This document shows, piece after piece, positions 1 through 64,000 of a stretch of DNA of 64,000 nucleotides. This DNA is from Roseivirga ehrenbergii (GTDB lineage: Bacteria; Bacteroidota; Bacteroidia; Cytophagales; Cyclobacteriaceae): assembly GCF_001593005.1 (NCBI RefSeq), contig NZ_LQZQ01000049.1, positions 124,001 through 188,000 of the forward strand, written 5' to 3'. The first letter of the stretch is position 1, and each line of letters starts with the position of its first letter. The notes beneath the pieces are model-generated. The model had not been told where the DNA came from and made no database searches. It saw nothing but the letters and a program-made list of their open reading frames with translations. A program made the translations under genes and the position numbers.

Positions 1-1002
1 GCTTATGCCACTTGGGAAGTGGATGTTTGGCGTAAACTGCGTAATTCTAAAAAGGCAGCTTTAACACGTTACCTCTCTTCTGTTGATGGGAAGAACTTCA
101 TGGTCACTAATCTTATTGCTGAAATTGCTAATTCATATTATGAGTTATTGGCTTTGGATAATCAGTTAGACATTGTCAAACAGAACATTGTAATTCAGAC
201 TGGGGCTTTGAAAATAGTAAAGCTGCAAAAAGAAGCTGCTAGAGTTACAGAACTGGCGGTGCGTAAATTCGAAGCTGAGGTATACCATACTCGTAGTTTA
301 CAATTTGATATTCAGCAGAAAATCATTGAAACGGAGAACCGAATTAACTTTTTGGTGGGACGATACCCTCAATCAGTTGAGCGGGACTCTAAAACTTTCA
401 ATGATCTGTTGCCTAAACAAATTCATTCAGGAATTCCTTCGCAATTGCTAGCCAACCGACCTGATATTAGACAGGCAGAATTAGAGCTAGAAGCTTCGAA
501 ATTGGATGTGCAAGTAGCCAGGGCTAGGTTTTATCCTTCTGTAGGAATTAGTGCTGGTGTTGGACTTCAAGCTTTTAACCCAAGCTTTTTGCTAAAAGCC
601 CCGGAGTCATTACTGTACTCATTGGCGGGTGATCTTATGGCACCTTTGATCAATAAGAATGAGATTAAGGCGACTTATAATAATGCCAATGCAAAGCAAA
701 TTCAGGCTGTTTTTAATTATGAGAAAACGATTTTAGGTGCTTTTGTTGAGGTAGCCAATCAGCTTTCAAACATTGAAAATTTAAAACAGAGCTATGACTT
801 GAAAGCGAAAGAAGTTGATGCGCTTTCACAGTCGATCAATATTTCAAATGACCTTTTCAAATCGGCAAGGGCAGATTATATGGAAGTATTGTTGACACAG
901 CGCGATGCTTTAGAATCGAAGTTTGAACTGGTTGAAACTAAAATGCAGCAAATGAACGCCATGGTCAATATTTATAAGGCGCTAGGCGGTGGTTGGAATT
1001 AG
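1..1002 (+). CDS. RND efflux outer membrane factor (TolC/NodT family), 5'-truncated by the window edge
   Basis: The frame is open from base 1, so the N-terminus lies outside the window; the GTG at 19 is not a real start. The visible part begins with a W-E-V-D-V-W-R-K-L-R stretch, the conserved tryptophan/aspartate signature of TolC-family outer membrane efflux proteins. The remaining roughly 334 residues are long helices plus the family repeat motif around L-L-A-N-R-P-D-I-R-Q-A-E-L-E-L. By family knowledge it forms the trimeric outer membrane channel of an RND drug or metal efflux pump. The membrane fusion protein and RND pump would be expected upstream, outside the window. It ends in a hairpin terminator at 1036-1071. 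The family call is firm; the substrate is unknown. Confidence 0.9.
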   Translation, partial: AYATWEVDVWRKLRNSKKAALTRYLSSVDGKNFMVTNLIAEIANSYYELLALDNQLDIVKQNIVIQTGALKIVKLQKEAARVTELAVRKFEAEVYHTRSLQFDIQQKIIETENRINFLVGRYPQSVERDSKTFNDLLPKQIHSGIPSQLLANRPDIRQAELELEASKLDVQVARARFYPSVGISAGVGLQAFNPSFLLKAPESLLYSLAGDLMAPLINKNEIKATYNNANAKQIQAVFNYEKTILGAFVEVANQLSNIENLKQSYDLKAKEVDALSQSINISNDLFKSARADYMEVLLTQRDALESKFELVETKMQQMNAMVNIYKALGGGWN

Positions 1003-1310
1003 TTAACTTTAACCTAAGATACTTTGTAGCAATAGAAGGTCCATTTTGCAGCAATGCGAGATGGACTTTTTAATTTACAGCAATTGAGGACAGTCAAAAC
1101 CTTTTTGTCAATGAATGATTTTATCTCATATTCTAATGTGAATGATTTAAATGATGTTCAATCGGGTAAAAAGCATGTATAAACTTACCGATAAGTCAAC
1201 TTTGGCTTTATGTTTGCATCGTTTAAATTCAAGACTCATTTTTTTTTGACTATTCTTATTTCAAACTGAAAACTCAATTATTTTTTAACATAACAACACA
1301 ATACAACACA
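1003..1310. other. Intergenic region, about 300 bp
   Basis: It holds the terminator of the efflux gene (1036-1071) and, further down, a TATGTTTG box at 1209-1216 that fits the Bacteroidota -7 element. No clear TTG lies 19 bases upstream of that box. I see no ORF or RNA gene. Confidence 0.5.
1036..1071 (+). terminator. Intrinsic terminator after the efflux gene
   Basis: AAGGTCCAT (1036-1044) pairs with ATGGACTTT (1061-1069), with one G-T pair, and a short T run follows. It lies about 35 bases after the stop codon. Confidence 0.65.
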
Positions 1311-1805
1311 ATGAAAAAACAATTATCTCTACTCTCAATCATGGTAATGACCGTGGTTTTATCGAGCTGTGCTAGTATCTTAAGTCGAAGTACTTATCCT
1401 GTTAGCATCAATAGTAATCCAGCTTCTACTATATCAGTAACGGATGCAAGGGGCACAGAAATTTACAAAGGCAATACACCCGCAACAGTAGTGCTGAAGT
1501 CGGGCGATGGATTCTTTAAAAGAGCGGCTTACCAAGTAAAGTTCTCAAAAGCAGGTTATGATGAAAAAATTGTACCTATAACTTTTAAAGTTGATGGTTG
1601 GTATTGGGGTAATTTACTACTGGGTGGAGTAGTAGGTATGCTGATAGTAGACCCTGCCACTGGAGCCATGTATAAGCTGGAAAGTGAATTCATTAATGAA
1701 ACACTTCTTCGGTCATCAGCAAGTGCTTCTCAAGCTGGATTGAATGTATATGGAATTGATGATATTCCCGCTAATTGGAAAGCACACTTGGTGCCATTAA
1801 AGTAA
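1311..1805 (+). CDS. Small PEGA-like lipoprotein
   Basis: 164 residues. A lipoprotein signal peptide is clear: MKK, a hydrophobic stretch and a lipobox ending L-S-S-C near residue 20. Residues about 30-75 read like a PEGA domain (S-I-N-S-N-P-A-S-T-I-S-V-T-D followed by K-G-N-T-P-A-T-V-V-L), a beta-rich surface module. A hydrophobic glycine-rich segment (G-N-L-L-L-G-G-V-V-G-M-L-I) follows at about 100-112, as in many Bacteroidota PEGA lipoproteins. It is monocistronic, preceded by an AT-rich leader and followed by a bidirectional terminator. Membrane anchoring is well supported; the function is unknown. Confidence 0.75.
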   Translation: MKKQLSLLSIMVMTVVLSSCASILSRSTYPVSINSNPASTISVTDARGTEIYKGNTPATVVLKSGDGFFKRAAYQVKFSKAGYDEKIVPITFKVDGWYWGNLLLGGVVGMLIVDPATGAMYKLESEFINETLLRSSASASQAGLNVYGIDDIPANWKAHLVPLK

Positions 1806-1853
1806 GCTTACTATTTGATAATAGTAATTAGCCTCTGGAGGCTGATGAAATAC

Positions 1854-1885
1854 AAAGGCCATTCTAATCATTAGAATGGCCTTTT
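1854..1885. terminator. Bidirectional terminator between convergent genes
   Basis: Perfect 15-bp inverted repeat AAAGGCCATTCTAAT (1854-1868) with its complement at 1870-1884. An A/T-rich tail lies on both sides. It separates the PEGA lipoprotein from the convergent TlpA-like gene. Confidence 0.8.
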
Positions 1886-1911
1886 CTTATGCTCTATATT
1901 ATTCTGAAATA

Positions 1912-3075
1912 TTATTCCAAAATCTCATCTAAAACATCAAAAGCCTCTTCGGTACTACCTACAAAGCGCTTAATGATTTTTCCTTCGGGGTCTAAAATGA
2001 ATTTGGTAGGGAAGCCCGCTACATTTAGTTTTAGCACAAGATCTTCGGTTTCGTTTTGGGCCAATACCTGTTGCCAATCGTAGTCGTATTTATCAAGAAA
2101 CTGAATCATCTTTTCCATGCTGTCTCCGCTGTTGATGCCCAAGATGACTAACTGATCTTTGTATTTCTCTTGGTACTCTTTTACGGTTGGCATTTCTGCA
2201 ATACAAGGCGCACACCATGTTCCCCAGAAATCTACCAATACATATTTTCCTTTTAAACTGTAAAGCTCAAAAGTCTCGCCATTTGGTGTGGCATTACTGG
2301 TGAAATTCGGAATGATTTTTCCTTCCATAGTAGATTCAATTCCTTCTACTCTTTGCGCTACAGCCTCGTAGTAAGTGTATCCTGCCAAGCCTTTATCGAA
2401 AGACTTAAAGATTTTTATTGCCTCATCTTGTGATACCTGACTGCGTACCATCATATCTGACAAGTACCAAGCAGCGGCTTCTGACTTTGGGTTAGAGGCC
2501 ACAAACTCTTTTTTAATTTCGTCCACTTTCTCATTCAGTAGGTTCATCGAATCGGTAAGCACTTGATAACGTGGGTCGGTGTCTTCTAGCTTGTTTTGCT
2601 CTAACTGCATGTTCACAGCTTGATTCAATAGCGGAAAAATTTCACTGTTGATGCTCGCCAAATCGTTATTAGCTGGAGTTCCGGTAGGGTAGGCGTCTAC
2701 AAAATCGGTTACCTCTCCTTTAAACTCGATGTAATCTCCGGGAGCTGCTAGAAAAGCAAATTGAGAAGATTTGGCTGGGTAATAGCCTCTGTCGGTTCTT
2801 TTGATGGTATTTTCCACATTCGGCCAAAAAACAATAAATTCCGGTTCACTGATTTTTGCGGTGTAGGTAAACTTTCCATTCTCCACAAAAATGGAGTCAG
2901 AAACTCTATTTCCCTCGGCATCCTTATAGCTTCTCGACATGTATTCAGTGTCGAGCCCTTCGATGGTTCCAGTTACAGTAAAGCTATCGGGTGCTACTTT
3001 TACTTCTGGCTTACAGGCAAAAAGTACAGCAGTGAGTACAAGTAAGGAGGTGGTTTTTTGCAATAGGTTTTTCAT
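1912..3075 (-). CDS. TlpA-family thioredoxin-like lipoprotein
   Basis: 387 residues. It has a lipoprotein signal (lipobox L-F-A-C, Cys 21), then an N-terminal beta-rich region of the DUF4369 kind (about 30-130), a helical linker, and a C-terminal TlpA/AhpC-TSA thioredoxin domain from about 255. The active site is W-C-A-P-C in the context V-D-F-W-G-T-W-C-A-P-C-I-A-E-M-P, near residue 290. The cis-proline region reads V-A-G-F-P-T-K-F-I-L-D. By family it is a periplasm-facing, membrane-anchored thiol-disulfide reductase. A second protein of the same architecture lies at 4517-5884, so the block carries two paralogues. The client proteins cannot be told from sequence. Confidence 0.9.
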   Translation of the reverse strand: MKNLLQKTTSLLVLTAVLFACKPEVKVAPDSFTVTGTIEGLDTEYMSRSYKDAEGNRVSDSIFVENGKFTYTAKISEPEFIVFWPNVENTIKRTDRGYYPAKSSQFAFLAAPGDYIEFKGEVTDFVDAYPTGTPANNDLASINSEIFPLLNQAVNMQLEQNKLEDTDPRYQVLTDSMNLLNEKVDEIKKEFVASNPKSEAAAWYLSDMMVRSQVSQDEAIKIFKSFDKGLAGYTYYEAVAQRVEGIESTMEGKIIPNFTSNATPNGETFELYSLKGKYVLVDFWGTWCAPCIAEMPTVKEYQEKYKDQLVILGINSGDSMEKMIQFLDKYDYDWQQVLAQNETEDLVLKLNVAGFPTKFILDPEGKIIKRFVGSTEEAFDVLDEILE

Positions 3076-3174
3076 AGTGTTTTTCGATAAATAGGGTCGA
3101 ATGAGTATAGGTATTTTAAATGAAAAGAAGAATTCAGAGAATTGCTAGTGGAGTTTTTTAGATGGTGAATACTG

Positions 3175-3777
3175 CTATTCATAAACCCTGATCACTTCGC
3201 CACGACCTCTACCATTTACACTTCTTACATAAGCGTTGATGGCTTTGTTCATCGGAATTGGATTATGGCCAGGAAAATAGTCTTTGTACTTGTCGTAAGC
3301 ATCTTCTACCATACCGAGCGAGACCACGTTTACTCTAATGTCATTTTCCATTTCTAGATCAACCGCTTGTACAAAGCTGTGAATTCCGCCATTGACCATG
3401 GTCGCACTCGTAGTTTTGATGACCGGATCATCGGCTAAAATACCTGTTGAAAGTGTAATCGAACCTTCTGGGTTTAGATAGTTCTGACCAATTCTGACAA
3501 GGTTGACTTGCCCCATCAATTTGCTTCTTAATCCGATATAATAATCTTCTTCTGAAAGCTCATTGAAGTTGGCCCATTTGGCTTCGCCAGCAATACAGAT
3601 AATGGCGTCTAATTTTCCTAAACCTTCTAAAGCAGATGTAATGGATGCAATATCAGCAATGTCAATTTGTACATCCCCATTGGTTCTTGCGCCAACAAAT
3701 ACTTCGTTCTTTTCTCTAAAATGGGCAGATACTTTCTTTCCGATTGTACCATTGCCTCCTATGATTAAAATTTTCAT
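3175..3777 (-). CDS. Short-chain dehydrogenase/reductase, small, atypical active site
   Basis: 200 residues. The N-terminus M-K-I-L-I-I-G-G-N-G-T-I-G-K-K is a Rossmann NAD(P)-binding motif. I-C-I-A-G-E matches the N-A-G motif region, and S-T-G-I-L-A matches the region of the catalytic serine. The usual Y-x-x-x-K is not visible: that position reads T-S-A-T-M-V-N-G-G-I-H-S-F. It is therefore either a divergent enzyme or a nucleotide-binding protein without the classical reaction. It starts 3 bases after the stop of the small membrane protein gene and is the third gene of an arsR-led operon, so expression is probably under the ArsR regulator. The substrate is unknown. Confidence 0.85.
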   Translation of the reverse strand: MKILIIGGNGTIGKKVSAHFREKNEVFVGARTNGDVQIDIADIASITSALEGLGKLDAIICIAGEAKWANFNELSEEDYYIGLRSKLMGQVNLVRIGQNYLNPEGSITLSTGILADDPVIKTTSATMVNGGIHSFVQAVDLEMENDIRVNVVSLGMVEDAYDKYKDYFPGHNPIPMNKAINAYVRSVNGRGRGEVIRVYE

Positions 3778-3780
3778 CTC

Positions 3781-4050
3781 TTATAATTTCGTTTGAACTG
3801 AACTTTTTAATAGTGTTTTCTTTCTTGATCTATAAATAGTTAAAGTGGCAATCACACTCCATAGTAAGTTAGTTACAAATGGGGGAATTGCATTGTAATG
3901 GAAACAGTTGATGGCAATTAAAAGGCCGCCCAGTAGGTTGAGGTATTTCCCGAGGTTCAACCAGCGGTTTTGTTCCTTTAAAGTCAAAGCGTAGGCAGAA
4001 ATTATTAGTGCGGACCCGGTCCATCCTAATATGTCATACACGATATTCAT
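3781..4050 (-). CDS. CBU_0592-like small membrane protein
   Basis: 89 residues with three predicted membrane segments (about 4-24, 33-50, 55-72) joined by short loops, including W-L-N-L-G-K-Y-L-N-L-L-G-G. The layout and the D-I-L-G-W-T-G-S-A-L-I-I-S-A-Y start match the CBU_0592 family of small inner membrane proteins of unknown function. It sits between arsR and the SDR gene, 44 bases after arsR and 3 bases before the SDR gene. A palindrome resembling an operator (4065-4076) lies in front of its start. Confidence 0.7.
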   Translation of the reverse strand: MNIVYDILGWTGSALIISAYALTLKEQNRWLNLGKYLNLLGGLLIAINCFHYNAIPPFVTNLLWSVIATLTIYRSRKKTLLKSSVQTKL

Positions 4051-4061
4051 AGCATTTACAT

Positions 4062-4079
4062 ATCTCTATATATAGATTT
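4062..4079. promoter_or_regulatory. Operator-like palindrome between arsR and the small membrane gene
   Basis: TCTATATATAGA at 4065-4076 is a perfect 12-bp palindrome just upstream of the second operon gene. Related half-sites (ATCTATA, GATATAT) lie over the arsR promoter at 4407-4430. Binding by the neighbouring ArsR protein is inferred. Confidence 0.4.
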
Positions 4080-4094
4080 GATAATTAAAATTTT

Positions 4095-4397
4095 TTATAA
4101 AATGAACTCGGAGAACTCTTTTAAGGTCTCTTCATTGCGTTTAAAGTATGACCATTTACCATGACGTGTTAAAACCAATAAAGAACACTTTTCCATATTG
4201 GTTAGGTAAGTCGAAATGGTTGACTGAGAGAGACCTGCCTTTTCTTGAATGTAGGTTACGCATACTCCATCATTAAAATGCTGTAATGTTTCATGTGGGG
4301 GGAAGTGAGTTTCTGGCTCCTTCAACCATTCCATGATCTGTAACCGCGTTGGGTTTGAAAGGCATTTTGCTATTTCAGTCGCTAGCTTTAAATCCAT
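4095..4397 (-). CDS. ArsR-family winged-helix transcriptional regulator
   Basis: 100 residues. The opening L-A-T-E-I-A-K-C-L-S-N-P-T-R-L-Q-I-M-E-W-L is the ArsR helix 1-2 signature. The recognition helix region reads V-T-Y-I-Q-E-K-A-G-L-S-Q-S-T-I-S-T-Y-L-T-N-M-E, and a beta-wing follows (L-L-V-L-T-R-H-G-K-W-S-Y-F-K-R). No clear metal-site cysteine pair (C-x-C) is visible, so it may sense something other than metal. It leads an operon with a small membrane protein and an SDR, and its own promoter holds dyad half-sites, which suggests autoregulation. Confidence 0.88.
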   Translation of the reverse strand: MDLKLATEIAKCLSNPTRLQIMEWLKEPETHFPPHETLQHFNDGVCVTYIQEKAGLSQSTISTYLTNMEKCSLLVLTRHGKWSYFKRNEETLKEFSEFIL

Positions 4398-4401
4398 GAC
4401 T

Positions 4402-4431
4402 CAAACATATCTATAATTCTCGATATATAAA
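4402..4431 (-). promoter_or_regulatory. arsR promoter with half-sites
   Basis: On the minus strand TATGTTTG (complement of 4402-4409) fits the Bacteroidota -7 box and ends only about 5 bases before the arsR start. ATATC and GATAT half-sites in 4407-4427 overlap it, which would let a bound repressor block transcription. No good -33 TTG is visible. Confidence 0.45.
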
Positions 4432-4461
4432 AATGATTTTGAAGATGGTGACGACAAGACA

Positions 4462-4495
4462 TAAAAAAAGGGAGCTACCTAAGCAGTTCCCTTTT
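4462..4495 (-). terminator. Intrinsic terminator of the TlpA-like gene
   Basis: AAAGGGAGCT (4467-4476) and AGTTCCCTTT (4485-4494) form a stem with one mismatch. On the minus strand it is followed by a run of seven T. It lies 20 bases after the stop at 4517. Confidence 0.75.
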
Positions 4496-4516
4496 GGTTG
4501 TGGTGATGAATATCTT

Positions 4517-5884
4517 TTAGAGCAGCTCGTCTATCATGGTGCGTACTTTCTCTTCTGAAGGGCGAGGAGCAAAGGCGGTTACAATATTAAAATTCTCGTC
4601 AATAAGAAGGTAGCGTGGAATGCCGTTGATTTTGTAATCGGCCAATTTTGCCTGACTGATTAAATAGGTCTTTTCCGTCCATCCTTTTTTCTGAATGTAG
4701 TTTTCCCAGGCCTTAACGTTCGTGTCAATGGAAACAGAAAGAAACTCGATGTCTTTTTCTTTATAATCTTCTTTGAGTTTTTCATAGGCTGGTTCTTCCG
4801 CTATACAAGGGCCGCACCATGTTGCCCAAAAATCGACATAAATGACTTTGCCCTTGTATTGAGAAAGCGGGTGCTTTTCACCGTTTTTGGTGTTCATTAC
4901 AAAATCATAGGCGGCATGTCCGGGGTCGAGGCTATTGTAAGAAGACAGGGTGTATTCAATGGCGTTTTGGTAGTCCGGGTTTTTCAATTCGGCCATTACG
5001 GTTTTCGATTGAACTACAATACTATCTACTAAACCCGCATTTTTGAGAGAGTATAGAAAGGACTCTGTTTTTTGGAATTCCTTCATTTCTGGTGTTAGGG
5101 TGAAATCAGTAAAAAAGCCACTATTTCTGAATTCTTCCTTAGCGAATACTCCTAGCATATCTCTGAAATTAGGGTGTTCCATATATTTATTCTGGTCTAA
5201 GTTGGCTGTTTTTTCATTCAGAATTTCTTTGGCAGGTGTCATGGCCTTAATCCAATTTTCATCACTAAACTCAAAGTAATCTTTAAAACTGGCGTAAATC
5301 GGGAAGCTTTCTAAAGTGTTGATGTAATCTAAATCGAGTCTAAGTTTTTCAAATTCTATAAACTTAGCGGAAGCATTTTTCATGTTTTCTAGTTTGCTTA
5401 ACCGGGTCGTGTTTTCTGTTTCGGCCAGTTTGACGATGTCTTGCACATCAGGAGATTTAACCTCTCTTCCGCCCGAAAGGTAGGAACCGCTTTTCGGAAA
5501 GGGAACGTCCATTAAATAGCGGTTTACTTCTGCACCTTTGCCTTCAAAAATAGCCTTGTTCGGATCCATATAATCAAGACTCACCACCAAGCTGTCACCA
5601 GGGCTTAAGTAGAGTTGATTTCTTCCCACACTAAAATAACCTTCTTCTTCCAATACAAAAGAAGTAGAGAAACGATTGTTGGCATCTACAGAAAGCTCAA
5701 CGTTTTGAATGCCTGTTAAACTTGCTAGGCTGCCTCTGGCGCTTAGGGTTTTGGTGGCGTTATCGAAGTTGATAAGCTCTCCTTGAATTACTACTGTTTT
5801 TGCTGGCTCTTCTTTTTTAGGAGAACAACCGGTGAAGATAAGGAAGGCGAGTAAGGAAATAGAATATGCTCTGAGCTTGATCAT
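4517..5884 (-). CDS. TlpA-family thioredoxin-like lipoprotein, larger paralogue
   Basis: 455 residues. The lipobox is I-F-T-G-C (Cys 20). The N-terminal half (about 30-130) is beta-rich, of the DUF4369-like type seen in Bacteroidota TlpA proteins, and the middle is helical. The C-terminal thioredoxin domain starts near residue 325 and has W-C-G-P-C in V-D-F-W-A-T-W-C-G-P-C-I-A-E-E-P (near 357), then N-G-I-P-R-Y-L-L-I-D with the cis-proline. It should act as a periplasmic membrane-bound thiol oxidoreductase. It has its own terminator (4462-4495) and lies downstream of another strong terminator, so it is probably transcribed alone. Confidence 0.9.
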   Translation of the reverse strand: MIKLRAYSISLLAFLIFTGCSPKKEEPAKTVVIQGELINFDNATKTLSARGSLASLTGIQNVELSVDANNRFSTSFVLEEEGYFSVGRNQLYLSPGDSLVVSLDYMDPNKAIFEGKGAEVNRYLMDVPFPKSGSYLSGGREVKSPDVQDIVKLAETENTTRLSKLENMKNASAKFIEFEKLRLDLDYINTLESFPIYASFKDYFEFSDENWIKAMTPAKEILNEKTANLDQNKYMEHPNFRDMLGVFAKEEFRNSGFFTDFTLTPEMKEFQKTESFLYSLKNAGLVDSIVVQSKTVMAELKNPDYQNAIEYTLSSYNSLDPGHAAYDFVMNTKNGEKHPLSQYKGKVIYVDFWATWCGPCIAEEPAYEKLKEDYKEKDIEFLSVSIDTNVKAWENYIQKKGWTEKTYLISQAKLADYKINGIPRYLLIDENFNIVTAFAPRPSEEKVRTMIDELL

Positions 5885-5907
5885 AGATTTGGCAAAGGTG
5901 ATAAATG

Positions 5908-5956
5908 AAAAACGGTTTGATATTAACTATTTATACGTCTAATATCAAACCGTTTT
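5908..5956 (-). terminator. Strong terminator after the SCO operon
   Basis: Perfect 17-bp inverted repeat: AAAACGGTTTGATATTA at 5909-5925 and its complement at 5940-5956. A short T run follows on the minus strand. It is placed directly after the SCO gene stop. Confidence 0.8.
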
Positions 5957-5977
5957 GTTTGGGTGGCCACGCATTGA

Positions 5978-6652
5978 TTAAGGCAAACTACTTTCGTTTT
6001 TCAGTGTTTTAATGTCGGCAATCAATTGGTTTATAGCTACTTTGTTCAGGCCGTTATAGATGCCCCTGATGTGTCTGTTTTGATCTACCAAAACAAAGTT
6101 TTCAGTATGAAGAAATTCATCCTCTGTTCTTTCAATACCTTGGTCTTCTTCAACAAAGTATGATTTTCTACCTAAATCGTAAATGGTTTTTCTGTCACCT
6201 GTGAGCAAAATCCATTTGTCTGAATTGATCCCTTTGGTTTCAGCATATTCCTTTAACACTTCGGGTTGATCCCATTCAGGAGTAACTGAATGTGAAAGCA
6301 GCATGATTTCATCATCGTCTATAAAGGCTTGTTGCACCAATTCCATATTGGAAGTCATTTTAGGGCAAATACCTGGACAGGTAGTAAAGAAAAAGTCGGT
6401 AACGTATATTTTACCAGCTAGCGTTTTCTCTGTAACCGTGTCGCCTAATTGATTGATTAAAGTATAACCTGGAATTCGGTGATAGTTTTTAAGAGAGTCG
6501 CTTCCCGGTTCAATCCAATCGGGTGTAAAAGTGGCTTCATGATAATAAGGCAGCGTTTCCGTTCTGCTGCTTACTTCTGTCTCTTCTGTTCCTGTTTTTG
6601 AACAAGCAAAAGAGAAAATGACAAGGCTTAGTATGGCTAGTTTAGTCTTCAT
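5978..6652 (-). CDS. SCO1/SenC-family copper chaperone lipoprotein
   Basis: 224 residues. Lipoprotein signal with Cys 17 (F-S-F-A-C). The thioredoxin-like fold carries the SCO metal site: T-C-P-G-I-C-P at residues 91-97 (Cys 92 and Cys 96) and a C-terminal His at 182 in F-L-H-T-E-N-F-V-L-V-D. SCO proteins deliver copper to the CuA centre of cytochrome c oxidase or act as thiol oxidoreductases at the outer face of the inner membrane. It is the last gene of a YHYH - MORN - SCO operon, overlapping the MORN gene by 11 bases. The neighbouring histidine-rich YHYH protein makes a copper-related role for the whole unit plausible; that is inference. Confidence 0.92.
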   Translation of the reverse strand: MKTKLAILSLVIFSFACSKTGTEETEVSSRTETLPYYHEATFTPDWIEPGSDSLKNYHRIPGYTLINQLGDTVTEKTLAGKIYVTDFFFTTCPGICPKMTSNMELVQQAFIDDDEIMLLSHSVTPEWDQPEVLKEYAETKGINSDKWILLTGDRKTIYDLGRKSYFVEEDQGIERTEDEFLHTENFVLVDQNRHIRGIYNGLNKVAINQLIADIKTLKNESSLP

Positions 6653-7232
6653 AGGTCAGGGTTTCATCGTTTAATTGGTAACATAAGTTGGCCCTTTGTA
6701 AACCGAATATGCGTCCGTTTTTCGCTTCGTAATTCACATAGATTTTTCCATTTTCACGCCATGCCCTTTGAATACCTACTTCTTTACCATTTTCTAGATT
6801 GGTTTCCTTAAACAATACACTAGACTGATACCATTTCTTTTGGACACCGTGTAATACCCCATTCAAATAGGTGGATTCTGATCTTAGATTGCCGTTGCTC
6901 CACCAAGAATAGCTTTTACCTTCAAGCAGCCCATCAGTATAATTAGCCTCAAAACTTTTAGATCCATCTGGAAAGTATTTGGTTAAAAGTCCATCACGTT
7001 TCCCTTTCGAGAAATTCGCTAATTCGGATTCAAGACCATTTTCGGAATAGCTTATGGCTGTTCCGCTAAAAGGAGAATCCTTATAAAGGAATAATCCGTG
7101 ATTGGCATCTAAAACCAGAAGTTTACTATTGATTTTCAGGGTTGTCCTTTTTGATTCAAGGTTTTTACGAAACCCAAAAGAGCAGATTGCAGTGAGAAAC
7201 AATAGTCCTAATATGATTTTAATTGATCGCAT
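6642..7232 (-). CDS. MORN-repeat / YwqK-like exported protein
   Basis: 196 residues. An N-terminal hydrophobic segment (about 5-20) suggests export. Four or five MORN-like repeats of about 22 residues follow, such as Y-F-P-D-G-S-K-S-F-E-A-N-Y-T-D-G-L-L-E-G and W-W-S-N-G-N-L-R-S-E-S-T-Y-L-N-G-V-L-H-G. Databases often name such proteins YwqK family antitoxin, but no toxin is adjacent. It overlaps the upstream YHYH gene by 14 bases and the downstream SCO gene by 11 bases, so the three are almost certainly translated from one transcript. The function is unknown. Confidence 0.82.
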   Translation of the reverse strand: MRSIKIILGLLFLTAICSFGFRKNLESKRTTLKINSKLLVLDANHGLFLYKDSPFSGTAISYSENGLESELANFSKGKRDGLLTKYFPDGSKSFEANYTDGLLEGKSYSWWSNGNLRSESTYLNGVLHGVQKKWYQSSVLFKETNLENGKEVGIQRAWRENGKIYVNYEAKNGRIFGLQRANLCYQLNDETLTYED

Positions 7233-8016
7233 TTGGAGTGCCTTGATAATTGCCAGGGAATAAAATATAGTACTGGTTTAAGTATAATTCATTTTGAGTA
7301 TGGTAATGATATACCGCCTCTGAATGGTGCTGGGTTGTGCTAGTATGTCCACCTGAAGCATCCAAATCAGTAGGGTAGGTATCTATGGAGTTACACTTTC
7401 TTCCATATAAAAAGAAGCCGTCAGAAATAATCCCAATTAGCTTCTCATCATCATTAGACCAGGCTTTTGGCTCCAAATGATAATGATAACTCTGTGGACC
7501 AGTATGTGCTCCTGTGTAGTCTAATGAGGGCGCAGCATTGTCAAGCGGCACATTAGGGCCTTCTTGATCGTTGTAAATTACAGCGCCACTAATGGCAATG
7601 CCGATAGCTCCTAAACCAGTGGCAGAACTACTACTGGCTTTAGTTGGACTGGCTGGAACTCTCAAAGTGTAAGAACCATTGAAATCATCGATATTACCAG
7701 GAGCCATTTGCGCAAATGAGGTTACGGTTGGTTCCACAAATAGTGCATGGTTTGACGATGCCGCAGAGGTTGAAATCCCATCAGTAGTTCTTGCCGTGGT
7801 ATTGGACCAATAAGGAGAGGTGTGATTGGGTAAACCATTGGTTTCGATCACCACATTGCTTCCGTCAATATAAATGGTCAGGTTGTCTGTGTCAAATTCT
7901 GCAAAAGCGGTTGATAATTCTGCATCAATTTCGGTATCGCCTGAGTCGTCAGAGTTGCCGCAGCTTAATGCTAAGCAAGTCATTAAAAAGATTGGGAATG
8001 CTGTTTTATAATTCAT
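7219..8016 (-). CDS. YHYH-domain lipoprotein
   Basis: 265 residues. Signal peptide with lipobox ending L-A-L-S-C (Cys 19). The domain shows the two diagnostic motifs: S-Y-H-Y-H-L-E-P-K-A-W and A-V-Y-H-Y-H-T-Q-N-E. YHYH proteins (Pfam PF14240) are secreted proteins of unknown function; the paired histidines suggest metal binding. It heads a tightly overlapped operon with a MORN-repeat protein and SCO. A truncated copy of its N-terminal part lies directly upstream (8040-8294). The domain call is firm; the metal role is inferred. Confidence 0.88.
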   Translation of the reverse strand: MNYKTAFPIFLMTCLALSCGNSDDSGDTEIDAELSTAFAEFDTDNLTIYIDGSNVVIETNGLPNHTSPYWSNTTARTTDGISTSAASSNHALFVEPTVTSFAQMAPGNIDDFNGSYTLRVPASPTKASSSSATGLGAIGIAISGAVIYNDQEGPNVPLDNAAPSLDYTGAHTGPQSYHYHLEPKAWSNDDEKLIGIISDGFFLYGRKCNSIDTYPTDLDASGGHTSTTQHHSEAVYHYHTQNELYLNQYYILFPGNYQGTPNAIN

Positions 8017-8039
8017 AATGATTGTTTTTCTATTGGATG

Positions 8040-8294
8040 CTATTGTCTTCTAAAACTTGTGGTCTTTTGAAAAATAATTAAGTTTTTATTTAAGTACCTT
8101 GTTCTTTTGGGCATCCCGTTCGATTCGATAACCACATTCTCTCCATCAATGTATATAGTGGTGTTGTCTTTGTCAAATTCTTCGAAGGCAGGTGGAAGTT
8201 GAGTTTCTACGACCTGAGGTTTGCTTCTATTCACCCAAAGTCCAGCGATGATGGCCACTGAAACGAAAAATCCTGAAATGATTTTGTAAGTCAT
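8040..8294 (-). pseudogene. Truncated YHYH-protein duplicate
   Basis: 84 residues. Residues 34-61 match residues about 35-62 of the neighbouring YHYH protein closely: A-F-E-E-F-D-K-D-N-T-T-I-Y-I-D-G-E-N-V-V-I-E-S-N-G is almost the same as A-F-A-E-F-D-T-D-N-L-T-I-Y-I-D-G-S-N-V-V-I-E-T-N-G. The similarity then stops and a short unrelated tail leads to a stop, so the YHYH motifs are missing. The signal anchor lacks the lipobox cysteine of its neighbour. It is best read as a tandem duplicate that lost its 3' three quarters, although a short secreted product cannot be excluded. Confidence 0.7.
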
Positions 8295-8376
8295 ATTGCT
8301 ATTTTTTCTATTGGATGACGGCCGAAAGAAAAACTAGTGCTATGGAGAAAAAAAGTTGGACAGACGAATAGAACTC

Positions 8377-8823
8377 TTACCGTTTTCTGCTGTATTTCCG
8401 CTTTACCGTACAGGTTTCGGTGCTTCCTGAATTCAGAAGCTCTGTGGTTGTAATTACTAAGTTGGGTCCGGTTAATACGTATGTAGAGTTGATGTCAATA
8501 CTGTTAGGGAAAATGGGAGGGCTAAAAGTTATTTTTTCGCTTAGGGCTATGAAAGTACCTTTTTGTACGAGTTCACCATTTACGGTGTATTCATAGCTTG
8601 AGTTTATCAGTGTTTTTAATTCAATATGCTCTTCTTGACTACGGCTAGGATAGGTGCTGCCTTGACTACAGACGGCTTCTTCTTCTGTAAAAACCCAAGT
8701 AGTAAAAAAATCAGGATTTGTGATATGTGTTATAGGAGGTTCCTCATATCGACAAGAAGTAAGAAAGAAGCAAGACACTGAAGTGACTAATAATAGGAAT
8801 GTACGCTTCTTAAATCTGAACAT
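8377..8823 (-). CDS. Small lipocalin-like lipoprotein (hypothetical)
   Basis: 148 residues from the ATG at 8823, chosen because M-F-R-F-K-K-R-T-F-L-L-L gives a compact signal peptide with lipobox L-T-S-C; the ATG at 8841 would add six residues. The mature part has a W-V-F-T-E-E-E-A start, a cysteine pair (residues about 51 and 135) and alternating beta strands. This is the size and pattern of Bacteroidota lipocalin-like lipoproteins. It stands upstream of the YHYH cluster on the same strand, with about 80 bases in between. The function is unknown. Confidence 0.6.
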   Translation of the reverse strand: MFRFKKRTFLLLVTSVSCFFLTSCRYEEPPITHITNPDFFTTWVFTEEEAVCSQGSTYPSRSQEEHIELKTLINSSYEYTVNGELVQKGTFIALSEKITFSPPIFPNSIDINSTYVLTGPNLVITTTELLNSGSTETCTVKRKYSRKR

Positions 8824-8985
8824 AGGTGTTTTTATAAGCAATTATTAGGCCATGGGTGGAGGTTGTGTTCTGTCTTATGTTTAAACCGTGTCGTAGGCAA
8901 AAGGTTACGAAATGTAACGCCAGTCATTAAAAGAAAAAAACACTGGTCAGACCACACGAATTAGTCTGACCAGAAGTAAGTATGG

Positions 8986-11631
8986 TTATTCTGACCTTAA
9001 ACTTTTTACGGGATTTGCTATGGCTGCTTTAATGGCCTGAAAGCTCACGGTGACAATAGTCACCAAAATGGCTCCAGCCCCAGCTATGGCAAACACCCAC
9101 CAATACAATTGGGTTTTTACTTCGTAGCCATCAAGCCAGCCTTGGAGAACATTGTAAGAAATTGGAATAGCAACAAAGCAGGAGATTATAACCAGTAAGG
9201 TAAAGTCTTTCGAGAGTAATTTCCATAGGTTGATTACACTGGCACCAAGTACTTTTCGAATGCCAATCTCTTTGGTGCGTTGTTCCGCAACGAATGCCGA
9301 AAGCCCGAATAACCCCAAGCAACTTATAAGAATCGCTAGCAATGTGAAAAAGCTTGCCAGACTACCAATTCTCAATTCTGCCTCAAATTTTCTGTTGTAA
9401 TCGTCATCGGCAAAATGATAATCGAATGGTGCTTCGGGAAGTATTTCATTATAGACTTTTTCAATTGCCGGTAATGATTGGCTAGCGCTTACATTTGGGT
9501 TGAGCCTAATAAACATATAACTCATATAGTCTTGTTCCTGATCTAAAAACATGACCGATTGATCTGTTTGCTGAAAAGGAGAACCTTTGATCATGTCTTT
9601 TACCACGCCAATAATTGTGTAATTTTTGGCTTCTCTCCATCCAGGGTTGTACCTAACTATCGTTCCGATAGGGTTATCAAGGTTCATTTCCTTCAAAGCA
9701 GACTCATTAATAATGATGGCATTTTTATCCGTTTCTAAATTTGGGTCGAAGTCGCGCCCAGCAATAAACTCCATGTCTACTGCATCAGCATATCCGTTTG
9801 AAATGGTAATTGTGTTGAATGACTTATCGTAGTTGGGATCCATGCCTTCCCAAGAAAAACCATGGTTCCAGCCAAAGGTGCTCGTTACCGAGTAATCAGA
9901 GAAACCGACAGCTTCGGCCATACCTGTGTTAAGAATTTCCTTCTTTAATAGTTCTTTTTGATTTCTAAAGTTAGGAGATGCTGGCGCTAAGGTAATCATG
10001 CCTTTGGGCGAATATCCGATAGGTCTATCTTTGGCTGCCTGAATCTGGTTGTTCACGGTTATGGTGCCAATGATTAAAGCAATTGAAATAGTGAACTGAA
10101 ACACTACAAGCACCTTACGAGGAATGGATGCGCTTTTCCCAAACTTAAGTCCACCTTTAAGCGCCTTGAGTGGTTTGAAACTAGAAAGATAAGCGGCAGG
10201 GTAGGAGCCCGCAACGAGTGCTGTGAAGATTATGAATGCAACACCAAACAACCAAAACTCAGCGATATTCCAAGGGGCGACAATAGCTTTTCCTGCGGTT
10301 TCATTAAACCAAGGTAGTAATGCTTTAAGTAGTAAAAGTGAAATTAAGAAGGCCGCCAAAGTATAAAGTAATGACTCAATGTAGAATTGAGAAATGAGCT
10401 GTTTTCTCATTGAGCCTAACGTTTTCCTAATCCCCACTTCTTTGGCTCTTTTTTCAGAGCGAGCGGTGCTCAAATTCATAAAGTTGATGCAAGCCAAAAG
10501 CAGTACGAAAATACCGATGGCGCCATACAGCCTCACAAATTTCATTTCACTACTCAATACTTGCTTTCCATCTTCCCATTCCGACCTTAAATGCCAGTCT
10601 TTCATTGGATGGAGAAACAAGGTTTGACCTGATTCTTTAGCCCAATCATCATAATGGCTCTTTACTTTTTCAGCAATGAGCGCTGAAAGATGATCTTGGT
10701 CAACATTGTTGGCTAGCTGAATATAGACATCAATATTGTAATTGTTCCAAACATTGAATGCTTCTGGTGTTTCTCCAAGTAATAATGATAGACGGGAAAA
10801 GAAGGTGGCATTACTGAACTTGGAGTTTTTTGGCAGGTCTTTATAAACTCCGCCTACCAAGAGGTCGGCAGAAGAATTGATCTGAACGTTTTTTCCTACG
10901 GGATTCTCATTGTCAAATAGTTTTGCTGATAATGACTCAGAAAGCAGAATCGATCTTTTCTCTTTGAGCCCCTGAGTTGTTCCATAAATCATTTCTAGAC
11001 TTAAGGCTTCTGGGCCTTCTGGCTGAAGAAAAACACCGATCTGCCTAAATTTCAATTCTCCATTTCCGATTACTGGTGCTTGAGTTCTCGACCTGACCAT
11101 AAACAGGCTTTCAATCTGATCGGGAAAGGACTCTTTAATAAGTGTACCCATTCCAGTTGTCAGCGAATTGCTTACTGAAATACCTCCTTCTCCGTTGTCT
11201 TCTGCCCGCAATACCTGAACAATTTGCTGATAGTTTTTATGGTACTTGTTGTAATTGAGTTCGTCCTGAACCCACAAACCGATGAGCATAGCCACTACTA
11301 TACCCATGGCAAGACCAAATATGTTAATAAAAGAGTAGCCTTTGTTTTTGATCAGCTGTCTAAAGCTGACTTTAAAATTGTGCTTAATCATGGCGTTGTT
11401 GTTAAATGAGTTTTTGTTTTTGAAGAATTTAAAAGCAAAGGGGCGCATATAGTTAATGACCTGAAACCAATAATTGCGCTTTGCTTTTCGGGCTGAATGT
11501 TGTTTTAATGTTGAATAGAATTTCTCGTCCAAATCGCCCAAAACCTCTTCTGCCAGTTCATCTTTGATAAACCAGTTGAGCAGCTTTTCAGCCAATCGGG
11601 GAGGACTGATATGGTTTTTGGTGTTTTTCAT
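8986..11631 (-). CDS. MacB/FtsX-type ABC transporter permease with permease-prefix domain
   Basis: 881 residues. Residues about 10-75 (P-P-R-L-A-E-K-L-L-N-W-F ... L-G-D-L-D-E-K-F) are the permease prefix domain found in Bacteroidota. Then come a first membrane helix (about 98-122), a MacB-type periplasmic domain, and an FtsX module ending in K-E-V-G-I-R-K-T-L-G. A second periplasmic domain and a second FtsX module with K-E-I-G-I-R-K-V-L-G complete the eight-helix double-FtsX plan. These large permeases usually pair with an ABC ATPase encoded elsewhere and are thought to export peptides or act in cell-envelope stress; the substrate is unknown. The upstream padR gene is the usual partner regulator of prefix-domain permeases. 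Confidence 0.92.
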   Translation of the reverse strand: MKNTKNHISPPRLAEKLLNWFIKDELAEEVLGDLDEKFYSTLKQHSARKAKRNYWFQVINYMRPFAFKFFKNKNSFNNNAMIKHNFKVSFRQLIKNKGYSFINIFGLAMGIVVAMLIGLWVQDELNYNKYHKNYQQIVQVLRAEDNGEGGISVSNSLTTGMGTLIKESFPDQIESLFMVRSRTQAPVIGNGELKFRQIGVFLQPEGPEALSLEMIYGTTQGLKEKRSILLSESLSAKLFDNENPVGKNVQINSSADLLVGGVYKDLPKNSKFSNATFFSRLSLLLGETPEAFNVWNNYNIDVYIQLANNVDQDHLSALIAEKVKSHYDDWAKESGQTLFLHPMKDWHLRSEWEDGKQVLSSEMKFVRLYGAIGIFVLLLACINFMNLSTARSEKRAKEVGIRKTLGSMRKQLISQFYIESLLYTLAAFLISLLLLKALLPWFNETAGKAIVAPWNIAEFWLFGVAFIIFTALVAGSYPAAYLSSFKPLKALKGGLKFGKSASIPRKVLVVFQFTISIALIIGTITVNNQIQAAKDRPIGYSPKGMITLAPASPNFRNQKELLKKEILNTGMAEAVGFSDYSVTSTFGWNHGFSWEGMDPNYDKSFNTITISNGYADAVDMEFIAGRDFDPNLETDKNAIIINESALKEMNLDNPIGTIVRYNPGWREAKNYTIIGVVKDMIKGSPFQQTDQSVMFLDQEQDYMSYMFIRLNPNVSASQSLPAIEKVYNEILPEAPFDYHFADDDYNRKFEAELRIGSLASFFTLLAILISCLGLFGLSAFVAEQRTKEIGIRKVLGASVINLWKLLSKDFTLLVIISCFVAIPISYNVLQGWLDGYEVKTQLYWWVFAIAGAGAILVTIVTVSFQAIKAAIANPVKSLRSE

Positions 11632-11642
11632 TGTTTATGAAT

Positions 11643-11766
11643 CGTCATTGCGAGAGAGGTCCTTTTGCGCTAGCAATGGAGCGACCGAAGCAATCTCATA
11701 ATCGTTATCTCGAGATTGCTTCGTCACAAACTTCCGCTACCGCGAAGCTTGTTTCTCGCAATGACG
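11643..11766. repeat. Nested-palindrome intergenic repeat (MITE/REP-like)
   Basis: It is bounded by a perfect 13-bp inverted repeat, CGTCATTGCGAGA (11643-11655), with its complement ending at 11766. Inside is a second perfect 12-bp inverted repeat, CGAAGCAATCTC (11686-11697) and GAGATTGCTTCG (11712-11723). It carries no ORF. Repeats with these termini are common in intergenic DNA of diverse bacteria. It sits between padR and the permease gene, inside their presumed transcript. Confidence 0.75.
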
Positions 11767-11784
11767 GTCTGAAGTGCAAGGGGC

Positions 11785-12129
11785 TTAAACATTAAAGTTT
11801 AGTTTACTACCAGCAAAGGCCGGAAACTGATTCCATAAAGCAATTTTAAAATCTCTAGCCTCTTGTAGCGTTGTCTGACCAGAAGCCGTGATGGTGTAAA
11901 TTCGTTTTCTGCGCCCACCACGTTCAGCAGTAGATTCACCCATTTCCGATTCCAGAAATCCTTTCTCTGTTAATCGATTGAGGGTAGAGTGCACCGCCCC
12001 AATGGACACGGCCCTATTAGTTTGCGATTCAAACTCTTCGGCAATTTTAAAAGCATAGGCTTCTTTATCTAAAATGCCAACCAAGAGCAGAAGTGTTTCT
12101 TCAAAGTCTCCTAAGCGTGTTTCTTTCAT
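11785..12129 (-). CDS. PadR-family transcriptional regulator
   Basis: 114 residues. The winged helix of the PadR family is recognisable: L-L-L-V-G-I-L-D-K-E-A-Y-A-F-K-I-A-E-E-F, the start of the wing in I-G-A-V-H-S-T-L-N-R-L-T-E-K-G-F-L-E-S, then R-R-K-R-I-Y-T-I-T-A-S-G. PadR proteins repress by binding dyad operators as dimers. This one lies upstream of a prefix-domain ABC permease, the typical pairing in Bacteroidota, and its own promoter is enclosed by a large inverted repeat (12131-12193), which argues for autoregulation. The inducer is unknown. Confidence 0.92.
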   Translation of the reverse strand: MKETRLGDFEETLLLLVGILDKEAYAFKIAEEFESQTNRAVSIGAVHSTLNRLTEKGFLESEMGESTAERGGRRKRIYTITASGQTTLQEARDFKIALWNQFPAFAGSKLNFNV

Positions 12130-12130
12130 A

Positions 12131-12193
12131 ACTTACTAGATTGTAGAACAAACATACAAAACAAATTTTAATATGTTCTACTTTCTAGTAAGT
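12131..12193 (-). promoter_or_regulatory. padR promoter inside a long inverted repeat (candidate operator)
   Basis: ACTTACTAGA (12131-12140) and TCTAGTAAGT (12184-12193) are perfect complements. Just inside them GTAGAACA (12143-12150) and TGTTCTAC (12174-12181) are also perfect complements. The minus-strand TATGTTTG -7 box (complement of 12149-12156) lies within. A tetrameric PadR or two dimers could close this region; binding is inferred. Confidence 0.6.
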
Positions 12194-12393
12194 AATGTGA
12201 TTGTTCATTTTAGCTCTAGAGTTTCAGTAGTTTAAATTAATTTTAGTAATAAAAAATTTAACCATAATAAGGTCATTCTTATTATAAAGTGTTTTATGGT
12301 TTTGAAATAATGCTGTAACTCAATACATTGAACTAAGTTATACGTTGTTTTTATTTTTTGTGTAGTTCTTGTTTTCAACCTTATCTAACCCTT

Positions 12394-14874
12394 ATGAAAT
12401 CCAAACTGACCATTTGCTTCATTCTAATTTGCCAGAGTTGCTTGGTGTTCGCTCAAAAGGCTTCGGGCATTGAAGAGATTAGCCAGTCGCTGGAAAATTA
12501 CGATACCTCTTTTCCCTTCGAGAAAGTCTATGTTCATACCGATAGAAAGTACTATTCGGCTGGTGAAATGGTGTGGCTTCAAGCCTATTTGGTTGATGGA
12601 AAAACGCTTGAACCCTCTGGATTGAGTGAGAACATTATGGTCGATCTGTATGATTCGGAACATAAGCTTTTGGCGCAGCGGAAAATATATTCGAATGGCG
12701 GTTTTGGTAATGGCGACATTAAATTACCAAGCGATTTAAAAGGAGGGGTTTATATTTTAAAAGCCTACACCAACTGGATGAAGAATTTCGATGAGGCCTT
12801 TATGTTCGAAAAGAAATTGGTGGTGATGGATGGTTCATGGACGCCAACCCAAGTAAATAGTAGTGAGGTAGACGTTCAGTTTTTTCCAGAAGGCGGCCAC
12901 TTGGTAGATAACGTAAAGAGCAGAGTTGCCTTTAAAGCCATTGATATTTCTGGTAGAGGTGTTTCGGTTACGGGGCAGGTGACTGACGAGTCGGGTAACG
13001 AAATTACAGAGTTTAAAACAGAGCATGACGGAATGGGGACTTTTTCATTCACACCAGAAATAGGGAAGAAGTACAGTGCTAAAATTGAAGGCAGTTCAAC
13101 AAGTTTCCCTTTGCAAACGGTGGAAGATAGAGGTTTTGTTATTGAAGTAGACAACAGTAATATGAACCTTTTAAAGCTGAAATTGCGATCTAATGAAAAC
13201 ACGAACAAAGCGCAAAACTATAGCTTAATCATTCATGCTAAGCGTCAGTTAATTTATGCCCTAGAGCTCAAACTTACAGAAAATGAGAACCTGATTACCT
13301 TGCCTAAAATCCACTTTCCTAACGGTATTTCGCACATTACTTTATTCGATAGCCAATCGAATGTTGTTTTGGAACGACTGATTTTTGTGGATAATCCCAA
13401 AGGAAAAATCACGGTGAGTACCGATCAGGAAACTTATGAGTCCAGAAGTAAAGTAACTGCCAAAATTGATGTAAAAGAATCGAACGGAATGCCTGTTGAA
13501 GGTTTATTTTCTGTAAGTGTTTTGGATCTGGGGCAAACGCTCGACAGAGCACCCCACCAAACCATTTATTCTGATTTATTCCTCACTTCTGACCTTAAGG
13601 GCTACATCGATAACCCGATGTATTACTTTGACCCCAACAATGAAAAGGCAAAAGCACACTTGGATTTGGTAATGATGAGTCATGGCTGGACACGTTTTTC
13701 TTGGGATGAAATCTTACAAGGTTTGCCCGAACCAGAATACCAAGTGGAAAAGGGGCTGTCTATATCTGGAAGGTTGATGAATTCATCAGGAAAGAAACCA
13801 CAGGCAGAGGGTGAAATCACCATGATCAGTCAAACAGACAATATGGAACTATTCAATACAACTCAGACAGATGAAGAAGGGGAGTTTAGTTTTAATAATC
13901 TTAGATATTCTAATACCGATAATGTGATTTTGCGTGGTATGGGGCGTAAAGGAGATAAATATGTAAAAATTGTGTTGGACAGCACTACGAATACACCTGC
14001 GCTCAGTTCGGCCTTTAAATCACGTTTTGAAACACAAGAGATTAAACCAGAAGAGATTACAAGCTATACAGAAAAAAGTAACTTCCGCAAATCCTATGTG
14101 GTTACCTATGGTTTTGACTCCCTTATGTTCAGGGACCTAGGTTCTGTAACTGTAGAAGGAAAAAAGCGAGGAGAAACCGTTTCTCGAATGGCAACTAGTG
14201 TTTATGGACCTAGTAATTATGTGATTAATTTCAACGACATTAATATAAAGACCTATATTAACCCATTTGATGTATTAGAACTTAGAATCCCTGGTTTTAG
14301 AACCAATATTGCTGGTAATAATGGTAGTCAGGATAATCTAGCCACATTCGATGGAGCTGGACGTATGACTAACTACGTTAGTATCAGAAATCCTGGGGGA
14401 AATGCAAAAGAGGGAAAGGGGGCTACAGGGAATGATAATATGCCGCGCCTTTTGTTGGATGATAAACTGGTAATGTATGATCATATAGTTTCCATGTCAC
14501 CAAGCATGATTGATCGTGTGGAGGCTTACTTTGAAGAAACTGTCATTGGAGGGCAACCATTAGGTTGGGTATTGGCTTTTTATTCTAAAGAAGAGGGAGC
14601 CAAAAATGTGATCACCAAAAAGCTAAAGAATGGTTATGATAAACCAAGGGAGTTTTATGCTCCAAAATACGATGTGAAGGAACCAACACATAACCAGCCA
14701 GACCGTAGGGTAGTGCTTTTTTGGAAACCGATGTTACTGATTGAAGACGGTGAAATCTCATTTGACTTTTGGAATAGCGATACGGATACAGAAGTGATGA
14801 TTGACGTTCAAGGACTTTCAATGTCGGGTGAACCCTTTCATTTGGTGAAAAGCTATAAAATCGAAAAGAAATAA
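12394..14874 (+). CDS. MG2/plug-type Bacteroidota surface protein
   Basis: 826 residues from the ATG at 12394, chosen because it begins a good signal peptide (M-K-S-K-L-T-I-C-F-I-L-I ... F-A-Q); the frame also stays open upstream from a TTG at 12358. Residues about 35-130 form an MG2-like (alpha-2-macroglobulin) domain with the family phrase P-F-E-K-V-Y-V-H-T-D-R-K-Y-Y-S-A-G-E. Further immunoglobulin-like repeats and a carboxypeptidase-regulatory-like domain follow (about 470-540). The C-terminal part has a TonB-plug-like segment. It is probably periplasmic or attached to the outer membrane, and its role is not established. It is followed 2 bases later by a partner gene. Confidence 0.75.
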   Translation: MKSKLTICFILICQSCLVFAQKASGIEEISQSLENYDTSFPFEKVYVHTDRKYYSAGEMVWLQAYLVDGKTLEPSGLSENIMVDLYDSEHKLLAQRKIYSNGGFGNGDIKLPSDLKGGVYILKAYTNWMKNFDEAFMFEKKLVVMDGSWTPTQVNSSEVDVQFFPEGGHLVDNVKSRVAFKAIDISGRGVSVTGQVTDESGNEITEFKTEHDGMGTFSFTPEIGKKYSAKIEGSSTSFPLQTVEDRGFVIEVDNSNMNLLKLKLRSNENTNKAQNYSLIIHAKRQLIYALELKLTENENLITLPKIHFPNGISHITLFDSQSNVVLERLIFVDNPKGKITVSTDQETYESRSKVTAKIDVKESNGMPVEGLFSVSVLDLGQTLDRAPHQTIYSDLFLTSDLKGYIDNPMYYFDPNNEKAKAHLDLVMMSHGWTRFSWDEILQGLPEPEYQVEKGLSISGRLMNSSGKKPQAEGEITMISQTDNMELFNTTQTDEEGEFSFNNLRYSNTDNVILRGMGRKGDKYVKIVLDSTTNTPALSSAFKSRFETQEIKPEEITSYTEKSNFRKSYVVTYGFDSLMFRDLGSVTVEGKKRGETVSRMATSVYGPSNYVINFNDINIKTYINPFDVLELRIPGFRTNIAGNNGSQDNLATFDGAGRMTNYVSIRNPGGNAKEGKGATGNDNMPRLLLDDKLVMYDHIVSMSPSMIDRVEAYFEETVIGGQPLGWVLAFYSKEEGAKNVITKKLKNGYDKPREFYAPKYDVKEPTHNQPDRRVVLFWKPMLLIEDGEISFDFWNSDTDTEVMIDVQGLSMSGEPFHLVKSYKIEKK

Positions 14875-14876
14875 AC

Positions 14877-15995
14877 ATGGTTAGATTTAGATTCTTGTTC
14901 AGCTTAATGCTTATTATAAGCAGCTTGACTTTAGTTTCACAAGAAGGCTTTGGCCAAATTAGAGTACTGAAAGGTAGGGTAGTAGAGAAAGAGAGTGGAA
15001 ATCCCATCAGCTATTGTACGGTTGCTTTAGTGGGTACATCTTTGGGAAGCATATCCGATCAGGACGGCTATTTTGAGATTAAAGACCTGCCCAATGAGAG
15101 CCTCAATATTGTGGTTTCTCACGTTGCTTATGAAAATAGAATATTGGTGTATGACCCGAAAAGGCTTCCTGAATCCTTAATTATAAAGCTCGATCCAGCA
15201 GTAGTTGAACTTGATCAAGTTGAGATAAGCACGAAGGGCAAAGGTAGAGTTGCACGGAAAAGACGGAGAGAGATAGGCGACTTTTACAATATGGTTTTAG
15301 GCACTGGCTATGATGACAAGGATATTGAGCTTACAAATGCAGAAATCATCGACCTAAAAGACTTGACTTCTAAAAGCACGATCTATAGCGCAAACTATGA
15401 TCTCAATTTTGTTAATCAGCACCTTGGCTATCAGATTGACTACTACAATTTTGCATTTTATATGGCCGATAGAGCGAAATCGTTTTTTGGTTACCCTGTT
15501 TTTACAGAAATGAAGCCCGAAAATGAGGAACAACAAGAGCAGTGGGAGACTAATAGAGAAAAAGCTTACAACGGTTCATTAACGCATTTTTTGCGTAGTT
15601 TGATAGAGAATAAAGTGGCAGAAGAGAATTTTTTAGCAAGCCTTACCAACTATAACCCTTCGTCATTCGATTCAAAAAAAATGAGTAGAAAGACCGAAGT
15701 GATTCGAATCGATTCAACAGGGTATTCAGAAGGAAATGTCCATTTAACCTATCATAAAGAAAAGGAATTCTACGAGTTGAGCTTTGATGGCGTAATTGAG
15801 GTTTTTTATGTGGGACCTGGAACTGAAGAATTAGAAACCACTCCTTTGAGTTACATAAAAGTCATTGGAACAAGGGCCATTGTTTATCCGAACGGTGTGC
15901 TGAAAGACCCACTTTCTATTATGACTTATGGCTATTTGGGCAATAAAGGCGTGTATGAAATGCTGCCGTCAAACTATATACCCACAAAGAAATAA
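14877..15995 (+). CDS. Carboxypeptidase-regulatory-like (CarbopepD_reg-2) domain protein
   Basis: 372 residues. Signal peptide at 1-26, then at about 28-110 the CarbopepD_reg-2 domain typical of Bacteroidota outer membrane proteins: L-K-G-R-V-V-E-K-E-S-G-N-P-I-S-Y-C-T-V-A-L, G-T-S-L-G-S-I-S-D-Q-D-G-Y-F-E-I and V-S-H-V-A-Y. The remaining 260 residues have no motif I recognise. It starts 2 bases after the MG2/plug gene, so the two are co-transcribed and probably work together at the cell surface. A bidirectional terminator follows. Confidence 0.8.
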   Translation: MVRFRFLFSLMLIISSLTLVSQEGFGQIRVLKGRVVEKESGNPISYCTVALVGTSLGSISDQDGYFEIKDLPNESLNIVVSHVAYENRILVYDPKRLPESLIIKLDPAVVELDQVEISTKGKGRVARKRRREIGDFYNMVLGTGYDDKDIELTNAEIIDLKDLTSKSTIYSANYDLNFVNQHLGYQIDYYNFAFYMADRAKSFFGYPVFTEMKPENEEQQEQWETNREKAYNGSLTHFLRSLIENKVAEENFLASLTNYNPSSFDSKKMSRKTEVIRIDSTGYSEGNVHLTYHKEKEFYELSFDGVIEVFYVGPGTEELETTPLSYIKVIGTRAIVYPNGVLKDPLSIMTYGYLGNKGVYEMLPSNYIPTKK

Positions 15996-16022
15996 GGATA
16001 GAAAATCACTTTATTTGGTGAT

Positions 16023-16061
16023 GAAAACGGGGTTTCAGCTTTAGCCAAATCCCCGTTTTCA
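16023..16061. terminator. Bidirectional terminator
   Basis: GAAAACGGGGTTT (16023-16035) pairs with AAATCCCCGTTTTC (16047-16060) with one mismatch. It lies between the convergent surface-protein gene and the M23 peptidase gene. Confidence 0.7.
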
Positions 16062-16078
16062 ATCCGAGTTAAATGTTC

Positions 16079-17044
16079 TTAATTTGAAATGCGATCGCCT
16101 TTAATGGGAGAGTAGTCTGTTTTTACTTTTCCGTTTACCTTAATGCTTTTGAAATAACTTTTAGCCCCAGTGGCTTGACTCATTTCTTCCATGTTTTGAA
16201 TATGGAAATGAAGGTGCGGTTCAGAAGAATTGCCTGAATTTCCACTCAGTCCCAACACCTGTCCTTGGGTTACTTGGTCGCCTTGTTTTACTTTGATTGA
16301 ATGTTGTTTGAAGTGAGCGAGCAGGAGGTATTCATTATTGGCCGTTTTAATGATTACAGTATTACCAGTCACGAAAAAAGGGTTCATAGTGCCTGGTTTG
16401 TTGTCTTTAACTCCATCCACTGCCAAAACTACTTCGCCAGCCGCAGGTGCCAATAGCTCTTTACCAAAAGCATAATAATCTTCGTTTTTACTTCCGTCAC
16501 CGCTGAAGGATTTACCATTTTCATCCATGATTAAGAAGTCAAAAGCTCCTTTTTGTGCAGGAGTGGTTACGTGGTAATTCAGTTCTTCGGTATCACCTCC
16601 CCAGAAAACTGTCCATTCACCTTTGAAGGGTAGTATTAAACTCGAAATGTTACGCTCCAATATCGGTTGACTATCGTCTTGATAGGGCTTTAAATGTAAA
16701 CCGTTGATTTTTGAGTTTTGGTCTGTTGAAAGGTTTAGACCGAGTATGGTCCGATCGAATTGAGCTTTGTATAGCGCCACCGTACCTTGTTCGTATTTAA
16801 CAAATTCTAAATTTTTGAGTGTGCCAGCCTGTGACTTTACATTTTCAAGAAAGGTTAAAGTCTGATCTAAAGGCAAAGCGGTTTTCATTTCGGGTGAAAA
16901 CATATCAAAAATGGCCTTGTATTCATTTTGATTGAAATACTTTTTGAATGCAGAAGAAGTTTTTTGTGAAATCTCCTTCTCTCCTTGTGCGAAAGTCATG
17001 GTACTAATGCCAAAAATGATGAGTAATGCGATTAGTTTTTTCAT
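16079..17044 (-). CDS. M23-family peptidase with N-terminal DUF3887-like domain
   Basis: 321 residues from the ATG at 17044, preferred because M-K-K-L-I-A-L-L-I-I-F-G ... F-A-Q is a standard signal peptide; an upstream in-frame start would add 24 unlikely residues. Residues about 25-130 form a DUF3887-type domain (F-N-Q-N-E-Y-K-A-I-F-D-M-F). The C-terminal half is an M23 (LytM-like) domain with L-L-L-A-H-F and P-H-L-H-F-H, giving two zinc ligands of the H-x-H motif. The first ligand motif H-x-x-x-D is not standard: the site reads S-K-N-E-D-Y-Y-A-F-G. M23 enzymes cut peptidoglycan cross-bridges. It is the last gene of the ECF sigma operon. Confidence 0.85.
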   Translation of the reverse strand: MKKLIALLIIFGISTMTFAQGEKEISQKTSSAFKKYFNQNEYKAIFDMFSPEMKTALPLDQTLTFLENVKSQAGTLKNLEFVKYEQGTVALYKAQFDRTILGLNLSTDQNSKINGLHLKPYQDDSQPILERNISSLILPFKGEWTVFWGGDTEELNYHVTTPAQKGAFDFLIMDENGKSFSGDGSKNEDYYAFGKELLAPAAGEVVLAVDGVKDNKPGTMNPFFVTGNTVIIKTANNEYLLLAHFKQHSIKVKQGDQVTQGQVLGLSGNSGNSSEPHLHFHIQNMEEMSQATGAKSYFKSIKVNGKVKTDYSPIKGDRISN

Positions 17045-17072
17045 GTGTTGTATAATTGAGTTCCTTATGTGT

Positions 17073-17708
17073 TTATTCTTCTTCCAGTTGGTCTTGAATA
17101 CGTTGGATATCGGCAATGAGTGGGTTAAGCGTTTTCTTTACCGCCCGTTTATTTAACCATACCACAAAGGCGTAGAAGGCGGCTAATAAAACAATCAATG
17201 TGATTTTACTTCCCGAGTCAAAGGGCAAATGTTCCTTCAAACCAGAGGAATAGCCAAAAATATCTGGATTGCCTAAGCCTAATATAAATGCGACATTCAG
17301 TAGAAAAGGAGGGCCAGCATACCAGTACAATACGGTGTCTAAAAACCTGTGCTGCGCCATCATATTGCTTTTTTGGTGTTCCAACTGAGCCTTGAAGGGC
17401 AATGTAAGGTCTTCGTTTTTTTTGCTAAGCTGAAGTTTTCTAAAGCGATAAATCACATAAACTGACCATACTATCGTGAGTATGCTTGCGACTCGGGTAA
17501 TGGGAAAGGGGATGTCATAAGCGAAATAGGCAAACATCGGGATAGTGATGAATGCAGCTATAATCTCACGGATATCTCTGTTCCTGATTACCTTTTCAAT
17601 GTGATTCAGTTTGTTCTTGAGTTCCATCACCAATTTTGATAAATCGACTTGGATTCTCTCGGCCTGCGAAGAGCTCATCCATATTTCTTTTAGTTCTTGT
17701 TCTGTCAT
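17073..17708 (-). CDS. Membrane protein encoded with the ECF sigma factor (possible anti-sigma role)
   Basis: 211 residues. The soluble N-terminal part (1-55, M-T-E-Q-E-L-K-E-I-W) is followed by about four membrane segments (about 47-63, 68-84, 120-140, 160-178) and a charged C-terminus ending L-E-E-E. I do not recognise a named anti-sigma domain. The location, one base after the sigma factor stop, and the cytosolic N-terminus plus membrane anchor fit an anti-sigma factor, but this is inference from context. The M23 gene follows 28 bases later. Confidence 0.7.
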   Translation of the reverse strand: MTEQELKEIWMSSSQAERIQVDLSKLVMELKNKLNHIEKVIRNRDIREIIAAFITIPMFAYFAYDIPFPITRVASILTIVWSVYVIYRFRKLQLSKKNEDLTLPFKAQLEHQKSNMMAQHRFLDTVLYWYAGPPFLLNVAFILGLGNPDIFGYSSGLKEHLPFDSGSKITLIVLLAAFYAFVVWLNKRAVKKTLNPLIADIQRIQDQLEEE

Positions 17709-17709
17709 C

Positions 17710-18231
17710 TTATGCCAATTTTGGGGTGATACAGTCGAATAATAATTTTCTAATACGTTTCATTTTTACGGCTACATGGTTTTCAGTCAAACCAGTAATG
17801 GTAGCAATTTGCTTATAAGGAAGGCCTTCGAGCAGTAATACTAATAAGGATTGATCCGCTTCGTTTAATGTAGCAATGCAGTCGTGAAGTGCCTTGTACC
17901 TTTCTTGCTGACTTTTGTCTGGGCCAACTTCTGCCAGAACAAACTGCAAGGAGTCTAGCCTTACCGTTTTCTCTTTGCCTTTGTCTAGTTTCAGTTTAGA
18001 TCGCTGACAAACATTCAGCGCAATTTTATAGACCCAAGTATCAATGCCTGAATTGCCTTTAAAGGTGGAAAAGGACTTCCAGATTTGATAAACCACTTCC
18101 TGAAACAAATCTTGCGGCTCTAAAGGAGCAACGGCATAAACACGGCTGATCCTATAGATTTTCTCCTTGTTGCTTTCTAGCACTTGTTCAAAAGTCATTG
18201 GCGCATTGTGCTGATGTTCGAAGTTTTCCAT
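17710..18231 (-). CDS. ECF-type RNA polymerase sigma factor
   Basis: 173 residues. Region 2 is seen in I-Y-R-I-S-R-V-Y-A-V-A-P-L-E-P-Q-D-L-F-Q-E-V-V-Y-Q-I-W-K (the D-L-x-Q-E-V motif at about 42-50). Region 4 is seen in L-L-L-L-E-G-L-P-Y-K-Q-I-A-T-I-T-G-L-T-E-N-H-V-A-V-K-M-K-R-I-R, a helix-turn-helix that contacts the -35 element. It lacks region 3, as ECF factors do. It is first in an operon with a membrane protein and an M23 peptidase, so the regulon may concern the cell wall or envelope. Confidence 0.93.
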   Translation of the reverse strand: MENFEHQHNAPMTFEQVLESNKEKIYRISRVYAVAPLEPQDLFQEVVYQIWKSFSTFKGNSGIDTWVYKIALNVCQRSKLKLDKGKEKTVRLDSLQFVLAEVGPDKSQQERYKALHDCIATLNEADQSLLVLLLEGLPYKQIATITGLTENHVAVKMKRIRKLLFDCITPKLA

Positions 18232-18549
18232 TGTCTATTAATATTAGTGACAAGGCCTTAAAAAATATGACAGCATTTTTGAAATTTATTTTCTTAAGCA
18301 TACTACGGCTTTTGAAGAGTTTCTGCAAAAGTGGTTTTTAAATGCTGATTGAGTGCATTTTTGGCTCAACCGCTGGGTTTTACCGAGTGATAGTTGGTTT
18401 TACTTCTTTCATTTATGATGTCACTCGGCAAAGCCAAGCGACTGTAGTAAGATTTTCGATCAATCAGTAGAGCATAAATTTTTATGTTTTCTATTTTTCA
18501 ACCTTGAAAAGAGCGGCTTTTCCAATATCATTGTAAGCCAAAGCCAGAT
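18232..18549. other. Divergent intergenic region with one dispersed hairpin repeat
   Basis: It separates the ECF operon from the LytTR gene. Its main content is a 20-bp imperfect inverted repeat at 18371-18440, which has a second copy at 25642-25705. I find no convincing promoter box for either flanking gene. Confidence 0.45.
18371..18440. repeat. Dispersed hairpin repeat, copy 1
   Basis: Arms at 18371-18390 (CGCTGGGTTTTACCGAGTGA) and 18421-18440 (TCACTCGGCAAAGCCAAGCG) pair over 20 bp with three mismatches. Copy 2 at 25642-25705 keeps the 3' arm identical and has an altered 5' arm. Confidence 0.7.
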
Positions 18550-19347
18550 ATGTTAAAGCAGCATTACCCATTCGACCCTTCCATTAAACATCATGTACTA
18601 ATTGCATTGGGCTTGGCGGTTTGGGTATTCGTTTTTCTGTTCTTTACCGAACCGCTCGATGTAGGTCAACTTTACTTGAATGAGAAGTTGACTTATCTGC
18701 CGCTCTACGGTCTTTTTGGCTCCATTTGTTATCTGATTTGCTTGCCCTTTCAGCATTGGTTGTCTAAAAAAGTAGGGCAGTGGCCTGTTTGGGCGGAACT
18801 CACTTTTATGTCTTTCGTCATCATCATCGGTTTTGTGGCTACCCGCTTGGTGTACTATTATTTGGTGGTGGACTCTGACCCATACGCTTACACCATTTCC
18901 TATTTTGCTACTGCCATTTATTTGCCTGCGGCACTCACCGTTTTCCCTATCGTGGCCATTGGCCGTTGGTCTTTCGGTAAGTACAAAGAGAAGCGTTTAG
19001 AGAATGATAAAATCGAAATTAAAGGCACTGGAAATTACGAGAGTTTGCGCCTGCAATTGAACGATCTTATTTGTATTCAGTCGTCTGATAATTATGTAGA
19101 AGTGACTTTTAATGAAGGAGGGAATTTAAAGACACAGCTGATCAGAAATAAGCTGACAGCCGTGGAGGAGCAACGGCCAGAATTGATCCGAACCCACCGC
19201 TCTTTTTTGATCAATGCTTATCATTTTAGACAATGGAAGACCGGAAATCGTAAAGTGAATGTGATGCTTACAGGCGACATTGAAGTACCTGTTTCAAAAA
19301 CTTATCAGGCTGCAGTAGAAACAGCCGTCAATTCCACCACAGAATAG
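18550..19347 (+). CDS. LytTR-domain transcriptional regulator with membrane-bound N-terminus
   Basis: 265 residues. Four membrane segments (about 16-36, 45-65, 78-100, 112-134) precede a short linker and a C-terminal LytTR DNA-binding domain (about 160-260). That domain has L-N-D-L-I-C-I-Q-S-S-D-N-Y-V-E-V and L-I-R-T-H-R-S-F-L-I-N. Instead of a receiver domain it has a membrane sensor, a common Bacteroidota arrangement, so it may respond directly to a membrane signal. The downstream S41-like gene, about 100 bases away on the same strand, could be a target. Confidence 0.9.
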   Translation: MLKQHYPFDPSIKHHVLIALGLAVWVFVFLFFTEPLDVGQLYLNEKLTYLPLYGLFGSICYLICLPFQHWLSKKVGQWPVWAELTFMSFVIIIGFVATRLVYYYLVVDSDPYAYTISYFATAIYLPAALTVFPIVAIGRWSFGKYKEKRLENDKIEIKGTGNYESLRLQLNDLICIQSSDNYVEVTFNEGGNLKTQLIRNKLTAVEEQRPELIRTHRSFLINAYHFRQWKTGNRKVNVMLTGDIEVPVSKTYQAAVETAVNSTTE

Positions 19348-19400
19348 TGTGATTTCGCCACAAGCCTTATTAAATAGGTTTAAAGGCCGATTTCTGTTTG

Positions 19401-19433
19401 TACGTTTGAACCAGTCCCCCCGAAGCTTCGGGG
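19401..19433 (+). promoter_or_regulatory. -7 box and palindrome upstream of the S41-like gene
   Basis: TACGTTTG at 19401-19408 fits the Bacteroidota -7 element; a matching -33 TTG is not seen. A perfect 16-bp palindrome, CCCCGAAGCTTCGGGG (19418-19433), lies between it and the start codon and would form a hairpin in the 5' leader of the mRNA. Confidence 0.4.
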
Positions 19434-19448
19434 CATAAACAAACAGAA

Positions 19449-20696
19449 ATGAAAAATTTACTGACCCTAATTTTCCTTATTACTTTAAGTTTTAACCTTT
19501 CGGCACAAGCCAATTGCGACTGCAAACCCGAGCTTGATTTTGTCTATGCGCAGATGAAGAAGATGAACTCATTTAAGCATCAGGTAAAAGGAAATAAGAA
19601 AACTGAATTCGAGAATTTATACCAACAACTTCGTGGCGAAATGGCCAATGAAATGTCCAAGGTCGATTGCTTTTGGAAGCTCAATCAGCTAGAGCATTTT
19701 GTGAATGATAAGCATGCCGAAGTGTACGAGCCGAGACCAGATTATACGATGGACGATATCTTCGATTCTACATTTATAAAAAGCTACCGAACCAGCGATG
19801 CCTTCAAAAATCACCCCAAGGTGGGCCTGGATTTAACGCAATTGAAAGCCCAATTGAAATCTAAACCAGCATCGGGTATTGAAGGCATCTACAATGCGGG
19901 CAGCAGAATGAAATTAGGTGTTTATCGTATTGATACAGATAGCTTGGTGGGAGTGGTGTTAGAATCCCAGATCAGTATTTGGGAGCCGGGACAGATCTAT
20001 GCTTACATCAAGGAAACCGACTCGCCTTCACGTTTTAATATTGTCTTCTATGGTCAGTTGTATAAGAACTTGGTTTTTGCTGAAGAGCAGCTTTTTGAAA
20101 ATGGGCAGTTGTTTTCTACTACCCGAAAAGAAACGAAGGATGAGGCCTATGATATTGTAAACGTAACTTCCGATGAGGCTGAAAGCTTCAAGCTGACTCG
20201 CTTGAATGATGATGTGCAATACGTTTGGATGAACAGTTTTAACAGAAGCACTATGAGGAAAAACAGAGACCAATTAGTCACTCAAATCGAAAATGAACTG
20301 AACTCGCCTTACTTGATTGTTGATTTGAGAAACAATGTGGGCGGCTCGGATAAAATATCTAAGCCGATTATAAAAGCCATAAAGAAGAGCAAAGCGCAGG
20401 TGTATGTACTGACGAACTTCTACACGGGCAGTAACGGAGAACTCACTACAGGACGCTTAAGAAAATTGAAGAACACGGTTCATTTAGGACAAACCACTTA
20501 TGGTGCGCTGGGCTATGGTACTAATTACGGTAGAACATACACTTCGCCATCGGGGATGTTCACTTATGCACCAACCGATATGCGTCAAGCTTCTTTTCTT
20601 CCCTATGAAAACGAAGGAATTGGCCCTGAAATTAAGCTAGGGGCCAACAAAGACTGGGTAGAACAAACTCTAGCTATAATTGAAGGGGGTAAGTAG
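19449..20696 (+). CDS. S41-family (tail-specific protease-like) peptidase
   Basis: 415 residues. Signal peptide with F-N-L-S-A-Q cleavage, then C-D-C-K-P-E-L-D-F-V-Y and a helical N-terminal domain. From about residue 285 the S41 core appears: P-Y-L-I-V-D-L-R-N-N-V-G-G-S (substrate-binding loop), V-Y-V-L-T-N-F-Y-T-G-S-N-G-E (position of the S-x-x-E catalytic motif) and a C-terminal G-I-G-P-E-I-K-L. No PDZ domain is evident. By family it is a secreted or periplasmic serine protease. The substrate is unknown. It ends at a terminator (20753-20780). Confidence 0.83.
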   Translation: MKNLLTLIFLITLSFNLSAQANCDCKPELDFVYAQMKKMNSFKHQVKGNKKTEFENLYQQLRGEMANEMSKVDCFWKLNQLEHFVNDKHAEVYEPRPDYTMDDIFDSTFIKSYRTSDAFKNHPKVGLDLTQLKAQLKSKPASGIEGIYNAGSRMKLGVYRIDTDSLVGVVLESQISIWEPGQIYAYIKETDSPSRFNIVFYGQLYKNLVFAEEQLFENGQLFSTTRKETKDEAYDIVNVTSDEAESFKLTRLNDDVQYVWMNSFNRSTMRKNRDQLVTQIENELNSPYLIVDLRNNVGGSDKISKPIIKAIKKSKAQVYVLTNFYTGSNGELTTGRLRKLKNTVHLGQTTYGALGYGTNYGRTYTSPSGMFTYAPTDMRQASFLPYENEGIGPEIKLGANKDWVEQTLAIIEGGK

Positions 20697-20752
20697 AAGG
20701 CTGAAATCACTGAAGAGACTGGGTCAGATGTGTTTGACTGCTGTCTAATCCA

Positions 20753-20787
20753 AAAGAGACTACCGCGAGGAGGTCTCTTTGCTTTTA
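20753..20787 (+). terminator. Intrinsic terminator after the S41-like gene
   Basis: AAAGAGAC (20753-20760) and GTCTCTTT (20773-20780) are perfect complements, followed by GCTTTTA. Confidence 0.65.
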
Positions 20788-20912
20788 TTGGTGGTGTAGT
20801 GAAACCGCAAAGTGCGCTAAGTAGCGCAAAGCCCCATCACTTACCGTCACTCTGAGGTTGAGTTTGAAAAACGAAACCGCGAGAGTCTGTTTGTACGGAG
20901 AGGAGGTGCTAA
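20785..20912 (+). repeat. About 130-bp direct repeat, copy 1 (left of the LprI-like gene)
   Basis: It shares long identical blocks with 21545-21673: TTATTGGTG, GAAACCGCAAAGTGCGCTAA, TCATCACTTACCGTCACTC-like and CCGCGAGAGTCTGTT, then GGAGGTGCTAA. It contains a near-perfect hairpin, TGCGCTA-AG-TAGCGCA. The two copies bracket the gene at 20998-21402. Confidence 0.75.
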
Positions 20913-20997
20913 GTACAGACGCTCCGAAGCCTCGTAGCTCAAGGTTTACTATCTTTCAGCCTGTAAGGGTTTGTTCATTCTTTTAGAATTAATTCCG

Positions 20998-21402
20998 CTA
21001 CTCGTCTTTATTCAAATATTGCTTGATGAAATAATTAATTCGGTCGAGAACATAAGTAGCTTTCCTTTGATATTTAAACATCATTCCATCTTGCCCGCCT
21101 AACCCGATATCTTCCTTATTAATTTCGTTGAATTTCTTGTCCCTTGCTTTTAACCATGATAACTGAGCCGTTTTTAAATCGCTTTTTTGCTTTTCGGTCA
21201 TGGGTTTTCTAATATGGTTGTATACCACATTCAGCATACTGTCAATTTGAGTATAATAGTTTCTTTCACAGTCAAGCATAAACCTGCCCTTGTCTAAACA
21301 TTTCTGGTTTGTTTCTGCTAAATGCTCAAGGTCTTTACCGAAATCTTGCGCTTGTAGTATTACGGCATTAAGTAATATGGATAGACAAATAATCTGTTTC
21401 AT
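20998..21402 (-). CDS. LprI-like DUF1311 secreted protein
   Basis: 134 residues with a signal peptide (M-K-Q-I-I-C-L-S-I-L-L-N ... L-Q-A-Q). The mature part has two cysteines (C-L-D-K-G-R and C-E-R-N-Y-Y) and the helical pattern ending in T-A-Q-L-S-W-L-K-A-R-D, the hallmark of DUF1311 (lysozyme-inhibitor LprI-like N-terminal domain). Some family members inhibit lysozyme; whether this one does is unknown. The gene stands alone between two direct repeats, which suggests a gained or mobile segment. Confidence 0.8.
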   Translation of the reverse strand: MKQIICLSILLNAVILQAQDFGKDLEHLAETNQKCLDKGRFMLDCERNYYTQIDSMLNVVYNHIRKPMTEKQKSDLKTAQLSWLKARDKKFNEINKEDIGLGGQDGMMFKYQRKATYVLDRINYFIKQYLNKDE

Positions 21403-21544
21403 ATTTATTTAAAATAAGCTTCTTAATTCAGGTTACGGACACTTATGCCTACCGTTGAGCGGGCTTGTAGTGCTTACTTTCCAAGATAACTGTTTTCGAT
21501 AATTATGAATCAAAGGGAGAGTGCTCTTTTTGAACGATTATGGC

Positions 21545-21673
21545 TTATTGGTGCTTTGATGAAACCGCAAAGTGCGCTAAGTAGCGCAAAGTTCCATCAC
21601 TTACCGTCACTCTGAGTGTTTTTGAGGCACGAAAAAACCGCGAGAGTCTGTTGGTTTGGAAAGGAGGTGCTAA
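21545..21673 (+). repeat. About 130-bp direct repeat, copy 2 (right of the LprI-like gene)
   Basis: Same orientation and block order as copy 1 at 20785-20912, including the identical hairpin core GTGCGCTAAGTAGCGCAAAG. Differences are concentrated in the middle. Confidence 0.75.
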
Positions 21674-21678
21674 ATAAA

Positions 21679-21764
21679 GCGGACAGAGTCCTTGATTAAT
21701 AAATTAACACAGGTTCTGCCTACTGGCAGATAAATCGGAGAACCTGCGACAGGAGGTTGCTACC
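21679..21764 (+). repeat. Degenerate repeat shared with 25834-25914
   Basis: The ordered blocks CGGACAGAGTCCTT, CACAGGTT, TGCC, GGCAGAT, CGGAGAAC, TGC and a final GCTA/TAGC are shared, with short length differences between them. The arms TTCTGCC/GGCAGA also make a small hairpin. Confidence 0.5.
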
Positions 21765-21784
21765 TTAACTGGTGTGAACAAAAT

Positions 21785-22411
21785 TTAATTTAAGGTCAGA
21801 ATTTCATCAAGTTTCATTTTATTAAATGAATCAATCTCTTTATCTAGAAAAATAAGGTATTTATCTGCCTGTTCTGGCAAATTGTGATGATTCAAACAGT
21901 CGATAATTGCACCTATATAGTTATAAGACTTTGAAACCTTAATCATATCTCGATTCAAGTTCTCAAGTGTTTTTGTGGAAATTATTTTTGAGCGTTTTTC
22001 AAAACCTTTTTTTGTTGCTTTACTATGTTGAACAGAGAGAGTGTCAGAAGATAAATTTCCTTCAAAATCTTTCCAACCAAGCCTATATGCCCCGTGAACA
22101 ATAGTGTTTCGTATTTGTGGTAACTCAACTATTTTGGAAGAGAGCTTAAGGTTTAACTGGCTTAATTTAGGATAGGCTGTAAAGCTGTCGGAAATAAGGG
22201 AATCAAACTTTGACCTCAAAGGGTCAGCTGTAATGTTTTCAATCAAAGAGCCTATGTTTTGAGTTTGTAGTTTTGACTGCTTATCTGGGAAAATAATTTT
22301 TGGAATTAAGAATCTAAGCCAATCGTTAATGTCTTCAAATCGTACAACAAACTCTCCAATTAAGGCGTATTGCGTTTGGATATCAATTTCAGTAAATTTT
22401 TCACTCATCAA
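21785..22411 (-). CDS. HEPN-like helical protein of unknown function
   Basis: 208 residues, helical and soluble. R-N-T-I-V-H-G at residues 101-107 fits the R-x4-H core (R101, N102, H106) of HEPN-type RNase domains, and it lies in a helix after Q-I, as in many MAE-28990/Cthe-2314-like HEPN proteins. I cannot identify a specific family. There is no nucleotidyltransferase or antitoxin beside it; the neighbours are repeats and a YdeI gene. HEPN proteins often act in toxin-antitoxin or phage-defence systems, but a solitary gene gives no direct support for that here. Confidence 0.6.
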   Translation of the reverse strand: MMSEKFTEIDIQTQYALIGEFVVRFEDINDWLRFLIPKIIFPDKQSKLQTQNIGSLIENITADPLRSKFDSLISDSFTAYPKLSQLNLKLSSKIVELPQIRNTIVHGAYRLGWKDFEGNLSSDTLSVQHSKATKKGFEKRSKIISTKTLENLNRDMIKVSKSYNYIGAIIDCLNHHNLPEQADKYLIFLDKEIDSFNKMKLDEILTLN

Positions 22412-22514
22412 TTTTTGCTTAGGTTACATTTCGGCCATGTACATAATTTGTATATCATCTAATTTATCAAAACTTCCTGATAACATACCAATAATGTTGG
22501 CGATGAAAGCCGTT

Positions 22515-23096
22515 CTACCTAAACTGTTTTGGCTTCAAGTTTTCACTGGCGTTTTCTGCGATTTCTAAAATTCGCTTTTGTCTTGTTTCTGGTCTTTTAG
22601 CAGAGATTACCCAGTGCAATAAAATCTTTTTAGCGGACTTACTTAGGCCATCAAAGTAGTCTGTGGCGCCTTTGTGATTGGCCAATGCTGCTGTTAAATC
22701 TTCTGGAATGACAAGGGCTTCAATTTTATCTAAGAATGTCCAAGAACCATTCTGTTTTGCGGTCGCTATACTGGCCAAACCCGCTTCGGTCATTTGGTTG
22801 TTTTGAATGAGCTGTTCTACCTTTTCTTTGTTTACTCTAGACCACATGCTATTCGGCTTTCTTCTGCTGAAATACTGCATGTACCTTTCTTCGTCAATGG
22901 TCTTTTTGGTGCTGTCTATCCACCCAAAGCAAAGGGCTTCATCTACGGCTTCGCTCCAAGTAATAGAAGCAACTTTTGTGGATGTCCTAAAATAAACCAG
23001 CCAAACAGACTGTTCAGACGCATGGTTTTTTGCTAACCATGCGCGCCAATCTGCTCGGCTTTTAGGGCAATAGGTTTCTGCTTCCTTGTTACTCAT
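22515..23096 (-). CDS. YdeI/OmpD-associated-family protein
   Basis: 193 residues from the ATG at 23096 (M-S-N-K-E-A-E), preferred to an upstream in-frame start that would add 23 residues with no family match. It carries the family phrases R-A-D-W-R-A-W-L-A-K-N-H, S-V-W-L-V-Y, A-V-D-E-A-L-C-F-G-W-I-D-S, and Y-F-S-R-R-K-P-N-S-M-W-S-R-V-N-K at about 25-105, and ends in a helical bacteriocin-protection-like tail (S-A-K-R-P-E-T-R). Members are cytosolic with poorly known roles; some are linked to antimicrobial peptide resistance. Confidence 0.88.
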   Translation of the reverse strand: MSNKEAETYCPKSRADWRAWLAKNHASEQSVWLVYFRTSTKVASITWSEAVDEALCFGWIDSTKKTIDEERYMQYFSRRKPNSMWSRVNKEKVEQLIQNNQMTEAGLASIATAKQNGSWTFLDKIEALVIPEDLTAALANHKGATDYFDGLSKSAKKILLHWVISAKRPETRQKRILEIAENASENLKPKQFR

Positions 23097-23177
23097 TTCA
23101 TTCACTTTCTGGTCTATTGCTTTATGATCAGCGTTAAAGATTCGTTGACACAAATCTATACCCAAGAAGTGACAACC

Positions 23178-23729
23178 CTATGTCAGTAGTTCGTTATGTT
23201 TTTTTCGTTTGTAATGCAACTGAATTAACCCCGTGTCAAATGTTTTAGCAGTTACAAATTCAAGCAGTTGTTCGGGGCGCCCATCTTTAAATAACCTTGT
23301 TCCATTTCCTAGCAAAACTGGAATGATTGAAATAATAAACTCATCAATCAAGTCATTTTTTAGAAGTTCGTTGATTACCTCTGCACCTCCATCACAATAA
23401 ATATTTTTACCGTTTTCAGATTTTAGTTGTTTAACTAAATCCGTCAAGCTTCCTGTGTAAAAGGTGGTTCTTCCAACACTTGGTCTTTGAGTTCTTGTAA
23501 TGACATACACATCTCTTTGTCCATTGTCGTAATGAGATGAACCGATTTCTTTTATTACATAATCATAGGTTTTTCTGCCAATAATCAGCGTGTCAATGGT
23601 TTCTGTAAATTGCTCATAACCATAGTCTTCACCCTCCTTTTCTACTAGCTTTAAGAAACTAAGGTCGTCATTGGGTTTTGCAATGTAACCGTCTAAACTT
23701 GTGGCAATGAAAAGAGATATTTTTCGCAT
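23178..23729 (-). CDS. Dihydrofolate-reductase/RibD-C-like oxidoreductase
   Basis: 183 residues. It shows the RibD C-terminal/DHFR-like fold: I-A-T-S-L-D-G-Y-I-A-K (start), L-I-I-G-R-K-T-Y-D, Y-V-I-T-R, Y-C-D-G-G-A-E-V-I-N-E-L-L and E-F-I-I-S-I-I-P-V-L-L-G-N-G. Such stand-alone proteins are NAD(P)H-dependent reductases with unknown substrates; classic folate reductase activity is not implied. It is a single gene, about 80 bases upstream of the YdeI gene on the same strand, so the two may share a transcript. Confidence 0.85.
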   Translation of the reverse strand: MRKISLFIATSLDGYIAKPNDDLSFLKLVEKEGEDYGYEQFTETIDTLIIGRKTYDYVIKEIGSSHYDNGQRDVYVITRTQRPSVGRTTFYTGSLTDLVKQLKSENGKNIYCDGGAEVINELLKNDLIDEFIISIIPVLLGNGTRLFKDGRPEQLLEFVTAKTFDTGLIQLHYKRKKHNELLT

Positions 23730-23785
23730 TTGTTTTAAATTTTAATGTTTCTGCAAAATTAGCTTTGTCAACCTTGGATGCGTCA

Positions 23786-24094
23786 CTACATCATTAAGCA
23801 ATCAATATAATCAGTAAGCATATGAAAGAGTAAACCTATGCCGATAATTCTGAAGGGTTTTTTGAGAAAGAGGAGCGCAACGTAAAAGCCCATGGCATAA
23901 TAGGTATGCAGAAAATGAAAATTGATGCTGCATCGGCCGGGGTCGAAAATTGGGTTGGCGAATAAGTGATCTAAATCTACAAGCATAGTCGCCAGTAAAA
24001 TCAAGTAAGTCTTCTTCCAGTCCTTTTTGAAAAATACCAGAGCAATCACCAAAGGAAAACCGAAGTGCAAAAAGTAGTGAATTAATGATTGCAT
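23786..24094 (-). CDS. DUF6122-family small membrane protein
   Basis: 102 residues with three or four membrane helices. The conserved polar motifs of DUF6122 are visible: H-Y-F-L-H-F-G-F-P, D-L-D-H-L-F-A-N-P-I-F-D-P-x-R-C-S-I-N-F-H-F-L-H-T and F-H-M-L-T-D-Y-I-D-C. The histidine/aspartate clusters hint at metal binding or hydrolysis near the membrane, resembling LexA-related YdjM-like metal-dependent hydrolases, but no function is established. Confidence 0.78.
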   Translation of the reverse strand: MQSLIHYFLHFGFPLVIALVFFKKDWKKTYLILLATMLVDLDHLFANPIFDPGRCSINFHFLHTYYAMGFYVALLFLKKPFRIIGIGLLFHMLTDYIDCLMM

Positions 24095-24222
24095 AAAGGC
24101 AATGGGTTAAGAATACAAATGATGTTGAGTATCTTCAAAAATATCGTGTTGCAATAATCATAAAATAAATGAGGTTTAGAAATGAAATGCCTTGATCAAG
24201 CTATTGAATGATTTTTTGATTT

Positions 24223-24230
24223 TAAATTTG
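24223..24230 (+). promoter_or_regulatory. -7 box upstream of the aminotransferase gene
   Basis: TAAATTTG fits TAnnTTTG, about 55 bases before the start codon. The nearest TTG (24204-24206) gives a spacer of 16 rather than 19 bases. Confidence 0.35.
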
Positions 24231-24284
24231 ACAACGGCATGATTTACTAACTTAGAAGCCAAATCACCATTAAAATTTTTTGAG

Positions 24285-25574
24285 ATGAAAAGAAGATCCC
24301 TACTTCAAAAACTCGCAATAGGCGCAATTTCACTGCCCTTCATTGGTCGTTCCTTAGACGAATACTTACCTAAAGAGAGTATTGCAGAATGGAAGGGAGA
24401 GTTCGATCTGACCAAAACTCAGGATGAAGCATTTTGGAAAGACTTTAAGAAAACTCACTACGATGTAAGCGACAAGTGGATCAATCTTGAGAACGGTTAT
24501 TTTGGGGTACAGCCAAAAATGGTGGTAGACGCTTATGTAGAGTCCATTAAAAAAGTAAATAGGGAAAGTTCGGCCTATGCGCGAAGAATTTTTAATCAGC
24601 AGGATTTCGGCCCTGTTATGGACACCTTGGCTGAGTTTTCGGGAGCAGAACGTGAAGAATTGCTGATTACCAGAAATGCCACGGAGGCGCTGAATATTCT
24701 GATTCAAGGCATCGATTTTCAACCAGGTGATGAAGTGATTTTTAGCGAACAAGATTACCCAAGCATGATTGAGGCTTTTGAAATGCTTGAAAAAACAAAG
24801 GGTATTATCATCAAGCGTATAGCGCTGCCGATGATTCCAGAGAGTGATGCACAAATTGTAAGCTTATACCAAGCGGCCGTGACTAACAAAACACGTTGTA
24901 TTCTAGTCACTCACCTAATTCATTTAACAGGACAGATTATGCCAGTAAAGGCCATTGCAGATATGGCCAGGCCGAAAGGAGTGGAGGTAATTGTGGATGC
25001 TGCACACAGTTTTGCGCATCTAGATTTCAAAATTCCAGATTTAGGCTGTGATTTTGTGGGTGTCAACCTGCATAAGTGGTTCAGTGCGCCTATAGGCATG
25101 GGGCTAATGTATGTGAAGAAAAACAGAATCAAAGACCTCAGTCCAATGTTTGGTGATGTAGGCCAGCGCGAAGATAATATTAACAAATTGGGCCACTTCG
25201 GAACGCTATCATTCCCTACTTTACTTACGGTGCCCAAGGCCGCAGAATTTAATAATATGGTGACCATCCCCGTGAAAGAAGCACGACTTCGGTATTTGCA
25301 AAACTACTGGACAAAAGAAATAGGAGGGATTGCTAATGCGGAGTTGCTTACGCCTATCGAAGCAAAAAGAAGCTGTGCCATCGCTACCTTCAAACTACGT
25401 AACCTAGATGCCGATGAAGTAATCAAAAGGTTGTATGATGACTTTGGCGTATTTACCGTAAAAAGGAATCTACCAGAGAATGAAGAAGGCATCCGCGTAA
25501 CCCCAAATCTATATAGCTCAACTTCCGATGTAGACCGATTACTAGAGGGTATTCAGAAGTTAAGTAAAATGTAA
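24285..25574 (+). CDS. Class V aminotransferase-fold PLP enzyme with Tat-like signal
   Basis: 429 residues. The N-terminus K-R-R-S-L-L-Q-K-L-A-I-G-A-I-S-L-P resembles a twin-arginine signal, suggesting export of the folded holoenzyme. The class V fold is shown by R-N-A-T-E-A-L-N (phosphate site), V-I-V-D-A-A-H-S-F (cofactor-binding Asp) and N-L-H-K-W with the Schiff-base lysine at about 264. Similar proteins are named isopenicillin-N epimerase or cysteine-desulfurase-like, but the reaction cannot be assigned. It is followed by about 600 bases of repeats and the phhA leader, so it is a separate transcription unit. Confidence 0.87.
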   Translation: MKRRSLLQKLAIGAISLPFIGRSLDEYLPKESIAEWKGEFDLTKTQDEAFWKDFKKTHYDVSDKWINLENGYFGVQPKMVVDAYVESIKKVNRESSAYARRIFNQQDFGPVMDTLAEFSGAEREELLITRNATEALNILIQGIDFQPGDEVIFSEQDYPSMIEAFEMLEKTKGIIIKRIALPMIPESDAQIVSLYQAAVTNKTRCILVTHLIHLTGQIMPVKAIADMARPKGVEVIVDAAHSFAHLDFKIPDLGCDFVGVNLHKWFSAPIGMGLMYVKKNRIKDLSPMFGDVGQREDNINKLGHFGTLSFPTLLTVPKAAEFNNMVTIPVKEARLRYLQNYWTKEIGGIANAELLTPIEAKRSCAIATFKLRNLDADEVIKRLYDDFGVFTVKRNLPENEEGIRVTPNLYSSTSDVDRLLEGIQKLSKM

Positions 25575-25641
25575 GAAACAGGTAGGGCATCTTTAACCGC
25601 GAAGGACACTAAGTAACGCAGAATGTATACTATACCTCAAT

Positions 25642-25705
25642 CGCTCGGTTGTACCGAGTGATGGTTAGCTTTTTAATTTAAGTAGTCACTCGGCAAAGCC
25701 AAGCG
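25642..25705. repeat. Dispersed hairpin repeat, copy 2
   Basis: Arms at 25642-25661 (CGCTCGGTTGTACCGAGTGA) and 25686-25705 (TCACTCGGCAAAGCCAAGCG). The 3' arm is identical to copy 1 at 18421-18440. Confidence 0.7.
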
Positions 25706-25733
25706 ATTGTAGAGCACCAATAGTCCACTTGAA

Positions 25734-25810
25734 GTCATCCTGTAAGGATCTTTTTCAGAAACACAGAAAAGTTTGACTTGTGAGGCGTGAAAGGATTCCT
25801 ACGGAATGAC
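25734..25810. repeat. Imperfect inverted repeat element
   Basis: GTCATCCTGTAAGGATCTTTT (25734-25754) is the near complement of the segment ending GGAATGAC at 25810 (AAAGGATTCCTACGGAATGAC). It is a short palindromic intergenic element, similar in size to the one at 11643-11766 but of different sequence. Confidence 0.55.
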
Positions 25811-25833
25811 TTGCAAGATGGATTTACAGCATT

Positions 25834-25914
25834 AACGGACAGAGTCCTTTGGTTCATAGAGCGTCACAGGTTATGCCAAAGGGCAGATGAAACGGAGAAC
25901 ATGCAAAAGGTAGC
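25834..25914 (+). repeat. Degenerate repeat shared with 21679-21764
   Basis: ACGGACAGAGTCCTT, CACAGGTT, GGCAGAT, CGGAGAAC and a terminal GTAGC occur in the same order as at 21679-21764. Confidence 0.5.
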
Positions 25915-25984
25915 TTTTATTAGACTTTAAACAATAAACCCTAAACAGGTTTTCACTCCACTCAATTCTTTTTTAAAAAAAGGA

Positions 25985-26014
25985 TTGCCAATTCGGAAAT
26001 GCATTTTACCTTTG
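25985..26014 (+). promoter_or_regulatory. Consensus Bacteroidota promoter of the phhA leader
   Basis: TTG at 25985-25987, a spacer of exactly 19 bases, then TACCTTTG at 26007-26014. This matches TTG-N19-TAnnTTTG perfectly. Transcription should start at about 26018-26021, at or within a few bases of the ATG of the leader ORF (26020), so the leader peptide message is close to leaderless. Confidence 0.75.
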
Positions 26015-26019
26015 GGGCA

Positions 26020-26088
26020 ATGTTACATAGCAGCGCACATCATTATTACTATTACTACCCGAACGATCGGAACGGCAGCGCTATGTAA
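26020..26088 (+). CDS. Leader peptide of phhA, His/Tyr-rich (22 codons)
   Basis: ATG at 26020, stop TAA at 26086-26088. The peptide begins M-L-H-S-S-A, then H-H (26038-26043) and Y-Y-Y-Y-Y (26044-26058), then P-N-D-R-N-G-S-A-M. Five adjacent Tyr codons (TAT/TAC) after two His codons, a consensus promoter directly in front and an intrinsic terminator 32 bases after the stop are the hallmarks of a ribosome-mediated attenuator. Codons 2-4 (26023-26031) pair with the last codons (26080-26088) in a perfect 9-bp stem, placing the Tyr run in the loop. The next gene makes tyrosine from phenylalanine, so low charged tRNA-Tyr should stall ribosomes and favour read-through. Translation of the peptide is inferred. 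Confidence 0.7.
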   Translation: MLHSSAHHYYYYYPNDRNGSAM

Positions 26089-26143
26089 ATTGTATAGAAA
26101 CAATTAATCAAACATATAAGACCCGATTCCGCAAGAATCGGGT
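26023..26143 (+). promoter_or_regulatory. Candidate tyrosine-sensing transcription attenuator of phhA
   Basis: Competing structures are visible. One is the 9-bp stem TTACATAGC (26023-26031) with GCTATGTAA (26080-26088). A small hairpin forms from AATTGT (26088-26093) and ACAATT (26100-26105). GATCGG (26065-26070) could pair with CCGATT (26123-26128, one G-U), which is the 5' arm of the terminator. The last pairing would act as antiterminator. The full switching order is a model, not shown. Confidence 0.6.
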
Positions 26144-26155
26144 TTTTTGTTTTTT
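26121..26155 (+). terminator. Attenuator terminator upstream of phhA
   Basis: ACCCGATTC (26121-26129) and GAATCGGGT (26135-26143) form a perfect 9-bp stem with a CGCAA loop, followed by TTTTTTGTTTTTT. It ends 34 bases before the phhA start, so it must be bypassed for phhA to be expressed from the promoter at 25985. Confidence 0.85.
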
Positions 26156-26189
26156 AGCCCATTCCAGCGGAGTCTTTAACAAGGAAAGA

Positions 26190-26927
26190 ATGAAACAGAT
26201 TTATGAGAATTACACAGCCGAAGACCAGAAAGTATGGGGTATCCTCTTCGACCGACAGTTTCCTAGTTTGCCTAAAGCCGCAACTACCGAATTTACCAAG
26301 GGTTTAAAGTTGGTGAACTTCACCAATGAAGGAATTCCAAACTTCGAGAAAACCAATGAGATACTTCGTGGTTTAACAGGTTGGGAGATTTACGCAGTGC
26401 CCGGAATTGTGGAAGATGGTCTTTTCTTTGAGCTTATGGCCAATAAGAAATTTCCTGCTACTACCTGGGTGCGAAAAATGAGTCAGTTGGATTATTTGGA
26501 AGAGCCTGATATGTTTCACGATGTATTTGCTCACATTCCATTGCTCACCAATCAGGCTTTTGTAGACTTCCTTCAGGCCATCAGTCAGTTTGGTCACGAA
26601 TGGATTGAAGACGAATGGGCAATTCATTTATTGTCAAGGATTTACTGGTATACCATTGAGTTTGGTTTGATCAGAGAAGAGGGTGAAGTGAAAATATACG
26701 GAGCAGGAATATTATCGTCTGCGGGCGAAACTAAATACTCGTTGAGCGATGAGCCCAACCACTTTGAGTATGATGTAGATAAAATCTTAGAAACACCTTA
26801 CAGAAAGGATAAAATGCAAGAGAATTACTTTATTATTGAGTCGTATGAGCAATTGTATAATTCTCTGCCAGAGATTAAATCTAAAATTGAAGCGAAATTA
26901 AAACAAAGAAAAGAAGCGGTGGTTTAA
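26190..26927 (+). CDS. phhA: Phenylalanine 4-monooxygenase (phenylalanine hydroxylase)
   Basis: 245 residues, the bacterial single-domain length. It hydroxylates phenylalanine to tyrosine with tetrahydropterin, O2 and non-haem iron. The iron-binding facial triad is visible: H110 and H115 in P-D-M-F-H-D-V-F-A-H-I-P, and E157 in Y-W-Y-T-I-E-F-G-L. Supporting motifs are F-G-H-E-W near 135 and G-A-G-I-L-S-S near 171. AAGGAAAG just upstream of the ATG resembles a Shine-Dalgarno site. Expression is probably controlled by the Tyr-rich leader. A terminator overlaps its stop codon (26914-26938), and hisH starts 22 bases later. Confidence 0.95.
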   Translation: MKQIYENYTAEDQKVWGILFDRQFPSLPKAATTEFTKGLKLVNFTNEGIPNFEKTNEILRGLTGWEIYAVPGIVEDGLFFELMANKKFPATTWVRKMSQLDYLEEPDMFHDVFAHIPLLTNQAFVDFLQAISQFGHEWIEDEWAIHLLSRIYWYTIEFGLIREEGEVKIYGAGILSSAGETKYSLSDEPNHFEYDVDKILETPYRKDKMQENYFIIESYEQLYNSLPEIKSKIEAKLKQRKEAVV

Positions 26928-26938
26928 ACCGCTTTTTT
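26914..26938 (+). terminator. Terminator overlapping the phhA stop codon
   Basis: AAGCGGT (26914-26920) and ACCGCTT (26928-26934) form a 7-bp stem, and the loop contains the phhA TAA; TTTTTT follows. It separates phhA from hisH and would reduce transcription into the his genes unless translation or read-through interferes. Confidence 0.65.
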
Positions 26939-26949
26939 CATTCAAACAT

Positions 26950-27534
26950 ATGAGTGTAGTTATTGTAGATTATAATGCGGGCAATGTGCAGTCTGTTACC
27001 TATGCTTTAGAGCGTTTGGGCGTTTCTCCTGTACTCAGTGCCGATCCGGAAGTGATTCGCTCTGCAGACCGCGTCATTTTTCCAGGCGTGGGCGAAGCCA
27101 GTACTGCCATGCGATTTCTGAAAGAAAGAAAGCTGGATGAAGTGATTAAAGACTTAAAGCAACCTGTTTTTGGTGTTTGCTTAGGTTTGCAACTGATGTG
27201 CGCTCATTCCGAAGAAAACAACACCGATTGCCTTGGCATCTTCGATGTACAGGTAAAGAAGTTTGAGCCTACGCTGAAAGTGCCTCAGATGGGCTGGAAT
27301 AATCTAGAGCATACTACTGGTCCTTTGTTTAAGGGAATAGAAGCTGATAGTTATGTGTATTACGTGCATAGCTATTATGCAGAAACCAGTGAGTATACCA
27401 TTGCTACCACTGATTACGTGAATACGTTTAGTGCAGCTCTGAACAAGGATAACTTCTATGCTTTACAGGCCCACCCCGAAAAAAGTGGAAAAGTAGGAGA
27501 GCGCATCCTTCAGAATTTTCTTGATATCAAGTGA
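26950..27534 (+). CDS. hisH: Imidazole glycerol phosphate synthase, glutaminase subunit
   Basis: 194 residues, class I glutamine amidotransferase. It provides ammonia to HisF for the fifth step of histidine synthesis. The catalytic triad is visible: C77 in G-V-C-L-G-L-Q-L-M, and H175 and E177 in L-Q-A-H-P-E-K-S-G. The N-terminus V-I-V-D-Y-N-A-G-N-V-Q-S-V is characteristic. It is the first of four his genes here; hisG, hisD, hisC and hisB are not adjacent. I find no promoter in the 22-base gap after phhA. Confidence 0.96.
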   Translation: MSVVIVDYNAGNVQSVTYALERLGVSPVLSADPEVIRSADRVIFPGVGEASTAMRFLKERKLDEVIKDLKQPVFGVCLGLQLMCAHSEENNTDCLGIFDVQVKKFEPTLKVPQMGWNNLEHTTGPLFKGIEADSYVYYVHSYYAETSEYTIATTDYVNTFSAALNKDNFYALQAHPEKSGKVGERILQNFLDIK

Positions 27535-27627
27535 ATCGGTTGATCAGGGAAACAGTGGGGCAGGAAATCAGGAAACAGGGAATCAGCAAAGAAAGATAAC
27601 CCTATCTCTGGATTTGAGTTTTTCCTA

Positions 27628-27661
27628 ATTGACTATTGACTATTGACTATTGACTATTGAC
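27628..27661 (+). repeat. Heptanucleotide tandem repeat between hisH and hisA
   Basis: ATTGACT is repeated four times (27628-27655), with six more matching bases. Length changes by slippage would alter the distance between the hisH stop and the hisA start (27677). Just before it (27541-27590) is a degenerate purine-rich stretch with repeated AGGAAA/CAGGGAA words. Confidence 0.85.
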
Positions 27662-27676
27662 CCAATACCAGAAACA

Positions 27677-28393
27677 ATGCACATCATACCAGCCATAGAT
27701 ATTATAGATGGAAAATGCGTTCGGCTCACGCAGGGCGATTACGCTCAAAAGACCGAATACGCTTCCGATCCGCTTATTGTAGCTCAAAAATTTGAAGCCG
27801 CAGGAATCAAACGACTTCACGTAGTCGATTTAGATGGCGCTAAAGCTAGCAAGATCGTAAATGAGCCTACACTCAAGAGAATCGCTTCAAATACCAGTTT
27901 GCATGTAGATTTTGGCGGTGGTGTAAAGTCGGATGAAGCGATTGATACGGCTTTTGCAGCTGGCGCAGCACAGATTACAGCAGGAAGTATTGCAGTGAAA
28001 GACAAAGCTTTGGTACTGAGTTGGCTTAAGAAATATGGTCCGGATAAAATTATTCTCGGTGCCGATGTGCATCACAATGAAGTGCGTATTAACGGTTGGC
28101 AAGAAGGTTCGGGAATGAATATTTTCAACTTTCTGGAAGACTATGTGAGCGCAGGAATAGAATACGTGATATGTACCGATGTAAGCAAAGATGGCCTGTT
28201 ACAAGGCCCTTCATTTGATTTATATGATGATATTCTGAAGCGCTACCCAAAGCTAAAGCTGATTGCGAGCGGAGGAGTGGCTGAACTGGATGACCTAAAG
28301 AAATTAGAGCAAGCTGGCATGTTCGGAACCATTGTAGGAAAGGCCTATTATGAAGGAAGAATTAGCCTAGAGGAACTGGCCTCTTTTGAATAA
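27677..28393 (+). CDS. hisA: ProFAR isomerase (phosphoribosylformimino-AICAR ribotide isomerase)
   Basis: 238 residues from the ATG at 27677 (M-H-I-I-P-A-I-D-I-I-D-G-K-C-V-R-L), the canonical HisA start; an in-frame upstream start would begin inside the tandem repeat. It is a TIM barrel catalysing an Amadori rearrangement. Catalytic Asp 8 lies in A-I-D-I, and the second Asp in C-T-D-V-S-K-D-G. Phosphate-binding motifs are G-G-G-V-K and A-S-G-G-V. It sits between hisH and hisF. The 142-base gap from hisH is unusually long for this operon and holds the tandem repeat. Confidence 0.96.
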   Translation: MHIIPAIDIIDGKCVRLTQGDYAQKTEYASDPLIVAQKFEAAGIKRLHVVDLDGAKASKIVNEPTLKRIASNTSLHVDFGGGVKSDEAIDTAFAAGAAQITAGSIAVKDKALVLSWLKKYGPDKIILGADVHHNEVRINGWQEGSGMNIFNFLEDYVSAGIEYVICTDVSKDGLLQGPSFDLYDDILKRYPKLKLIASGGVAELDDLKKLEQAGMFGTIVGKAYYEGRISLEELASFE

Positions 28394-28416
28394 ACTAAGA
28401 ACTTAAAACCAAAAAG

Positions 28417-29178
28417 GTGTTAACAAAACGAATAATACCCTGTCTCGACATTAAAAATGGGCGCACCGTAAAGGGAGTCAACTTTGTTGACTTACGTGAT
28501 GCAGGCGACCCCGTAGAGCTTGCCGCTATATACGCTGCAGAAGGAGCCGATGAATTGGTGTTTCTGGATATTACCGCTACGGTGGAAAAGCGAAAGACGC
28601 TGATAGAATTGGTGAAGCGTGTGGCGGCCGAAATCAATATACCGTTTACTGTAGGTGGAGGTATTTCTTCCATTGCAGATGTATCGGCTTTGTTGAATGC
28701 AGGGGCAGATAAGATTTCGATCAACTCTTCTGCCGTGATGCGTCCTGAATTGGTTAGTGAACTGGCCGGTGAATTCGGAAGTCAGTGCGTGGTGGTCGCT
28801 ATCGACTCTCGCTTTGTAGAGGGCGAACACATCGTGCATGTAAGTGGAGGGCGTATTGCTACCGAAAGAAGAACTTTACTTTGGGCGAAGGAAGTAGAGG
28901 AGCGAGGGGCGGGTGAAATACTCCTCACTTCTATGGATCATGACGGAACCAAAGCTGGCTTCGCGAATGAACTTACGGCTAAAGTTTCGGGCTCAGTGTC
29001 CATTCCTGTCATTGCTTCAGGAGGTGCGGGCAACCAAGAACACTTCCTCGATAGCTTCACAATCGGCCTTGCCGATGCTGCTTTGGCAGCCAGTATTTTT
29101 CACTTCAAAGAGGTGTCAATTCCAGATTTAAAAAATTATTTAAAGGGCTATAATATCCCGGTAAGAATAGAAAAATGA
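28417..29178 (+). CDS. hisF: Imidazole glycerol phosphate synthase, cyclase subunit
   Basis: 253 residues. It begins at a GTG (28417; [12 protein letters not shown]), the expected HisF N-terminus, with the catalytic Asp in C-L-D-I-K-N-G-R. The second catalytic Asp lies in [13 protein letters not shown]-barrel phosphate motifs are visible: V-G-G-G-I and A-S-G-G-A-G. It works with HisH to make imidazole glycerol phosphate and AICAR. The start of hisIE overlaps its stop by four bases (ATGA), indicating translational coupling. Confidence 0.96.
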
Positions 29179-29789
29179 GAGTACTAAAAAACATAAACGA
29201 AGTAGACTTTTCAAAAGGGGATGGACTGGTTCCCGTTATCATTCAAGACCAAGTTTCTAACAAGGTATTGATGCTCGGTTACATGAATGCTGAAGCCTTG
29301 GAGAAAACGCTGTCAGAAGGTAAAGTGACTTTCTTTAGTCGTTCTAAAAACAGATTGTGGACAAAAGGTGAGACTTCAAATAATTATATTAATGCGGAAG
29401 AGGTTTTGATCGATTGTGATAGCGATACCTTATTAATCAAGGCAAAACCAGAAGGCCCAACATGTCATAAAGGAGATGATACATGTTTCGAAGAAAGTAA
29501 CGAAATTGGAGTTGAGTTCTTAGATCAGTTAACGCAAGTGATTAAAGAGCGAAGAACAAAAACGCCAGAAGAATCGTATGTATCTCATCTGTTTTCGAAG
29601 GGCATGAATAAGATTGCGCAGAAGGTAGGAGAGGAAGCAGTAGAGTTGGTAATTGAAGCAAAAGATAACGATGAATCACTGTTTTTAAATGAAGGTGCGG
29701 ACTTGTTATTCCATTATATGGTGCTCTTGGAAGCCAAAGGTTACGCTTTAAAAGATGTAATCTCAATTCTTAAAGAAAGACATAAGTAG
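29175..29789 (+). CDS. hisIE: Bifunctional phosphoribosyl-AMP cyclohydrolase / phosphoribosyl-ATP pyrophosphohydrolase
   Basis: 204 residues. The N-terminal HisI domain (1-110) has the zinc and substrate motifs [31 protein letters not shown] and C-H-K-G-D-D-T-C. The C-terminal HisE domain (about 112-204) is an MazG-like helical bundle with [12 protein letters not shown]. It performs steps two and three of histidine synthesis. It is the last gene of the his cluster and overlaps hisF by four bases. Confidence 0.95.
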
Positions 29790-29836
29790 AAAGTGTATAA
29801 ATATCTGATTTATAATTTTTAATGTGAAATTTTTAG

Positions 29837-30682
29837 ATGAGTCGAAAAATGAAAAGGAGCGTAATTTTTGCCATGTTGGCTTTCAGCTTGATGGCCAATG
29901 GAGTTTTCGCACAAGAGGCGAACGAAGGAGCTATGGGTTCAATAATTACGGATCGTCCTACACAGACTTACTCCTCGTTTGTGGTGCCAAAAGGTGCTTT
30001 TCAAATTGAGTCGGGGATCGGGTACTCAAGGGCTGCTTTCTCAAATTCTATTGCAAATGCTGTAAACCTTCCTGAGGATTATGCATCCGAAAACTTTACT
30101 TTGAACTTCCTACAATTGAGGTATGGGCTTAGTGATAAGTTGGAGTTAAGGCTGGCTCAAAACGTTTACATCAATCGTATAAAGTTTGATGGGGATGTAA
30201 TTAATAGACGGGATGTTCAATTTGCTTCAACTTGGATAGGTGCAAAGTTTCATGTTCTAAACGAAGATGGATTTGTTCCTAAAACCTCGTTTTTAGCAGA
30301 GTATGTTACCGATATTTTTGATGAGGATATGGGGCAGGATTTGTTAAATCTTCGATTCAATTTTTCCAACACTTTAAGCGAGAAACTGACTTTGGGTTAC
30401 GGTCTTGGGGGCTTCGTTCCTACCCAAAATGGTCCTTTTTATTTAGAGTATTCCATGGTAGGTTCATATGCTTTTCAACCCAATTGGGGAGCATTCCTTG
30501 AGTTGTTCGGTACCCTACGAAATGACTGGGTAAATACTCATAATGTAGATATGGGTGTAACTTATTTAGTGAACAACAATCTTCAATTGGATGTGTACAC
30601 TGGCTTCGATTTAACTAATAACTTTGGAGAGACAGATTTTATTTTTGGATTGGGGTTTTCCACTCGGATTCTCAAGAAATAA
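29837..30682 (+). CDS. Outer membrane beta-barrel protein (phenol MetA-like transporter family)
   Basis: 281 residues with a signal peptide (M-K-R-S-V-I-F-A-M-L-A ... V-F-A-Q). The mature protein starts with I-I-T-D-R-P-T-Q-T-Y, typical of Bacteroidota proteins of the MetA-pathway/transporter family (PF13557). It then shows alternating beta strands with aromatic ends, V-P-K-G-A-F-Q-I-E-S-G-I and L-R-Y-G-L-S-D-K-L-E-L-R, and ends with a strand closing in F-S-T-R-I-L-K-K. A barrel in the outer membrane is likely; the cargo is unknown. Its stop overlaps the first ATG of the next gene. Confidence 0.75.
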   Translation: MSRKMKRSVIFAMLAFSLMANGVFAQEANEGAMGSIITDRPTQTYSSFVVPKGAFQIESGIGYSRAAFSNSIANAVNLPEDYASENFTLNFLQLRYGLSDKLELRLAQNVYINRIKFDGDVINRRDVQFASTWIGAKFHVLNEDGFVPKTSFLAEYVTDIFDEDMGQDLLNLRFNFSNTLSEKLTLGYGLGGFVPTQNGPFYLEYSMVGSYAFQPNWGAFLELFGTLRNDWVNTHNVDMGVTYLVNNNLQLDVYTGFDLTNNFGETDFIFGLGFSTRILKK

Positions 30683-30696
30683 TGTTTCTTTGCGGC

Positions 30697-31611
30697 ATGT
30701 CTAAACAAGCCGCCAAACGAATCATGATGATGAGGCCGAAGCATTTTGGTTTCGATCCTTCGACCGCTCGTTCAAACTCATTCCAGAACCGAGAAGGAGC
30801 AAATGAAACGAGCACAATTGAAAACCAGGCTAAACTGGAATTTGAAGGGGCTGTGTCTAAGCTTCGTTCAGAAGGGATTGATGTGATTGCCTTAGATGAT
30901 ACCGATCATCCTATTAAGCCCAATGCTGTTTTTCCGAATAACTGGGTTTCTTTTCATGACGATGGGAGAGTGGTGCTCTACCCTATGATGACTGAAAGCA
31001 GACGGTCGGAAAGAAGAGATGAGGTATTGACTCAGCTTTCTGAAGAAGGAATTAAGATTAATGAAGTAGTTGATCTTTCGGTATTTGAGAAGGAGGATAA
31101 ATTTTTAGAAAGTACCGGAAGTGTAATTCTTGATTACGATTATAAACTTGCTTACGCCTGTGTTTCTACTCGCACGCATCCAGTTGTATTAGATAAGTTT
31201 TGTGAACTAATGTGCTATGAACCTATTGTTTTTGAAGCTTTTAATAAAACAGATGAGGCTATCTACCATACTAATGTGTTGATGTGCTTGGCTGCGGAGT
31301 ATGCCGTGATTTGCCTAGATGCAATTCCTTTTATTCAACGCGAAGATGTTATAAGTGCTTTGGAACGTACAAATCACGAGGTAATAGAGATTACAATGGA
31401 TCAAATGTATGCTTTTGCGGGTAATATGTTGGAGGTAATCAATAATGAAGGTGAGTCGGTGTTGGTCATGTCTAAATCTGCTTTTGATTCTTTATCGGAA
31501 GACCAAAAATCAAGTATAAAGCAATATTCAAAGCTGTTATGGGTGCAGATACCTACTATTGAGAAGTACGGAGGAGGCAGTATACGTTGTATGATGTGCA
31601 AAGTGGAATAG
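30697..31611 (+). CDS. ctlX: CtlX-type citrulline hydrolase / arginine deiminase-related protein
   Basis: 304 residues from the ATG at 30697 (M-S-K-Q); the ATG at 30682 overlaps the previous stop codon and is the alternative. A TTTCTTTG box ends 5 bases before 30697. The guanidino-modifying (pentein) fold shows M-M-R-P-K-H-F-G-F, F-P-N-N-W-V-S-F-H, a Glu in L-E-S-T-G-S, the H in C-V-S-T-R-T-H, and the catalytic Cys region G-G-G-S-I-R-C-M-M-C at the C-terminus. By family it hydrolyses citrulline to ornithine. Confidence 0.85.
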   Translation: MSKQAAKRIMMMRPKHFGFDPSTARSNSFQNREGANETSTIENQAKLEFEGAVSKLRSEGIDVIALDDTDHPIKPNAVFPNNWVSFHDDGRVVLYPMMTESRRSERRDEVLTQLSEEGIKINEVVDLSVFEKEDKFLESTGSVILDYDYKLAYACVSTRTHPVVLDKFCELMCYEPIVFEAFNKTDEAIYHTNVLMCLAAEYAVICLDAIPFIQREDVISALERTNHEVIEITMDQMYAFAGNMLEVINNEGESVLVMSKSAFDSLSEDQKSSIKQYSKLLWVQIPTIEKYGGGSIRCMMCKVE

Positions 31612-31797
31612 GCTTTTTACACTAAACCAGATGTGAAACCAGTTACTTTTTTGTTTATTTGAACGGTTGATTATTTAGTTTGAATGGTTGATTGTCAGTC
31701 ATATATTTGGTGGATCTGAAGTTTACCTAAGTATAGTTTCGTATTTATTCTGATCATTAGAATTATTTGTAACTATCTGATAGTGAGTAATTAATGA

Positions 31798-31827
31798 TTG
31801 GTTTATGCCTGATTAGATGTATATTTG
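31798..31827 (+). promoter_or_regulatory. Consensus promoter of the STAS-like gene
   Basis: TTG at 31798-31800, a 19-base spacer, then TATATTTG at 31820-31827. It is a perfect match to the Bacteroidota consensus. A purine-rich TAAGGAGT (31843-31850) lies 5 bases before the ATG, an unusually strong Shine-Dalgarno sequence for this phylum. Confidence 0.75.
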
Positions 31828-31854
31828 CTCCCTTAATTTCAATAAGGAGTCACT

Positions 31855-32220
31855 ATGTTGTTGATTGTGGGGTACGAAGATGAGATGGACTACGTCTTTG
31901 GGAAAATAGAAGGAGAATTGACTAAGGATATTGCTAGTAGTTATTTTTCAAAAGTGGCTAAAGTGGCCGAAGAGCATAACTGCTATAGGGTATTTACTGA
32001 TCTTAGAGATGCTCAACTGATTGCCACAAGAAGGGAGCTAGAAATTATGGCTAAAGAATTAAGAGGGGTTGGGGTTGATTTCAGCTATAAAAGAGCAATC
32101 TTGATTTCAGAGAATATTAAGGATTATAAGGTCTGGGAGAATTTTAATTTCCACAATGGCTTTAAAGATATTCGCTTATTCTCAAACGAAGAAGTTGCCT
32201 TGGAATGGATTAAACAATAA
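31855..32220 (+). CDS. STAS/SpoIIAA-like single-domain protein
   Basis: 121 residues, alpha/beta, soluble. The pattern (V-F-G-K-I-E-G-E-L-T, R-V-F-T-D-L-R-D-A, K-R-A-I-L-I-S-E, a helical end E-E-V-A-L-E-W-I-K-Q) resembles SpoIIAA-like (PF11964) or STAS domain proteins. Function is not known; related proteins bind lipids or act in signalling. It has its own strong promoter and SD sequence and a bidirectional terminator downstream, so it is a stand-alone, probably well-expressed unit. Confidence 0.65.
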   Translation: MLLIVGYEDEMDYVFGKIEGELTKDIASSYFSKVAKVAEEHNCYRVFTDLRDAQLIATRRELEIMAKELRGVGVDFSYKRAILISENIKDYKVWENFNFHNGFKDIRLFSNEEVALEWIKQ

Positions 32221-32244
32221 AAGGAACACAACTTCAGATAAAAC

Positions 32245-32281
32245 AAAGGCCGAATGAGTTAATCATTCGGCCTTTGTTTTT
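32245..32281. terminator. Bidirectional terminator
   Basis: AAAGGCCGAATGA (32245-32257) and TCATTCGGCCTTT (32263-32275) are perfect complements, then GTTTTTT. It lies between the STAS-like gene and the convergent lipoprotein gene. Confidence 0.8.
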
Positions 32282-32302
32282 TAATCCATTTTCTGTGTAG
32301 AA

Positions 32303-32809
32303 TTATCGTGTAGACTTGTAGTCAATACGAAGTTCTCTGTCGTTCAATTGATCAGAAGTTCCTTTAAATACTTGCATTCCACCTCTGTAGTAGCCTGTGT
32401 TTTTCTTTACTTCTATTAGAACACAGTATTCTAAGTCTCCTAAATCAAATTGATAAAAGCCGTTTTTATTTGGAATCACAGTAAGCTTTGGCTCAATATC
32501 CATTTTATTGAGCTTTTTGAGATCGTAGAAAGTGGTTCCTTCACTTTGGTAGGCCACACCCTCTATGGCTTCTTTATGTTCAATGTCATACAGAAGTATG
32601 TTATTCTGAACAGGTACTCCTACGCTATCTAAACCTTCGAATTTTTTCAGATGACCATAAAAACCACTTATGATTGTTGCATCATTAATCTTGTCAGACA
32701 TTTTAACCTTAAAGTTAAAATCTAATGGTTTTTGAGGGACACTTTCTTTTTTACAACTTACTGTTACCGCGAAAACAAGAAGGGCTGAAAGGATAATTTT
32801 AATGCGCAT
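32303..32809 (-). CDS. Hypothetical lipoprotein
   Basis: 168 residues. Lipobox F-A-V-T-V-S-C (Cys 19), then a beta-rich mature part with no motif I recognise (K-V-M-S-D-K-I-N-D-A-T-I-I-S-G-F-Y-G-H-L; L-G-D-L-E-Y-C-V-L-I-E-V). Anchoring in a membrane is supported; nothing more. It is monocistronic, between two terminators. Confidence 0.65.
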   Translation of the reverse strand: MRIKIILSALLVFAVTVSCKKESVPQKPLDFNFKVKMSDKINDATIISGFYGHLKKFEGLDSVGVPVQNNILLYDIEHKEAIEGVAYQSEGTTFYDLKKLNKMDIEPKLTVIPNKNGFYQFDLGDLEYCVLIEVKKNTGYYRGGMQVFKGTSDQLNDRELRIDYKSTR

Positions 32810-32930
32810 TGAATACTGATTTTTGAGATCACGAAGTAAACAAAATTATTTGAGCAATCCGTTTTCTTTGTTTTAAGACTTGTTAAATCTTTAAGGGATT
32901 ACTAATAGGTGAGATATCAGTGGGGTTAAA

Positions 32931-32964
32931 ACAAAAGAGGTTGATCTGTGATGATCAACCTCTT
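32931..32964 (-). terminator. Terminator after the VPS10/BNR gene
   Basis: AAGAGGTTGATC (32935-32946) and GATCAACCTCTT (32953-32964) form a perfect 12-bp stem. On the minus strand it is followed by TTGTTTTAACC. Confidence 0.75.
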
Positions 32965-32987
32965 CATACAATCAAAATTAAAAACGA

Positions 32988-35714
32988 TTACTTTTTATAC
33001 CAGATGTCTTGAAGTACTCTGGTTTCTTTAGTTTGTTTTTTGCCATTCATTTCAAGTACAACAGTAAATTCACCTGGTTGGGTAGATTTGGTGATGTATC
33101 TCGATTGAGCGATTCTTTCTTCCAAATCTTCTGCACTCAAGCCAAATCGGCCAAAACGCTCTCTCATTTGGTTTAATTGAGCTTCAGATCTTTCGCTTAC
33201 AATTTCGTCCATTCCCCAAATCATCTGATTTAACCCAGCTTTGGCGTTCACCTCAGTTTTGTAAATCTCTCTTGTTCCTTTAAGGATTTTGATGGTCGCT
33301 TTGCCAGCGTTCTTTGCGTGGAAATTGATATGAACACCATCTGCACGGCTTTCTCCGTCAAAGTTAGTGTATGCAGAAGTATTGCTTAAACCACGTACCC
33401 ACTGAACCGCAGGCTGTACATCAAATAATGTAACATCTGAATTCATGGCCTCTGCAGTTAAGCCTTGAAGTGGGCTAATATCCGCAATAAAAATACCTCT
33501 ACCATGTGTAGCCACCACAAGCTCATTTTCTCTCGGGTGAATCACCATATCGTAGGCTGGGTTAGTAGGGTAGTTATTGCTAAGCTTTGCCCAGTTTTTA
33601 CCACCATCGATACTTGCGTACACAGAAAGTTCTGTACCTACAAATAACAAATTAGGGTTTTTGTGGTCTTCGCGAATTACGTTTACTGGTTCAGTTGGAA
33701 GACCAGCAGCAATTGAAGTCCATGTTTTTCCATAGTCTGTTGTTTTGTAAAGGTAAGGAGTGAAAACATCTCTACGCATTCCATTGTAAGAAAGGTAGGC
33801 AGTACCTGGAACGTGTGCAGAAGCTTCAATTCTGGTTACCCAGTATTCAGGGTTATTTGGAATATTTGCGTTTAGGTTGGTCCATGTTTTACCTCCATCA
33901 CGTGTAACATGTACGTTTCCATCATCTGTACCTGCCCAAAGCTCGTTGGCATCAATTGGAGATTCTTCTAAAGTAGTAATGGTTCCGTATTGAATATTAC
34001 CTGTGCCATTAGCTTTAACAGCGTCATTCTTAGATAAATCACCACTGATTTCTGTCCAGCTTTCGCCTCTGAAGTTCGACTTAACTACTTTGTTTCCAGC
34101 ATGATAGATTACATCGCTATTGTGTTGTGATACTACAATTGGAGCGTTCCAGTTCCAACGCATATTACGATCGCCAGTGTAACGGATACTTTTGCTTTCG
34201 CCAGTTTCCATGTCTAGTCTTGAAAGCGGACCGAATTGTGATTCGTTGTATAAGTAACGGTTGTTTGTTCTATCTACAACATTGTACATACCATCACCAC
34301 CACCTGTACGGTTCCAGTCTTCTAGTCCAATGGAAGAACCACCTCTTTTAGAGCTTGGGCCTCTTACCGAACCGTTATCTTGTAAACCACCATATACATT
34401 GTAAGGATAAGCCATATCTACATCAACAGCATAGAACTGCGCCAATGGAATTTCATCAGGGTGATACCAAGTTTTACCACCATCATAAGTAATTCCCATT
34501 CCGTGGTCGTAACCTAATAGCATATGCTCAGGGTCTGCAGGGTCAATCCACATCGCGTGGTTATCTCCACCGAATCTAAAAGGAGTTTCCCAAGTTTCTC
34601 CGCCATTTCTTGATTCCCACATTCCAATACCAATTACATATACATGGTCAGGATCTTTAGGATTAACTCTTACCTGTTGGTAGTAGTAAGAAGGGGCACC
34701 ACCAATGTCTACTCCATCAGGGCTGATTTTCTTCCAAGACTCTCCACCATCGTCAGAACGATACATTTCTGTTCCGTCTACAGATTGACCTCTTTCTAAA
34801 GGAATTCCAATCTCTAACATTTTTCTTCTCTCTTCTGTAGAAATGCCCTTAACGTTTACATTTTCAACGTTTGCATAAACAACTTTAGAGTTGCTTGGTG
34901 CGTAGGCTACACCTATTCTACCTAAGAAGCCACCTGGAAGGCCTTTGGTTAGTTTTTTCCAAGTTCTACCACCGTTAGTTGATTTATAGATTCCACTACC
35001 TTCACCACCTTCATTAAAAGTCCAAGGCGTTCTGATTTTATCGTAAGCTGCTGCAATTAGTGTGTTCGGGTCTTTCGGACTCATGGCCACATCTACTACA
35101 CCAATGAATTTTCCATCATCTTTTTTAACCTCAAGAACTTTAGTCCATGTTTTACCACCGTTGGTAGTTTTGTACAAGCCTCTTTCTGGGTTATCTGAAT
35201 AAAGCTTACCCAGTGCGGCTACATAAACTACGTCTGAGTTTTTTGGATCGATAAGAATTCTACCGATGTGATGTGATTCAGGAAGTCCCATGTTGGTCCA
35301 AGTTTTTCCTGCATCAGTAGATTTATAGATACCATTTCCCCAGTAGGAACTTCTAGAGTTGTTGGCTTCACCTGTACCTACCCAAACTACATCATTGTTT
35401 TTTTGGTCTACGGCAATGGCGCCTACAGAAATAATATTCTCATTGTCAAAAATTGGCTCCCATGAAATTCCGTTATTCACAGTTTTCCATACACCACCCG
35501 ATGCCGTTGCAGCATAGATAATTTTGGTTGATTTGTCTACTACTGCAAAATCCACATAACGTCCACCTTGTCGAGTGGGGCCAATGTCTCTAAAATGAAT
35601 TTTGTCGGCTACATTGGCCGGAATCTTTTGCGCTTGGGCAAACGGAGCTGCAAAGCACAATAAGACAAGCAAAAAGCTAGCGATCTTAATGTTTTTTGTA
35701 AATCTAAATTTCAT
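32988..35714 (-). CDS. Secreted VPS10/sortilin-type BNR-repeat protein
   Basis: 908 residues with a signal peptide (residues about 9-28, ending F-A-Q-A-Q). At least seven Asp-box-like motifs of the form S-x-D-x-G-x-T-W are spread through it (for example T-N-G-G-R-T-W, S-D-D-G-G-E-S-W, S-R-N-G-G-E-T-W, T-R-D-G-G-K-T-W, S-I-D-G-G-K-N-W). They mark a large beta-propeller of the sortilin/VPS10 or xyloglucanase-like type. Annotations often call it glycosyl hydrolase, but no catalytic residues can be confirmed. Its C-terminal 100 residues are a beta domain. It has its own terminator and no obvious operon partner. Confidence 0.85.
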   Translation of the reverse strand: MKFRFTKNIKIASFLLVLLCFAAPFAQAQKIPANVADKIHFRDIGPTRQGGRYVDFAVVDKSTKIIYAATASGGVWKTVNNGISWEPIFDNENIISVGAIAVDQKNNDVVWVGTGEANNSRSSYWGNGIYKSTDAGKTWTNMGLPESHHIGRILIDPKNSDVVYVAALGKLYSDNPERGLYKTTNGGKTWTKVLEVKKDDGKFIGVVDVAMSPKDPNTLIAAAYDKIRTPWTFNEGGEGSGIYKSTNGGRTWKKLTKGLPGGFLGRIGVAYAPSNSKVVYANVENVNVKGISTEERRKMLEIGIPLERGQSVDGTEMYRSDDGGESWKKISPDGVDIGGAPSYYYQQVRVNPKDPDHVYVIGIGMWESRNGGETWETPFRFGGDNHAMWIDPADPEHMLLGYDHGMGITYDGGKTWYHPDEIPLAQFYAVDVDMAYPYNVYGGLQDNGSVRGPSSKRGGSSIGLEDWNRTGGGDGMYNVVDRTNNRYLYNESQFGPLSRLDMETGESKSIRYTGDRNMRWNWNAPIVVSQHNSDVIYHAGNKVVKSNFRGESWTEISGDLSKNDAVKANGTGNIQYGTITTLEESPIDANELWAGTDDGNVHVTRDGGKTWTNLNANIPNNPEYWVTRIEASAHVPGTAYLSYNGMRRDVFTPYLYKTTDYGKTWTSIAAGLPTEPVNVIREDHKNPNLLFVGTELSVYASIDGGKNWAKLSNNYPTNPAYDMVIHPRENELVVATHGRGIFIADISPLQGLTAEAMNSDVTLFDVQPAVQWVRGLSNTSAYTNFDGESRADGVHINFHAKNAGKATIKILKGTREIYKTEVNAKAGLNQMIWGMDEIVSERSEAQLNQMRERFGRFGLSAEDLEERIAQSRYITKSTQPGEFTVVLEMNGKKQTKETRVLQDIWYKK

Positions 35715-35882
35715 AGTTATTGATTTGAATCGTGTTAAATTACTTCAATTTAGACCGTGGGCAAAAAACGGGTGCAAAGATTACATGAATGGTTTGATCG
35801 AGATAGGATTCATTAATGTATGAATTGAACTGGTTGAGTATCATTTGGTAAAATGGCCGTTTGGCCAAATTTAAAATTCAAA

Positions 35883-36293
35883 TTAGTCTCGGTCTTTTAA
35901 ACGAAAAACAAACTTTAACCCCGACCAAACTTCATCAACGGCACAAACCTTTACATCCACCAAACCGCTTTCTAAACCAATTCTTCTGACTACACTATCG
36001 TTAATATCGGTGAAAACCTTTGAGGCTTTTTTAGGCCAAGAAATCCATAACACCCCACTGGGTTTAAGTCTTAATTTTAGGGCTAAGATTCTGTTTGAAA
36101 GTTCTTCTTCAGACTTGGTGAAAAAATGAATAAAATCGACCTGAACTTCACTTTGATCCTCAATAAACTCAATGTTAGCAGGTAGGCTTTCAAATAGACT
36201 ATTGTAATAGTCAGGTGGGTTTACGAGCATGACTTTGAAGCCTTCCTTAATTCCTAATTTTTTAGCCAGTGGGGTGCCAGAATATCCGCTCAT
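35883..36293 (-). CDS. DUF3052-family protein
   Basis: 136 residues. The N-terminus M-S-G-Y-S-G-T-P-L-A-K-K-L-G-I-K-E-G is the characteristic DUF3052 start, and L-R-L-K-P-S-G-V-L-W-I-S-W-P-K-K-A-S matches the family centre. It resembles the C-terminal part of a methyltransferase-like alpha/beta fold but lacks a SAM motif. Cytosolic, function unknown. It lies divergent to guaA. Confidence 0.85.
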   Translation of the reverse strand: MSGYSGTPLAKKLGIKEGFKVMLVNPPDYYNSLFESLPANIEFIEDQSEVQVDFIHFFTKSEEELSNRILALKLRLKPSGVLWISWPKKASKVFTDINDSVVRRIGLESGLVDVKVCAVDEVWSGLKFVFRLKDRD

Positions 36294-36458
36294 TATTTTG
36301 TAGTGTTGAATAGAATTTAATGTGGTGTCATCAGTTTCAAGTTATGGAAGTTGTTTCCAATTGGCAATACGGACGGTTCATCTTTATCTTAATCTTTTCT
36401 ACTTAAAAGATGCGACACAATTACTTGTCATTTATTAGTGATTAGTCGACTTGAGTAT

Positions 36459-36466
36459 TATTTTTG
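36459..36466 (+). promoter_or_regulatory. guaA -7 box, probable leaderless transcript
   Basis: TATTTTTG fits TAnnTTTG and ends only 3 bases before the guaA ATG (36470). Transcription from it would begin at or very near the A of the start codon. There is no TTG at the ideal 19-base distance, so the promoter may be weak or use an extended -7. Confidence 0.5.
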
Positions 36467-36469
36467 CGC

Positions 36470-37999
36470 ATGGCTGAACAGATACTTATTCTGGATTTCG
36501 GTTCTCAGTACACTCAACTAATTGCCCGTAGAGTAAGAGAACTCAATGTCTATTGCGAAATCCACCCTTTTAATAATATTCCACCCATTACAGACGACAT
36601 TAAAGGAGTCATTCTTTCAGGGAGTCCTTGTTCTGTAAGAGATGCAGGTTCCCCTGATTTAGACCTTAGTCAGTTCAGAGGTAAATTGCCTTTATTAGGT
36701 GTTTGCTATGGTGCTCAACTTATGGCTCAGAAATTTGGAGGCAATGTATTGCCTTCCGAAATCAGAGAATATGGTCGTGCTAAATTGAATCATGTAGACA
36801 TGCATTCCGATTTGATGAAAGAAATCAATTTGGGTTCACAAGTGTGGATGTCGCATGGAGATACCATTTCCGACCTGCCAGCAGACTTCGATATAATTGC
36901 CAGCACACCAAGTGTTAAGGTAGCCGCTTATAAAATCCGTAATGAAGAAACCTACGGAATTCAGTTTCACCCAGAGGTAACCCATTCTACTGAAGGGAAA
37001 GAGCTGTTAAGAAATTTCGTGGTGCATATCGCTCATTGCAGTCAAGATTGGACACCAGATGTATTTGTAGAATCTACTGTAGCTGAGCTTAAGGAAAAAC
37101 TAGGAAATGATAAAGTAGTGCTTGGTCTTTCAGGAGGTGTTGATTCTTCGGTAGCTGCCGTACTTATTCATAAAGCTATTGGCGAAAATCTACATTGTAT
37201 TTTTGTTGATAACGGACTTTTAAGAAAGAACGAATTTGAAAGCGTTTTAGAGTCGTACAAAGGAATGGGCTTAAACGTAAAAGGCGTTAATGCCAAAGAT
37301 CAGTTCTACAAAGCCCTTGAAGGAATTTCTGATCCTGAAGGAAAACGTAAAGCCATCGGTAGAGTGTTTATTGAAGTTTTTGATCAAGAGGCACAGAAAA
37401 TTCAAGGCGTAAAATGGTTAGGCCAAGGCACCATCTACCCAGATATTATTGAGTCTGTTTCGGTAAACGGCCCATCGGCTACAATAAAGTCGCATCACAA
37501 CGTTGGAGGTTTACCCGATAAAATGAACTTGAAAGTAGTTGAGCCGTTGAATACGCTTTTCAAAGACGGTGTAAGACTTGTAGGAAAAACTTTAGAGATC
37601 GATCCAAATATTCTAGGCAGACACCCTTTCCCAGGGCCAGGTTTAGGTATTCGTATTTTGGGAGATATTACCGCTGAAAAAGTGGCTATCCTGCAAGAAG
37701 TGGACTACATCTTTATCAATGGCTTAAAAGAAGCAGGTTTGTACGATGATGTATGGCAAGCAGGCGCAATGCTACTCCCAGTTCAGTCGGTAGGTGTAAT
37801 GGGAGACGAGCGTACCTATGAAAAAGTGGTAGCACTTAGGGCAGTAAGCAGTGTAGATGGTATGACAGCCGATTGGTGTAATTTACCGTATGAGTTTTTG
37901 CAGGATATTTCGAATAAAATTATCAATCAAGTAAAAGGAGTAAACAGAGTGGTGTATGATATCAGTTCTAAACCACCGGCTACGATAGAATGGGAATAA
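36470..37999 (+). CDS. guaA: GMP synthase (glutamine-hydrolysing)
   Basis: 509 residues from the ATG at 36470 ([15 protein letters not shown]). It converts XMP to GMP using ATP and glutamine. The class I amidotransferase domain (1-195) has Cys 79 in G-V-C-Y-G-A-Q-L-M and the F-H-P-E-V-T-H-S His/Glu pair. The ATP pyrophosphatase P-loop L-S-G-G-V-D-S-S starts near 223, and the dimerisation domain ends with [12 protein letters not shown], the canonical C-terminus. The downstream TPR/periplasmic-binding gene follows at once. Confidence 0.97.
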
Positions 38000-38001
38000 A
38001 C

Positions 38002-39828
38002 ATGATAATTAAGACTCGCTGTTTTATAGTATTAACCTTCTTATTGTTTGTTGGTTCTTCAGCCTTCGCTCAAGATATTAAATCCATGTTTGACGAAGCA
38101 AAGTCTTTGTTGGACCGAGATCAGTATGCTTTGGCAATGGGGAGGTTTAAGCAAATCACTGCTCTCGATCAGGATAATGACTTAGTGAGGTATGCTGGTT
38201 TTTACGAAGCCATTTCGGCTTATCATTCAGGTGATGCAGCAATGGCACAACAGCTATTCGCACAGTTGGAAGAGAAGTATCCAAATTGGTCAGAGTCGGC
38301 CAATGAGATTAATTTTTGGCAGGCCAAAATTGCTTTAGAAAGTGGAGAGTTCGAAACTGGATTGAACCGTTTAGCATCGATAAATGATGATAATTTCAAG
38401 GAAGAAATTGAGGTTCTTAAGATTGAGCACCTAGCTAAGTTAAAAGACAGAGATCAGTTAAAGTCTTTGCTTAAAGACCATCCAGATCCTATTATTGCTT
38501 CTAACTTATTGACTTCGTTACTTTCAGAAAATGTGATGGATCGAAACTTTGTTTTGATTGATAGTCTCATTACTACTTTCAAAATTAATCCCGAAGCAAA
38601 TATTGACGGAGTAGATTTCTCTCCTAAAAAGGATGTCTATAACATTGGTTTGTTTTTTCCTTTTCAATACGGATCAGACTCTATCAGTCTAGTCCGAATG
38701 ATGAATGATTGGCCTGTTCGTTTTCTCCAAGGAATGAAATTAGGTTTAGAGAAGTTGGCGGAAGAAAACATCAATATCAATTTGATGACCTTCGATACCA
38801 AAACGAGCGCAACAACAACCCGTGCTATTTTGGCTGATCCGAAGCTTAAAGAACTAGACTTAATAGTTGGTCCTGCTTACCCAGGACCAATTGGTGAAGT
38901 AGTTAGGTTTTCCAAAGAGAATAAGATCAATTTTATTAACCCGTTATCTTCGAATGGCGAAATCTTGATCGATAACCCATTTGCTTTTCTGTATTACCCG
39001 AGCAACGAGTCTTTGGCCATTAGTGCAGCAGAATATGCCCGAAAATACCTGACTAAGAATAAGAATGTGGCGATATTCTATGCCAGCGAAGCAGATAAGC
39101 CAAGGGCTCAACTTTATAGAAAGTTGATAGAAAAGGATACATTCAATGTGGTAATTGAACAAATGGTAAGGCCAAATGAATCAGCCAAAATTCAGCAAAT
39201 GTTGGTAGAGAAAGTCAAGGTTGATAAAGATTCTGCTAGGCGTGCTCGAATGGTTGCTGAAATGGACTCACTCTTAAATGCTGGCGTAAAAAAATGGGAG
39301 AAGTACTCTGGAGATGATTTTCTAGAAGAAAAATTGGGTATTATGCCCGATAGTATTGGTCATATCTTTATCGCTTCCGATATCCCTTCGCTCTCTGCAA
39401 GTGTAATTAGTGGTATAGATGCTAGAGAAGATACCATCTATTATGTAGGCTCATCTCGCTGGTTAAGTTCAGAACAATCCATTTCGTTTCAACAATTAGA
39501 AAGGGTAGAAGCTGTATTTACAGGCTCTAACTGGATTGATTATGATAAAGCGAGCGTAAAGGAGTTTAGGGAACGCTATTTAAAAAGGTTCTCTGCGGTA
39601 CCTAAAAAAGAAGACAGACTAGGCGATGCCTACATCGGTTACGATATTATGGTTACTTATGGCAGATTGCTAAATCAATATGGTAAGTACTTTCAACTAG
39701 GGTTAAAAACCGTAAAAACGGTACCAGGTGAATTAACAGAGCGCTTTAGCTATCAGCTCTCAAACGACAATAGGTATACTCCGATCTTAAGAATGGTCGA
39801 TTCGAAAGTAAAAAAATCAAATAACTAA
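38002..39828 (+). CDS. Exported TPR plus periplasmic-binding-protein-like (LpoA/receptor-type) protein
   Basis: 608 residues from the ATG at 38002 (M-I-I-K-T-R-C-F-I-V-L-T-F with cleavage at F-A-Q); another ATG at 37990 overlaps guaA and is less likely. Residues about 25-160 are TPR-like repeats (A-K-S-L-L-D-R-D-Q-Y-A-L-A-M-G-R-F). From about 205 the type I periplasmic-binding fold begins (Y-N-I-G-L-F-F-P-F, L-I-V-G-P-A-Y-P-G-P, F-I-N-P-L-S-S). That TPR-plus-binding-fold plan resembles the lipoprotein LpoA that activates penicillin-binding proteins, although no lipobox is seen. Ligand and role are unknown. It lies 2 bases after guaA and 6 bases before hemL. Confidence 0.72.
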   Translation: MIIKTRCFIVLTFLLFVGSSAFAQDIKSMFDEAKSLLDRDQYALAMGRFKQITALDQDNDLVRYAGFYEAISAYHSGDAAMAQQLFAQLEEKYPNWSESANEINFWQAKIALESGEFETGLNRLASINDDNFKEEIEVLKIEHLAKLKDRDQLKSLLKDHPDPIIASNLLTSLLSENVMDRNFVLIDSLITTFKINPEANIDGVDFSPKKDVYNIGLFFPFQYGSDSISLVRMMNDWPVRFLQGMKLGLEKLAEENININLMTFDTKTSATTTRAILADPKLKELDLIVGPAYPGPIGEVVRFSKENKINFINPLSSNGEILIDNPFAFLYYPSNESLAISAAEYARKYLTKNKNVAIFYASEADKPRAQLYRKLIEKDTFNVVIEQMVRPNESAKIQQMLVEKVKVDKDSARRARMVAEMDSLLNAGVKKWEKYSGDDFLEEKLGIMPDSIGHIFIASDIPSLSASVISGIDAREDTIYYVGSSRWLSSEQSISFQQLERVEAVFTGSNWIDYDKASVKEFRERYLKRFSAVPKKEDRLGDAYIGYDIMVTYGRLLNQYGKYFQLGLKTVKTVPGELTERFSYQLSNDNRYTPILRMVDSKVKKSNN

Positions 39829-39834
39829 TTTCTC

Positions 39835-41127
39835 ATGCTCAACAGTTCTCGCAGTCAAAGGCTATTTGACCAAGCTCAAAAATCTATTCCAGGTGGTGTA
39901 AATTCTCCAGTTCGTGCTTTTAAATCTGTAGGAGGAAACCCGCTTTTTATTAAAAGAGCAAAAGGAGCGTTCATGTACGATGAGGATGATAACGCTTTTA
40001 TTGAGCTTATTAATTCTTGGGGACCAATGCTTTTCGGTCATGCCAATGAGAAAATTGAAGCAGCTGTAATTGAAGCAGTGAAAGGATCGCTTTCTTTTGG
40101 TGGACCTACCAATGCTGAAATAGAAATGGCGGAAATGATTTGCAGTATGTTTCCTTCCATTGAAAAAGTGAGAATGGTGAACTCTGGTACCGAAGCTACC
40201 ATGTCGGCCGTGCGCTTGGCTAGAGGGTACACGGGTAGAGATAAGATTATTAAATTCGAAGGCTGTTATCACGGTCACGGTGACTCATTTTTGATTGCTG
40301 CAGGTTCTGGAGCAATGACGATGGGAGCTCCAGATAGTCCGGGAGTGACCAAGGGAACCGCAGCGGATACACTTACCCTTCCTTTTAACGACCTCGAAAA
40401 AGTCAAAGATTTACTCAATAGAGTAGGGAATGAGGTTGCGGCAATTATTCTTGAGCCAGTGGCTGGAAATATGGGTTGTATTCTACCTAAAGAAGGCTAC
40501 TTACAAGGTTTGAGAACATTGTGTGACCAGTATGGAATTATCCTCATTTTTGATGAAGTGATGACTGGGTTCCGTTTGTCAAAGTCAGGAGCACAAGGTG
40601 TTTTTGATGTGCAAGCCGATTTAACCACTTTAGGGAAAATTATTGGTGGTGGAATGCCAGTGGGGGCTTATGGCGGCAAAAGAGAAATAATGGATTTTGT
40701 TTCTCCAGTAGGGCCAGTTTATCAAGCTGGAACACTTTCAGGAAATCCCGTAGCAATGGCTGCTGGTTTAGCTATGCTGAACCTCATTAAGAGTGAGCGT
40801 GGTTTGTATGATCGTTTGGCAAAAATTACTCAGCGAATAGAAGAAGGTTTTCAGAAGAATCTTGATGAGTTAGGGTTGCCATATACTATGAATAGAATTG
40901 GCTCCATGATCAGTATTTTCTTTACAGATCAGAAGGTTACCGACTTTGATTCTGCGAAAACTTGTGATACGACTATGTTTGGCAAATACTTTAGAGAGAT
41001 GCTTAATAATGGCGTTTATTTGGCTCCATCTCAGTTCGAAACACTCTTTATTTCTGATTCAATTACCGAAGAACTAGCCGATAAAATTATTGAAGCCAAT
41101 TACAAGTCTTTAAAAGCTATTCATTAA
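39835..41127 (+). CDS. hemL: Glutamate-1-semialdehyde 2,1-aminomutase
   Basis: 430 residues. It makes 5-aminolevulinate, the tetrapyrrole precursor of haem. The N-terminus (S-R-S-Q-R-L-F-D-Q-A-Q-K-S-I-P-G-G-V-N-S-P-V-R-A-F) is diagnostic. PLP is bound by Lys 268 in T-T-L-G-K-I-I-G-G-G-M-P-V-G, with D-E-V-M-T-G-F-R upstream and V-N-S-G-T-E-A-T-M-S-A for the phosphate. It is placed 6 bases after the TPR/binding-fold gene, so guaA, that gene and hemL may be co-transcribed. Its stop codon overlaps the stop of the convergent DUF3667 gene. Confidence 0.97.
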   Translation: MLNSSRSQRLFDQAQKSIPGGVNSPVRAFKSVGGNPLFIKRAKGAFMYDEDDNAFIELINSWGPMLFGHANEKIEAAVIEAVKGSLSFGGPTNAEIEMAEMICSMFPSIEKVRMVNSGTEATMSAVRLARGYTGRDKIIKFEGCYHGHGDSFLIAAGSGAMTMGAPDSPGVTKGTAADTLTLPFNDLEKVKDLLNRVGNEVAAIILEPVAGNMGCILPKEGYLQGLRTLCDQYGIILIFDEVMTGFRLSKSGAQGVFDVQADLTTLGKIIGGGMPVGAYGGKREIMDFVSPVGPVYQAGTLSGNPVAMAAGLAMLNLIKSERGLYDRLAKITQRIEEGFQKNLDELGLPYTMNRIGSMISIFFTDQKVTDFDSAKTCDTTMFGKYFREMLNNGVYLAPSQFETLFISDSITEELADKIIEANYKSLKAIH

Positions 41128-42287
41128 TAGTACCAGAAGCTCATAAAGATTTCGAAGCTGAAGAAAATCTGTAAGAGTATAATGTAAATAAAGCCTACAA
41201 TGTTAAACTTAACTAGGGTTTTAAACCAGCCTTGTTTGTACACATTTAAGAAGGAAATATATACATAAGTACTTACTCCAATAAAGGTTAATATTCCAAC
41301 GGTGACTTGCCACCCGGAGTGACCTACCAATAGCTTGAACATCACTAATAAACTGATGCCATAAATAAAGTAGGCAAAGGAATGTACATGAAGCGCATGT
41401 ACAATATGCTTTATATAAAGGTGGTTACGTCTTGCATAAACTACTTTAAGTACTAGCGCAAAAAGTGGGATAAGTAAAAACATCATAATGGGAAGGTTGC
41501 CAAGAATAAAGCCTTTGAAACCTTCTTCATTCTTAAAAACCTTTCTCACTTGCGATTTAAGGTGTCGAGCATCTTCACCGCTCGTAGTATCAGTAATATT
41601 AAAAATCTTATAACGACCTTTTCCTCCCATTAATGAATCCATAAAAGCATCGTCACTCATGTGTCGATCTCTAGCCCATCGGTTTGTTTTATCAAGAAAA
41701 TGTTCATTCTCGTTTGTAGCAATAAGATCTACTACATTTAGTGTTACTTGGGTGCTATTTATAATAGCAGAATCATACTTACTTACGAGGGAATCATAGA
41801 GTACGTTGAAGTTGCTTATGTCAGTAAATTGCCTCACCAGCGAGTCGTTTAAGGCTTCTATTTTGAGTGAATCTGTAAGAATAGCAAAATCCGGGTCGTT
41901 GCGGAGTTCCTCTATGTCGGCCCTAGCGGGAATACTAAAACTATCATCACCTAGTTCTCTAAGATCGAAACTGAGCAGGTATGAAATAACAAAGAAATAG
42001 AATACACTGAGTACTAAATAAAGTCTTACCGGATGTATAAAATGCTTGATTTTACCATCTTGAAACCTGTTAGTGAGTTTACCGGGGCTGAATAAAAACG
42101 GCATAATACTATTAGCCATCTTTGAATCTACCCCAAGGTAATTATCTAAAAACTCCCTGATCAGAATTGAAAAGGTGATATTATTATCGGTATTGGACTG
42201 TCCGCAGGTAGGGCAAAAGTTATAACTTTCTTCCAACGCACTCTCGCAATTACTACAGTGCGTACTTCTACGTTTTTTGGCTTTCAT
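41124..42287 (-). CDS. DUF3667 membrane protein with zinc ribbon
   Basis: 387 residues. The N-terminus has a zinc-ribbon motif with Cys 11, Cys 14, Cys 25 and Cys 28 (H-C-S-N-C then F-C-P-T-C-G-Q). The DUF3667 signature follows: F-S-I-L-I-R-E-F-L-D-N-Y-L-G-V-D-S-K, P-F-L-F-S-P-G-K-L-T-N-R-F and H-P-V-R-L-Y-L-V-L-S-V. Four or more membrane segments are predicted (about 88-108, 255-275, 297-317, 328-385). The long polar insert (about 110-250) is probably extracytosolic. Function unknown. The stop TTAA overlap with hemL (41124-41127) is direct. Confidence 0.88.
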   Translation of the reverse strand: MKAKKRRSTHCSNCESALEESYNFCPTCGQSNTDNNITFSILIREFLDNYLGVDSKMANSIMPFLFSPGKLTNRFQDGKIKHFIHPVRLYLVLSVFYFFVISYLLSFDLRELGDDSFSIPARADIEELRNDPDFAILTDSLKIEALNDSLVRQFTDISNFNVLYDSLVSKYDSAIINSTQVTLNVVDLIATNENEHFLDKTNRWARDRHMSDDAFMDSLMGGKGRYKIFNITDTTSGEDARHLKSQVRKVFKNEEGFKGFILGNLPIMMFLLIPLFALVLKVVYARRNHLYIKHIVHALHVHSFAYFIYGISLLVMFKLLVGHSGWQVTVGILTFIGVSTYVYISFLNVYKQGWFKTLVKFNIVGFIYIILLQIFFSFEIFMSFWYY

Positions 42288-42356
42288 TCAAAAAAATGTG
42301 TTTTCCCGAAAGTTAAAGATAGGTGCTTAATACCATTCCCCAAATATGGGGCAAGA

Positions 42357-42387
42357 AAAAAGAGCCAGAAAATCTCCCAGCTCTTTT
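42357..42387 (-). terminator. Weak intrinsic terminator after the hypothetical 216-aa gene
   Basis: AAAAGAGC and GCTCTTTT arms flank about 15 bases; on the minus strand TTTTTTC follows. It lies 28 bases after the stop at 42415. Confidence 0.5.
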
Positions 42388-42414
42388 AATGAGTAGTGTT
42401 TAGGTGTAAGTTTC

Positions 42415-43065
42415 TTAGATCATTTTAAGAATCACGTCATGATTCAACTGACCGTGCTTTTCTTTTAATGTATGTATTTTTGCTACTTGCGATTGTATTT
42501 CATTTCGAATGGACTGACTTCCTGAAAAATAAGTCATTCGTTGTATCATTCCTTCCTGAATTTCAAGGGTATTGCCTTCGCTGTCTATTAAAGTTCCAAC
42601 CCAGTCCTCTTGCTTTACATTGTATTTTTTTCGGACTAAGTCTGTAATCTCTTTGTGGATTTGAACAGAAGTGTTTTTTACCTCAATTACACCCAAGAAA
42701 AACTCATCCTTTAAAAAATGGAATTGTAATATACAATTAACATTACAAACAGTGATTCTGTAGAAGAGTATTTTATGGTTTTTTAATACCGATTTCTTAC
42801 GTGAAATATAATTTGGTTTCCCCAAATGTTGAACAGCATCTTTAATCGTCTGGCCAAAGTTTATGCCGTAAAAACGGATACTCTTATCCGTAGTTAATTC
42901 GTTGGTGTTTCTTAGGTTTTTAGTAAGGTTGAGGAGGCGGGATTGGTTTGCTAAAAAGTTCTTTCCTTCATAGAAATCGCTTTTGCTGACTTTGTAGCGC
43001 TGGCTTTTATTGCGTAACATGAAAAAACCTCCAAAAAGGGGATTCAACTTCAATGATTGCATCAC
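42415..43065 (-). CDS. Hypothetical cytosolic protein
   Basis: 216 residues, basic and soluble, without a signal peptide. I recognise no domain. The part from about 68 (I-R-F-Y-G-I-N-F-G-Q-T-I-K-D-A-V-Q-H-L-G-K-P-N-Y) is the most conserved-looking, with alternating strands and helices. The first 15 residues contain two further in-frame methionines, so the start may be a little downstream. It is flanked by an AT-rich region and a terminator and stands alone. Confidence 0.55.
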   Translation of the reverse strand: MMQSLKLNPLFGGFFMLRNKSQRYKVSKSDFYEGKNFLANQSRLLNLTKNLRNTNELTTDKSIRFYGINFGQTIKDAVQHLGKPNYISRKKSVLKNHKILFYRITVCNVNCILQFHFLKDEFFLGVIEVKNTSVQIHKEITDLVRKKYNVKQEDWVGTLIDSEGNTLEIQEGMIQRMTYFSGSQSIRNEIQSQVAKIHTLKEKHGQLNHDVILKMI

Positions 43066-43171
43066 ACGGGTGTTTAGGTCAAGTAATTGGCGCTTTTGGT
43101 TGAAGAGCCGATTTAAATTAACAAAGAATATTATTCTTTTCCAAAATAGTAAGCGTTACTAAATCATTAAA

Positions 43172-43195
43172 AAAAGGCGCCTTAGCGCCCCTTTT
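43172..43195 (-). terminator. Terminator downstream of the DUF2911 gene
   Basis: GGCGC and GCGCC arms with a CTTA loop are flanked by A and T runs (AAAAAAGGCGC ... GCGCCCCTTTT). On the minus strand it ends in TTTTTTT. It lies about 100 bases after the DUF2911 stop, so some other element may act first. Confidence 0.5.
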
Positions 43196-43294
43196 AGTAA
43201 TTTTACAACTTCGTTTTGCTTGTGAAAACCGAAAAATTGAATGTGTAAATAATATTGAATTTTGTTAATTTTTTATTTCTCGGCCTCCTATCCA

Positions 43295-44446
43295 TTAGAG
43301 GATAACAAAGTCAATTGAGAAAACTGTTTGGTCCCAGATTAACTTAATAACTCCACCGTTCTCAGATTCTTCTACTTTAATGGTGAATGGCTCTGTAACC
43401 TCTGTTTGCTGACTTATTTGCATTGGAACACGTCCCAAATCACGATCTTGGTTATATGACTGACCGTTTTGCCCAGTTTGCTTGTTGATAATTAAGGTTC
43501 CGCCATCGGGTTGTGGGATCGTGAAAAAGGTATATTCCCCAGCAGGCACATTAAGATCACCAATTTTCAAGTCTTTAGAGGTCTTGAAATGTGTGGCTCT
43601 ATTGGCACCAGTCCTCCAAAGCTGTCCCCAAGGCACAATTCCTCCGAATATTTCTCTGCCTCTTTTTTGTGGTGAACCATAAGACACCTCAAATTCAACA
43701 CCTTTAAATTCAAAGTGTTCTTCTGGAGCTCCAGAAAGTTCGCCAAAGGTTTTTCCATTTCTGTCAGCTTCAGCAAAAGAGGCTGCAACCTTGTCTATGT
43801 CTACAGTATTTACTCTATGCACTTTTAGTTTTCTAGTAGTGAGCCCTGCATCTAACAATTGAATGTCTCCATTCTCAAGAATATCAACACCCATAACTCC
43901 TCGAGAAGGGTGACGGATTGTAAGGCTGTCACTTCCTTCTTTGGCGATTATAAAAGTCGAAAAACTTCTTCCTGTCCAAAGTCTTTGGTTAATGCTATCG
44001 TTAGGGCTTTGAACCGCTTTATTAAAAGCTAAGTCGTAAGGCCAGTGCACCATATCTATAAACGGAAGCATGTCTTTTTCGAAAGCTACTGTTCTAGAGG
44101 TCATTCCTTCTCTACCTTCAGACTCTACTATCAAACTGTCTTGCTGTCTGGTCATTCTTTGAACCAAAGTTCCAGCGCCATTGAAGCCTTGAGTAGGATC
44201 GTAGTCCGTGACTTCTAAAGTTGAAAAGTCGCCATTTGCAAAAGTTAGATCGTATTTTCTTAAAGAAATGCTAGGAGAGCGCAATACGACCTTTGCGGAA
44301 AACAAATCATCCGATTTCGTAAATGATTCAACGGCAAGGGTGTCATTTCCTAATAAAGTGATAAATCCCGCTTCGTTGGAAGTGTTTGGGGATTTACAGG
44401 AAACAATAACCGATGTAACTAATAAGGCAAGAAGTAACTTTTTCAT
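43295..44446 (-). CDS. DUF2911 lipoprotein
   Basis: 383 residues from the ATG at 44446 (M-K-K-L-L-L-A-L-L-V-T-S-V-I-V-S-C), whose lipobox cysteine sits at about 17; the upstream start adds four residues. The N-terminal 200 residues are a beta-rich region of unknown type. From about 225 the DUF2911 domain is plain: V-E-F-E-V-S-Y-G-S-P-Q-K-R-G-R-E-I-F-G-G, P-W-G-Q-L-W-R-T-G-A-N and P-A-G-E-Y-T-F-F-T-I-P. Function unknown; these are membrane-anchored outer or periplasmic proteins in Bacteroidota. Confidence 0.86.
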   Translation of the reverse strand: MKKLLLALLVTSVIVSCKSPNTSNEAGFITLLGNDTLAVESFTKSDDLFSAKVVLRSPSISLRKYDLTFANGDFSTLEVTDYDPTQGFNGAGTLVQRMTRQQDSLIVESEGREGMTSRTVAFEKDMLPFIDMVHWPYDLAFNKAVQSPNDSINQRLWTGRSFSTFIIAKEGSDSLTIRHPSRGVMGVDILENGDIQLLDAGLTTRKLKVHRVNTVDIDKVAASFAEADRNGKTFGELSGAPEEHFEFKGVEFEVSYGSPQKRGREIFGGIVPWGQLWRTGANRATHFKTSKDLKIGDLNVPAGEYTFFTIPQPDGGTLIINKQTGQNGQSYNQDRDLGRVPMQISQQTEVTEPFTIKVEESENGGVIKLIWDQTVFSIDFVIL

Positions 44447-44520
44447 AAGGCTTGTCAAATTTTTATCTTGAGAAAGATAGATGAAAGCCAGAGTGTCGCA
44501 AACTTCCTTTATACCAGTGG

Positions 44521-45030
44521 TTAAGCTTTTGTTTTAACCTTGTTCCATGCTTTAATTTGCCAATAGATATTGCCTGTGGTAAGGTGGTTGCCATCGCTAT
44601 CATGCGTTTTTACTTCGCAATTCACCACGATAGATTCTTGAGTTTTTAATGGCTGGATTACTTCATTTTCTAGCCACTCATCGGTTACAGAAAATTCAGC
44701 AAACGAATCCATTTTACCTTGGTAATGATAGTTCATTTCCATTTTCTGCATAATAATGCGGTATTGCTTGGCATCTAAGGTGGAAAGTAAAACAATACCG
44801 GTTGTAAATTCAGATACAGTAGCTAAGCCGCAAGCGTGTAAGCCTTTAATATGATTGAAGTTGCTTCGCTTGTAGGGGAATAGAGTTTTTACTGATTTAT
44901 CGCCAATAGATACGATCTTAATTCCATGAGGTTTGTTGAAAGGAATCATTCGGGCAAGCCCCCAATTAAGAAGTGATAAATGACGTTTTGAATTTTTTGC
45001 TTTTTCTAAGAGTTGGGCGGGATCGAACAT
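44521..45030 (-). CDS. DUF4442 (hotdog-fold) protein
   Basis: 169 residues. The DUF4442 hotdog fold is shown by S-L-L-N-W-G-L-A-R-M-I-P-F-N, L-F-P-Y-K-R-S-N-F-N-H-I-K-G-L-H-A-C-G-L-A-T-V and K-M-E-M-N-Y-H. Related hotdog proteins are acyl-CoA thioesterases, but the catalytic residues here are not confirmed. It is transcribed away from the FAD-dependent oxidoreductase gene. A second, more distant DUF4442 protein is at 50648-51103. Confidence 0.8.
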   Translation of the reverse strand: MFDPAQLLEKAKNSKRHLSLLNWGLARMIPFNKPHGIKIVSIGDKSVKTLFPYKRSNFNHIKGLHACGLATVSEFTTGIVLLSTLDAKQYRIIMQKMEMNYHYQGKMDSFAEFSVTDEWLENEVIQPLKTQESIVVNCEVKTHDSDGNHLTTGNIYWQIKAWNKVKTKA

Positions 45031-45080
45031 GGTTTACATTTTTCAATTAATTTAGGCAAGTTTCTTTAAATACACAGAAT

Positions 45081-46196
45081 ATGCTCAGTTTTTGGGAAAG
45101 ACAATCATTTATAAATTTCGATCATATAATAATAGGAGGGGGAATAGTGGGGCTTTCCACAGCCGTAGCCATTAAGGAGAAATTCCCAAAGCAGTCGGTA
45201 GCTATTTTAGAACGGGGTACTTTCCCGACTGGTGCAAGCACCAAAAATGCTGGTTTTGCCTGTTTTGGTAGCCTTACCGAAATTATGAATGACTTGAAGG
45301 GAATGACAGAGGTAGAGGTTCAAGAGCTTGTTGAATTCCGTTGGAAGGGTTTGGAGCTTCTGCGTTCGCGCTTAGGTGACGATAATATTGGCTTCAAAAA
45401 TTACGGAGGCTATGAATTGCTCTTTCAAAATGATTTATTGGCATTAGATGCTGTTGAAAAAGTAAATCATTTATTAAAGCCGATTTTTAATAGGAAGGTC
45501 TATTCGGAAAGATATGACCTGATCAAAACTTTTGGATTTAATCAGGCTCGTGTTAAATCCCTTATTGAAAACCCATTGGAGGCGCAAATCGACACCGGTA
45601 AAATGATGAAAGCCCTCGAAAGTTTCGCACAACAATTGGGCATTAAAGTGTTTACTAATTGTGAAGTGCTTTCTTTTGAAGAAACTTCAGAAGGCGTAAC
45701 AGTTAGTACACCTCAGGTAAGTTTTAAAGCCAAAAAACTGGCCATTTGTAGCAATGCGTTTACCCGAAAATTATTACCAGAAACAGAACTGAAACCGGGT
45801 AGAGGGGTGGTTTTGGTAACAAAGCCAATAGTTAATCTCCCCTTTAAAGGTACTTTTCATTACGAGGAAGGCTATTATTATTTCCGTAATTATGAAGATA
45901 GAATCATTTTTGGAGGAGGAAGAAACCTAGATATTGAGGGGGAAGAAAGTACCGAGTTTGAGGTGAGGGAATTGATCTTGGATAAACTAAAATCAGATTT
46001 GAAGAACATTATTCTTCCCAACCAAAATTTCGAGGTAGATATGGCTTGGGCAGGCATTATGGCTTTTGGAAAAACCAAGCAACCGATTGTTGAAAAACAC
46101 AGCGAAAATATTGTTTTGGGAGTTAGACTAGGCGGTATGGGAGTTGCCATTGGAAGCAAAGTTGGACAGCGTTTAGCATCTCTAATGCTCGAATAA
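45081..46196 (+). CDS. FAD-dependent oxidoreductase (DAO family)
   Basis: 371 residues. The N-terminal dinucleotide-binding motif is I-I-G-G-G-I-V-G-L-S-T-A-V-A (residues 17-30), then E-R-G as the end of strand 2. The FAD-containing DAO fold is supported by A-S-T-K-N-A-G-F-A-C-F and a C-terminal V-L-G-V-R-L-G-G-M-G-V-A-I-G. Such proteins oxidise amino acids or hydroxy acids at a flavin; the substrate is not evident. It has no operon partner in the same strand except the antiporter gene 42 bases later. Confidence 0.85.
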   Translation: MLSFWERQSFINFDHIIIGGGIVGLSTAVAIKEKFPKQSVAILERGTFPTGASTKNAGFACFGSLTEIMNDLKGMTEVEVQELVEFRWKGLELLRSRLGDDNIGFKNYGGYELLFQNDLLALDAVEKVNHLLKPIFNRKVYSERYDLIKTFGFNQARVKSLIENPLEAQIDTGKMMKALESFAQQLGIKVFTNCEVLSFEETSEGVTVSTPQVSFKAKKLAICSNAFTRKLLPETELKPGRGVVLVTKPIVNLPFKGTFHYEEGYYYFRNYEDRIIFGGGRNLDIEGEESTEFEVRELILDKLKSDLKNIILPNQNFEVDMAWAGIMAFGKTKQPIVEKHSENIVLGVRLGGMGVAIGSKVGQRLASLMLE

Positions 46197-46237
46197 AATA
46201 AATCTTCTTATCTTCAAATCCTGACTTCAAAAGAACT

Positions 46238-47716
46238 ATGACGAATACTCACAGTAAGCCTACTCTTTTTCAGGCTTTTATACCAATTATCTTTTTAGTA
46301 GTAGCCCTTTTTATCAATGTTAGAATCTTTGGAGATTCCTCTCTTGATGGCTCAAATCAAATAATTCTAATCCTTTCGGCTGGCGTGGCTACTTTGGTGG
46401 CGCTTAAGTTGGGATTTAAGTGGGACACTATTCAAAGCGGTATTGTTAAAAGTATCAGTTCGGCCATGGCCTCCATCATTATTTTACTGTTGATTGGCTG
46501 TTTGGCTGGTACATGGCTTTTGAGTGGAATTGTACCTGCCATGATATATTATGGTTTACAAATTCTTAATCCTACTATTTTTCTTTTTGCTGCTTGTGTT
46601 ATTTGTGCTGTTGTTTCAATGGCCACTGGTAGTTCTTGGACCACCGCAGCTACTGTAGGTATTGCACTAATTGGCATAGGTCAAGCTTTGGGCTTGAATG
46701 AAGGTATGGTTGCCGGGGCGATTCTTTCAGGTGCCTATTTTGGAGATAAAATGTCGCCATTATCAGATACTACCAATTTAGCTCCGGCCATGGCAGGAAC
46801 GGATTTGTTTACCCATATCAGATACATGACATTAACTACCGTGCCGTCAATTATCATTGCATTAATCCTGTTTTTGATTTTAGGTTTTACCAGTTCTGCA
46901 AGTGGAGATATAAACGAAACGGGTGAGATTCTAACGGCCATTTCTTCACGTTTTAATATTAACGGATGGTTATTTTTAGTGCCTTTGGCTGTAATCGCAA
47001 TGATTTTAAAGAAAGTACCCGCTATTCCGGCCATTCTGATTGGAGCACTCTTGGGCGCTATTTTCGCGTTGATTTTTCAACCTGAAGTAGTTACATCGGT
47101 TGCTGGATGGGAAGGTGCTAATTGGGAAGTTACTTTTGTAGGTATTATGAAATCTCTTTACGGAGATATCAGTGTAGTTACAGGCAATGCAATGGTGGAT
47201 GAGTTATTAACCTCTGGAGGTATGGCGGGTATGCTAAATACAGTGTGGTTAATTATTTCGGCCATGATTTTTGGAGGAGTAATGGAAAGAACCGGTTTAT
47301 TAAAACGAATTGCAGCCGCAGTAATTTCAAAAGTAAGTTCTACGGGCTCATTGGTTACCGCTACAGCTGGAACTACCATATTCTTTAACGGTACGGCATC
47401 AGATCAGTATTTAGCCATTGTAGTGCCAGGCAGAATGTATGCTGATATTTATAAGCAAAAAGGGCTTGCGCCAGAAAATCTTTCAAGAACTTTAGAAGAT
47501 TCGGGCACGGTAACCTCGGTACTTATTCCTTGGAACACCTGCGGAGCTTATCATTCAAGCGTATTGGGTGTTGCAACTGGGGCTTATATACCTTACGCTT
47601 TCTTCAATTTAATAAGCCCATTGATGACAATAGCTTTTGCTTACCTCAATATTAAAATCAAAAAAATAGATCCTTCAAAAGTTGAAGAGACCGAAGAAGA
47701 ACCAGCAGCGGAATGA
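46238..47716 (+). CDS. Na+/H+ antiporter of the NhaC family
   Basis: 492 residues with 11-12 membrane segments. NhaC-family motifs are present: A-T-G-S-S-W-T-T-A-A-T-V-G-I-A, S-G-A-Y-F-G-D-K-M-S-P-L-S-D-T-T-N-L-A-P and V-L-I-P-W-N-T-C-G-A-Y-H. It should exchange cytosolic Na+ for H+ (or use malate/lactate in relatives) at the inner membrane. The C-terminal acidic tail E-E-T-E-E-E-P-A-A-E is cytosolic. Its stop overlaps the exonuclease start by four bases (ATGA), so the two are translationally coupled, though no functional link is obvious. Confidence 0.92.
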   Translation: MTNTHSKPTLFQAFIPIIFLVVALFINVRIFGDSSLDGSNQIILILSAGVATLVALKLGFKWDTIQSGIVKSISSAMASIIILLLIGCLAGTWLLSGIVPAMIYYGLQILNPTIFLFAACVICAVVSMATGSSWTTAATVGIALIGIGQALGLNEGMVAGAILSGAYFGDKMSPLSDTTNLAPAMAGTDLFTHIRYMTLTTVPSIIIALILFLILGFTSSASGDINETGEILTAISSRFNINGWLFLVPLAVIAMILKKVPAIPAILIGALLGAIFALIFQPEVVTSVAGWEGANWEVTFVGIMKSLYGDISVVTGNAMVDELLTSGGMAGMLNTVWLIISAMIFGGVMERTGLLKRIAAAVISKVSSTGSLVTATAGTTIFFNGTASDQYLAIVVPGRMYADIYKQKGLAPENLSRTLEDSGTVTSVLIPWNTCGAYHSSVLGVATGAYIPYAFFNLISPLMTIAFAYLNIKIKKIDPSKVEETEEEPAAE

Positions 47717-48300
47717 GTTTTACTAAATCAATAACCAAGGCTGAGCTAATGGAATTGCCGCTTTCTGGTTATAAAGGAAAAGTGGTCATTGCAAGCACAG
47801 AAGAATCCATTCAGGAGGCAATGGATGAAATTAATCAGTTTAATGTAGTAGGCTTTGATACAGAGGCCAAACCTACCTTTAAAAAAGGCCAGATTCGTAG
47901 AATTTCTCTTATTCAAATAGGAACGCCCGAAAAGGTATATCTGCTTAGAATATTACATTCAGGGCTTTTGCCTTGTATTGTTGATTTTATGGAGAATCCT
48001 AATATTACCAAAGTTGGAATTGGTTTGGAAGACGATTTCAACCTATTGAATAATTTGCAACCTTTCAATCAACAGGGCTTTTTAGATTTGAATAAGAAGT
48101 TCGCTGATATTGGTGCTGAAAATGTAGGCGCAAGAAACTTAGCAGGCATGATTATGGGAATTCGTATTTCGAAGTCTGCTCAAACTTCTAATTGGGAAGT
48201 AGAACAGCTAACCGAAAAGCAAATCCGTTATGCCGCTACCGATGCATGGATTTGTTTAGAGATATACAATAAGCTCGATGATTGGGGCTTTATTGATTAG
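47713..48300 (+). CDS. RNase D-like 3'-5' exonuclease (DEDDy)
   Basis: 195 residues. The DEDD catalytic set is visible: D49 and E51 in G-F-D-T-E-A-K, a D in V-G-I-G-L-E-D-D-F-N, and Y-A-A-T-D in the exonuclease III motif near the C-terminus. It is the single-domain 3'-5' exonuclease/RNase D-like family; the absence of HRDC domains separates it from full RNase D. It overlaps nhaC by four bases. Probably acts on RNA or DNA 3' ends in the cytosol. Confidence 0.87.
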   Translation: MSFTKSITKAELMELPLSGYKGKVVIASTEESIQEAMDEINQFNVVGFDTEAKPTFKKGQIRRISLIQIGTPEKVYLLRILHSGLLPCIVDFMENPNITKVGIGLEDDFNLLNNLQPFNQQGFLDLNKKFADIGAENVGARNLAGMIMGIRISKSAQTSNWEVEQLTEKQIRYAATDAWICLEIYNKLDDWGFID

Positions 48301-48336
48301 ACAACCTTACCAAGAGTGGTATTTGATAAATTGAAA

Positions 48337-50052
48337 ATGAAAAAAACACTGATTTTGTTTTTGGGGCTCATGCTGTCTGTATTTCAGGCAAATGCCCAAC
48401 AGTTAGACTCGTTTGTAGAAAATTACTACAACATGGCCGATGCCGAATTTAATCAAGAATCGGCTTTTCAGACCGTAGATTACGTGCAGCAATACTGGCG
48501 ATTGGCCGGAAACGAAGGTTTTAACAACAGTATCTACCATGTAGTAGAAAAGCTAAAAAAGGCGGGTTATGTATTAGAAGAAAATGCAAAATCTACCGAT
48601 CGGCTTACCTATAGAATTGAGAAACGAGCCATGTCGCGTCCTACTTGGGAACCTGTTTCAGGCTCTTTGAAAATTGGAAATCAGGAGTTGCTCAATCTTA
48701 AAACCAATTTCAATATGATTGCTTCCTATTCGTATAGCACTGGTGGCGAAAAGGAATACGAAGTGGTGTATGTTGAAAAGGTTTCTGCCGGAAGTCTGAA
48801 CGGAATGGACTTAAAAGGCAAGGTGGTAATGACGGAAGGCAGTCCTAGCCGAACCTTTAATGAAGCAGTGAAAAAGCATGGTGCTGCTGGAGTGATTACT
48901 TATGGTTTGCCAAGTTATAACCAGCCAGAAAAGCATCAGAATTCTATTTCTTTTACTGGAATTCCTAACGACCCTGAAGCCAAAGCTTTTGGTGTGTTAC
49001 TTTCATATAAGGCGCATGAAGTGCTGAAAGAGGCTGTTTTGGCGGGGCAAACAAAGGTGAAGATCAACCTAGAGACTAAAATTTACGAATCAGAAGAACT
49101 GACATTAGTGGCGGAGTTGAAAGGAAGCACATTGCCAGATGAACGCTTTGTATTCAGCGCCCATGTGCAAGAGCCAGGCGCAAACGATAATGCGAGCGGA
49201 GTAGGGGCTTTGGGGGAAGTAGCTTCTTCTACGGCCAGACTTTTTAAAGCCGGAAAGGTAAATCCTGAACGCACCATTACTTATTTATTTGGAGATGAAA
49301 TTGTTTCCACTCGTAGATACGTGCAAGAAGACGCTGAACGTGCAAAAGGCATAAAATGGGGAATGAGCCTTGATATGGTGGGAGAGAACACAGCCATCAC
49401 TGGCGGTTCTTTCTTAATTGAAAAAATGCCTGATCCGGGAGCCATTTGGACCAGAGGAAAGGAAAAGCATTCGGAGTGGGGCGGAAGACCTTTAAAGAAG
49501 GATCAATTGAAGCCTCATTATTTCAACGACCTGACCATCGGTGTTTTCGAAATGATTGGTGATAAAAAGAATTGGGAAGTAAATTATAACCCATTTGAAG
49601 GAGGTAGCGATCATACACCATTCCTTCAAGCCAATATCCCGGGCCTATTGCTGTGGCACTTTACCGATCAGTTTTATCACACCGACCAAGATAGAATAGA
49701 CAAAGTATCGCCTGTGACTTTAAAGAATGTAGGAATTGGTGCGATGATTATCTCTTTAATGCTTACTGAAAACAGTGATCGTTTGGCTGATGTGGTGCTG
49801 TATGAGGCTTCAATGTCGGCTACCATGCGTTTGCAGGCCGAATTGAAATTAAGTAAAGAAGCGCTTGCCAATGGGGCTGATCTAGCAGAACAAAAAGACA
49901 TTATCAGTACTTGGGCAGATTATTACAGAGATGTGTTCAATGCTACTTTAGATATTGAACCAAAAAATATAGAGGCCTTCAAGAATAACTTATCATCAAC
50001 ACAAGATGCATTAATGGGCTATAGAAATCTTGTTTTAGGGCAGTTGAAGTAG
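48337..50052 (+). CDS. M28-family metallopeptidase (exported)
   Basis: 571 residues from the ATG at 48337 (M-K-K-T-L-I-L-F-L-G-L ... A-N-A-Q), chosen for its standard signal peptide. A protease-associated domain fits about 105-225 (K-G-K-V-V-M-T-E-G ... G-A-A-G-V-I-T-Y). The M28 zinc site is visible: F-S-A-H-V-Q-E-P-G-A-N-D-N-A-S-G, G-D-E-I-V-S (D-E where many have E-E), L-D-M-V-G and W-H-F-T-D-Q-F-Y-H-T. By family it is a secreted aminopeptidase. It follows the exonuclease on the same strand, and a terminator comes after it. Confidence 0.86.
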   Translation: MKKTLILFLGLMLSVFQANAQQLDSFVENYYNMADAEFNQESAFQTVDYVQQYWRLAGNEGFNNSIYHVVEKLKKAGYVLEENAKSTDRLTYRIEKRAMSRPTWEPVSGSLKIGNQELLNLKTNFNMIASYSYSTGGEKEYEVVYVEKVSAGSLNGMDLKGKVVMTEGSPSRTFNEAVKKHGAAGVITYGLPSYNQPEKHQNSISFTGIPNDPEAKAFGVLLSYKAHEVLKEAVLAGQTKVKINLETKIYESEELTLVAELKGSTLPDERFVFSAHVQEPGANDNASGVGALGEVASSTARLFKAGKVNPERTITYLFGDEIVSTRRYVQEDAERAKGIKWGMSLDMVGENTAITGGSFLIEKMPDPGAIWTRGKEKHSEWGGRPLKKDQLKPHYFNDLTIGVFEMIGDKKNWEVNYNPFEGGSDHTPFLQANIPGLLLWHFTDQFYHTDQDRIDKVSPVTLKNVGIGAMIISLMLTENSDRLADVVLYEASMSATMRLQAELKLSKEALANGADLAEQKDIISTWADYYRDVFNATLDIEPKNIEAFKNNLSSTQDALMGYRNLVLGQLK

Positions 50053-50076
50053 TCTTTTCTTGCCTCTAAGAATCAA

Positions 50077-50115
50077 AAAAGCCTCGGTTTGAGTATTCAG
50101 ACCGAGGCTTTATTA
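50077..50115. terminator. Bidirectional terminator
   Basis: AAAAGCCTCGGT (50077-50088) and ACCGAGGCTTT (50101-50111) form an 11-bp stem, with A and T runs on either side. It lies between the M28 gene and the convergent cyclophilin gene. Confidence 0.75.
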
Positions 50116-50131
50116 TGAAATGAGCTTTTAT

Positions 50132-50566
50132 TTAATCTTCGTGTACAACGATTTTATTGATTTTATCACCTTGACGGATCTCATCAACGATATCTACTCC
50201 TTCAACCACTTTGCCAAAGCAAGTATGATTTCTATCTAAATGAGCAGTATTATCTCTGCTATGGCAAATGAAGAACTGAGAACCACCAGTATTTCTACCT
50301 GCATGCGCCATTGAAAGCACACCACGATCGTGGTATTGGTTATCACCATCTAATTCACAATCGATTTTGTAACCAGGACCACCAGCACCAGTGCCATTAG
50401 GGCAACCACCTTGGATTACGAAGTTTGGAAGTACACGATGGAAAGTAAGTCCATCATAAAAGCCTTTTTTAGCCAAGTCAGTAAAATTTTTCACTGTGTT
50501 TGGGGCGTCCTTTTCATAGAACTCAACTTTCATTACCCCTTTTTCGGTTTGTATTTCTGCTGTCAT
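50132..50566 (-). CDS. Cyclophilin-type peptidyl-prolyl isomerase
   Basis: 144 residues, compact single cyclophilin domain. The expected motifs are present: F-Y-E-K-D-A-P-N-T-V-K-N-F, F-H-R-V-L-P-N-F-V-I-Q-G-G (catalytic Arg), M-A-H-A-G-R-N-T-G-G-S-Q-F-F-I and H-L-D-R-N-H-T-C-F-G-K-V. No signal peptide is present, so it is cytosolic. It would assist protein folding. A minus-strand -7 box lies upstream (complement of 50593-50600). Confidence 0.93.
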   Translation of the reverse strand: MTAEIQTEKGVMKVEFYEKDAPNTVKNFTDLAKKGFYDGLTFHRVLPNFVIQGGCPNGTGAGGPGYKIDCELDGDNQYHDRGVLSMAHAGRNTGGSQFFICHSRDNTAHLDRNHTCFGKVVEGVDIVDEIRQGDKINKIVVHED

Positions 50567-50592
50567 GAATTGTTATGATAAATTTGAAGTAC

Positions 50593-50600
50593 AAAGCTAA
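50593..50600 (-). promoter_or_regulatory. -7 box of the cyclophilin gene
   Basis: On the minus strand TAGCTTTG fits TAnnTTTG and lies 27 bases before the start codon. No -33 TTG is found at 19 bases. The divergent DUF4442 gene starts at 50648. Confidence 0.35.
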
Positions 50601-50647
50601 GCGTTTCAGAACAAAACACGTTTCACCTTTTAAAAAGAATAGAAATT

Positions 50648-51103
50648 ATGCCACTACTTTCCCGAAAACAAAAAGTGAAAATGATCAATTGGTACCCTCC
50701 ATTTTTGGGGGCGGGTATTAAACTCACTTACTTGTCTGACGATTTTATGAAGGCCGAAGTGCAAATGAAACTACGCTGGTGGAACAAAAACCTGGTAGGA
50801 GTACATTTTGGAGGTTCTTTAGCTTCAATGTGCGATCCGTTTTATATGCTTTTACTGATGAACACCTTAGGGCGTGATTATATTGTTTGGGATAAAGCGG
50901 CCTCCATTCGATTTAAAAGACCTGGCAAAGGAACAGTGAAGTGCGTGTTTGAATTAAACGAACCACTTTTAGCCCAGATAAAGGAAGAGGTGACGGCTCT
51001 TGGTAAGAAAGATTATTACTTTGATCTAACAGTGACGGATGAAGAAGGAAATGTGGTTTGTGAGGTTCACAAAACAATTTATGTAAGGAAGAAAGAAGGC
51101 TAG
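50648..51103 (+). CDS. DUF4442 (hotdog-fold) protein, second copy
   Basis: 151 residues. The core reads W-Y-P-P-F-L-G-A-G-I-K-L-T-Y-L-S-D-D-F, W-W-N-K-N-L-V-G-V-H-F-G-G-S-L-A-S-M-C-D-P-F-Y and L-G-R-D-Y-I-V-W-D-K-A-A-S-I-R-F, typical of DUF4442/YiiD-like thioesterase-fold proteins. It is related to the protein at 44521-45030 only at fold level. It is divergent from the cyclophilin gene and convergent with the SDR gene. Substrate unknown. Confidence 0.82.
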   Translation: MPLLSRKQKVKMINWYPPFLGAGIKLTYLSDDFMKAEVQMKLRWWNKNLVGVHFGGSLASMCDPFYMLLLMNTLGRDYIVWDKAASIRFKRPGKGTVKCVFELNEPLLAQIKEEVTALGKKDYYFDLTVTDEEGNVVCEVHKTIYVRKKEG

Positions 51104-51129
51104 GTAAAACTTTTAAATATATCAATTCA

Positions 51130-52548
51130 TCAAGAGGTGCTTAACCGGTTTATCATTCCTTGAAAGATTAACCCGTGAAAGGGAAGCACCGAGAACCAGT
51201 ATAACCGACCAAACAAACCTAAGGGTCTGAAGGTGGCGGTTTGAACTAGTTTGTCTCCAATGATTCGGAATTCAAGCCATGCATCACCAGGTAATTTCAT
51301 TTCAGCATATAAAAGCAATCTTCCTTCTTCTTTATTCGCATACAAAACTCGCCAGAAGTCTAGTGCATCGCCAGCGTTTAAAGAGGTTTCAGAGGTGCGT
51401 CCTCTTCTTAAACCCACACCACCAGCAAGCTTGTCTAAGAACCCTCTGAACTTCCAAAGCCAGTTGCCATAATACCATCCGTTTTCCCCTCCAATACTCC
51501 AGATCTTATTAATGGAAGATGGTCGGTTTGTGAGCTTTTTCTCTCTAACATCTTTAAAACAGCCAAAAGTGGGGACTTCGAGAAAATCTGACAGCTTAAA
51601 CTCAAAATCACTACTTATAAAGGCATCTTTCCAACTGGATACTACTTCGTTTCTTTCGATTTTACTGAAGGCTCTTTTCAGCGACTCTTGGTAATTTAGC
51701 GGCTGTATTCCCAGTATTTTATTAATCTCATCATTCCGGCAAATCACTTCTACTTTCATGCTATTGACCAATGCCGTGGCAAGTTTGTAAGAGGTGGAGG
51801 TTACAAAATATAGCCAATAGGAGGAGAGTTTGGGTGTCATAACTGGGACAGTGAATACATATCGCTTCAGGTTGCGTATGCGGCCAAACTCAATGAGCAT
51901 TTCTTTATAGGAAAGTACATCAGGCCCTCCAATGTCAAAATCTCTGTTGAATGTTTTAGGGTTAAGGAGGGTTTGAGATAGAATCTTTATTACATCTGAA
52001 ATTCCAATAGGCTGACATTTGGTGTTGAGCCATTTGGGCGTAACCATAATGGGCAATTTCTCTACCAAATCCCTCATTATTTCAAACGAAGCACTTCCAG
52101 AACCAATGATAATTCCAGCCCTTAACGTGGTTAAGTTGTAATTTCCTTTTCCGAGTTCTGTTTCAACATTTTTTCTCGAAGAAAGGTGTTTCGATAAAGC
52201 TGATTCATTTACAATTCCGCTCAAATAGACTATATGAGCTGCCTGAGTTTTATTCAGTGCCTCTCTAAAATTCACGGCTGATTCTTTCTCTAACGATTCA
52301 TAGTCTGACGAAGTAGACATAGAATGAACTAAATAATATGCACCGTCAATATCTTTAGGAATAGCGTCTAAAGAAGCTTTGTCAAGTAAGTCAACCTGAA
52401 TAACTTCGATCTTCGATTTTAGTGATTCTGGAGGGGTAAATCTATTTACGTCTCTAACACAGCAGATAACTTGATGACCCGATTCAACTAATATGGGGAG
52501 AAGCCGTTTGCCGATGTATCCTGATGCGCCTGTGAGTAGTATTCTCAT
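51130..52548 (-). CDS. Extended SDR with C-terminal DUF2867 domain
   Basis: 472 residues. The N-terminal Rossmann motif T-G-A-S-G-Y-I-G-K-R-L marks an NAD(P)-binding NmrA/atypical SDR (1-about 300), with H-I-V-Y-L-S-G-I-V-N. From about 320, a DUF2867-type domain follows (W-S-I-G-G-E-N-G-W-Y-Y-G-N-W-L-W ... D-F-W-R-V-L, F-R-P-L-G-L-F-G-R-L-Y-W-F). The fusion of these domains is a known Bacteroidota and Actinobacteria arrangement. The reaction is not known; SDR-type oxidoreduction or a hydride-binding regulatory role are both possible. Confidence 0.85.
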   Translation of the reverse strand: MRILLTGASGYIGKRLLPILVESGHQVICCVRDVNRFTPPESLKSKIEVIQVDLLDKASLDAIPKDIDGAYYLVHSMSTSSDYESLEKESAVNFREALNKTQAAHIVYLSGIVNESALSKHLSSRKNVETELGKGNYNLTTLRAGIIIGSGSASFEIMRDLVEKLPIMVTPKWLNTKCQPIGISDVIKILSQTLLNPKTFNRDFDIGGPDVLSYKEMLIEFGRIRNLKRYVFTVPVMTPKLSSYWLYFVTSTSYKLATALVNSMKVEVICRNDEINKILGIQPLNYQESLKRAFSKIERNEVVSSWKDAFISSDFEFKLSDFLEVPTFGCFKDVREKKLTNRPSSINKIWSIGGENGWYYGNWLWKFRGFLDKLAGGVGLRRGRTSETSLNAGDALDFWRVLYANKEEGRLLLYAEMKLPGDAWLEFRIIGDKLVQTATFRPLGLFGRLYWFSVLPFHGLIFQGMINRLSTS

Positions 52549-52654
52549 GTACTTAATTAAACGCAGCGGTTTTATTTAACATCTGCTGACATATCAACCT
52601 GAAATGGTTGTTGGTTGTTGTGAAATCAATGAAATCTTTCAGAAGTGAGATGTC

Positions 52655-53236
52655 TTATCTCCCGAATTTCCTAAATGTCAGACTTATTCTTGGGTTTTTA
52701 TAGATTGGGTTTGTTGGTAAGCTATGTTCAAAATTTTCCTGACAGCCCTTATTCATTATCAATAAACTACCATGTTTTAGTGTGATTGCGCTTTCTGTCA
52801 AGGTTTCATTTTTTCTCAAATAAAATTGGCGTTCTTCTCCTAAACTTATTGCAGGTATTACAGAGGTATCCCCAAACGCAGGTTTGTCAGAATGATAATC
52901 TACCCCAGAATTTCCGTCAGGGTAGAAAATACAAACGCATGTTCTAAACTCCTGATTTGTGCGTTTTTCGATACGTTTTTTTATGGATTTCATCTGCTCA
53001 GACCAAGGCATAGTTTTCCCCCATGTAGATTCTGGGAATTGATTTGCTTCTAGAAGTTCTTGATCTATAAACATCATTTTTCCAAAACCAAATTTGAAAG
53101 AATCACCGCTAACAGTATCCATTTTCATCATGCTTGTGAGTTCACTATACCCTAATAAATGAGTGAACAACTCATTTGCTTCTTCTTCGGGCATAAAACC
53201 GTCATCATAGCTGATTACATCGTTGAATGGATTCAT
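52655..53236 (-). CDS. AlkB-like 2-oxoglutarate/Fe(II) dioxygenase
   Basis: 193 residues. The 2OG-Fe(II) fold is supported by V-D-Y-H-S-D-K-P-A-F-G (the H-x-D pair), F-E-H-S-L-P (distal His) and N-P-R-I-S-L-T-F-R (2OG-binding Arg) near the C-terminus, plus P-A-I-S-L-G-E-E-R-Q-F. These match the AlkB family, which repairs alkylated DNA or RNA by oxidative demethylation. Its exact class, repair or RNA modification, is not clear. It follows the TrmL gene on the same strand, with a 38-base gap. Confidence 0.88.
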   Translation of the reverse strand: MNPFNDVISYDDGFMPEEEANELFTHLLGYSELTSMMKMDTVSGDSFKFGFGKMMFIDQELLEANQFPESTWGKTMPWSEQMKSIKKRIEKRTNQEFRTCVCIFYPDGNSGVDYHSDKPAFGDTSVIPAISLGEERQFYLRKNETLTESAITLKHGSLLIMNKGCQENFEHSLPTNPIYKNPRISLTFRKFGR

Positions 53237-53274
53237 ATTATAAGCTTTCTGTGTATACAGTTTAGGTTTATCCT

Positions 53275-53733
53275 TTAATGCATTCTTAAATTTCTGATGC
53301 CTTCATAAACCACAATACTCACTGCGTTGGCTAAATTTAAACTTCGAATATGAGGACTATAAATAGGAATACTGAATACTGAATTAGTGTTTTCCGAAAC
53401 TATACTTTCTGGCAAACCACTTGATTCTTTTCCAAAAATTAAGAACATATTGTCCTTGTAATCTATTTCGCAGTAATCTTGAGTACCATGGCTTGAAAAA
53501 TATACAAAATCTCCCCCTTTATTTCTTGCATAGAAATCGTCAATGCTTTCATAAATGAAGAGAGAAACGTGCTTCCAGTAATCTAATCCAGCCCTTTTTA
53601 CTCGCTTATCATTCAGTTCGAAACCAAATGGTTTTACCAAATGTAATTTAGAGCCAGAGGCCAAACTTAGCCGGCCTATATTTCCTGTATTCGTGGGTAT
53701 TTCTGGTTCAATCAATACAATATTGAATCCCAT
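53275..53733 (-). CDS. trmL: tRNA (cytidine/uridine-2'-O-)-methyltransferase TrmL-like
   Basis: 152 residues from the ATG at 53733 (M-G-F-N-I-V-L-I-E-P-E-I-P-T-N-T-G-N-I-G-R), the expected N-terminus; an upstream in-frame ATG at 53760 would add nine residues. The SPOUT knot motifs are visible: N-T-G-N-I-G-R, L-I-F-G-K-E-S-S-G-L-P, and I-P-I-Y-S-P-H-I-R-S-L-N-L-A-N-A-V-S-I. It methylates the ribose at position 34 of certain tRNAs. It is upstream of the AlkB gene on the same strand, and the pairing of a tRNA methylase with an AlkB protein may be functional, but this is a guess. Confidence 0.9.
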   Translation of the reverse strand: MGFNIVLIEPEIPTNTGNIGRLSLASGSKLHLVKPFGFELNDKRVKRAGLDYWKHVSLFIYESIDDFYARNKGGDFVYFSSHGTQDYCEIDYKDNMFLIFGKESSGLPESIVSENTNSVFSIPIYSPHIRSLNLANAVSIVVYEGIRNLRMH

Positions 53734-53808
53734 GCTTTTTATTTTTTTGTAAGTAATCAATACGTTTTTGGTAAGAAATGGAAGTAAGTACCAAGCTTGG
53801 TTGTATCC

Positions 53809-54645
53809 TTATTCTTTTTCCAGTTTGAGACCCCAATTGGAAATGGATTCTATTAACGCATAAGCCGTCCAATCAAATTTAAGCGGAGTGATGGTGACAT
53901 AACCGTTTTGATAAGCATAAGTGTCGGTTTGCTCATTCAGTGATCGTACAAGCCCTATTTTTTGGTTGTAGACCATTTTGTTATCTGTTTCACTTTTCAA
54001 TTCATAATTTCCCATATCTAAATAAGCGTCTCCCATAGGTTTAACCAAAATGCCTTTAAGTTCACCAGCAGGAATGTTAATCGAGAGGACAACCCCTTTT
54101 GGAGCATCCTCCTTTTGGTATTTGGCCACCAGTTGTGCAATAAAGCGGGAAGTAGCTTCTGTGTTTACTCCACGGCTTTCTTGCGATACGGCAATGGCGG
54201 GAATTCCATGATAAAGCCCCTCCATGGCTGCACCTATGGTGCCAGACAGGTGAGAGACATCTCCCACATTGGAGCCTCGGTTAATGCCAGAGATTACAAG
54301 GTCGAATGGTTTGTCTCTACCTAACACCCGAATACCAAACCTGACAGCATCGGCAGGTTTTCCACTGACCGCATAGCCAAGGAATTGCTCTCCTTTAAAT
54401 ATTTTTTCAACTTCTAAAGGACCACTATTAGTCGACTGACTACTTCCAGATTGGTTTTCGGCAGGAGCGGCAATTACAACTTCTACATTGGGGAGTTTCT
54501 CAATCTCGGTTTTCAATGTGCTGATCAGCGGTGATTGAATTCCATCGTCATTCGAGATAAGAATTCTATAAGTTTGACCAATCCCAACTTTGGTTAGGCA
54601 AAGTAGAAGCAGCAGGGTAGGGATTAAATTTCTAAGGAGTTTCAT
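53809..54645 (-). CDS. surE: SurE-family 5'/3'-nucleotidase with a signal peptide
   Basis: 278 residues. Residues 1-23 form a signal peptide (M-K-L-L-R-N-L-I-P-T, a leucine run, G-I-G-Q), unlike the cytosolic SurE of most bacteria. The mature part has the SurE metal site S-N-D-D-G at 31-35, A-P-A-E-N-Q-S-G-S-S, and G-I-N-R-G-S-N-V-G with the further metal-binding Asn, then S-G-T-I-G-A-A-M-E-G. It should hydrolyse nucleoside monophosphates, here in the periplasm. It is separate from TrmL by 75 bases. Confidence 0.88.
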   Translation of the reverse strand: MKLLRNLIPTLLLLLCLTKVGIGQTYRILISNDDGIQSPLISTLKTEIEKLPNVEVVIAAPAENQSGSSQSTNSGPLEVEKIFKGEQFLGYAVSGKPADAVRFGIRVLGRDKPFDLVISGINRGSNVGDVSHLSGTIGAAMEGLYHGIPAIAVSQESRGVNTEATSRFIAQLVAKYQKEDAPKGVVLSINIPAGELKGILVKPMGDAYLDMGNYELKSETDNKMVYNQKIGLVRSLNEQTDTYAYQNGYVTITPLKFDWTAYALIESISNWGLKLEKE

Positions 54646-54751
54646 AGTCTTTCGGACAGCTAATTCTTTGTAAGATAACTTAAATAATACTTCACTATTG
54701 ATTGCGAGTCATAATACTGATAATCAGTGTACTATCTTATGTGTTGTATTG

Positions 54752-54778
54752 AAAAAAGGGAGGCTTTTATTACCTCCC
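54752..54778 (-). terminator. Terminator of the large PLP enzyme gene
   Basis: GGGAGG (54758-54763) and CCTCCC (54773-54778) form the stem; on the minus strand TTTTTTC follows. It lies 7 bases after the stop at 54785. Confidence 0.7.
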
Positions 54779-54784
54779 AATTTT

Positions 54785-56626
54785 TTAGATGCTATCTACA
54801 AACTCTTTAAACACTTTTTTATGGAGTTCAAGATCCATATTAGCAGAAAGTGCTACTCGAGCAATATAATCCTTGTCGCCTTCTTTGGTTGTTCCTTGGG
54901 TGGAAGTTGCAGGGATTGTCCAGTAACAACCTTTTAGCTGGCCATAACTTACACAGTATTTACTCTCATTTGGAATTTCTGTAATCATCAAGTCGATTAA
55001 CTTATGATTCAAGGCCCTTTTATAAGCTTCTTTTTCTTCAGCAGTATTCCCTTTGGTAGGAAGGTCTAATGAAAATACAGATGGCATAAAGCCTTGTTCA
55101 GCCAATTCTTCAGACACAAAGTTGATTTTTGCAGTAGGCAGCGTTTCGTGAATGAAGTTTACAAACTCACGTGTATTCTTATAAGCATCAATAATTCTCT
55201 GGTTCATTGAAGGCAATTGCTTTGCTAAGATTTCATATTGAAGGTCTGTAGCTTCGTTATCGCAAAGTATTAGGTGTTTTTCTATGTGCCCCATCAAGGC
55301 CGCAGTTTTGTTATTTCCAACCACGTAACCTGCGGTACATTTTCCACCACTAGGAAACTTAGACCCACTGGCATAGGAAATGGCTTTCATGGTTGAGAGT
55401 ATTTCGCCCTCGCCTAAAAAGTGGAAATTAGGGCAAAAGGTTTGGTCTAAAACGAAGACTGAATCGATGGCGTCTGTTCCATTGCTAGTTTTACGCACTT
55501 TGCTTAAAACACCTTTTAATGCCTGAAGGTCGGGAACTTCAACCCTAGGGTTGGTCGGAATTTCAGCAATAATGTACGGAATGGCATCTTCCTGAGCAAT
55601 TTTGTCCAATACGGAATCGATGCTTCGCACCATGTCATTATCTCCATCCACGAGTAAATCCACTACTTCTACATTATCTAGGCAAGCTGCAACGCGTCTG
55701 GCTTGGTCGTTGGTACCACCATAGCAATTTGGAGGCACTACAAACTTGATGGCCTTTCCTTTATGGTTTTCAAGCGCGTCATGAACGAGCCCCATCATAA
55801 TGGCATATTGCATAGAAAGCCCACTAGACGCTACGAGCGGTTTTATGGTTGTGCCGGTAATGTTCTTCAGTAAATTTAAAACCGATTGTTTGTCTGTTTC
55901 TACATTACTTTTCGGAATGTTGAAAGAAGATTGCTCCACTAGTGCCCTTAAAGCCACAAGGCAATTGGCAGGCGTCATCGCAATAGTTTCTCTTCTTCTT
56001 ACATGCTGAATTTCAGAGATGTAGTTTTCATTCTTTACATCTGCTAATATTACACTTCCTAATTGACCGTGAAGGTTTACTACAAAGTCAATATTCGGGT
56101 TAAAATCAATTGCAGAAATTTCATTTTGCTCAGAAATGAAAACGGTACTGCCATCAAAGGCGGAAACTTCTGAAGCCTTTTCTACTTTATTCAATTCAAA
56201 CTGATAACCGTAGACACTTTTTAGTAACTCGGTATCGAAGTAAGTGGGTAATTCGCCCGTATAACTGATTTGGGTGTTTTTATGAGCCAGTAAGTTCTTT
56301 CTTAAAATGGCCAAAATAGGAGCCGTTTTCGAAGAAAAACTAATTACATTTTGTGGTTTTAAGTTATTCAAATGCGCTATTACCCATTCTAATACACAAG
56401 ATAGGGGATGACCTAATCGTATATAATCATATGCCGTTGGTAATGCATTTAATGCCGAAGTTGAAGCATCACCACTTTTAAATAGGGCTTCAAACTGCTC
56501 TAAAAATTGAGTTTTAGCCTTTGATTCATCATAAATATCCAGTCGATGGGTAGTTAACTTTAGCCAATCTGCTGGCATATTTTTTAATACCTCTTTAATA
56601 TAATTTAGCGTTTTACTGCCTTCCAT
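54785..56626 (-). CDS. Large PLP-dependent enzyme of the Cys/Met-metabolism class
   Basis: 613 residues from the ATG at 56626 (M-E-G-S-K-T-L-N-Y-I); an ATG at 56659 is the alternative. Residues about 220-550 resemble the gamma-lyase/synthase (Cys/Met metabolism) fold, with V-V-P-P-N-C-Y-G-G-T-N-D-Q, E-I-P-T-N-P-R-V-E-V-P-D and S-Y-A-S-G-S-K-F-P-S-G-G-K, where the Lys near 422 would carry PLP. The fold usually takes about 390 residues; this protein has an extra 200-residue N-terminal part of unknown role. The closest assignable reaction is a gamma-elimination or replacement on a sulfur amino acid; not certain. Confidence 0.75.
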   Translation of the reverse strand: MEGSKTLNYIKEVLKNMPADWLKLTTHRLDIYDESKAKTQFLEQFEALFKSGDASTSALNALPTAYDYIRLGHPLSCVLEWVIAHLNNLKPQNVISFSSKTAPILAILRKNLLAHKNTQISYTGELPTYFDTELLKSVYGYQFELNKVEKASEVSAFDGSTVFISEQNEISAIDFNPNIDFVVNLHGQLGSVILADVKNENYISEIQHVRRRETIAMTPANCLVALRALVEQSSFNIPKSNVETDKQSVLNLLKNITGTTIKPLVASSGLSMQYAIMMGLVHDALENHKGKAIKFVVPPNCYGGTNDQARRVAACLDNVEVVDLLVDGDNDMVRSIDSVLDKIAQEDAIPYIIAEIPTNPRVEVPDLQALKGVLSKVRKTSNGTDAIDSVFVLDQTFCPNFHFLGEGEILSTMKAISYASGSKFPSGGKCTAGYVVGNNKTAALMGHIEKHLILCDNEATDLQYEILAKQLPSMNQRIIDAYKNTREFVNFIHETLPTAKINFVSEELAEQGFMPSVFSLDLPTKGNTAEEKEAYKRALNHKLIDLMITEIPNESKYCVSYGQLKGCYWTIPATSTQGTTKEGDKDYIARVALSANMDLELHKKVFKEFVDSI

Positions 56627-56712
56627 AATTTGAAAATTAGATAGGCCGCTATAATACATCAATTCGCTTTATTATGTAAATCTTAGTGCAGGTTTTGTGT
56701 TTACTATGGCTT

Positions 56713-56720
56713 CAAAAATA
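56713..56720 (-). promoter_or_regulatory. -7 box upstream of the large PLP gene
   Basis: TATTTTTG on the minus strand (complement of 56713-56720) fits TAnnTTTG. A TTG (complement of 56744-56746) lies 23 bases upstream, further than the usual 19. The start codon is 54-87 bases downstream, depending on the ATG used. Confidence 0.3.
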
Positions 56721-56750
56721 GACTTGCTTTTTAATCGGGTATGCAAAGCA

Positions 56751-57788
56751 TTACTGGTTTGTTCCGCGCTTTACGATCTTAACAATGCGGTTGTAAATTA
56801 TGTCAGCCAAATTCCAGTTGTATAATTTGGGGTCTGTTGTATTTGTAAACTGAATAATCACCGTGTCGATGTCTTTATTGTATTTTGCAATGCTTTGATA
56901 TCCAGGTACCCAGCCCTTGTGTTCATACTCATAAATTGACGAATAGATTTCCTGTTCTCCTTCATCGAATAGTGATCCATCGTTCAATGCCCTTATAAAA
57001 ATGCCCACATCCTCTGCCGATGCCAACATTCCTTGGTTATCGGTTTTTAAATCATAAGGGTGCCCAACATGATAGCCACTCATTACATTTTCTATATTGA
57101 CATCATTAATGGAAGCAAATGTGTTTTTTAACTGAAGTCGATTAAGAATTTCTTCCTGAATGAACTGAAAATGAGGGTAGCCCAACACTTTATCCATAAT
57201 TTCGGTGAGCAATAGGTAATTGGTATTGCTGTATTCATAGTCGGTGTCGGGTTTGAAATTTGCGGGTTTATCCAGCACTAAATCTAGATTTTCCTTATTG
57301 CTTTCTTTTGGAGCCGCCCAATAATCCGGGGTGTCGGTATAATTCGGAATTCCACTTCGATGCTGCACCATCATTCTCAGGGTAATCGCATCGGCATTTT
57401 CAATTCTTCCATTGAGTTCTGGAAGGTAGTCTGCTAATGTTTTATCCAGCGACAAGCGGCCATCAGCAGTAAGTTTTGTTACCGATACAGCAGTGTATAA
57501 TTTGTTAATGCTAGCTAGTTTGAATAAAGCTTGTGGGTAGGCCGGTATTTTCTTTTCACGGTCGTGCCAGCCAGCGGCATAAAATGCGGGTGCTTTTCCG
57601 GCTTCGTCTACATAAACGATAATCCCTTCAAATCCATGATCAAGGGCTTCGTTGGCTTGGTCTTGTACACTATTTGGAAGAGGTAGTATCCAAGCCCATA
57701 CTAAAATCCAAGGCACAAAAAACAACGATCCTATGCTGGCTAGAATGAGGATTATTTTAAAAAGTCGTTTGGTTTCTTTTTTTTTCAT
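56751..57788 (-). CDS. Class C beta-lactamase-like serine hydrolase, membrane-anchored
   Basis: 345 residues from the ATG at 57788 (M-K-K-K-E-T-K-R-L-F-K-I). A signal anchor (about 9-36) tethers it to the membrane. Beta-lactamase/PBP4-like motifs are present: S93-I-N-K96 as S-x-x-K, Y186-S-N188 as Y-x-N, and a third motif not clearly visible. It could be a D,D-carboxypeptidase, esterase or a beta-lactamase; sequence alone does not decide. The gene is followed by only short spacing to the next genes on the strand. Confidence 0.85.
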   Translation of the reverse strand: MKKKETKRLFKIILILASIGSLFFVPWILVWAWILPLPNSVQDQANEALDHGFEGIIVYVDEAGKAPAFYAAGWHDREKKIPAYPQALFKLASINKLYTAVSVTKLTADGRLSLDKTLADYLPELNGRIENADAITLRMMVQHRSGIPNYTDTPDYWAAPKESNKENLDLVLDKPANFKPDTDYEYSNTNYLLLTEIMDKVLGYPHFQFIQEEILNRLQLKNTFASINDVNIENVMSGYHVGHPYDLKTDNQGMLASAEDVGIFIRALNDGSLFDEGEQEIYSSIYEYEHKGWVPGYQSIAKYNKDIDTVIIQFTNTTDPKLYNWNLADIIYNRIVKIVKRGTNQ

Positions 57789-57814
57789 GTAATCACAGAG
57801 CAAAGAGAGTTAGG

Positions 57815-58042
57815 TTAATACTGATTGTTAGCCTCAGTCTTTTTCCTTCTCCAAAAGAAAAAATAAGCAAGAATTAGGGGGAAGAAAGTAAAGAATTTAA
57901 AGCCATTGGTAATGGCACTATAAATGAAAATGCCGATCAATAAGCCGATCATAAAGGCAGTCGTAATCCTTTCCGATTTTAACTTTTTTTGCTTCTGAAT
58001 TAATTCCTCTTCAGTTGAGGCTGTTTGTTGTTCTTGTTTCAT
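57815..58042 (-). CDS. Small two-helix membrane protein (hypothetical)
   Basis: 75 residues: a charged N-terminus with many Gln/Lys/Glu (about 1-26), two membrane helices (about 29-46 and 49-64), and a basic tail F-F-W-R-R-K-K. No known domain. It lies between the DUF808 gene (14 bases upstream) and the serine hydrolase gene (27 bases downstream), so co-transcription is likely. Confidence 0.6.
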   Translation of the reverse strand: MKQEQQTASTEEELIQKQKKLKSERITTAFMIGLLIGIFIYSAITNGFKFFTFFPLILAYFFFWRRKKTEANNQY

Positions 58043-58055
58043 AATTATGACTGTT

Positions 58056-58931
58056 CTACTTTTTTCCTCTTTTGAAAACTTTAGACAGGCCTTTAAAAAG
58101 CGTCAAGGCTATAATACCTACAATCAAGCCAACGATAAACTCACCCAATATTCCGGGTAGAGCATGTACAAGTTCATGTATAAAATGAATGTTGTGAACA
58201 TATATTCCTCCGGCCACTAAAATCATGGCGATGGTCCCCACAACGGTTAATACTCTGATCAAAACAGGCAAAGTCTTTATTAGGGCAGTGCCTATACTTT
58301 TTGATGCACCAGCTTGATTGCCGCTCTTTGCAATCAGCTTATAGCCTATATCATCCATTCTTACCAGTAATGCTACTAAGCCGTAAACACCAATAGTGGC
58401 CAGTATAGCGATAACCGTTACTACAATAATTTGAACATTGATGGGTTCCTCAACCACTGAGCTTAACGCTATTATAACTATCTCTACTGAAAGGATAAAA
58501 TCTACAATAATGGCAGATTTAATTTTTTTAGCTTCTCGGGCTAGTACTTCTGCTTTCGATGGTTTTATCAAGTCAACAGCTTGCTTGGTATGGTTTCTAT
58601 GGAATAGGTAGTGATATATTTTTTCGGCACCCTCAAAAGCCAAATACATACCGCCAATTAATAGAATGGGGACAATTGCTTCAGGAAGATAAGCGCTCAA
58701 TAGAAAAGCAATAGGCAGAATTATGAGCTTATTTAGAAAAGAACCCTTGGTTATTTTCCATAAAACCGGCAATTCTCTAGAGGAAACAAAACCCGAGGCC
58801 TTTTCGGCATTTACGGCCAAGTCATCTGCCAGTAAGCCGGCTGTTTTCTTGGTTGCCACTTTGGTCATCACTGCTACATCATCCATGAGCACTGCAATGT
58901 CATCGAATAGCGCAAAAAATCCTGAAGCCAT
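58056..58931 (-). CDS. DUF808-family (YedI-like) membrane protein
   Basis: 291 residues. The N-terminal motif F-F-A-L-F-D-D-I-A-V-L-M-D-D-V-A-V-M-T-K-V-A-T-K-K-T-A-G is diagnostic for the DUF808/YedI family, and D-D-L-A-V-N-A-E-K-A-S-G-F continues it. Six to eight membrane helices follow. Function unknown; some relatives may be transporters. It is the first gene of a likely three-gene unit with the small membrane protein and the serine hydrolase. Confidence 0.88.
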   Translation of the reverse strand: MASGFFALFDDIAVLMDDVAVMTKVATKKTAGLLADDLAVNAEKASGFVSSRELPVLWKITKGSFLNKLIILPIAFLLSAYLPEAIVPILLIGGMYLAFEGAEKIYHYLFHRNHTKQAVDLIKPSKAEVLAREAKKIKSAIIVDFILSVEIVIIALSSVVEEPINVQIIVVTVIAILATIGVYGLVALLVRMDDIGYKLIAKSGNQAGASKSIGTALIKTLPVLIRVLTVVGTIAMILVAGGIYVHNIHFIHELVHALPGILGEFIVGLIVGIIALTLFKGLSKVFKRGKK

Positions 58932-59027
58932 ATTATGTATTATCTGTTTTGAATAGGTTGAATTCCTCTACTTTAGAAATGTGAGATAAATCTAGTGAAA
59001 CTGTGCAACGGCTACAACTTTCAGGTG

Positions 59028-59178
59028 CAGTCTCTTTTCTTTCCCTGAGCCTGCTTCCGCAGACAAGGTACGGAGGTTCTAAAGCCTTAATGTTAGAGAT
59101 TGGTGCTAAGTTATGTCAGTTCGAAACTGATTTGTCTTACATCCTCGGTACAATCGAAGATGAGTAGGAGTGGGTTGG
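59028..59178 (+). repeat. Composite intergenic repeat, copy A
   Basis: TCTCTTTTCTTTCCCTGAGC, a variable middle, then GGTTCTAAAGCCTTAATGTT, ACTTGTCTTAC-like and GATGAG...GGTTGG. The same block order occurs at 61600-61745 and partly at 62402-62476 and 63977-64000. Confidence 0.6.
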
Positions 59179-59196
59179 TCTTCACAGACGTAAAGT

Positions 59197-59412
59197 CTAT
59201 TTACTTTCTAATCTCTTTTTACGACCCATCGTTAGGTAAAGGATTGATCCCAGCATGGGTACAAAAATCACGACAAGAACCCATATAAGTTTGTCGCTGC
59301 CGTTAAACTGATGCTTCAAAATGCTCACCAGACATAGAATAGGCAAGAGTACGGCAAGCAATATGACAGATTGATACAAAATCAAACCAATACCTGGTGA
59401 TATTAAATCCAT
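59197..59412 (-). CDS. PLDc_N-domain small membrane protein
   Basis: 71 residues: two membrane helices (about 9-31 and 40-60) with the phospholipase-D-nuclease N-terminal (PLDc_N) motif, L-I-W-V-L-V-V-I-F-V-P-M-L-G-S-I-L-Y-L. The domain usually precedes cardiolipin synthases, but here it stands alone. Function unknown. The gene stands between repeat copies. Confidence 0.8.
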   Translation of the reverse strand: MDLISPGIGLILYQSVILLAVLLPILCLVSILKHQFNGSDKLIWVLVVIFVPMLGSILYLTMGRKKRLESK

Positions 59413-59550
59413 ATTTTTCTTTTTTAAAATGAAATATAACCTTATTCATCAGTCACAAACACAAAGTATAGCCATGAATATACTGATTTTAAAGACGTAT
59501 ATAAAATAGATTTATCTTGAACCTCTGATACAATCAAGGAGCGCTAGATC

Positions 59551-59662
59551 AAACCGTTGAAACAGTAAATGGAATATTTTGCTTTATAGCCCACGGTTTA
59601 AACCGTGGGCTATATTAATGCATGATTTGAGGAATGGTTTTAACCATTTTAATTGGGCTTTT
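59551..59662 (+). repeat. Triple-hairpin repeat, copy A
   Basis: Three stems: a degenerate AACCGTT-GA-AACAGTA arm pair, a perfect 28-bp palindrome (59586-59613, half-site ATAGCCCACGGTTT), and AATGGTT-TT-AACCATT (59634-59649). Copies B and C are at 61385-61498 and 62480-62593, all in the same orientation. Confidence 0.85.
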
Positions 59663-59694
59663 AGTCCACAAAAATCTAAGGATGTAGATGACTG

Positions 59695-60273
59695 TTACTT
59701 GTTCTTTTGTCCCAGTTTTTCGATTTTCTTCAACCATTTTAGCCTAAAATCTTCTTTGGATAGCCTTATTGGCCCAATAGCGGTGATCTTCACTTTTTTC
59801 ACACCAATAAACTTCAAAGTCCCTCTTTTCATGGCATTATGACTCGGGCTACCATAAACTAATCTATAGTACCATGTTGGTTGATCCATTGTGCAGATTA
59901 GCCTTGCTGTCTTTCCGCTTAAATGCGGATCCCACAGCAATGATTTTTCTCTTTTACTAAAGGCAAACCCAGGCAGTAGTACCCGGTCTAAAAAACCTTT
60001 CATTATGGCTGGTACAGAACTCCACCAAACTGGGTAAACCCAAACCAAATGATCAGCCCATTCTAATTTGCTTTGAGCATCTAGTAAATCTGGCTCTAGT
60101 TCGGTTCGCTTTCGATAACCAAATTGAAGGTTTGGGTTGAAATTCAGTTCTCGAATATTAATTTCTTTGATCTCAATATTCGATTCTCGTGCGCCTTTCT
60201 TATATGCTTCTGAAATTGCAAAACTGAAACTCTCCGCATCAGGATGACCGTTTATAATCAGTGTTTTCTTCAT
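59695..60273 (-). CDS. Flavodoxin-fold NAD(P)H-dependent (quinone) oxidoreductase
   Basis: 192 residues from the ATG at 60273 (M-K-K-T-L-I-I-N-G-H-P-D-A-E-S-F). The fold of the NQO1/KefF family is shown by W-A-D-H-L-V-W-V-Y-P-V-W-W-S-S-V-P-A-I-M-K-G-F-L-D-R-V-L (flavin-binding loop) and P-G-F-A-F. It should reduce quinones or nitro compounds with two electrons in the cytosol. Two in-frame GTG codons overlap the stop of the upstream 112-aa gene, so the genes are coupled. A Crp-type regulator is the first gene of the unit. Confidence 0.9.
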   Translation of the reverse strand: MKKTLIINGHPDAESFSFAISEAYKKGARESNIEIKEINIRELNFNPNLQFGYRKRTELEPDLLDAQSKLEWADHLVWVYPVWWSSVPAIMKGFLDRVLLPGFAFSKREKSLLWDPHLSGKTARLICTMDQPTWYYRLVYGSPSHNAMKRGTLKFIGVKKVKITAIGPIRLSKEDFRLKWLKKIEKLGQKNK

Positions 60274-60278
60274 CACCA

Positions 60279-60617
60279 CTAGAAAATAGGTTTCAATTTT
60301 GACTCAAATGGAGAGCTCGTCAAATTTTCAATTTCGAAAAATTTATAAAGCACAAAGCAGGCAGGCACAGTTAAGAAAAGCGTGCAGACAACGAAAGTGC
60401 CTACACTGCAGAAAATATCTAAAGTTTGAGTGCCAATTCCCCCAATGTATGATGCTATATCATCCTTCTGCTTTATAAAATACCGATGAACCGATAGTGA
60501 GTAATCGTAAAAGCGAATTGAAGTTTCGTAGCCTAACCAAGCAGGGTAGAACCATTTCCTAATGGGTTCCCACCACTTTCCCCAAATTGACTTAAGTTGT
60601 CTGTTATTTTCTTCCAT
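60279..60617 (-). CDS. Small membrane protein (hypothetical)
   Basis: 112 residues: an aromatic-rich N-terminal half (W-G-K-W-W-E-P-I-R-K-W-F-Y-P-A-W-L-G-Y-E) and one strong membrane segment (about 69-92). I recognise no family. It lies between the Crp gene (56 bases upstream) and the oxidoreductase gene, which it touches, so the three are likely co-transcribed. Confidence 0.55.
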   Translation of the reverse strand: MEENNRQLKSIWGKWWEPIRKWFYPAWLGYETSIRFYDYSLSVHRYFIKQKDDIASYIGGIGTQTLDIFCSVGTFVVCTLFLTVPACFVLYKFFEIENLTSSPFESKLKPIF

Positions 60618-60673
60618 TGTTTCTTCTTTTCAACAAAAATCACCCTAATGGAAGAGTAGGAATTTGATATAGA

Positions 60674-61255
60674 TCAAATTGGGTTTTTAAGACCTCTTAT
60701 TCTGCTTAAAGTTTCAAGGGTAATACCTAAATAGGAGGCAATATGGGTGAGAGGGATTCTCTGGGTGATATCAGGATAAATATTGAGGAGGTGTTTGTAC
60801 CTATCTTCTGCTTTATTGAATTGAATGGTATACAATCTTTCGCACAGTCCAAGCATGGTTTCTGTTACCACTTTACTTATAAATCGTTCGAAATCATGAT
60901 GTTTGCTAGAGAGCTTTTTAACAGTATCTTTTGAAAATTCCAGAACAATTGAATCTTCAACAAACTCGATATAGTGAGGGCTTGGTTCTTCACTAAAAAA
61001 GCTGACAATCGATGCCATAAACTGATTTTCGAAGGTAAACCAATCTGAAATGTCCTTGCCATCTTTTAAGTAATAGGCCCTTGCACAGCCTTCAATAATC
61101 AAATAGGCTTTTTTAGAAAACTGTTTTTCACGAACCACCACTTCGCCTCTTTTGAAGGTGTTAATTTTTGAACAAGCAATGAATTCTTGTTTACATTCAG
61201 TTGATAGGGGAGTGTATATTTCTCCAATTTCGTCTAATATTTTCTCACTATCCAT
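60674..61255 (-). CDS. Crp/Fnr-family transcriptional regulator
   Basis: 193 residues from the ATG at 61255; an ATG two codons earlier (61261) is equally possible. The cyclic-nucleotide-binding-type N-terminal beta-barrel (about 20-130; F-K-R-G-E-V-V-V-R-E, A-Y-L-I-I-E-G-C-A-R) and the C-terminal helix-turn-helix (P-L-T-H-I-A-S-Y-L-G-I-T-L-E-T-L-S-R-I-R) are visible. No cysteines for an iron-sulfur cluster are seen, so it is not an Fnr-type oxygen sensor. It probably controls the downstream two-gene unit. Confidence 0.9.
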   Translation of the reverse strand: MDSEKILDEIGEIYTPLSTECKQEFIACSKINTFKRGEVVVREKQFSKKAYLIIEGCARAYYLKDGKDISDWFTFENQFMASIVSFFSEEPSPHYIEFVEDSIVLEFSKDTVKKLSSKHHDFERFISKVVTETMLGLCERLYTIQFNKAEDRYKHLLNIYPDITQRIPLTHIASYLGITLETLSRIRGLKNPI

Positions 61256-61323
61256 TTTCAAATTAGCTCCAACGGTTTACGTATGACTTTTCTCTTTGAG
61301 CTTTATATAAAGCGTTTGTTGGG

Positions 61324-61331
61324 CAAATATA
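61324..61331 (-). promoter_or_regulatory. -7 box of the Crp gene
   Basis: TATATTTG on the minus strand, about 65-70 bases before the start codon. No -33 TTG at the usual spacing. Confidence 0.4.
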
Positions 61332-61384
61332 GATATAGGAGGAAGAGTCTCCTATGGCATTTATCAAGAGGGGTGAATTGTGGC

Positions 61385-61498
61385 AAACCGTTGAAACGGT
61401 TGATGGAAACACTTTGCTCTATAGCCCACGGTTTAAACCGTGGGCTATTTGAATGCATAACTTTAGGGAATGGTTTTAACCATTTTAATTGGGTTGTT
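61385..61498 (+). repeat. Triple-hairpin repeat, copy B
   Basis: AACCGTT-GA-AACGGTT near its start, the 28-bp palindrome at 61421-61448 and AATGGTT-TT-AACCATT at 61469-61484. It keeps all three stems intact. Confidence 0.88.
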
Positions 61499-61512
61499 GG
61501 TTTACTTATTTT

Positions 61513-61745
61513 ACCGCAAAGAGCACTGAGTAGCGCAAAGGGTAAATTAGTTCAACGACAATGATCTAGCGCCTACTGACCTTTGAAGGATTAATTGTTC
61601 ATTGAAGTCTCTTTTCTTTCCTGAGGAACGAAGGGTTTAAAACCCCAATGTTGGTAGTAATTCTAATAGAGGCTTTTTCTTATTCATCGGTTAAAAACCG
61701 ACTTGTCTTACACCTATGATGCAATAGAGGATGAGGTGGTTGGGG
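61513..61745 (+). repeat. Composite intergenic repeat, copy B
   Basis: Ordered blocks: ACCGCAAAGAGCACTGAGTA, GCAAAGGGTAAATTAGTT, AATGATCTAG, CTGACC, GATTAATT, GTCTCTTTTCTTTCC, GAACGAAGGGT, CAATGTTGG and GACTTGTCTTACACC. The same order is found at 62336-62476, and the second half at 59028-59178. CGGTTAAAAACCG (61688-61700) is a small hairpin. Confidence 0.65.
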
Positions 61746-61754
61746 TTTTTAATT

Positions 61755-62168
61755 CTAATAACTAGAATCTATTTCTTTGTCCACAGCTTCTAAAACTCCT
61801 GCCCGAGTTTTTTCAACAATCTCATCGGTCATTAATATTAAATCTTGTATTGTCATTCCTTCATATAGAAAGTATTGGTCACTTAAATGCTCAAAAATAT
61901 CTTCAACTCTATGTTCACCCTCCAAGGAGTACTTTTCACTGCTTTTCCATATTTGCACTTGAAAGTATTCTTTCAGAAACTGATCGGTTTTCCAAAGTTT
62001 AGTGCTTTCCCAATTCACACACCAATACATGTTTTCTTCATAGACATGGATAGTGAATGCTTTTTCGGGCTTTTGTTTTTGCAAATCATCTACCAATAAG
62101 GTCAACTGATTTGTAATACCCGAGATGAGTTTTGTTCTTTCATTTTCAATATCCTTTTTCGTTTTCAT
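61755..62168 (-). CDS. Hypothetical cytosolic protein
   Basis: 137 residues, helical and acidic, no signal or membrane segment. The central stretch F-T-I-H-V-Y-E-E-N-M-Y-W-C-V-N-W-E suggests two short strands. I recognise no family. It lies alone between repeat copies B and C, on the minus strand. A gene embedded in repeats without recognisable relatives may be recently acquired or fast-evolving. Confidence 0.5.
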   Translation of the reverse strand: MKTKKDIENERTKLISGITNQLTLLVDDLQKQKPEKAFTIHVYEENMYWCVNWESTKLWKTDQFLKEYFQVQIWKSSEKYSLEGEHRVEDIFEHLSDQYFLYEGMTIQDLILMTDEIVEKTRAGVLEAVDKEIDSSY

Positions 62169-62335
62169 TGTTCAATTTAATGTTGGGCAATGTTGCATGT
62201 CCACTAAGGTTCCAGTGTCTTATGCTCTGTAATTTATCACCATCTATTAATACGTCCAAAGTTGAGATTACATTAGCTCTCTGACCTAATACAAATAGGG
62301 AGGGGGTGAGCGCGATGAATTGGTTGCTTATTTAG

Positions 62336-62476
62336 CCGCAAAGGGGAAATTAGTTGAACGAGAATGATCTAGAGCCTCTGACCCGTGAAAGATTAATTAT
62401 TCGATGATGTCTCTTTTCTTTCCCTGAGCCTGCCTGGTGTAGGAAAGGAACGAAGGGTCTAAAACCTCAATGTTGG
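62336..62476 (+). repeat. Composite intergenic repeat, copy C
   Basis: The block order GCAAAGGGGAAATTAGTT, GAATGATCTAG, CTGACCCGTGAAAGATTAATT, GATGTCTCTTTTCTTTCC, GAACGAAGGGT and CAATGTTGG matches 61533-61655. It runs straight into triple-hairpin copy C. Confidence 0.65.
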
Positions 62477-62479
62477 GGC

Positions 62480-62593
62480 AAACCGTTGAAACGGTTGAAT
62501 CAGCTTTTGTGATTTATAGCCCACGGTTTAAACCGTGGGCTATTTAAATGCATGACTTTAGGGAATGGTTTTAACCATTTTAATCAGGTTGTT
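62480..62593 (+). repeat. Triple-hairpin repeat, copy C
   Basis: AACCGTT-GA-AACGGTT at its start, the 28-bp palindrome at 62516-62543 and the AATGGTT-TT-AACCATT hairpin at about 62563-62578. All three stems are intact. Confidence 0.88.
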
Positions 62594-62673
62594 GGTCTTA
62601 GTGAGAGGTAAGGCCAGTTGGGTTAATCCTTAGTGGCTTGTTGGTGAAGAACACCAACAAGGGCGTGACCCCT

Positions 62674-63804
62674 TTAGTTTTCCAACTTCAAATCTGAAAG
62701 TACCTTTATGGCGCCCTCATTCTCTGGGTTTAACGCAATGGATTTTTGATAAGCTTTAATCCCATTTTCTATATCTCCTATACGCAATAAACACTCGCCA
62801 TAACTGTCATAAGTATTCCAAGCTTCTGGATACAACTCGATATTCAGTTCAAACACTTTTAGGGCCTTGCGATTTTCCTTCGTTGTATTTAAATAATAGT
62901 AGCCCAATGCGTTTATAGAGGCTTCAGAGATATTGTATTCAGGGTCGTTTCTGTCTTGCTCTTTTATTAAGGTAATAATCTCATCCACTGTTTTACCCTC
63001 TTCTAACAGCTCAGGTAATGGTATCAAGTCGCTAAAAACTCTATCAATGCTTTTATGGGGGCTGCCTAGCTCGTAATTTATGACGGTAAATAAATTATTC
63101 AAAGCATTTTTCATGCTATTAAAACTTTTGAGTTCATCTTTTTCAGTAACATACTTAAAAGTAAAGGCCGACTTTAAAGTCAATGCTATTTCTGGAAGAT
63201 CATCGGCTATCGTTCCTTTATACAGTTGACCTGTTACTTTAGATAGGTCTAGCGTTGGAAAACCATTTGGGGTGTATCCTAATTTTGTGGCCTCCAAAAA
63301 CTGATTTATAAAAGTTTCATTATTACTCAGCTTTGCTTTAATCACTAGGTCTTGAAGATTTTTTAAGTCAATGAGGCTGTTCTTTATGTTAGAAGGTAAA
63401 AGCCTTATGTCGCCAGTGTTCTCCAGCGTTTCAATTGTATTCTTATTGAAGCTAAGGTTGTTATAAAAGGGGTTAAGCTTGGTAGAGCTTTCAACAACTG
63501 CTTCTAAACTTTCTTGATTTGGAAGAGCGGTTATATACGCTTCGTAAAGAGCAATATTAGACTCTAAATCAGATATTTGAGCGTTAATATAAGGGTAGTC
63601 TTTCGCTAAATCCTGTAAAATTTGATTGTAGTAGCTTTTTAAAGCGTCAGCACTTTTTCTTTTTTCATTCAAAGTGTTTAGCTGAAGCGCAATCAGAATC
63701 CCGATTACCACAAGTACAATTTCGCCAACTGCATATTTTAAGTATCTACCTATTTTACCCTCTGAAAGTAATTTTTGCCGTGTTTTTCTAAAGATTTTAA
63801 TCAT
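62674..63804 (-). CDS. DUF6090-family protein with C-terminal TPR repeats
   Basis: 376 residues. The N-terminus (M-I-K-I-F-R-K-T-R-Q-K-L-L-S-E-G-K-I-G-R-Y-L-K-Y-A-V-G-E-I with an I-V-L-V-V-I-G-I-L-I-A-L-Q helix) is the typical start of DUF6090 proteins, a Bacteroidota membrane family. A signal-anchor helix (about 29-43) is followed by an external helical domain and, from about 285, two TPR-like repeats (A-L-K-V-F-E-L-N-I-E-L-Y-P-E-A-W-N-T-Y-D-S-Y; A-Y-Q-K-S-I-A-L-N-P-E-N-E). Function unknown. It is a monocistronic gene at the window end. Confidence 0.85.
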   Translation of the reverse strand: MIKIFRKTRQKLLSEGKIGRYLKYAVGEIVLVVIGILIALQLNTLNEKRKSADALKSYYNQILQDLAKDYPYINAQISDLESNIALYEAYITALPNQESLEAVVESSTKLNPFYNNLSFNKNTIETLENTGDIRLLPSNIKNSLIDLKNLQDLVIKAKLSNNETFINQFLEATKLGYTPNGFPTLDLSKVTGQLYKGTIADDLPEIALTLKSAFTFKYVTEKDELKSFNSMKNALNNLFTVINYELGSPHKSIDRVFSDLIPLPELLEEGKTVDEIITLIKEQDRNDPEYNISEASINALGYYYLNTTKENRKALKVFELNIELYPEAWNTYDSYGECLLRIGDIENGIKAYQKSIALNPENEGAIKVLSDLKLEN

Positions 63805-63976
63805 AGATTAATGCTTGGTTGTAGCTTCAGAATGTAGTTTTAATGAAGCACAAACTTGTATTACACCAGTTGGATGAGTTTTATATTTCCCGTAATTTAT
63901 TAAAAAGTCCTTATGCCCCATAGATAAAAAATGCAGGAGTGAGAAGAACACCAACTAGCGCGTGATTATTCGATGA

Positions 63977-64000
63977 TGTCTCTTTTCTTTCCCTGAGGAA
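63977..64000 (+). repeat. Composite repeat, partial copy at window end
   Basis: GATGTCTCTTTTCTTTCCCT and a following GAGG agree with copy C (62405 onward); the preceding GATTATTCGAT also matches. The copy runs off the window. Confidence 0.6.

Follow-up and report, generated by a model that had tools for sequence, protein, structure and literature searches.

Ribosome-mediated attenuation is textbook regulation, and the thr and ilv leaders are known to sense more than one amino acid. A 2004 survey of Proteobacteria by Vitreschak and others reportedly covered branched-chain, His, Thr, Trp and Phe operons and some Bacteroidetes cases, with no tyrosine among them. Excerpts of PMC1183508 give trp, his, pheA, thr, leu and ilv as the classical attenuator operons of Proteobacteria. 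For the Bacteroidota, passages of PMC9723704 report clues that leader peptides attenuate amino-acid operons in Flavobacterium psychrophilum (pheA, hisG and others) and a conserved element before hisG; a claim that attenuators of this kind are in general unknown in the phylum does not hold. Also described, in the sections consulted, are the Bacteroid-trp RNA (RF01692; PMC2864571), leader-peptide-like small ORFs in Bacteroides (PMC7366714), and predicted attenuators before tyrA in several bacteria, for which codon detail is not given (PMC1173090).

We analyzed a 64-kb stretch of the Roseivirga ehrenbergii genome (the window; 64,000 nucleotides), in which a short ORF with two His and five Tyr codons precedes an operon of the order phhA-hisH-hisA-hisF-hisIE (Table 1). 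We propose that this leader controls transcription by classical ribosome-mediated attenuation and takes two inputs, Tyr and His; we put the probability of this reading at about 0.87. The tyrosine and histidine genes of this marine bacterium thus appear, from sequence comparison, to be switched on by ribosome stalling in a tiny upstream ORF. The parts, their conservation, the match between codons and operon content and the geometry come from the sequence and its comparison with relatives, and from these we infer translation, stalling, kinetics and response.

The leader region of phhA-hisHAFIE

Table 1. Features of the phhA leader and operon (positions in the window)
Feature	Position	Strand	Evidence
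Bacteroidota-type promoter: TTG (25985-25987), 19 nt, TACCTTTG -7 box (26007-26014)	25985-26014	+	Sequence
Predicted +1, 1 nt 5' of the leader ATG; transcript leaderless or almost so	26019	+	Inferred from box position
Leader peptide ORF MLHSSAHHYYYYYPNDRNGSAM, 22 codons and stop	26020-26088	+	Sequence; Tyr/His-rich leader ORFs in 76/193 phhA loci
Region 1 arm of the 1:2 (anti-antiterminator) stem, TTACATAGC	26023-26031	+	Pairs with 26080-26088
Two His control codons	26038-26043	+	At least two His kept where hisH/hisA lie downstream
Five Tyr control codons	26044-26058	+	Tyr runs conserved with TAT/TAC exchange
Antiterminator 5' strand, CGGAACGG	26068-26075	+	Predicted, with the run under a ribosome, to pair with 26123-26125 and 26127-26131
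Region 2 arm of the 1:2 stem, GCTATGTAA, includes the stop codon	26080-26088	+	9 perfect pairs with 26023-26031
Intrinsic terminator, ACCCGATTC (26121-26129) and GAATCGGGT (26135-26143), loop CGCAA, T-rich tract	26121-26156	+	Sequence, terminator scoring
Antiterminator 3' strand, overlaps the terminator 5' arm	26123-26131	+	Folding; counterpart helix in 18 Algoriphagus/Echinicola-type leaders
phhA, phenylalanine 4-monooxygenase	26190-26927	+	NF008877, 270 bits (cut-off 247); PF00351
Weak hairpin resembling a terminator, spanning the phhA stop codon, 5' of hisH	26914-26938	+	6 pairs (26918-26933), then T-rich
hisH	26950-27534	+	TIGR01855, 213 bits
hisA (an inner ATG may be the true start)	27650-28393	+	TIGR00007, 253 bits
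hisF	28417-29178	+	TIGR00735, 355 bits
hisIE	29175-29789	+	NF002747, 279 bits

The promoter, the 22-codon ORF with two His and then five consecutive Tyr codons, the 9-bp stem of perfect pairs around the Tyr run and the strong 9-bp terminator with its T tract had all been proposed from the sequence, and each lies where it was placed, exact to the base. The gene that follows is phhA, as had been said, by a model score above the cut-off. The original reading was a tyrosine attenuator. Its core, stalling at Tyr codons ahead of an enzyme that makes tyrosine, is well backed by relatives; the reading overlooked the his genes, the very probable sensing of His and the antiterminator. The leader peptide reads M L H S S A H H Y Y Y Y Y P N D R N G S A M, in which codon 3 is an extra His. 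PhhA of the window and of Roseivirga seohaensis (locus L031; among the best 80 of at least 589 matches) are 100% identical, and the two leader peptides are also the same. The his genes begin 23 nt past phhA; since phhA heads an operon with hisHAFIE, the His-His-Tyr5 run would be able to sense both products. The weak hairpin at the end of phhA might keep phhA expression above that of his. The upstream gene (24285-25574), codirectional with phhA, has a class V aminotransferase fold with a weak likeness to PvdN and cysteine desulfurases, and its product has, in our reading of the sequence, a putative twin-arginine-like N-terminus.

PhhA is probably the source of tyrosine in this genome, because PF02153, searched as the TyrA family (prephenate/arogenate dehydrogenase), has no match there (G000) or in one further Roseivirga genome (G057); 70 of the 78 genomes of the family do have one. 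Mutant fitness data from Echinicola vietnamensis, of the same family, back a biosynthetic, tyrosine-making PhhA in the sections consulted of PMC7311316.

The predicted TTG-N19-TACCTTTG promoter stands directly before the ORF, and the same arrangement recurs in the leaders of relatives. Of 60 leaders, 27 have a perfect TAnnTTTG box 3-9 nt 5' of an in-frame leader ATG, where shuffles predict 0.44, and so do 33 of 76 in a larger leader set; with up to one mismatch and a distance of 4-9 nt, the count is 48 of 60. In F. psychrophilum the -7 box was mapped at -12 to -5, and 5.5% of mRNAs are leaderless (passages of PMC9723704). Taking the box of the window at the same distance, the AUG is predicted at +2.

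Leader codons and the genes that follow

Our family sample comprised 110 loci taken from 130 genomes with a match, and the order sample added 40 new loci from among the matches listed (265 order genomes with a match). From 230 loci in total, 36 near-identical ones and one with a short upstream region were dropped, leaving 193. Under a strict rule, which asks for at least five Tyr/His among 10 codons and for a terminator after the ORF, leaders lie in 47 of 92 gaps before phhA and in 0 of 467 control gaps, taken from in front of the other genes at these loci. A looser rule (at least four Tyr/His of eight codons and a terminator) found them in 76 of the 193 distinct phhA loci and in 1 of the 467 control gaps. 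The looser rule detected no leader at 43 of the 91 loci that have his genes and at 62 of the 90 that lack them. In a degradative setting, with HPPD, FAH or HmgA near phhA, none of 12 loci had a leader.

The relatives that have a leader show what the original prediction had asked for, namely short ORFs with conserved Tyr codons, drifting flanks and a terminator. In Roseivirga, changes within the run are Tyr/His exchanges or silent, and the flanks drift. Over the 76 leaders, the mean number of Tyr/His among the eight control codons is 5.79 in the ORF frame versus 0.42 and 0.30 in the other frames, and TAT, TAC, CAT and CAC are all used. The Tyr runs are conserved, with exchange between TAT and TAC. 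The Tyr run by itself is not unusual in the genome, where four Tyr codons in a row (TAYTAYTAYTAY, TAYx4) occur at 20 sites on both strands (54 for a control pattern); the setting is unusual. The Algoriphagus leaders keep an M(N/S)PTPRT N-terminus before Y/F-V/I-HHS, conserved beyond what control codons need (L044, L045, L049, L051, L056-L060, L064, L068, L070, L077 and L127). In another locus (L007, genome G036), which has a YYYYYYY leader, the phhA match contains one in-frame TAA inside the matched range.

We sorted the leaders by whether hisH or hisA lies within 900 nt of phhA (tblastn). At least two His codons occur in the eight-codon control window in 45 of 48 leaders with his genes (mean 2.5 His; the exceptions, L009, L016 and L198, have a single His codon) and in 0 of 28 leaders without them (mean 0.29), which are mostly pure Tyr. 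This match is not built in, because detection made no distinction between Tyr and His. Fisher's test gives p = 9e-18 with kinship ignored, and the Mann-Whitney test ignores kinship too. On the PhhA tree there are four supported independent contrasts (seven if all branches are counted), of which 3.6 on average go in the same direction and 0 in the opposite one; p is 0.125, four being too few for significance in a sign test. The contrast is clearest within Marivirga, where two leaders followed by his genes (L020 and L022) have CAT-(Tyr)4-5-CAT, with His on both sides of the Tyr run, and three without his genes (L010, L015 and L024) have ACA-(Tyr)5-CAG/CAA/CTA, that is, Thr and Gln or Leu. Three loci have an NYYYYYYY leader, and there an aminotransferase gene and tyrA follow. 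In L042, a Tyr-run leader precedes an aminotransferase gene that is itself upstream of tyrA and phhA.

Leaders for single amino acids occur in the same family. At hisG, 23 of 31 loci have at least four His in eight codons when a terminator is not demanded, and 11 have one with a terminator; the 23 His-rich windows hold 3 Tyr codons in all. Nine distinct leader peptides with a WWW run and a terminator were found before trpE (L073, L084, L076, L074, L072, L069, L067, L066 and L036). In the genome of the window, but outside the window itself, hisG has a near-leaderless leader, MLKNIHIASTYAPHVHHFHHLS, behind TACCTTTG (L141, G000:C45, about 142514-142600). This leader has no T-tract terminator, and its relatives (for example, L158, L161, L164 and L167) have VHHxHHSS or similar just before the stop; it may represent another type of His leader. 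In L029 and L030, an ORF ending HHHHHCH-stop lies in a 244-nt gap between phhA and hisH; these loci lack both a Tyr leader in front of phhA and a clear terminator.

Because His codons are kept only where his genes follow, the leader of the window very probably senses histidine as well as tyrosine. The simpler reading, that it senses tyrosine only, with incidental His codons and with his genes merely carried along, draws on the excess of Tyr over His codons in the window (5 versus 2), on the 28 of 28 leaders without his genes that are Tyr-only by the two-His rule, and on the expectation that a stall at any codon of the run should act alike. We consider it improbable in view of the difference in His codons between loci with and without his genes (four supported independent contrasts), the flanking codons in Marivirga and the His-rich leaders before hisG in the same clade.

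Still less probable is an arrest like that of TnaC, in which the YYYYY nascent peptide or free tyrosine, and not uncharged tRNA, would halt the ribosome. Homopolymer runs can slow ribosomes, and a stall of any cause would lead to the same RNA switch, but the peptides outside the run differ between genera, the run mixes Tyr, His and spacers (AYYHSYYH, TYVHHSYH), and the same layout exists with His and with Trp. That the ORF is fortuitous and the leader a riboswitch, a T-box, a protein-bound leader or a plain terminator is hardly credible even with a strong terminator before the gene, given that no Rfam family reaches its gathering score in the 64-kb window, that Tyr/His is confined to the ORF frame and that the codons track gene content. 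The Rfam leaders among them (His, Thr, Trp, Phe, Leu and Bacteroid-trp) gave 0 matches at the gathering cut-off in the window, the best being a weak Thr_leader at 27.7 versus 55 bits, and the T-box model gave none at gathering in the window and none at E<=5 in 25900-26250.

Alternative structures of the leader RNA

We take the two-input attenuator as the working model for the RNA. Its terminator was scored as 12 pairs (26118-26146), and 25600-27000 holds five terminator-like sites on both strands versus 1.0 in shuffles. An equilibrium fold of the full leader gave the terminator in every ribosome state and is uninformative on the switch, so the model rests on kinetics, and the RNA was folded up to 26137, with the terminator 3' arm absent and ribosome footprints assumed. 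In these folds the 1:2 stem forms when no ribosome is present (-17.9 kcal/mol). With a ribosome on His1, Tyr1 or Tyr3, the antiterminator (26068-26075/26123-26131) forms instead, at -12.7 kcal/mol; at Tyr5 just three antiterminator pairs are left, and with the ribosome on the stop codon there is no antiterminator.

Against shuffles, the 2:3 pairing, which joins region 2 to the 5' arm of the terminator, has a mean z of -2.08 over 60 leaders, with p<0.05 in 34 of the 60; in the window alone it is no better than shuffles (z -0.7, p 0.205). The 1:2 pairing has a mean z of -1.45, with p<0.05 in 26 of 60 and, in the window, z -2.0 and p 0.030; by the same test it is absent from most Algoriphagus-type leaders. 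Because region 2 was misaligned in the whole-leader alignment of Algoriphagus, its segments were anchored anew on GGNNTNGG, and 18 of 19 anchored rows were used (L118, about the same as L050, was omitted; L053, L055 and L069 lie outside the alignment). In these 18 Algoriphagus/Echinicola-type leaders, all 144 of 144 cells of an 8-bp 2:3 helix are paired, with rows anchored on the region 2 pattern. Its covariation score is 0.201 versus 0.137, and 0 of 500 shuffles reach 0.201, a result that leans toward a helix because of that anchoring on GGNNTNGG; one pair only has changes on both sides, which 154 of 500 shuffles match. The 3:4 helix in the same leaders gave a similar outcome.

In 54 of 60 leaders, region 2 starts 10-19 nt past the first base of the last control codon, versus 17.5 expected and a maximum of 26 among 100 null sets. 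This is about the distance from the A-site to the ribosome edge, and a ribosome stalled on the control codons would extend roughly that far. One that had arrived at the stop codon would be able to touch region 2 in 44 of the 60 leaders, not in all.

Proposed mechanism and comparison with known systems

In the mechanism that we propose, the RNA would begin about 1 nt 5' of the leader AUG, and a ribosome would start on MLHSSAHHYYYYYPNDRNGSAM. When charged tRNA-Tyr and tRNA-His are both ample, it would reach the UAA at 26086-26088 and cover region 2 (26071 onward), so that the antiterminator is blocked and RNA polymerase stops at 26121-26156. When either charged tRNA is short, the ribosome would halt on His-His-Tyr5 (at a His codon or, at the least, at one of Tyr1 to Tyr3) and keep the 1:2 stem open; 26068-26075 could then pair with 26123-26131, the terminator would come too late, and phhA-hisHAFIE would be transcribed. 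Should the leader not be translated, the 1:2 stem would form, making termination the default. The Tyr codons would match PhhA, and the His codons HisHAFIE.

More broadly, we lean toward the view that in the Cytophagales a single family of near-leaderless leader peptides serves trpE (Trp), phhA or aat-tyrA (Tyr), hisG (His) and phhA-his (Tyr with His), and that selection rewrites its codon mix as genes join or leave. The leader of the window would then be an OR sensor for Tyr or His shortage, and Tyr attenuation would stand where T-boxes or TyrR stand elsewhere. Should the attenuator proposed for the window hold, it would supply a regulator of phenylalanine hydroxylase-based tyrosine synthesis in Bacteroidota and a leader that marks biosynthetic phhA copies versus degradative ones (0/12 with a leader). 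It would also provide a natural series for how sensor specificity follows operon rearrangement, in which codons predict the amino acid sensed, and a case for transcription-translation coupling from a 5'-terminal AUG. The ribosomes of this phylum do not use Shine-Dalgarno sequences, according to PMC9976891.

Like the attenuators of Proteobacteria, the proposed system has a short ORF with cognate control codons, a predicted 2:3 antiterminator and a 3:4 terminator, with a predicted 1:2 stem that is clear in the window and in 26 of 60 leaders overall; like thr and ilv, it would respond to more than one amino acid. Unlike them, it would sense Tyr and a Tyr/His pair, from a Bacteroidota promoter and with the AUG at the predicted 5' end; the proteobacterial leader families have no sequence relation to the window at the Rfam cut-off. 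The elements of F. psychrophilum and RF01692 share with it the phylum and the position before amino-acid operons, but RF01692 has no match to the window at gathering score, and the consulted parts of PMC9723704 and PMC2864571 mention neither tyrosine, phhA nor a two-amino-acid leader. In a search of open-licence papers, we found no ribosome attenuator that senses tyrosine or precedes phhA, and no leader that pairs Tyr with His. The trpL RNA of Sinorhizobium meliloti begins with the leader AUG, as is predicted here, but it concerns Trp in another phylum and its 5' end was measured (excerpts of PMC7298713). The tyrosine T-boxes of Firmicutes also sense tRNA-Tyr charging before tyrosine genes (PMC1262725, in the sections consulted); they differ in that the RNA binds the tRNA directly, without translation, and the window has no T-box match. 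Thus, the kind of mechanism is already known, and what would be new here is tyrosine as an input, the pairing of Tyr with His and a codon mix that tracks operon content.
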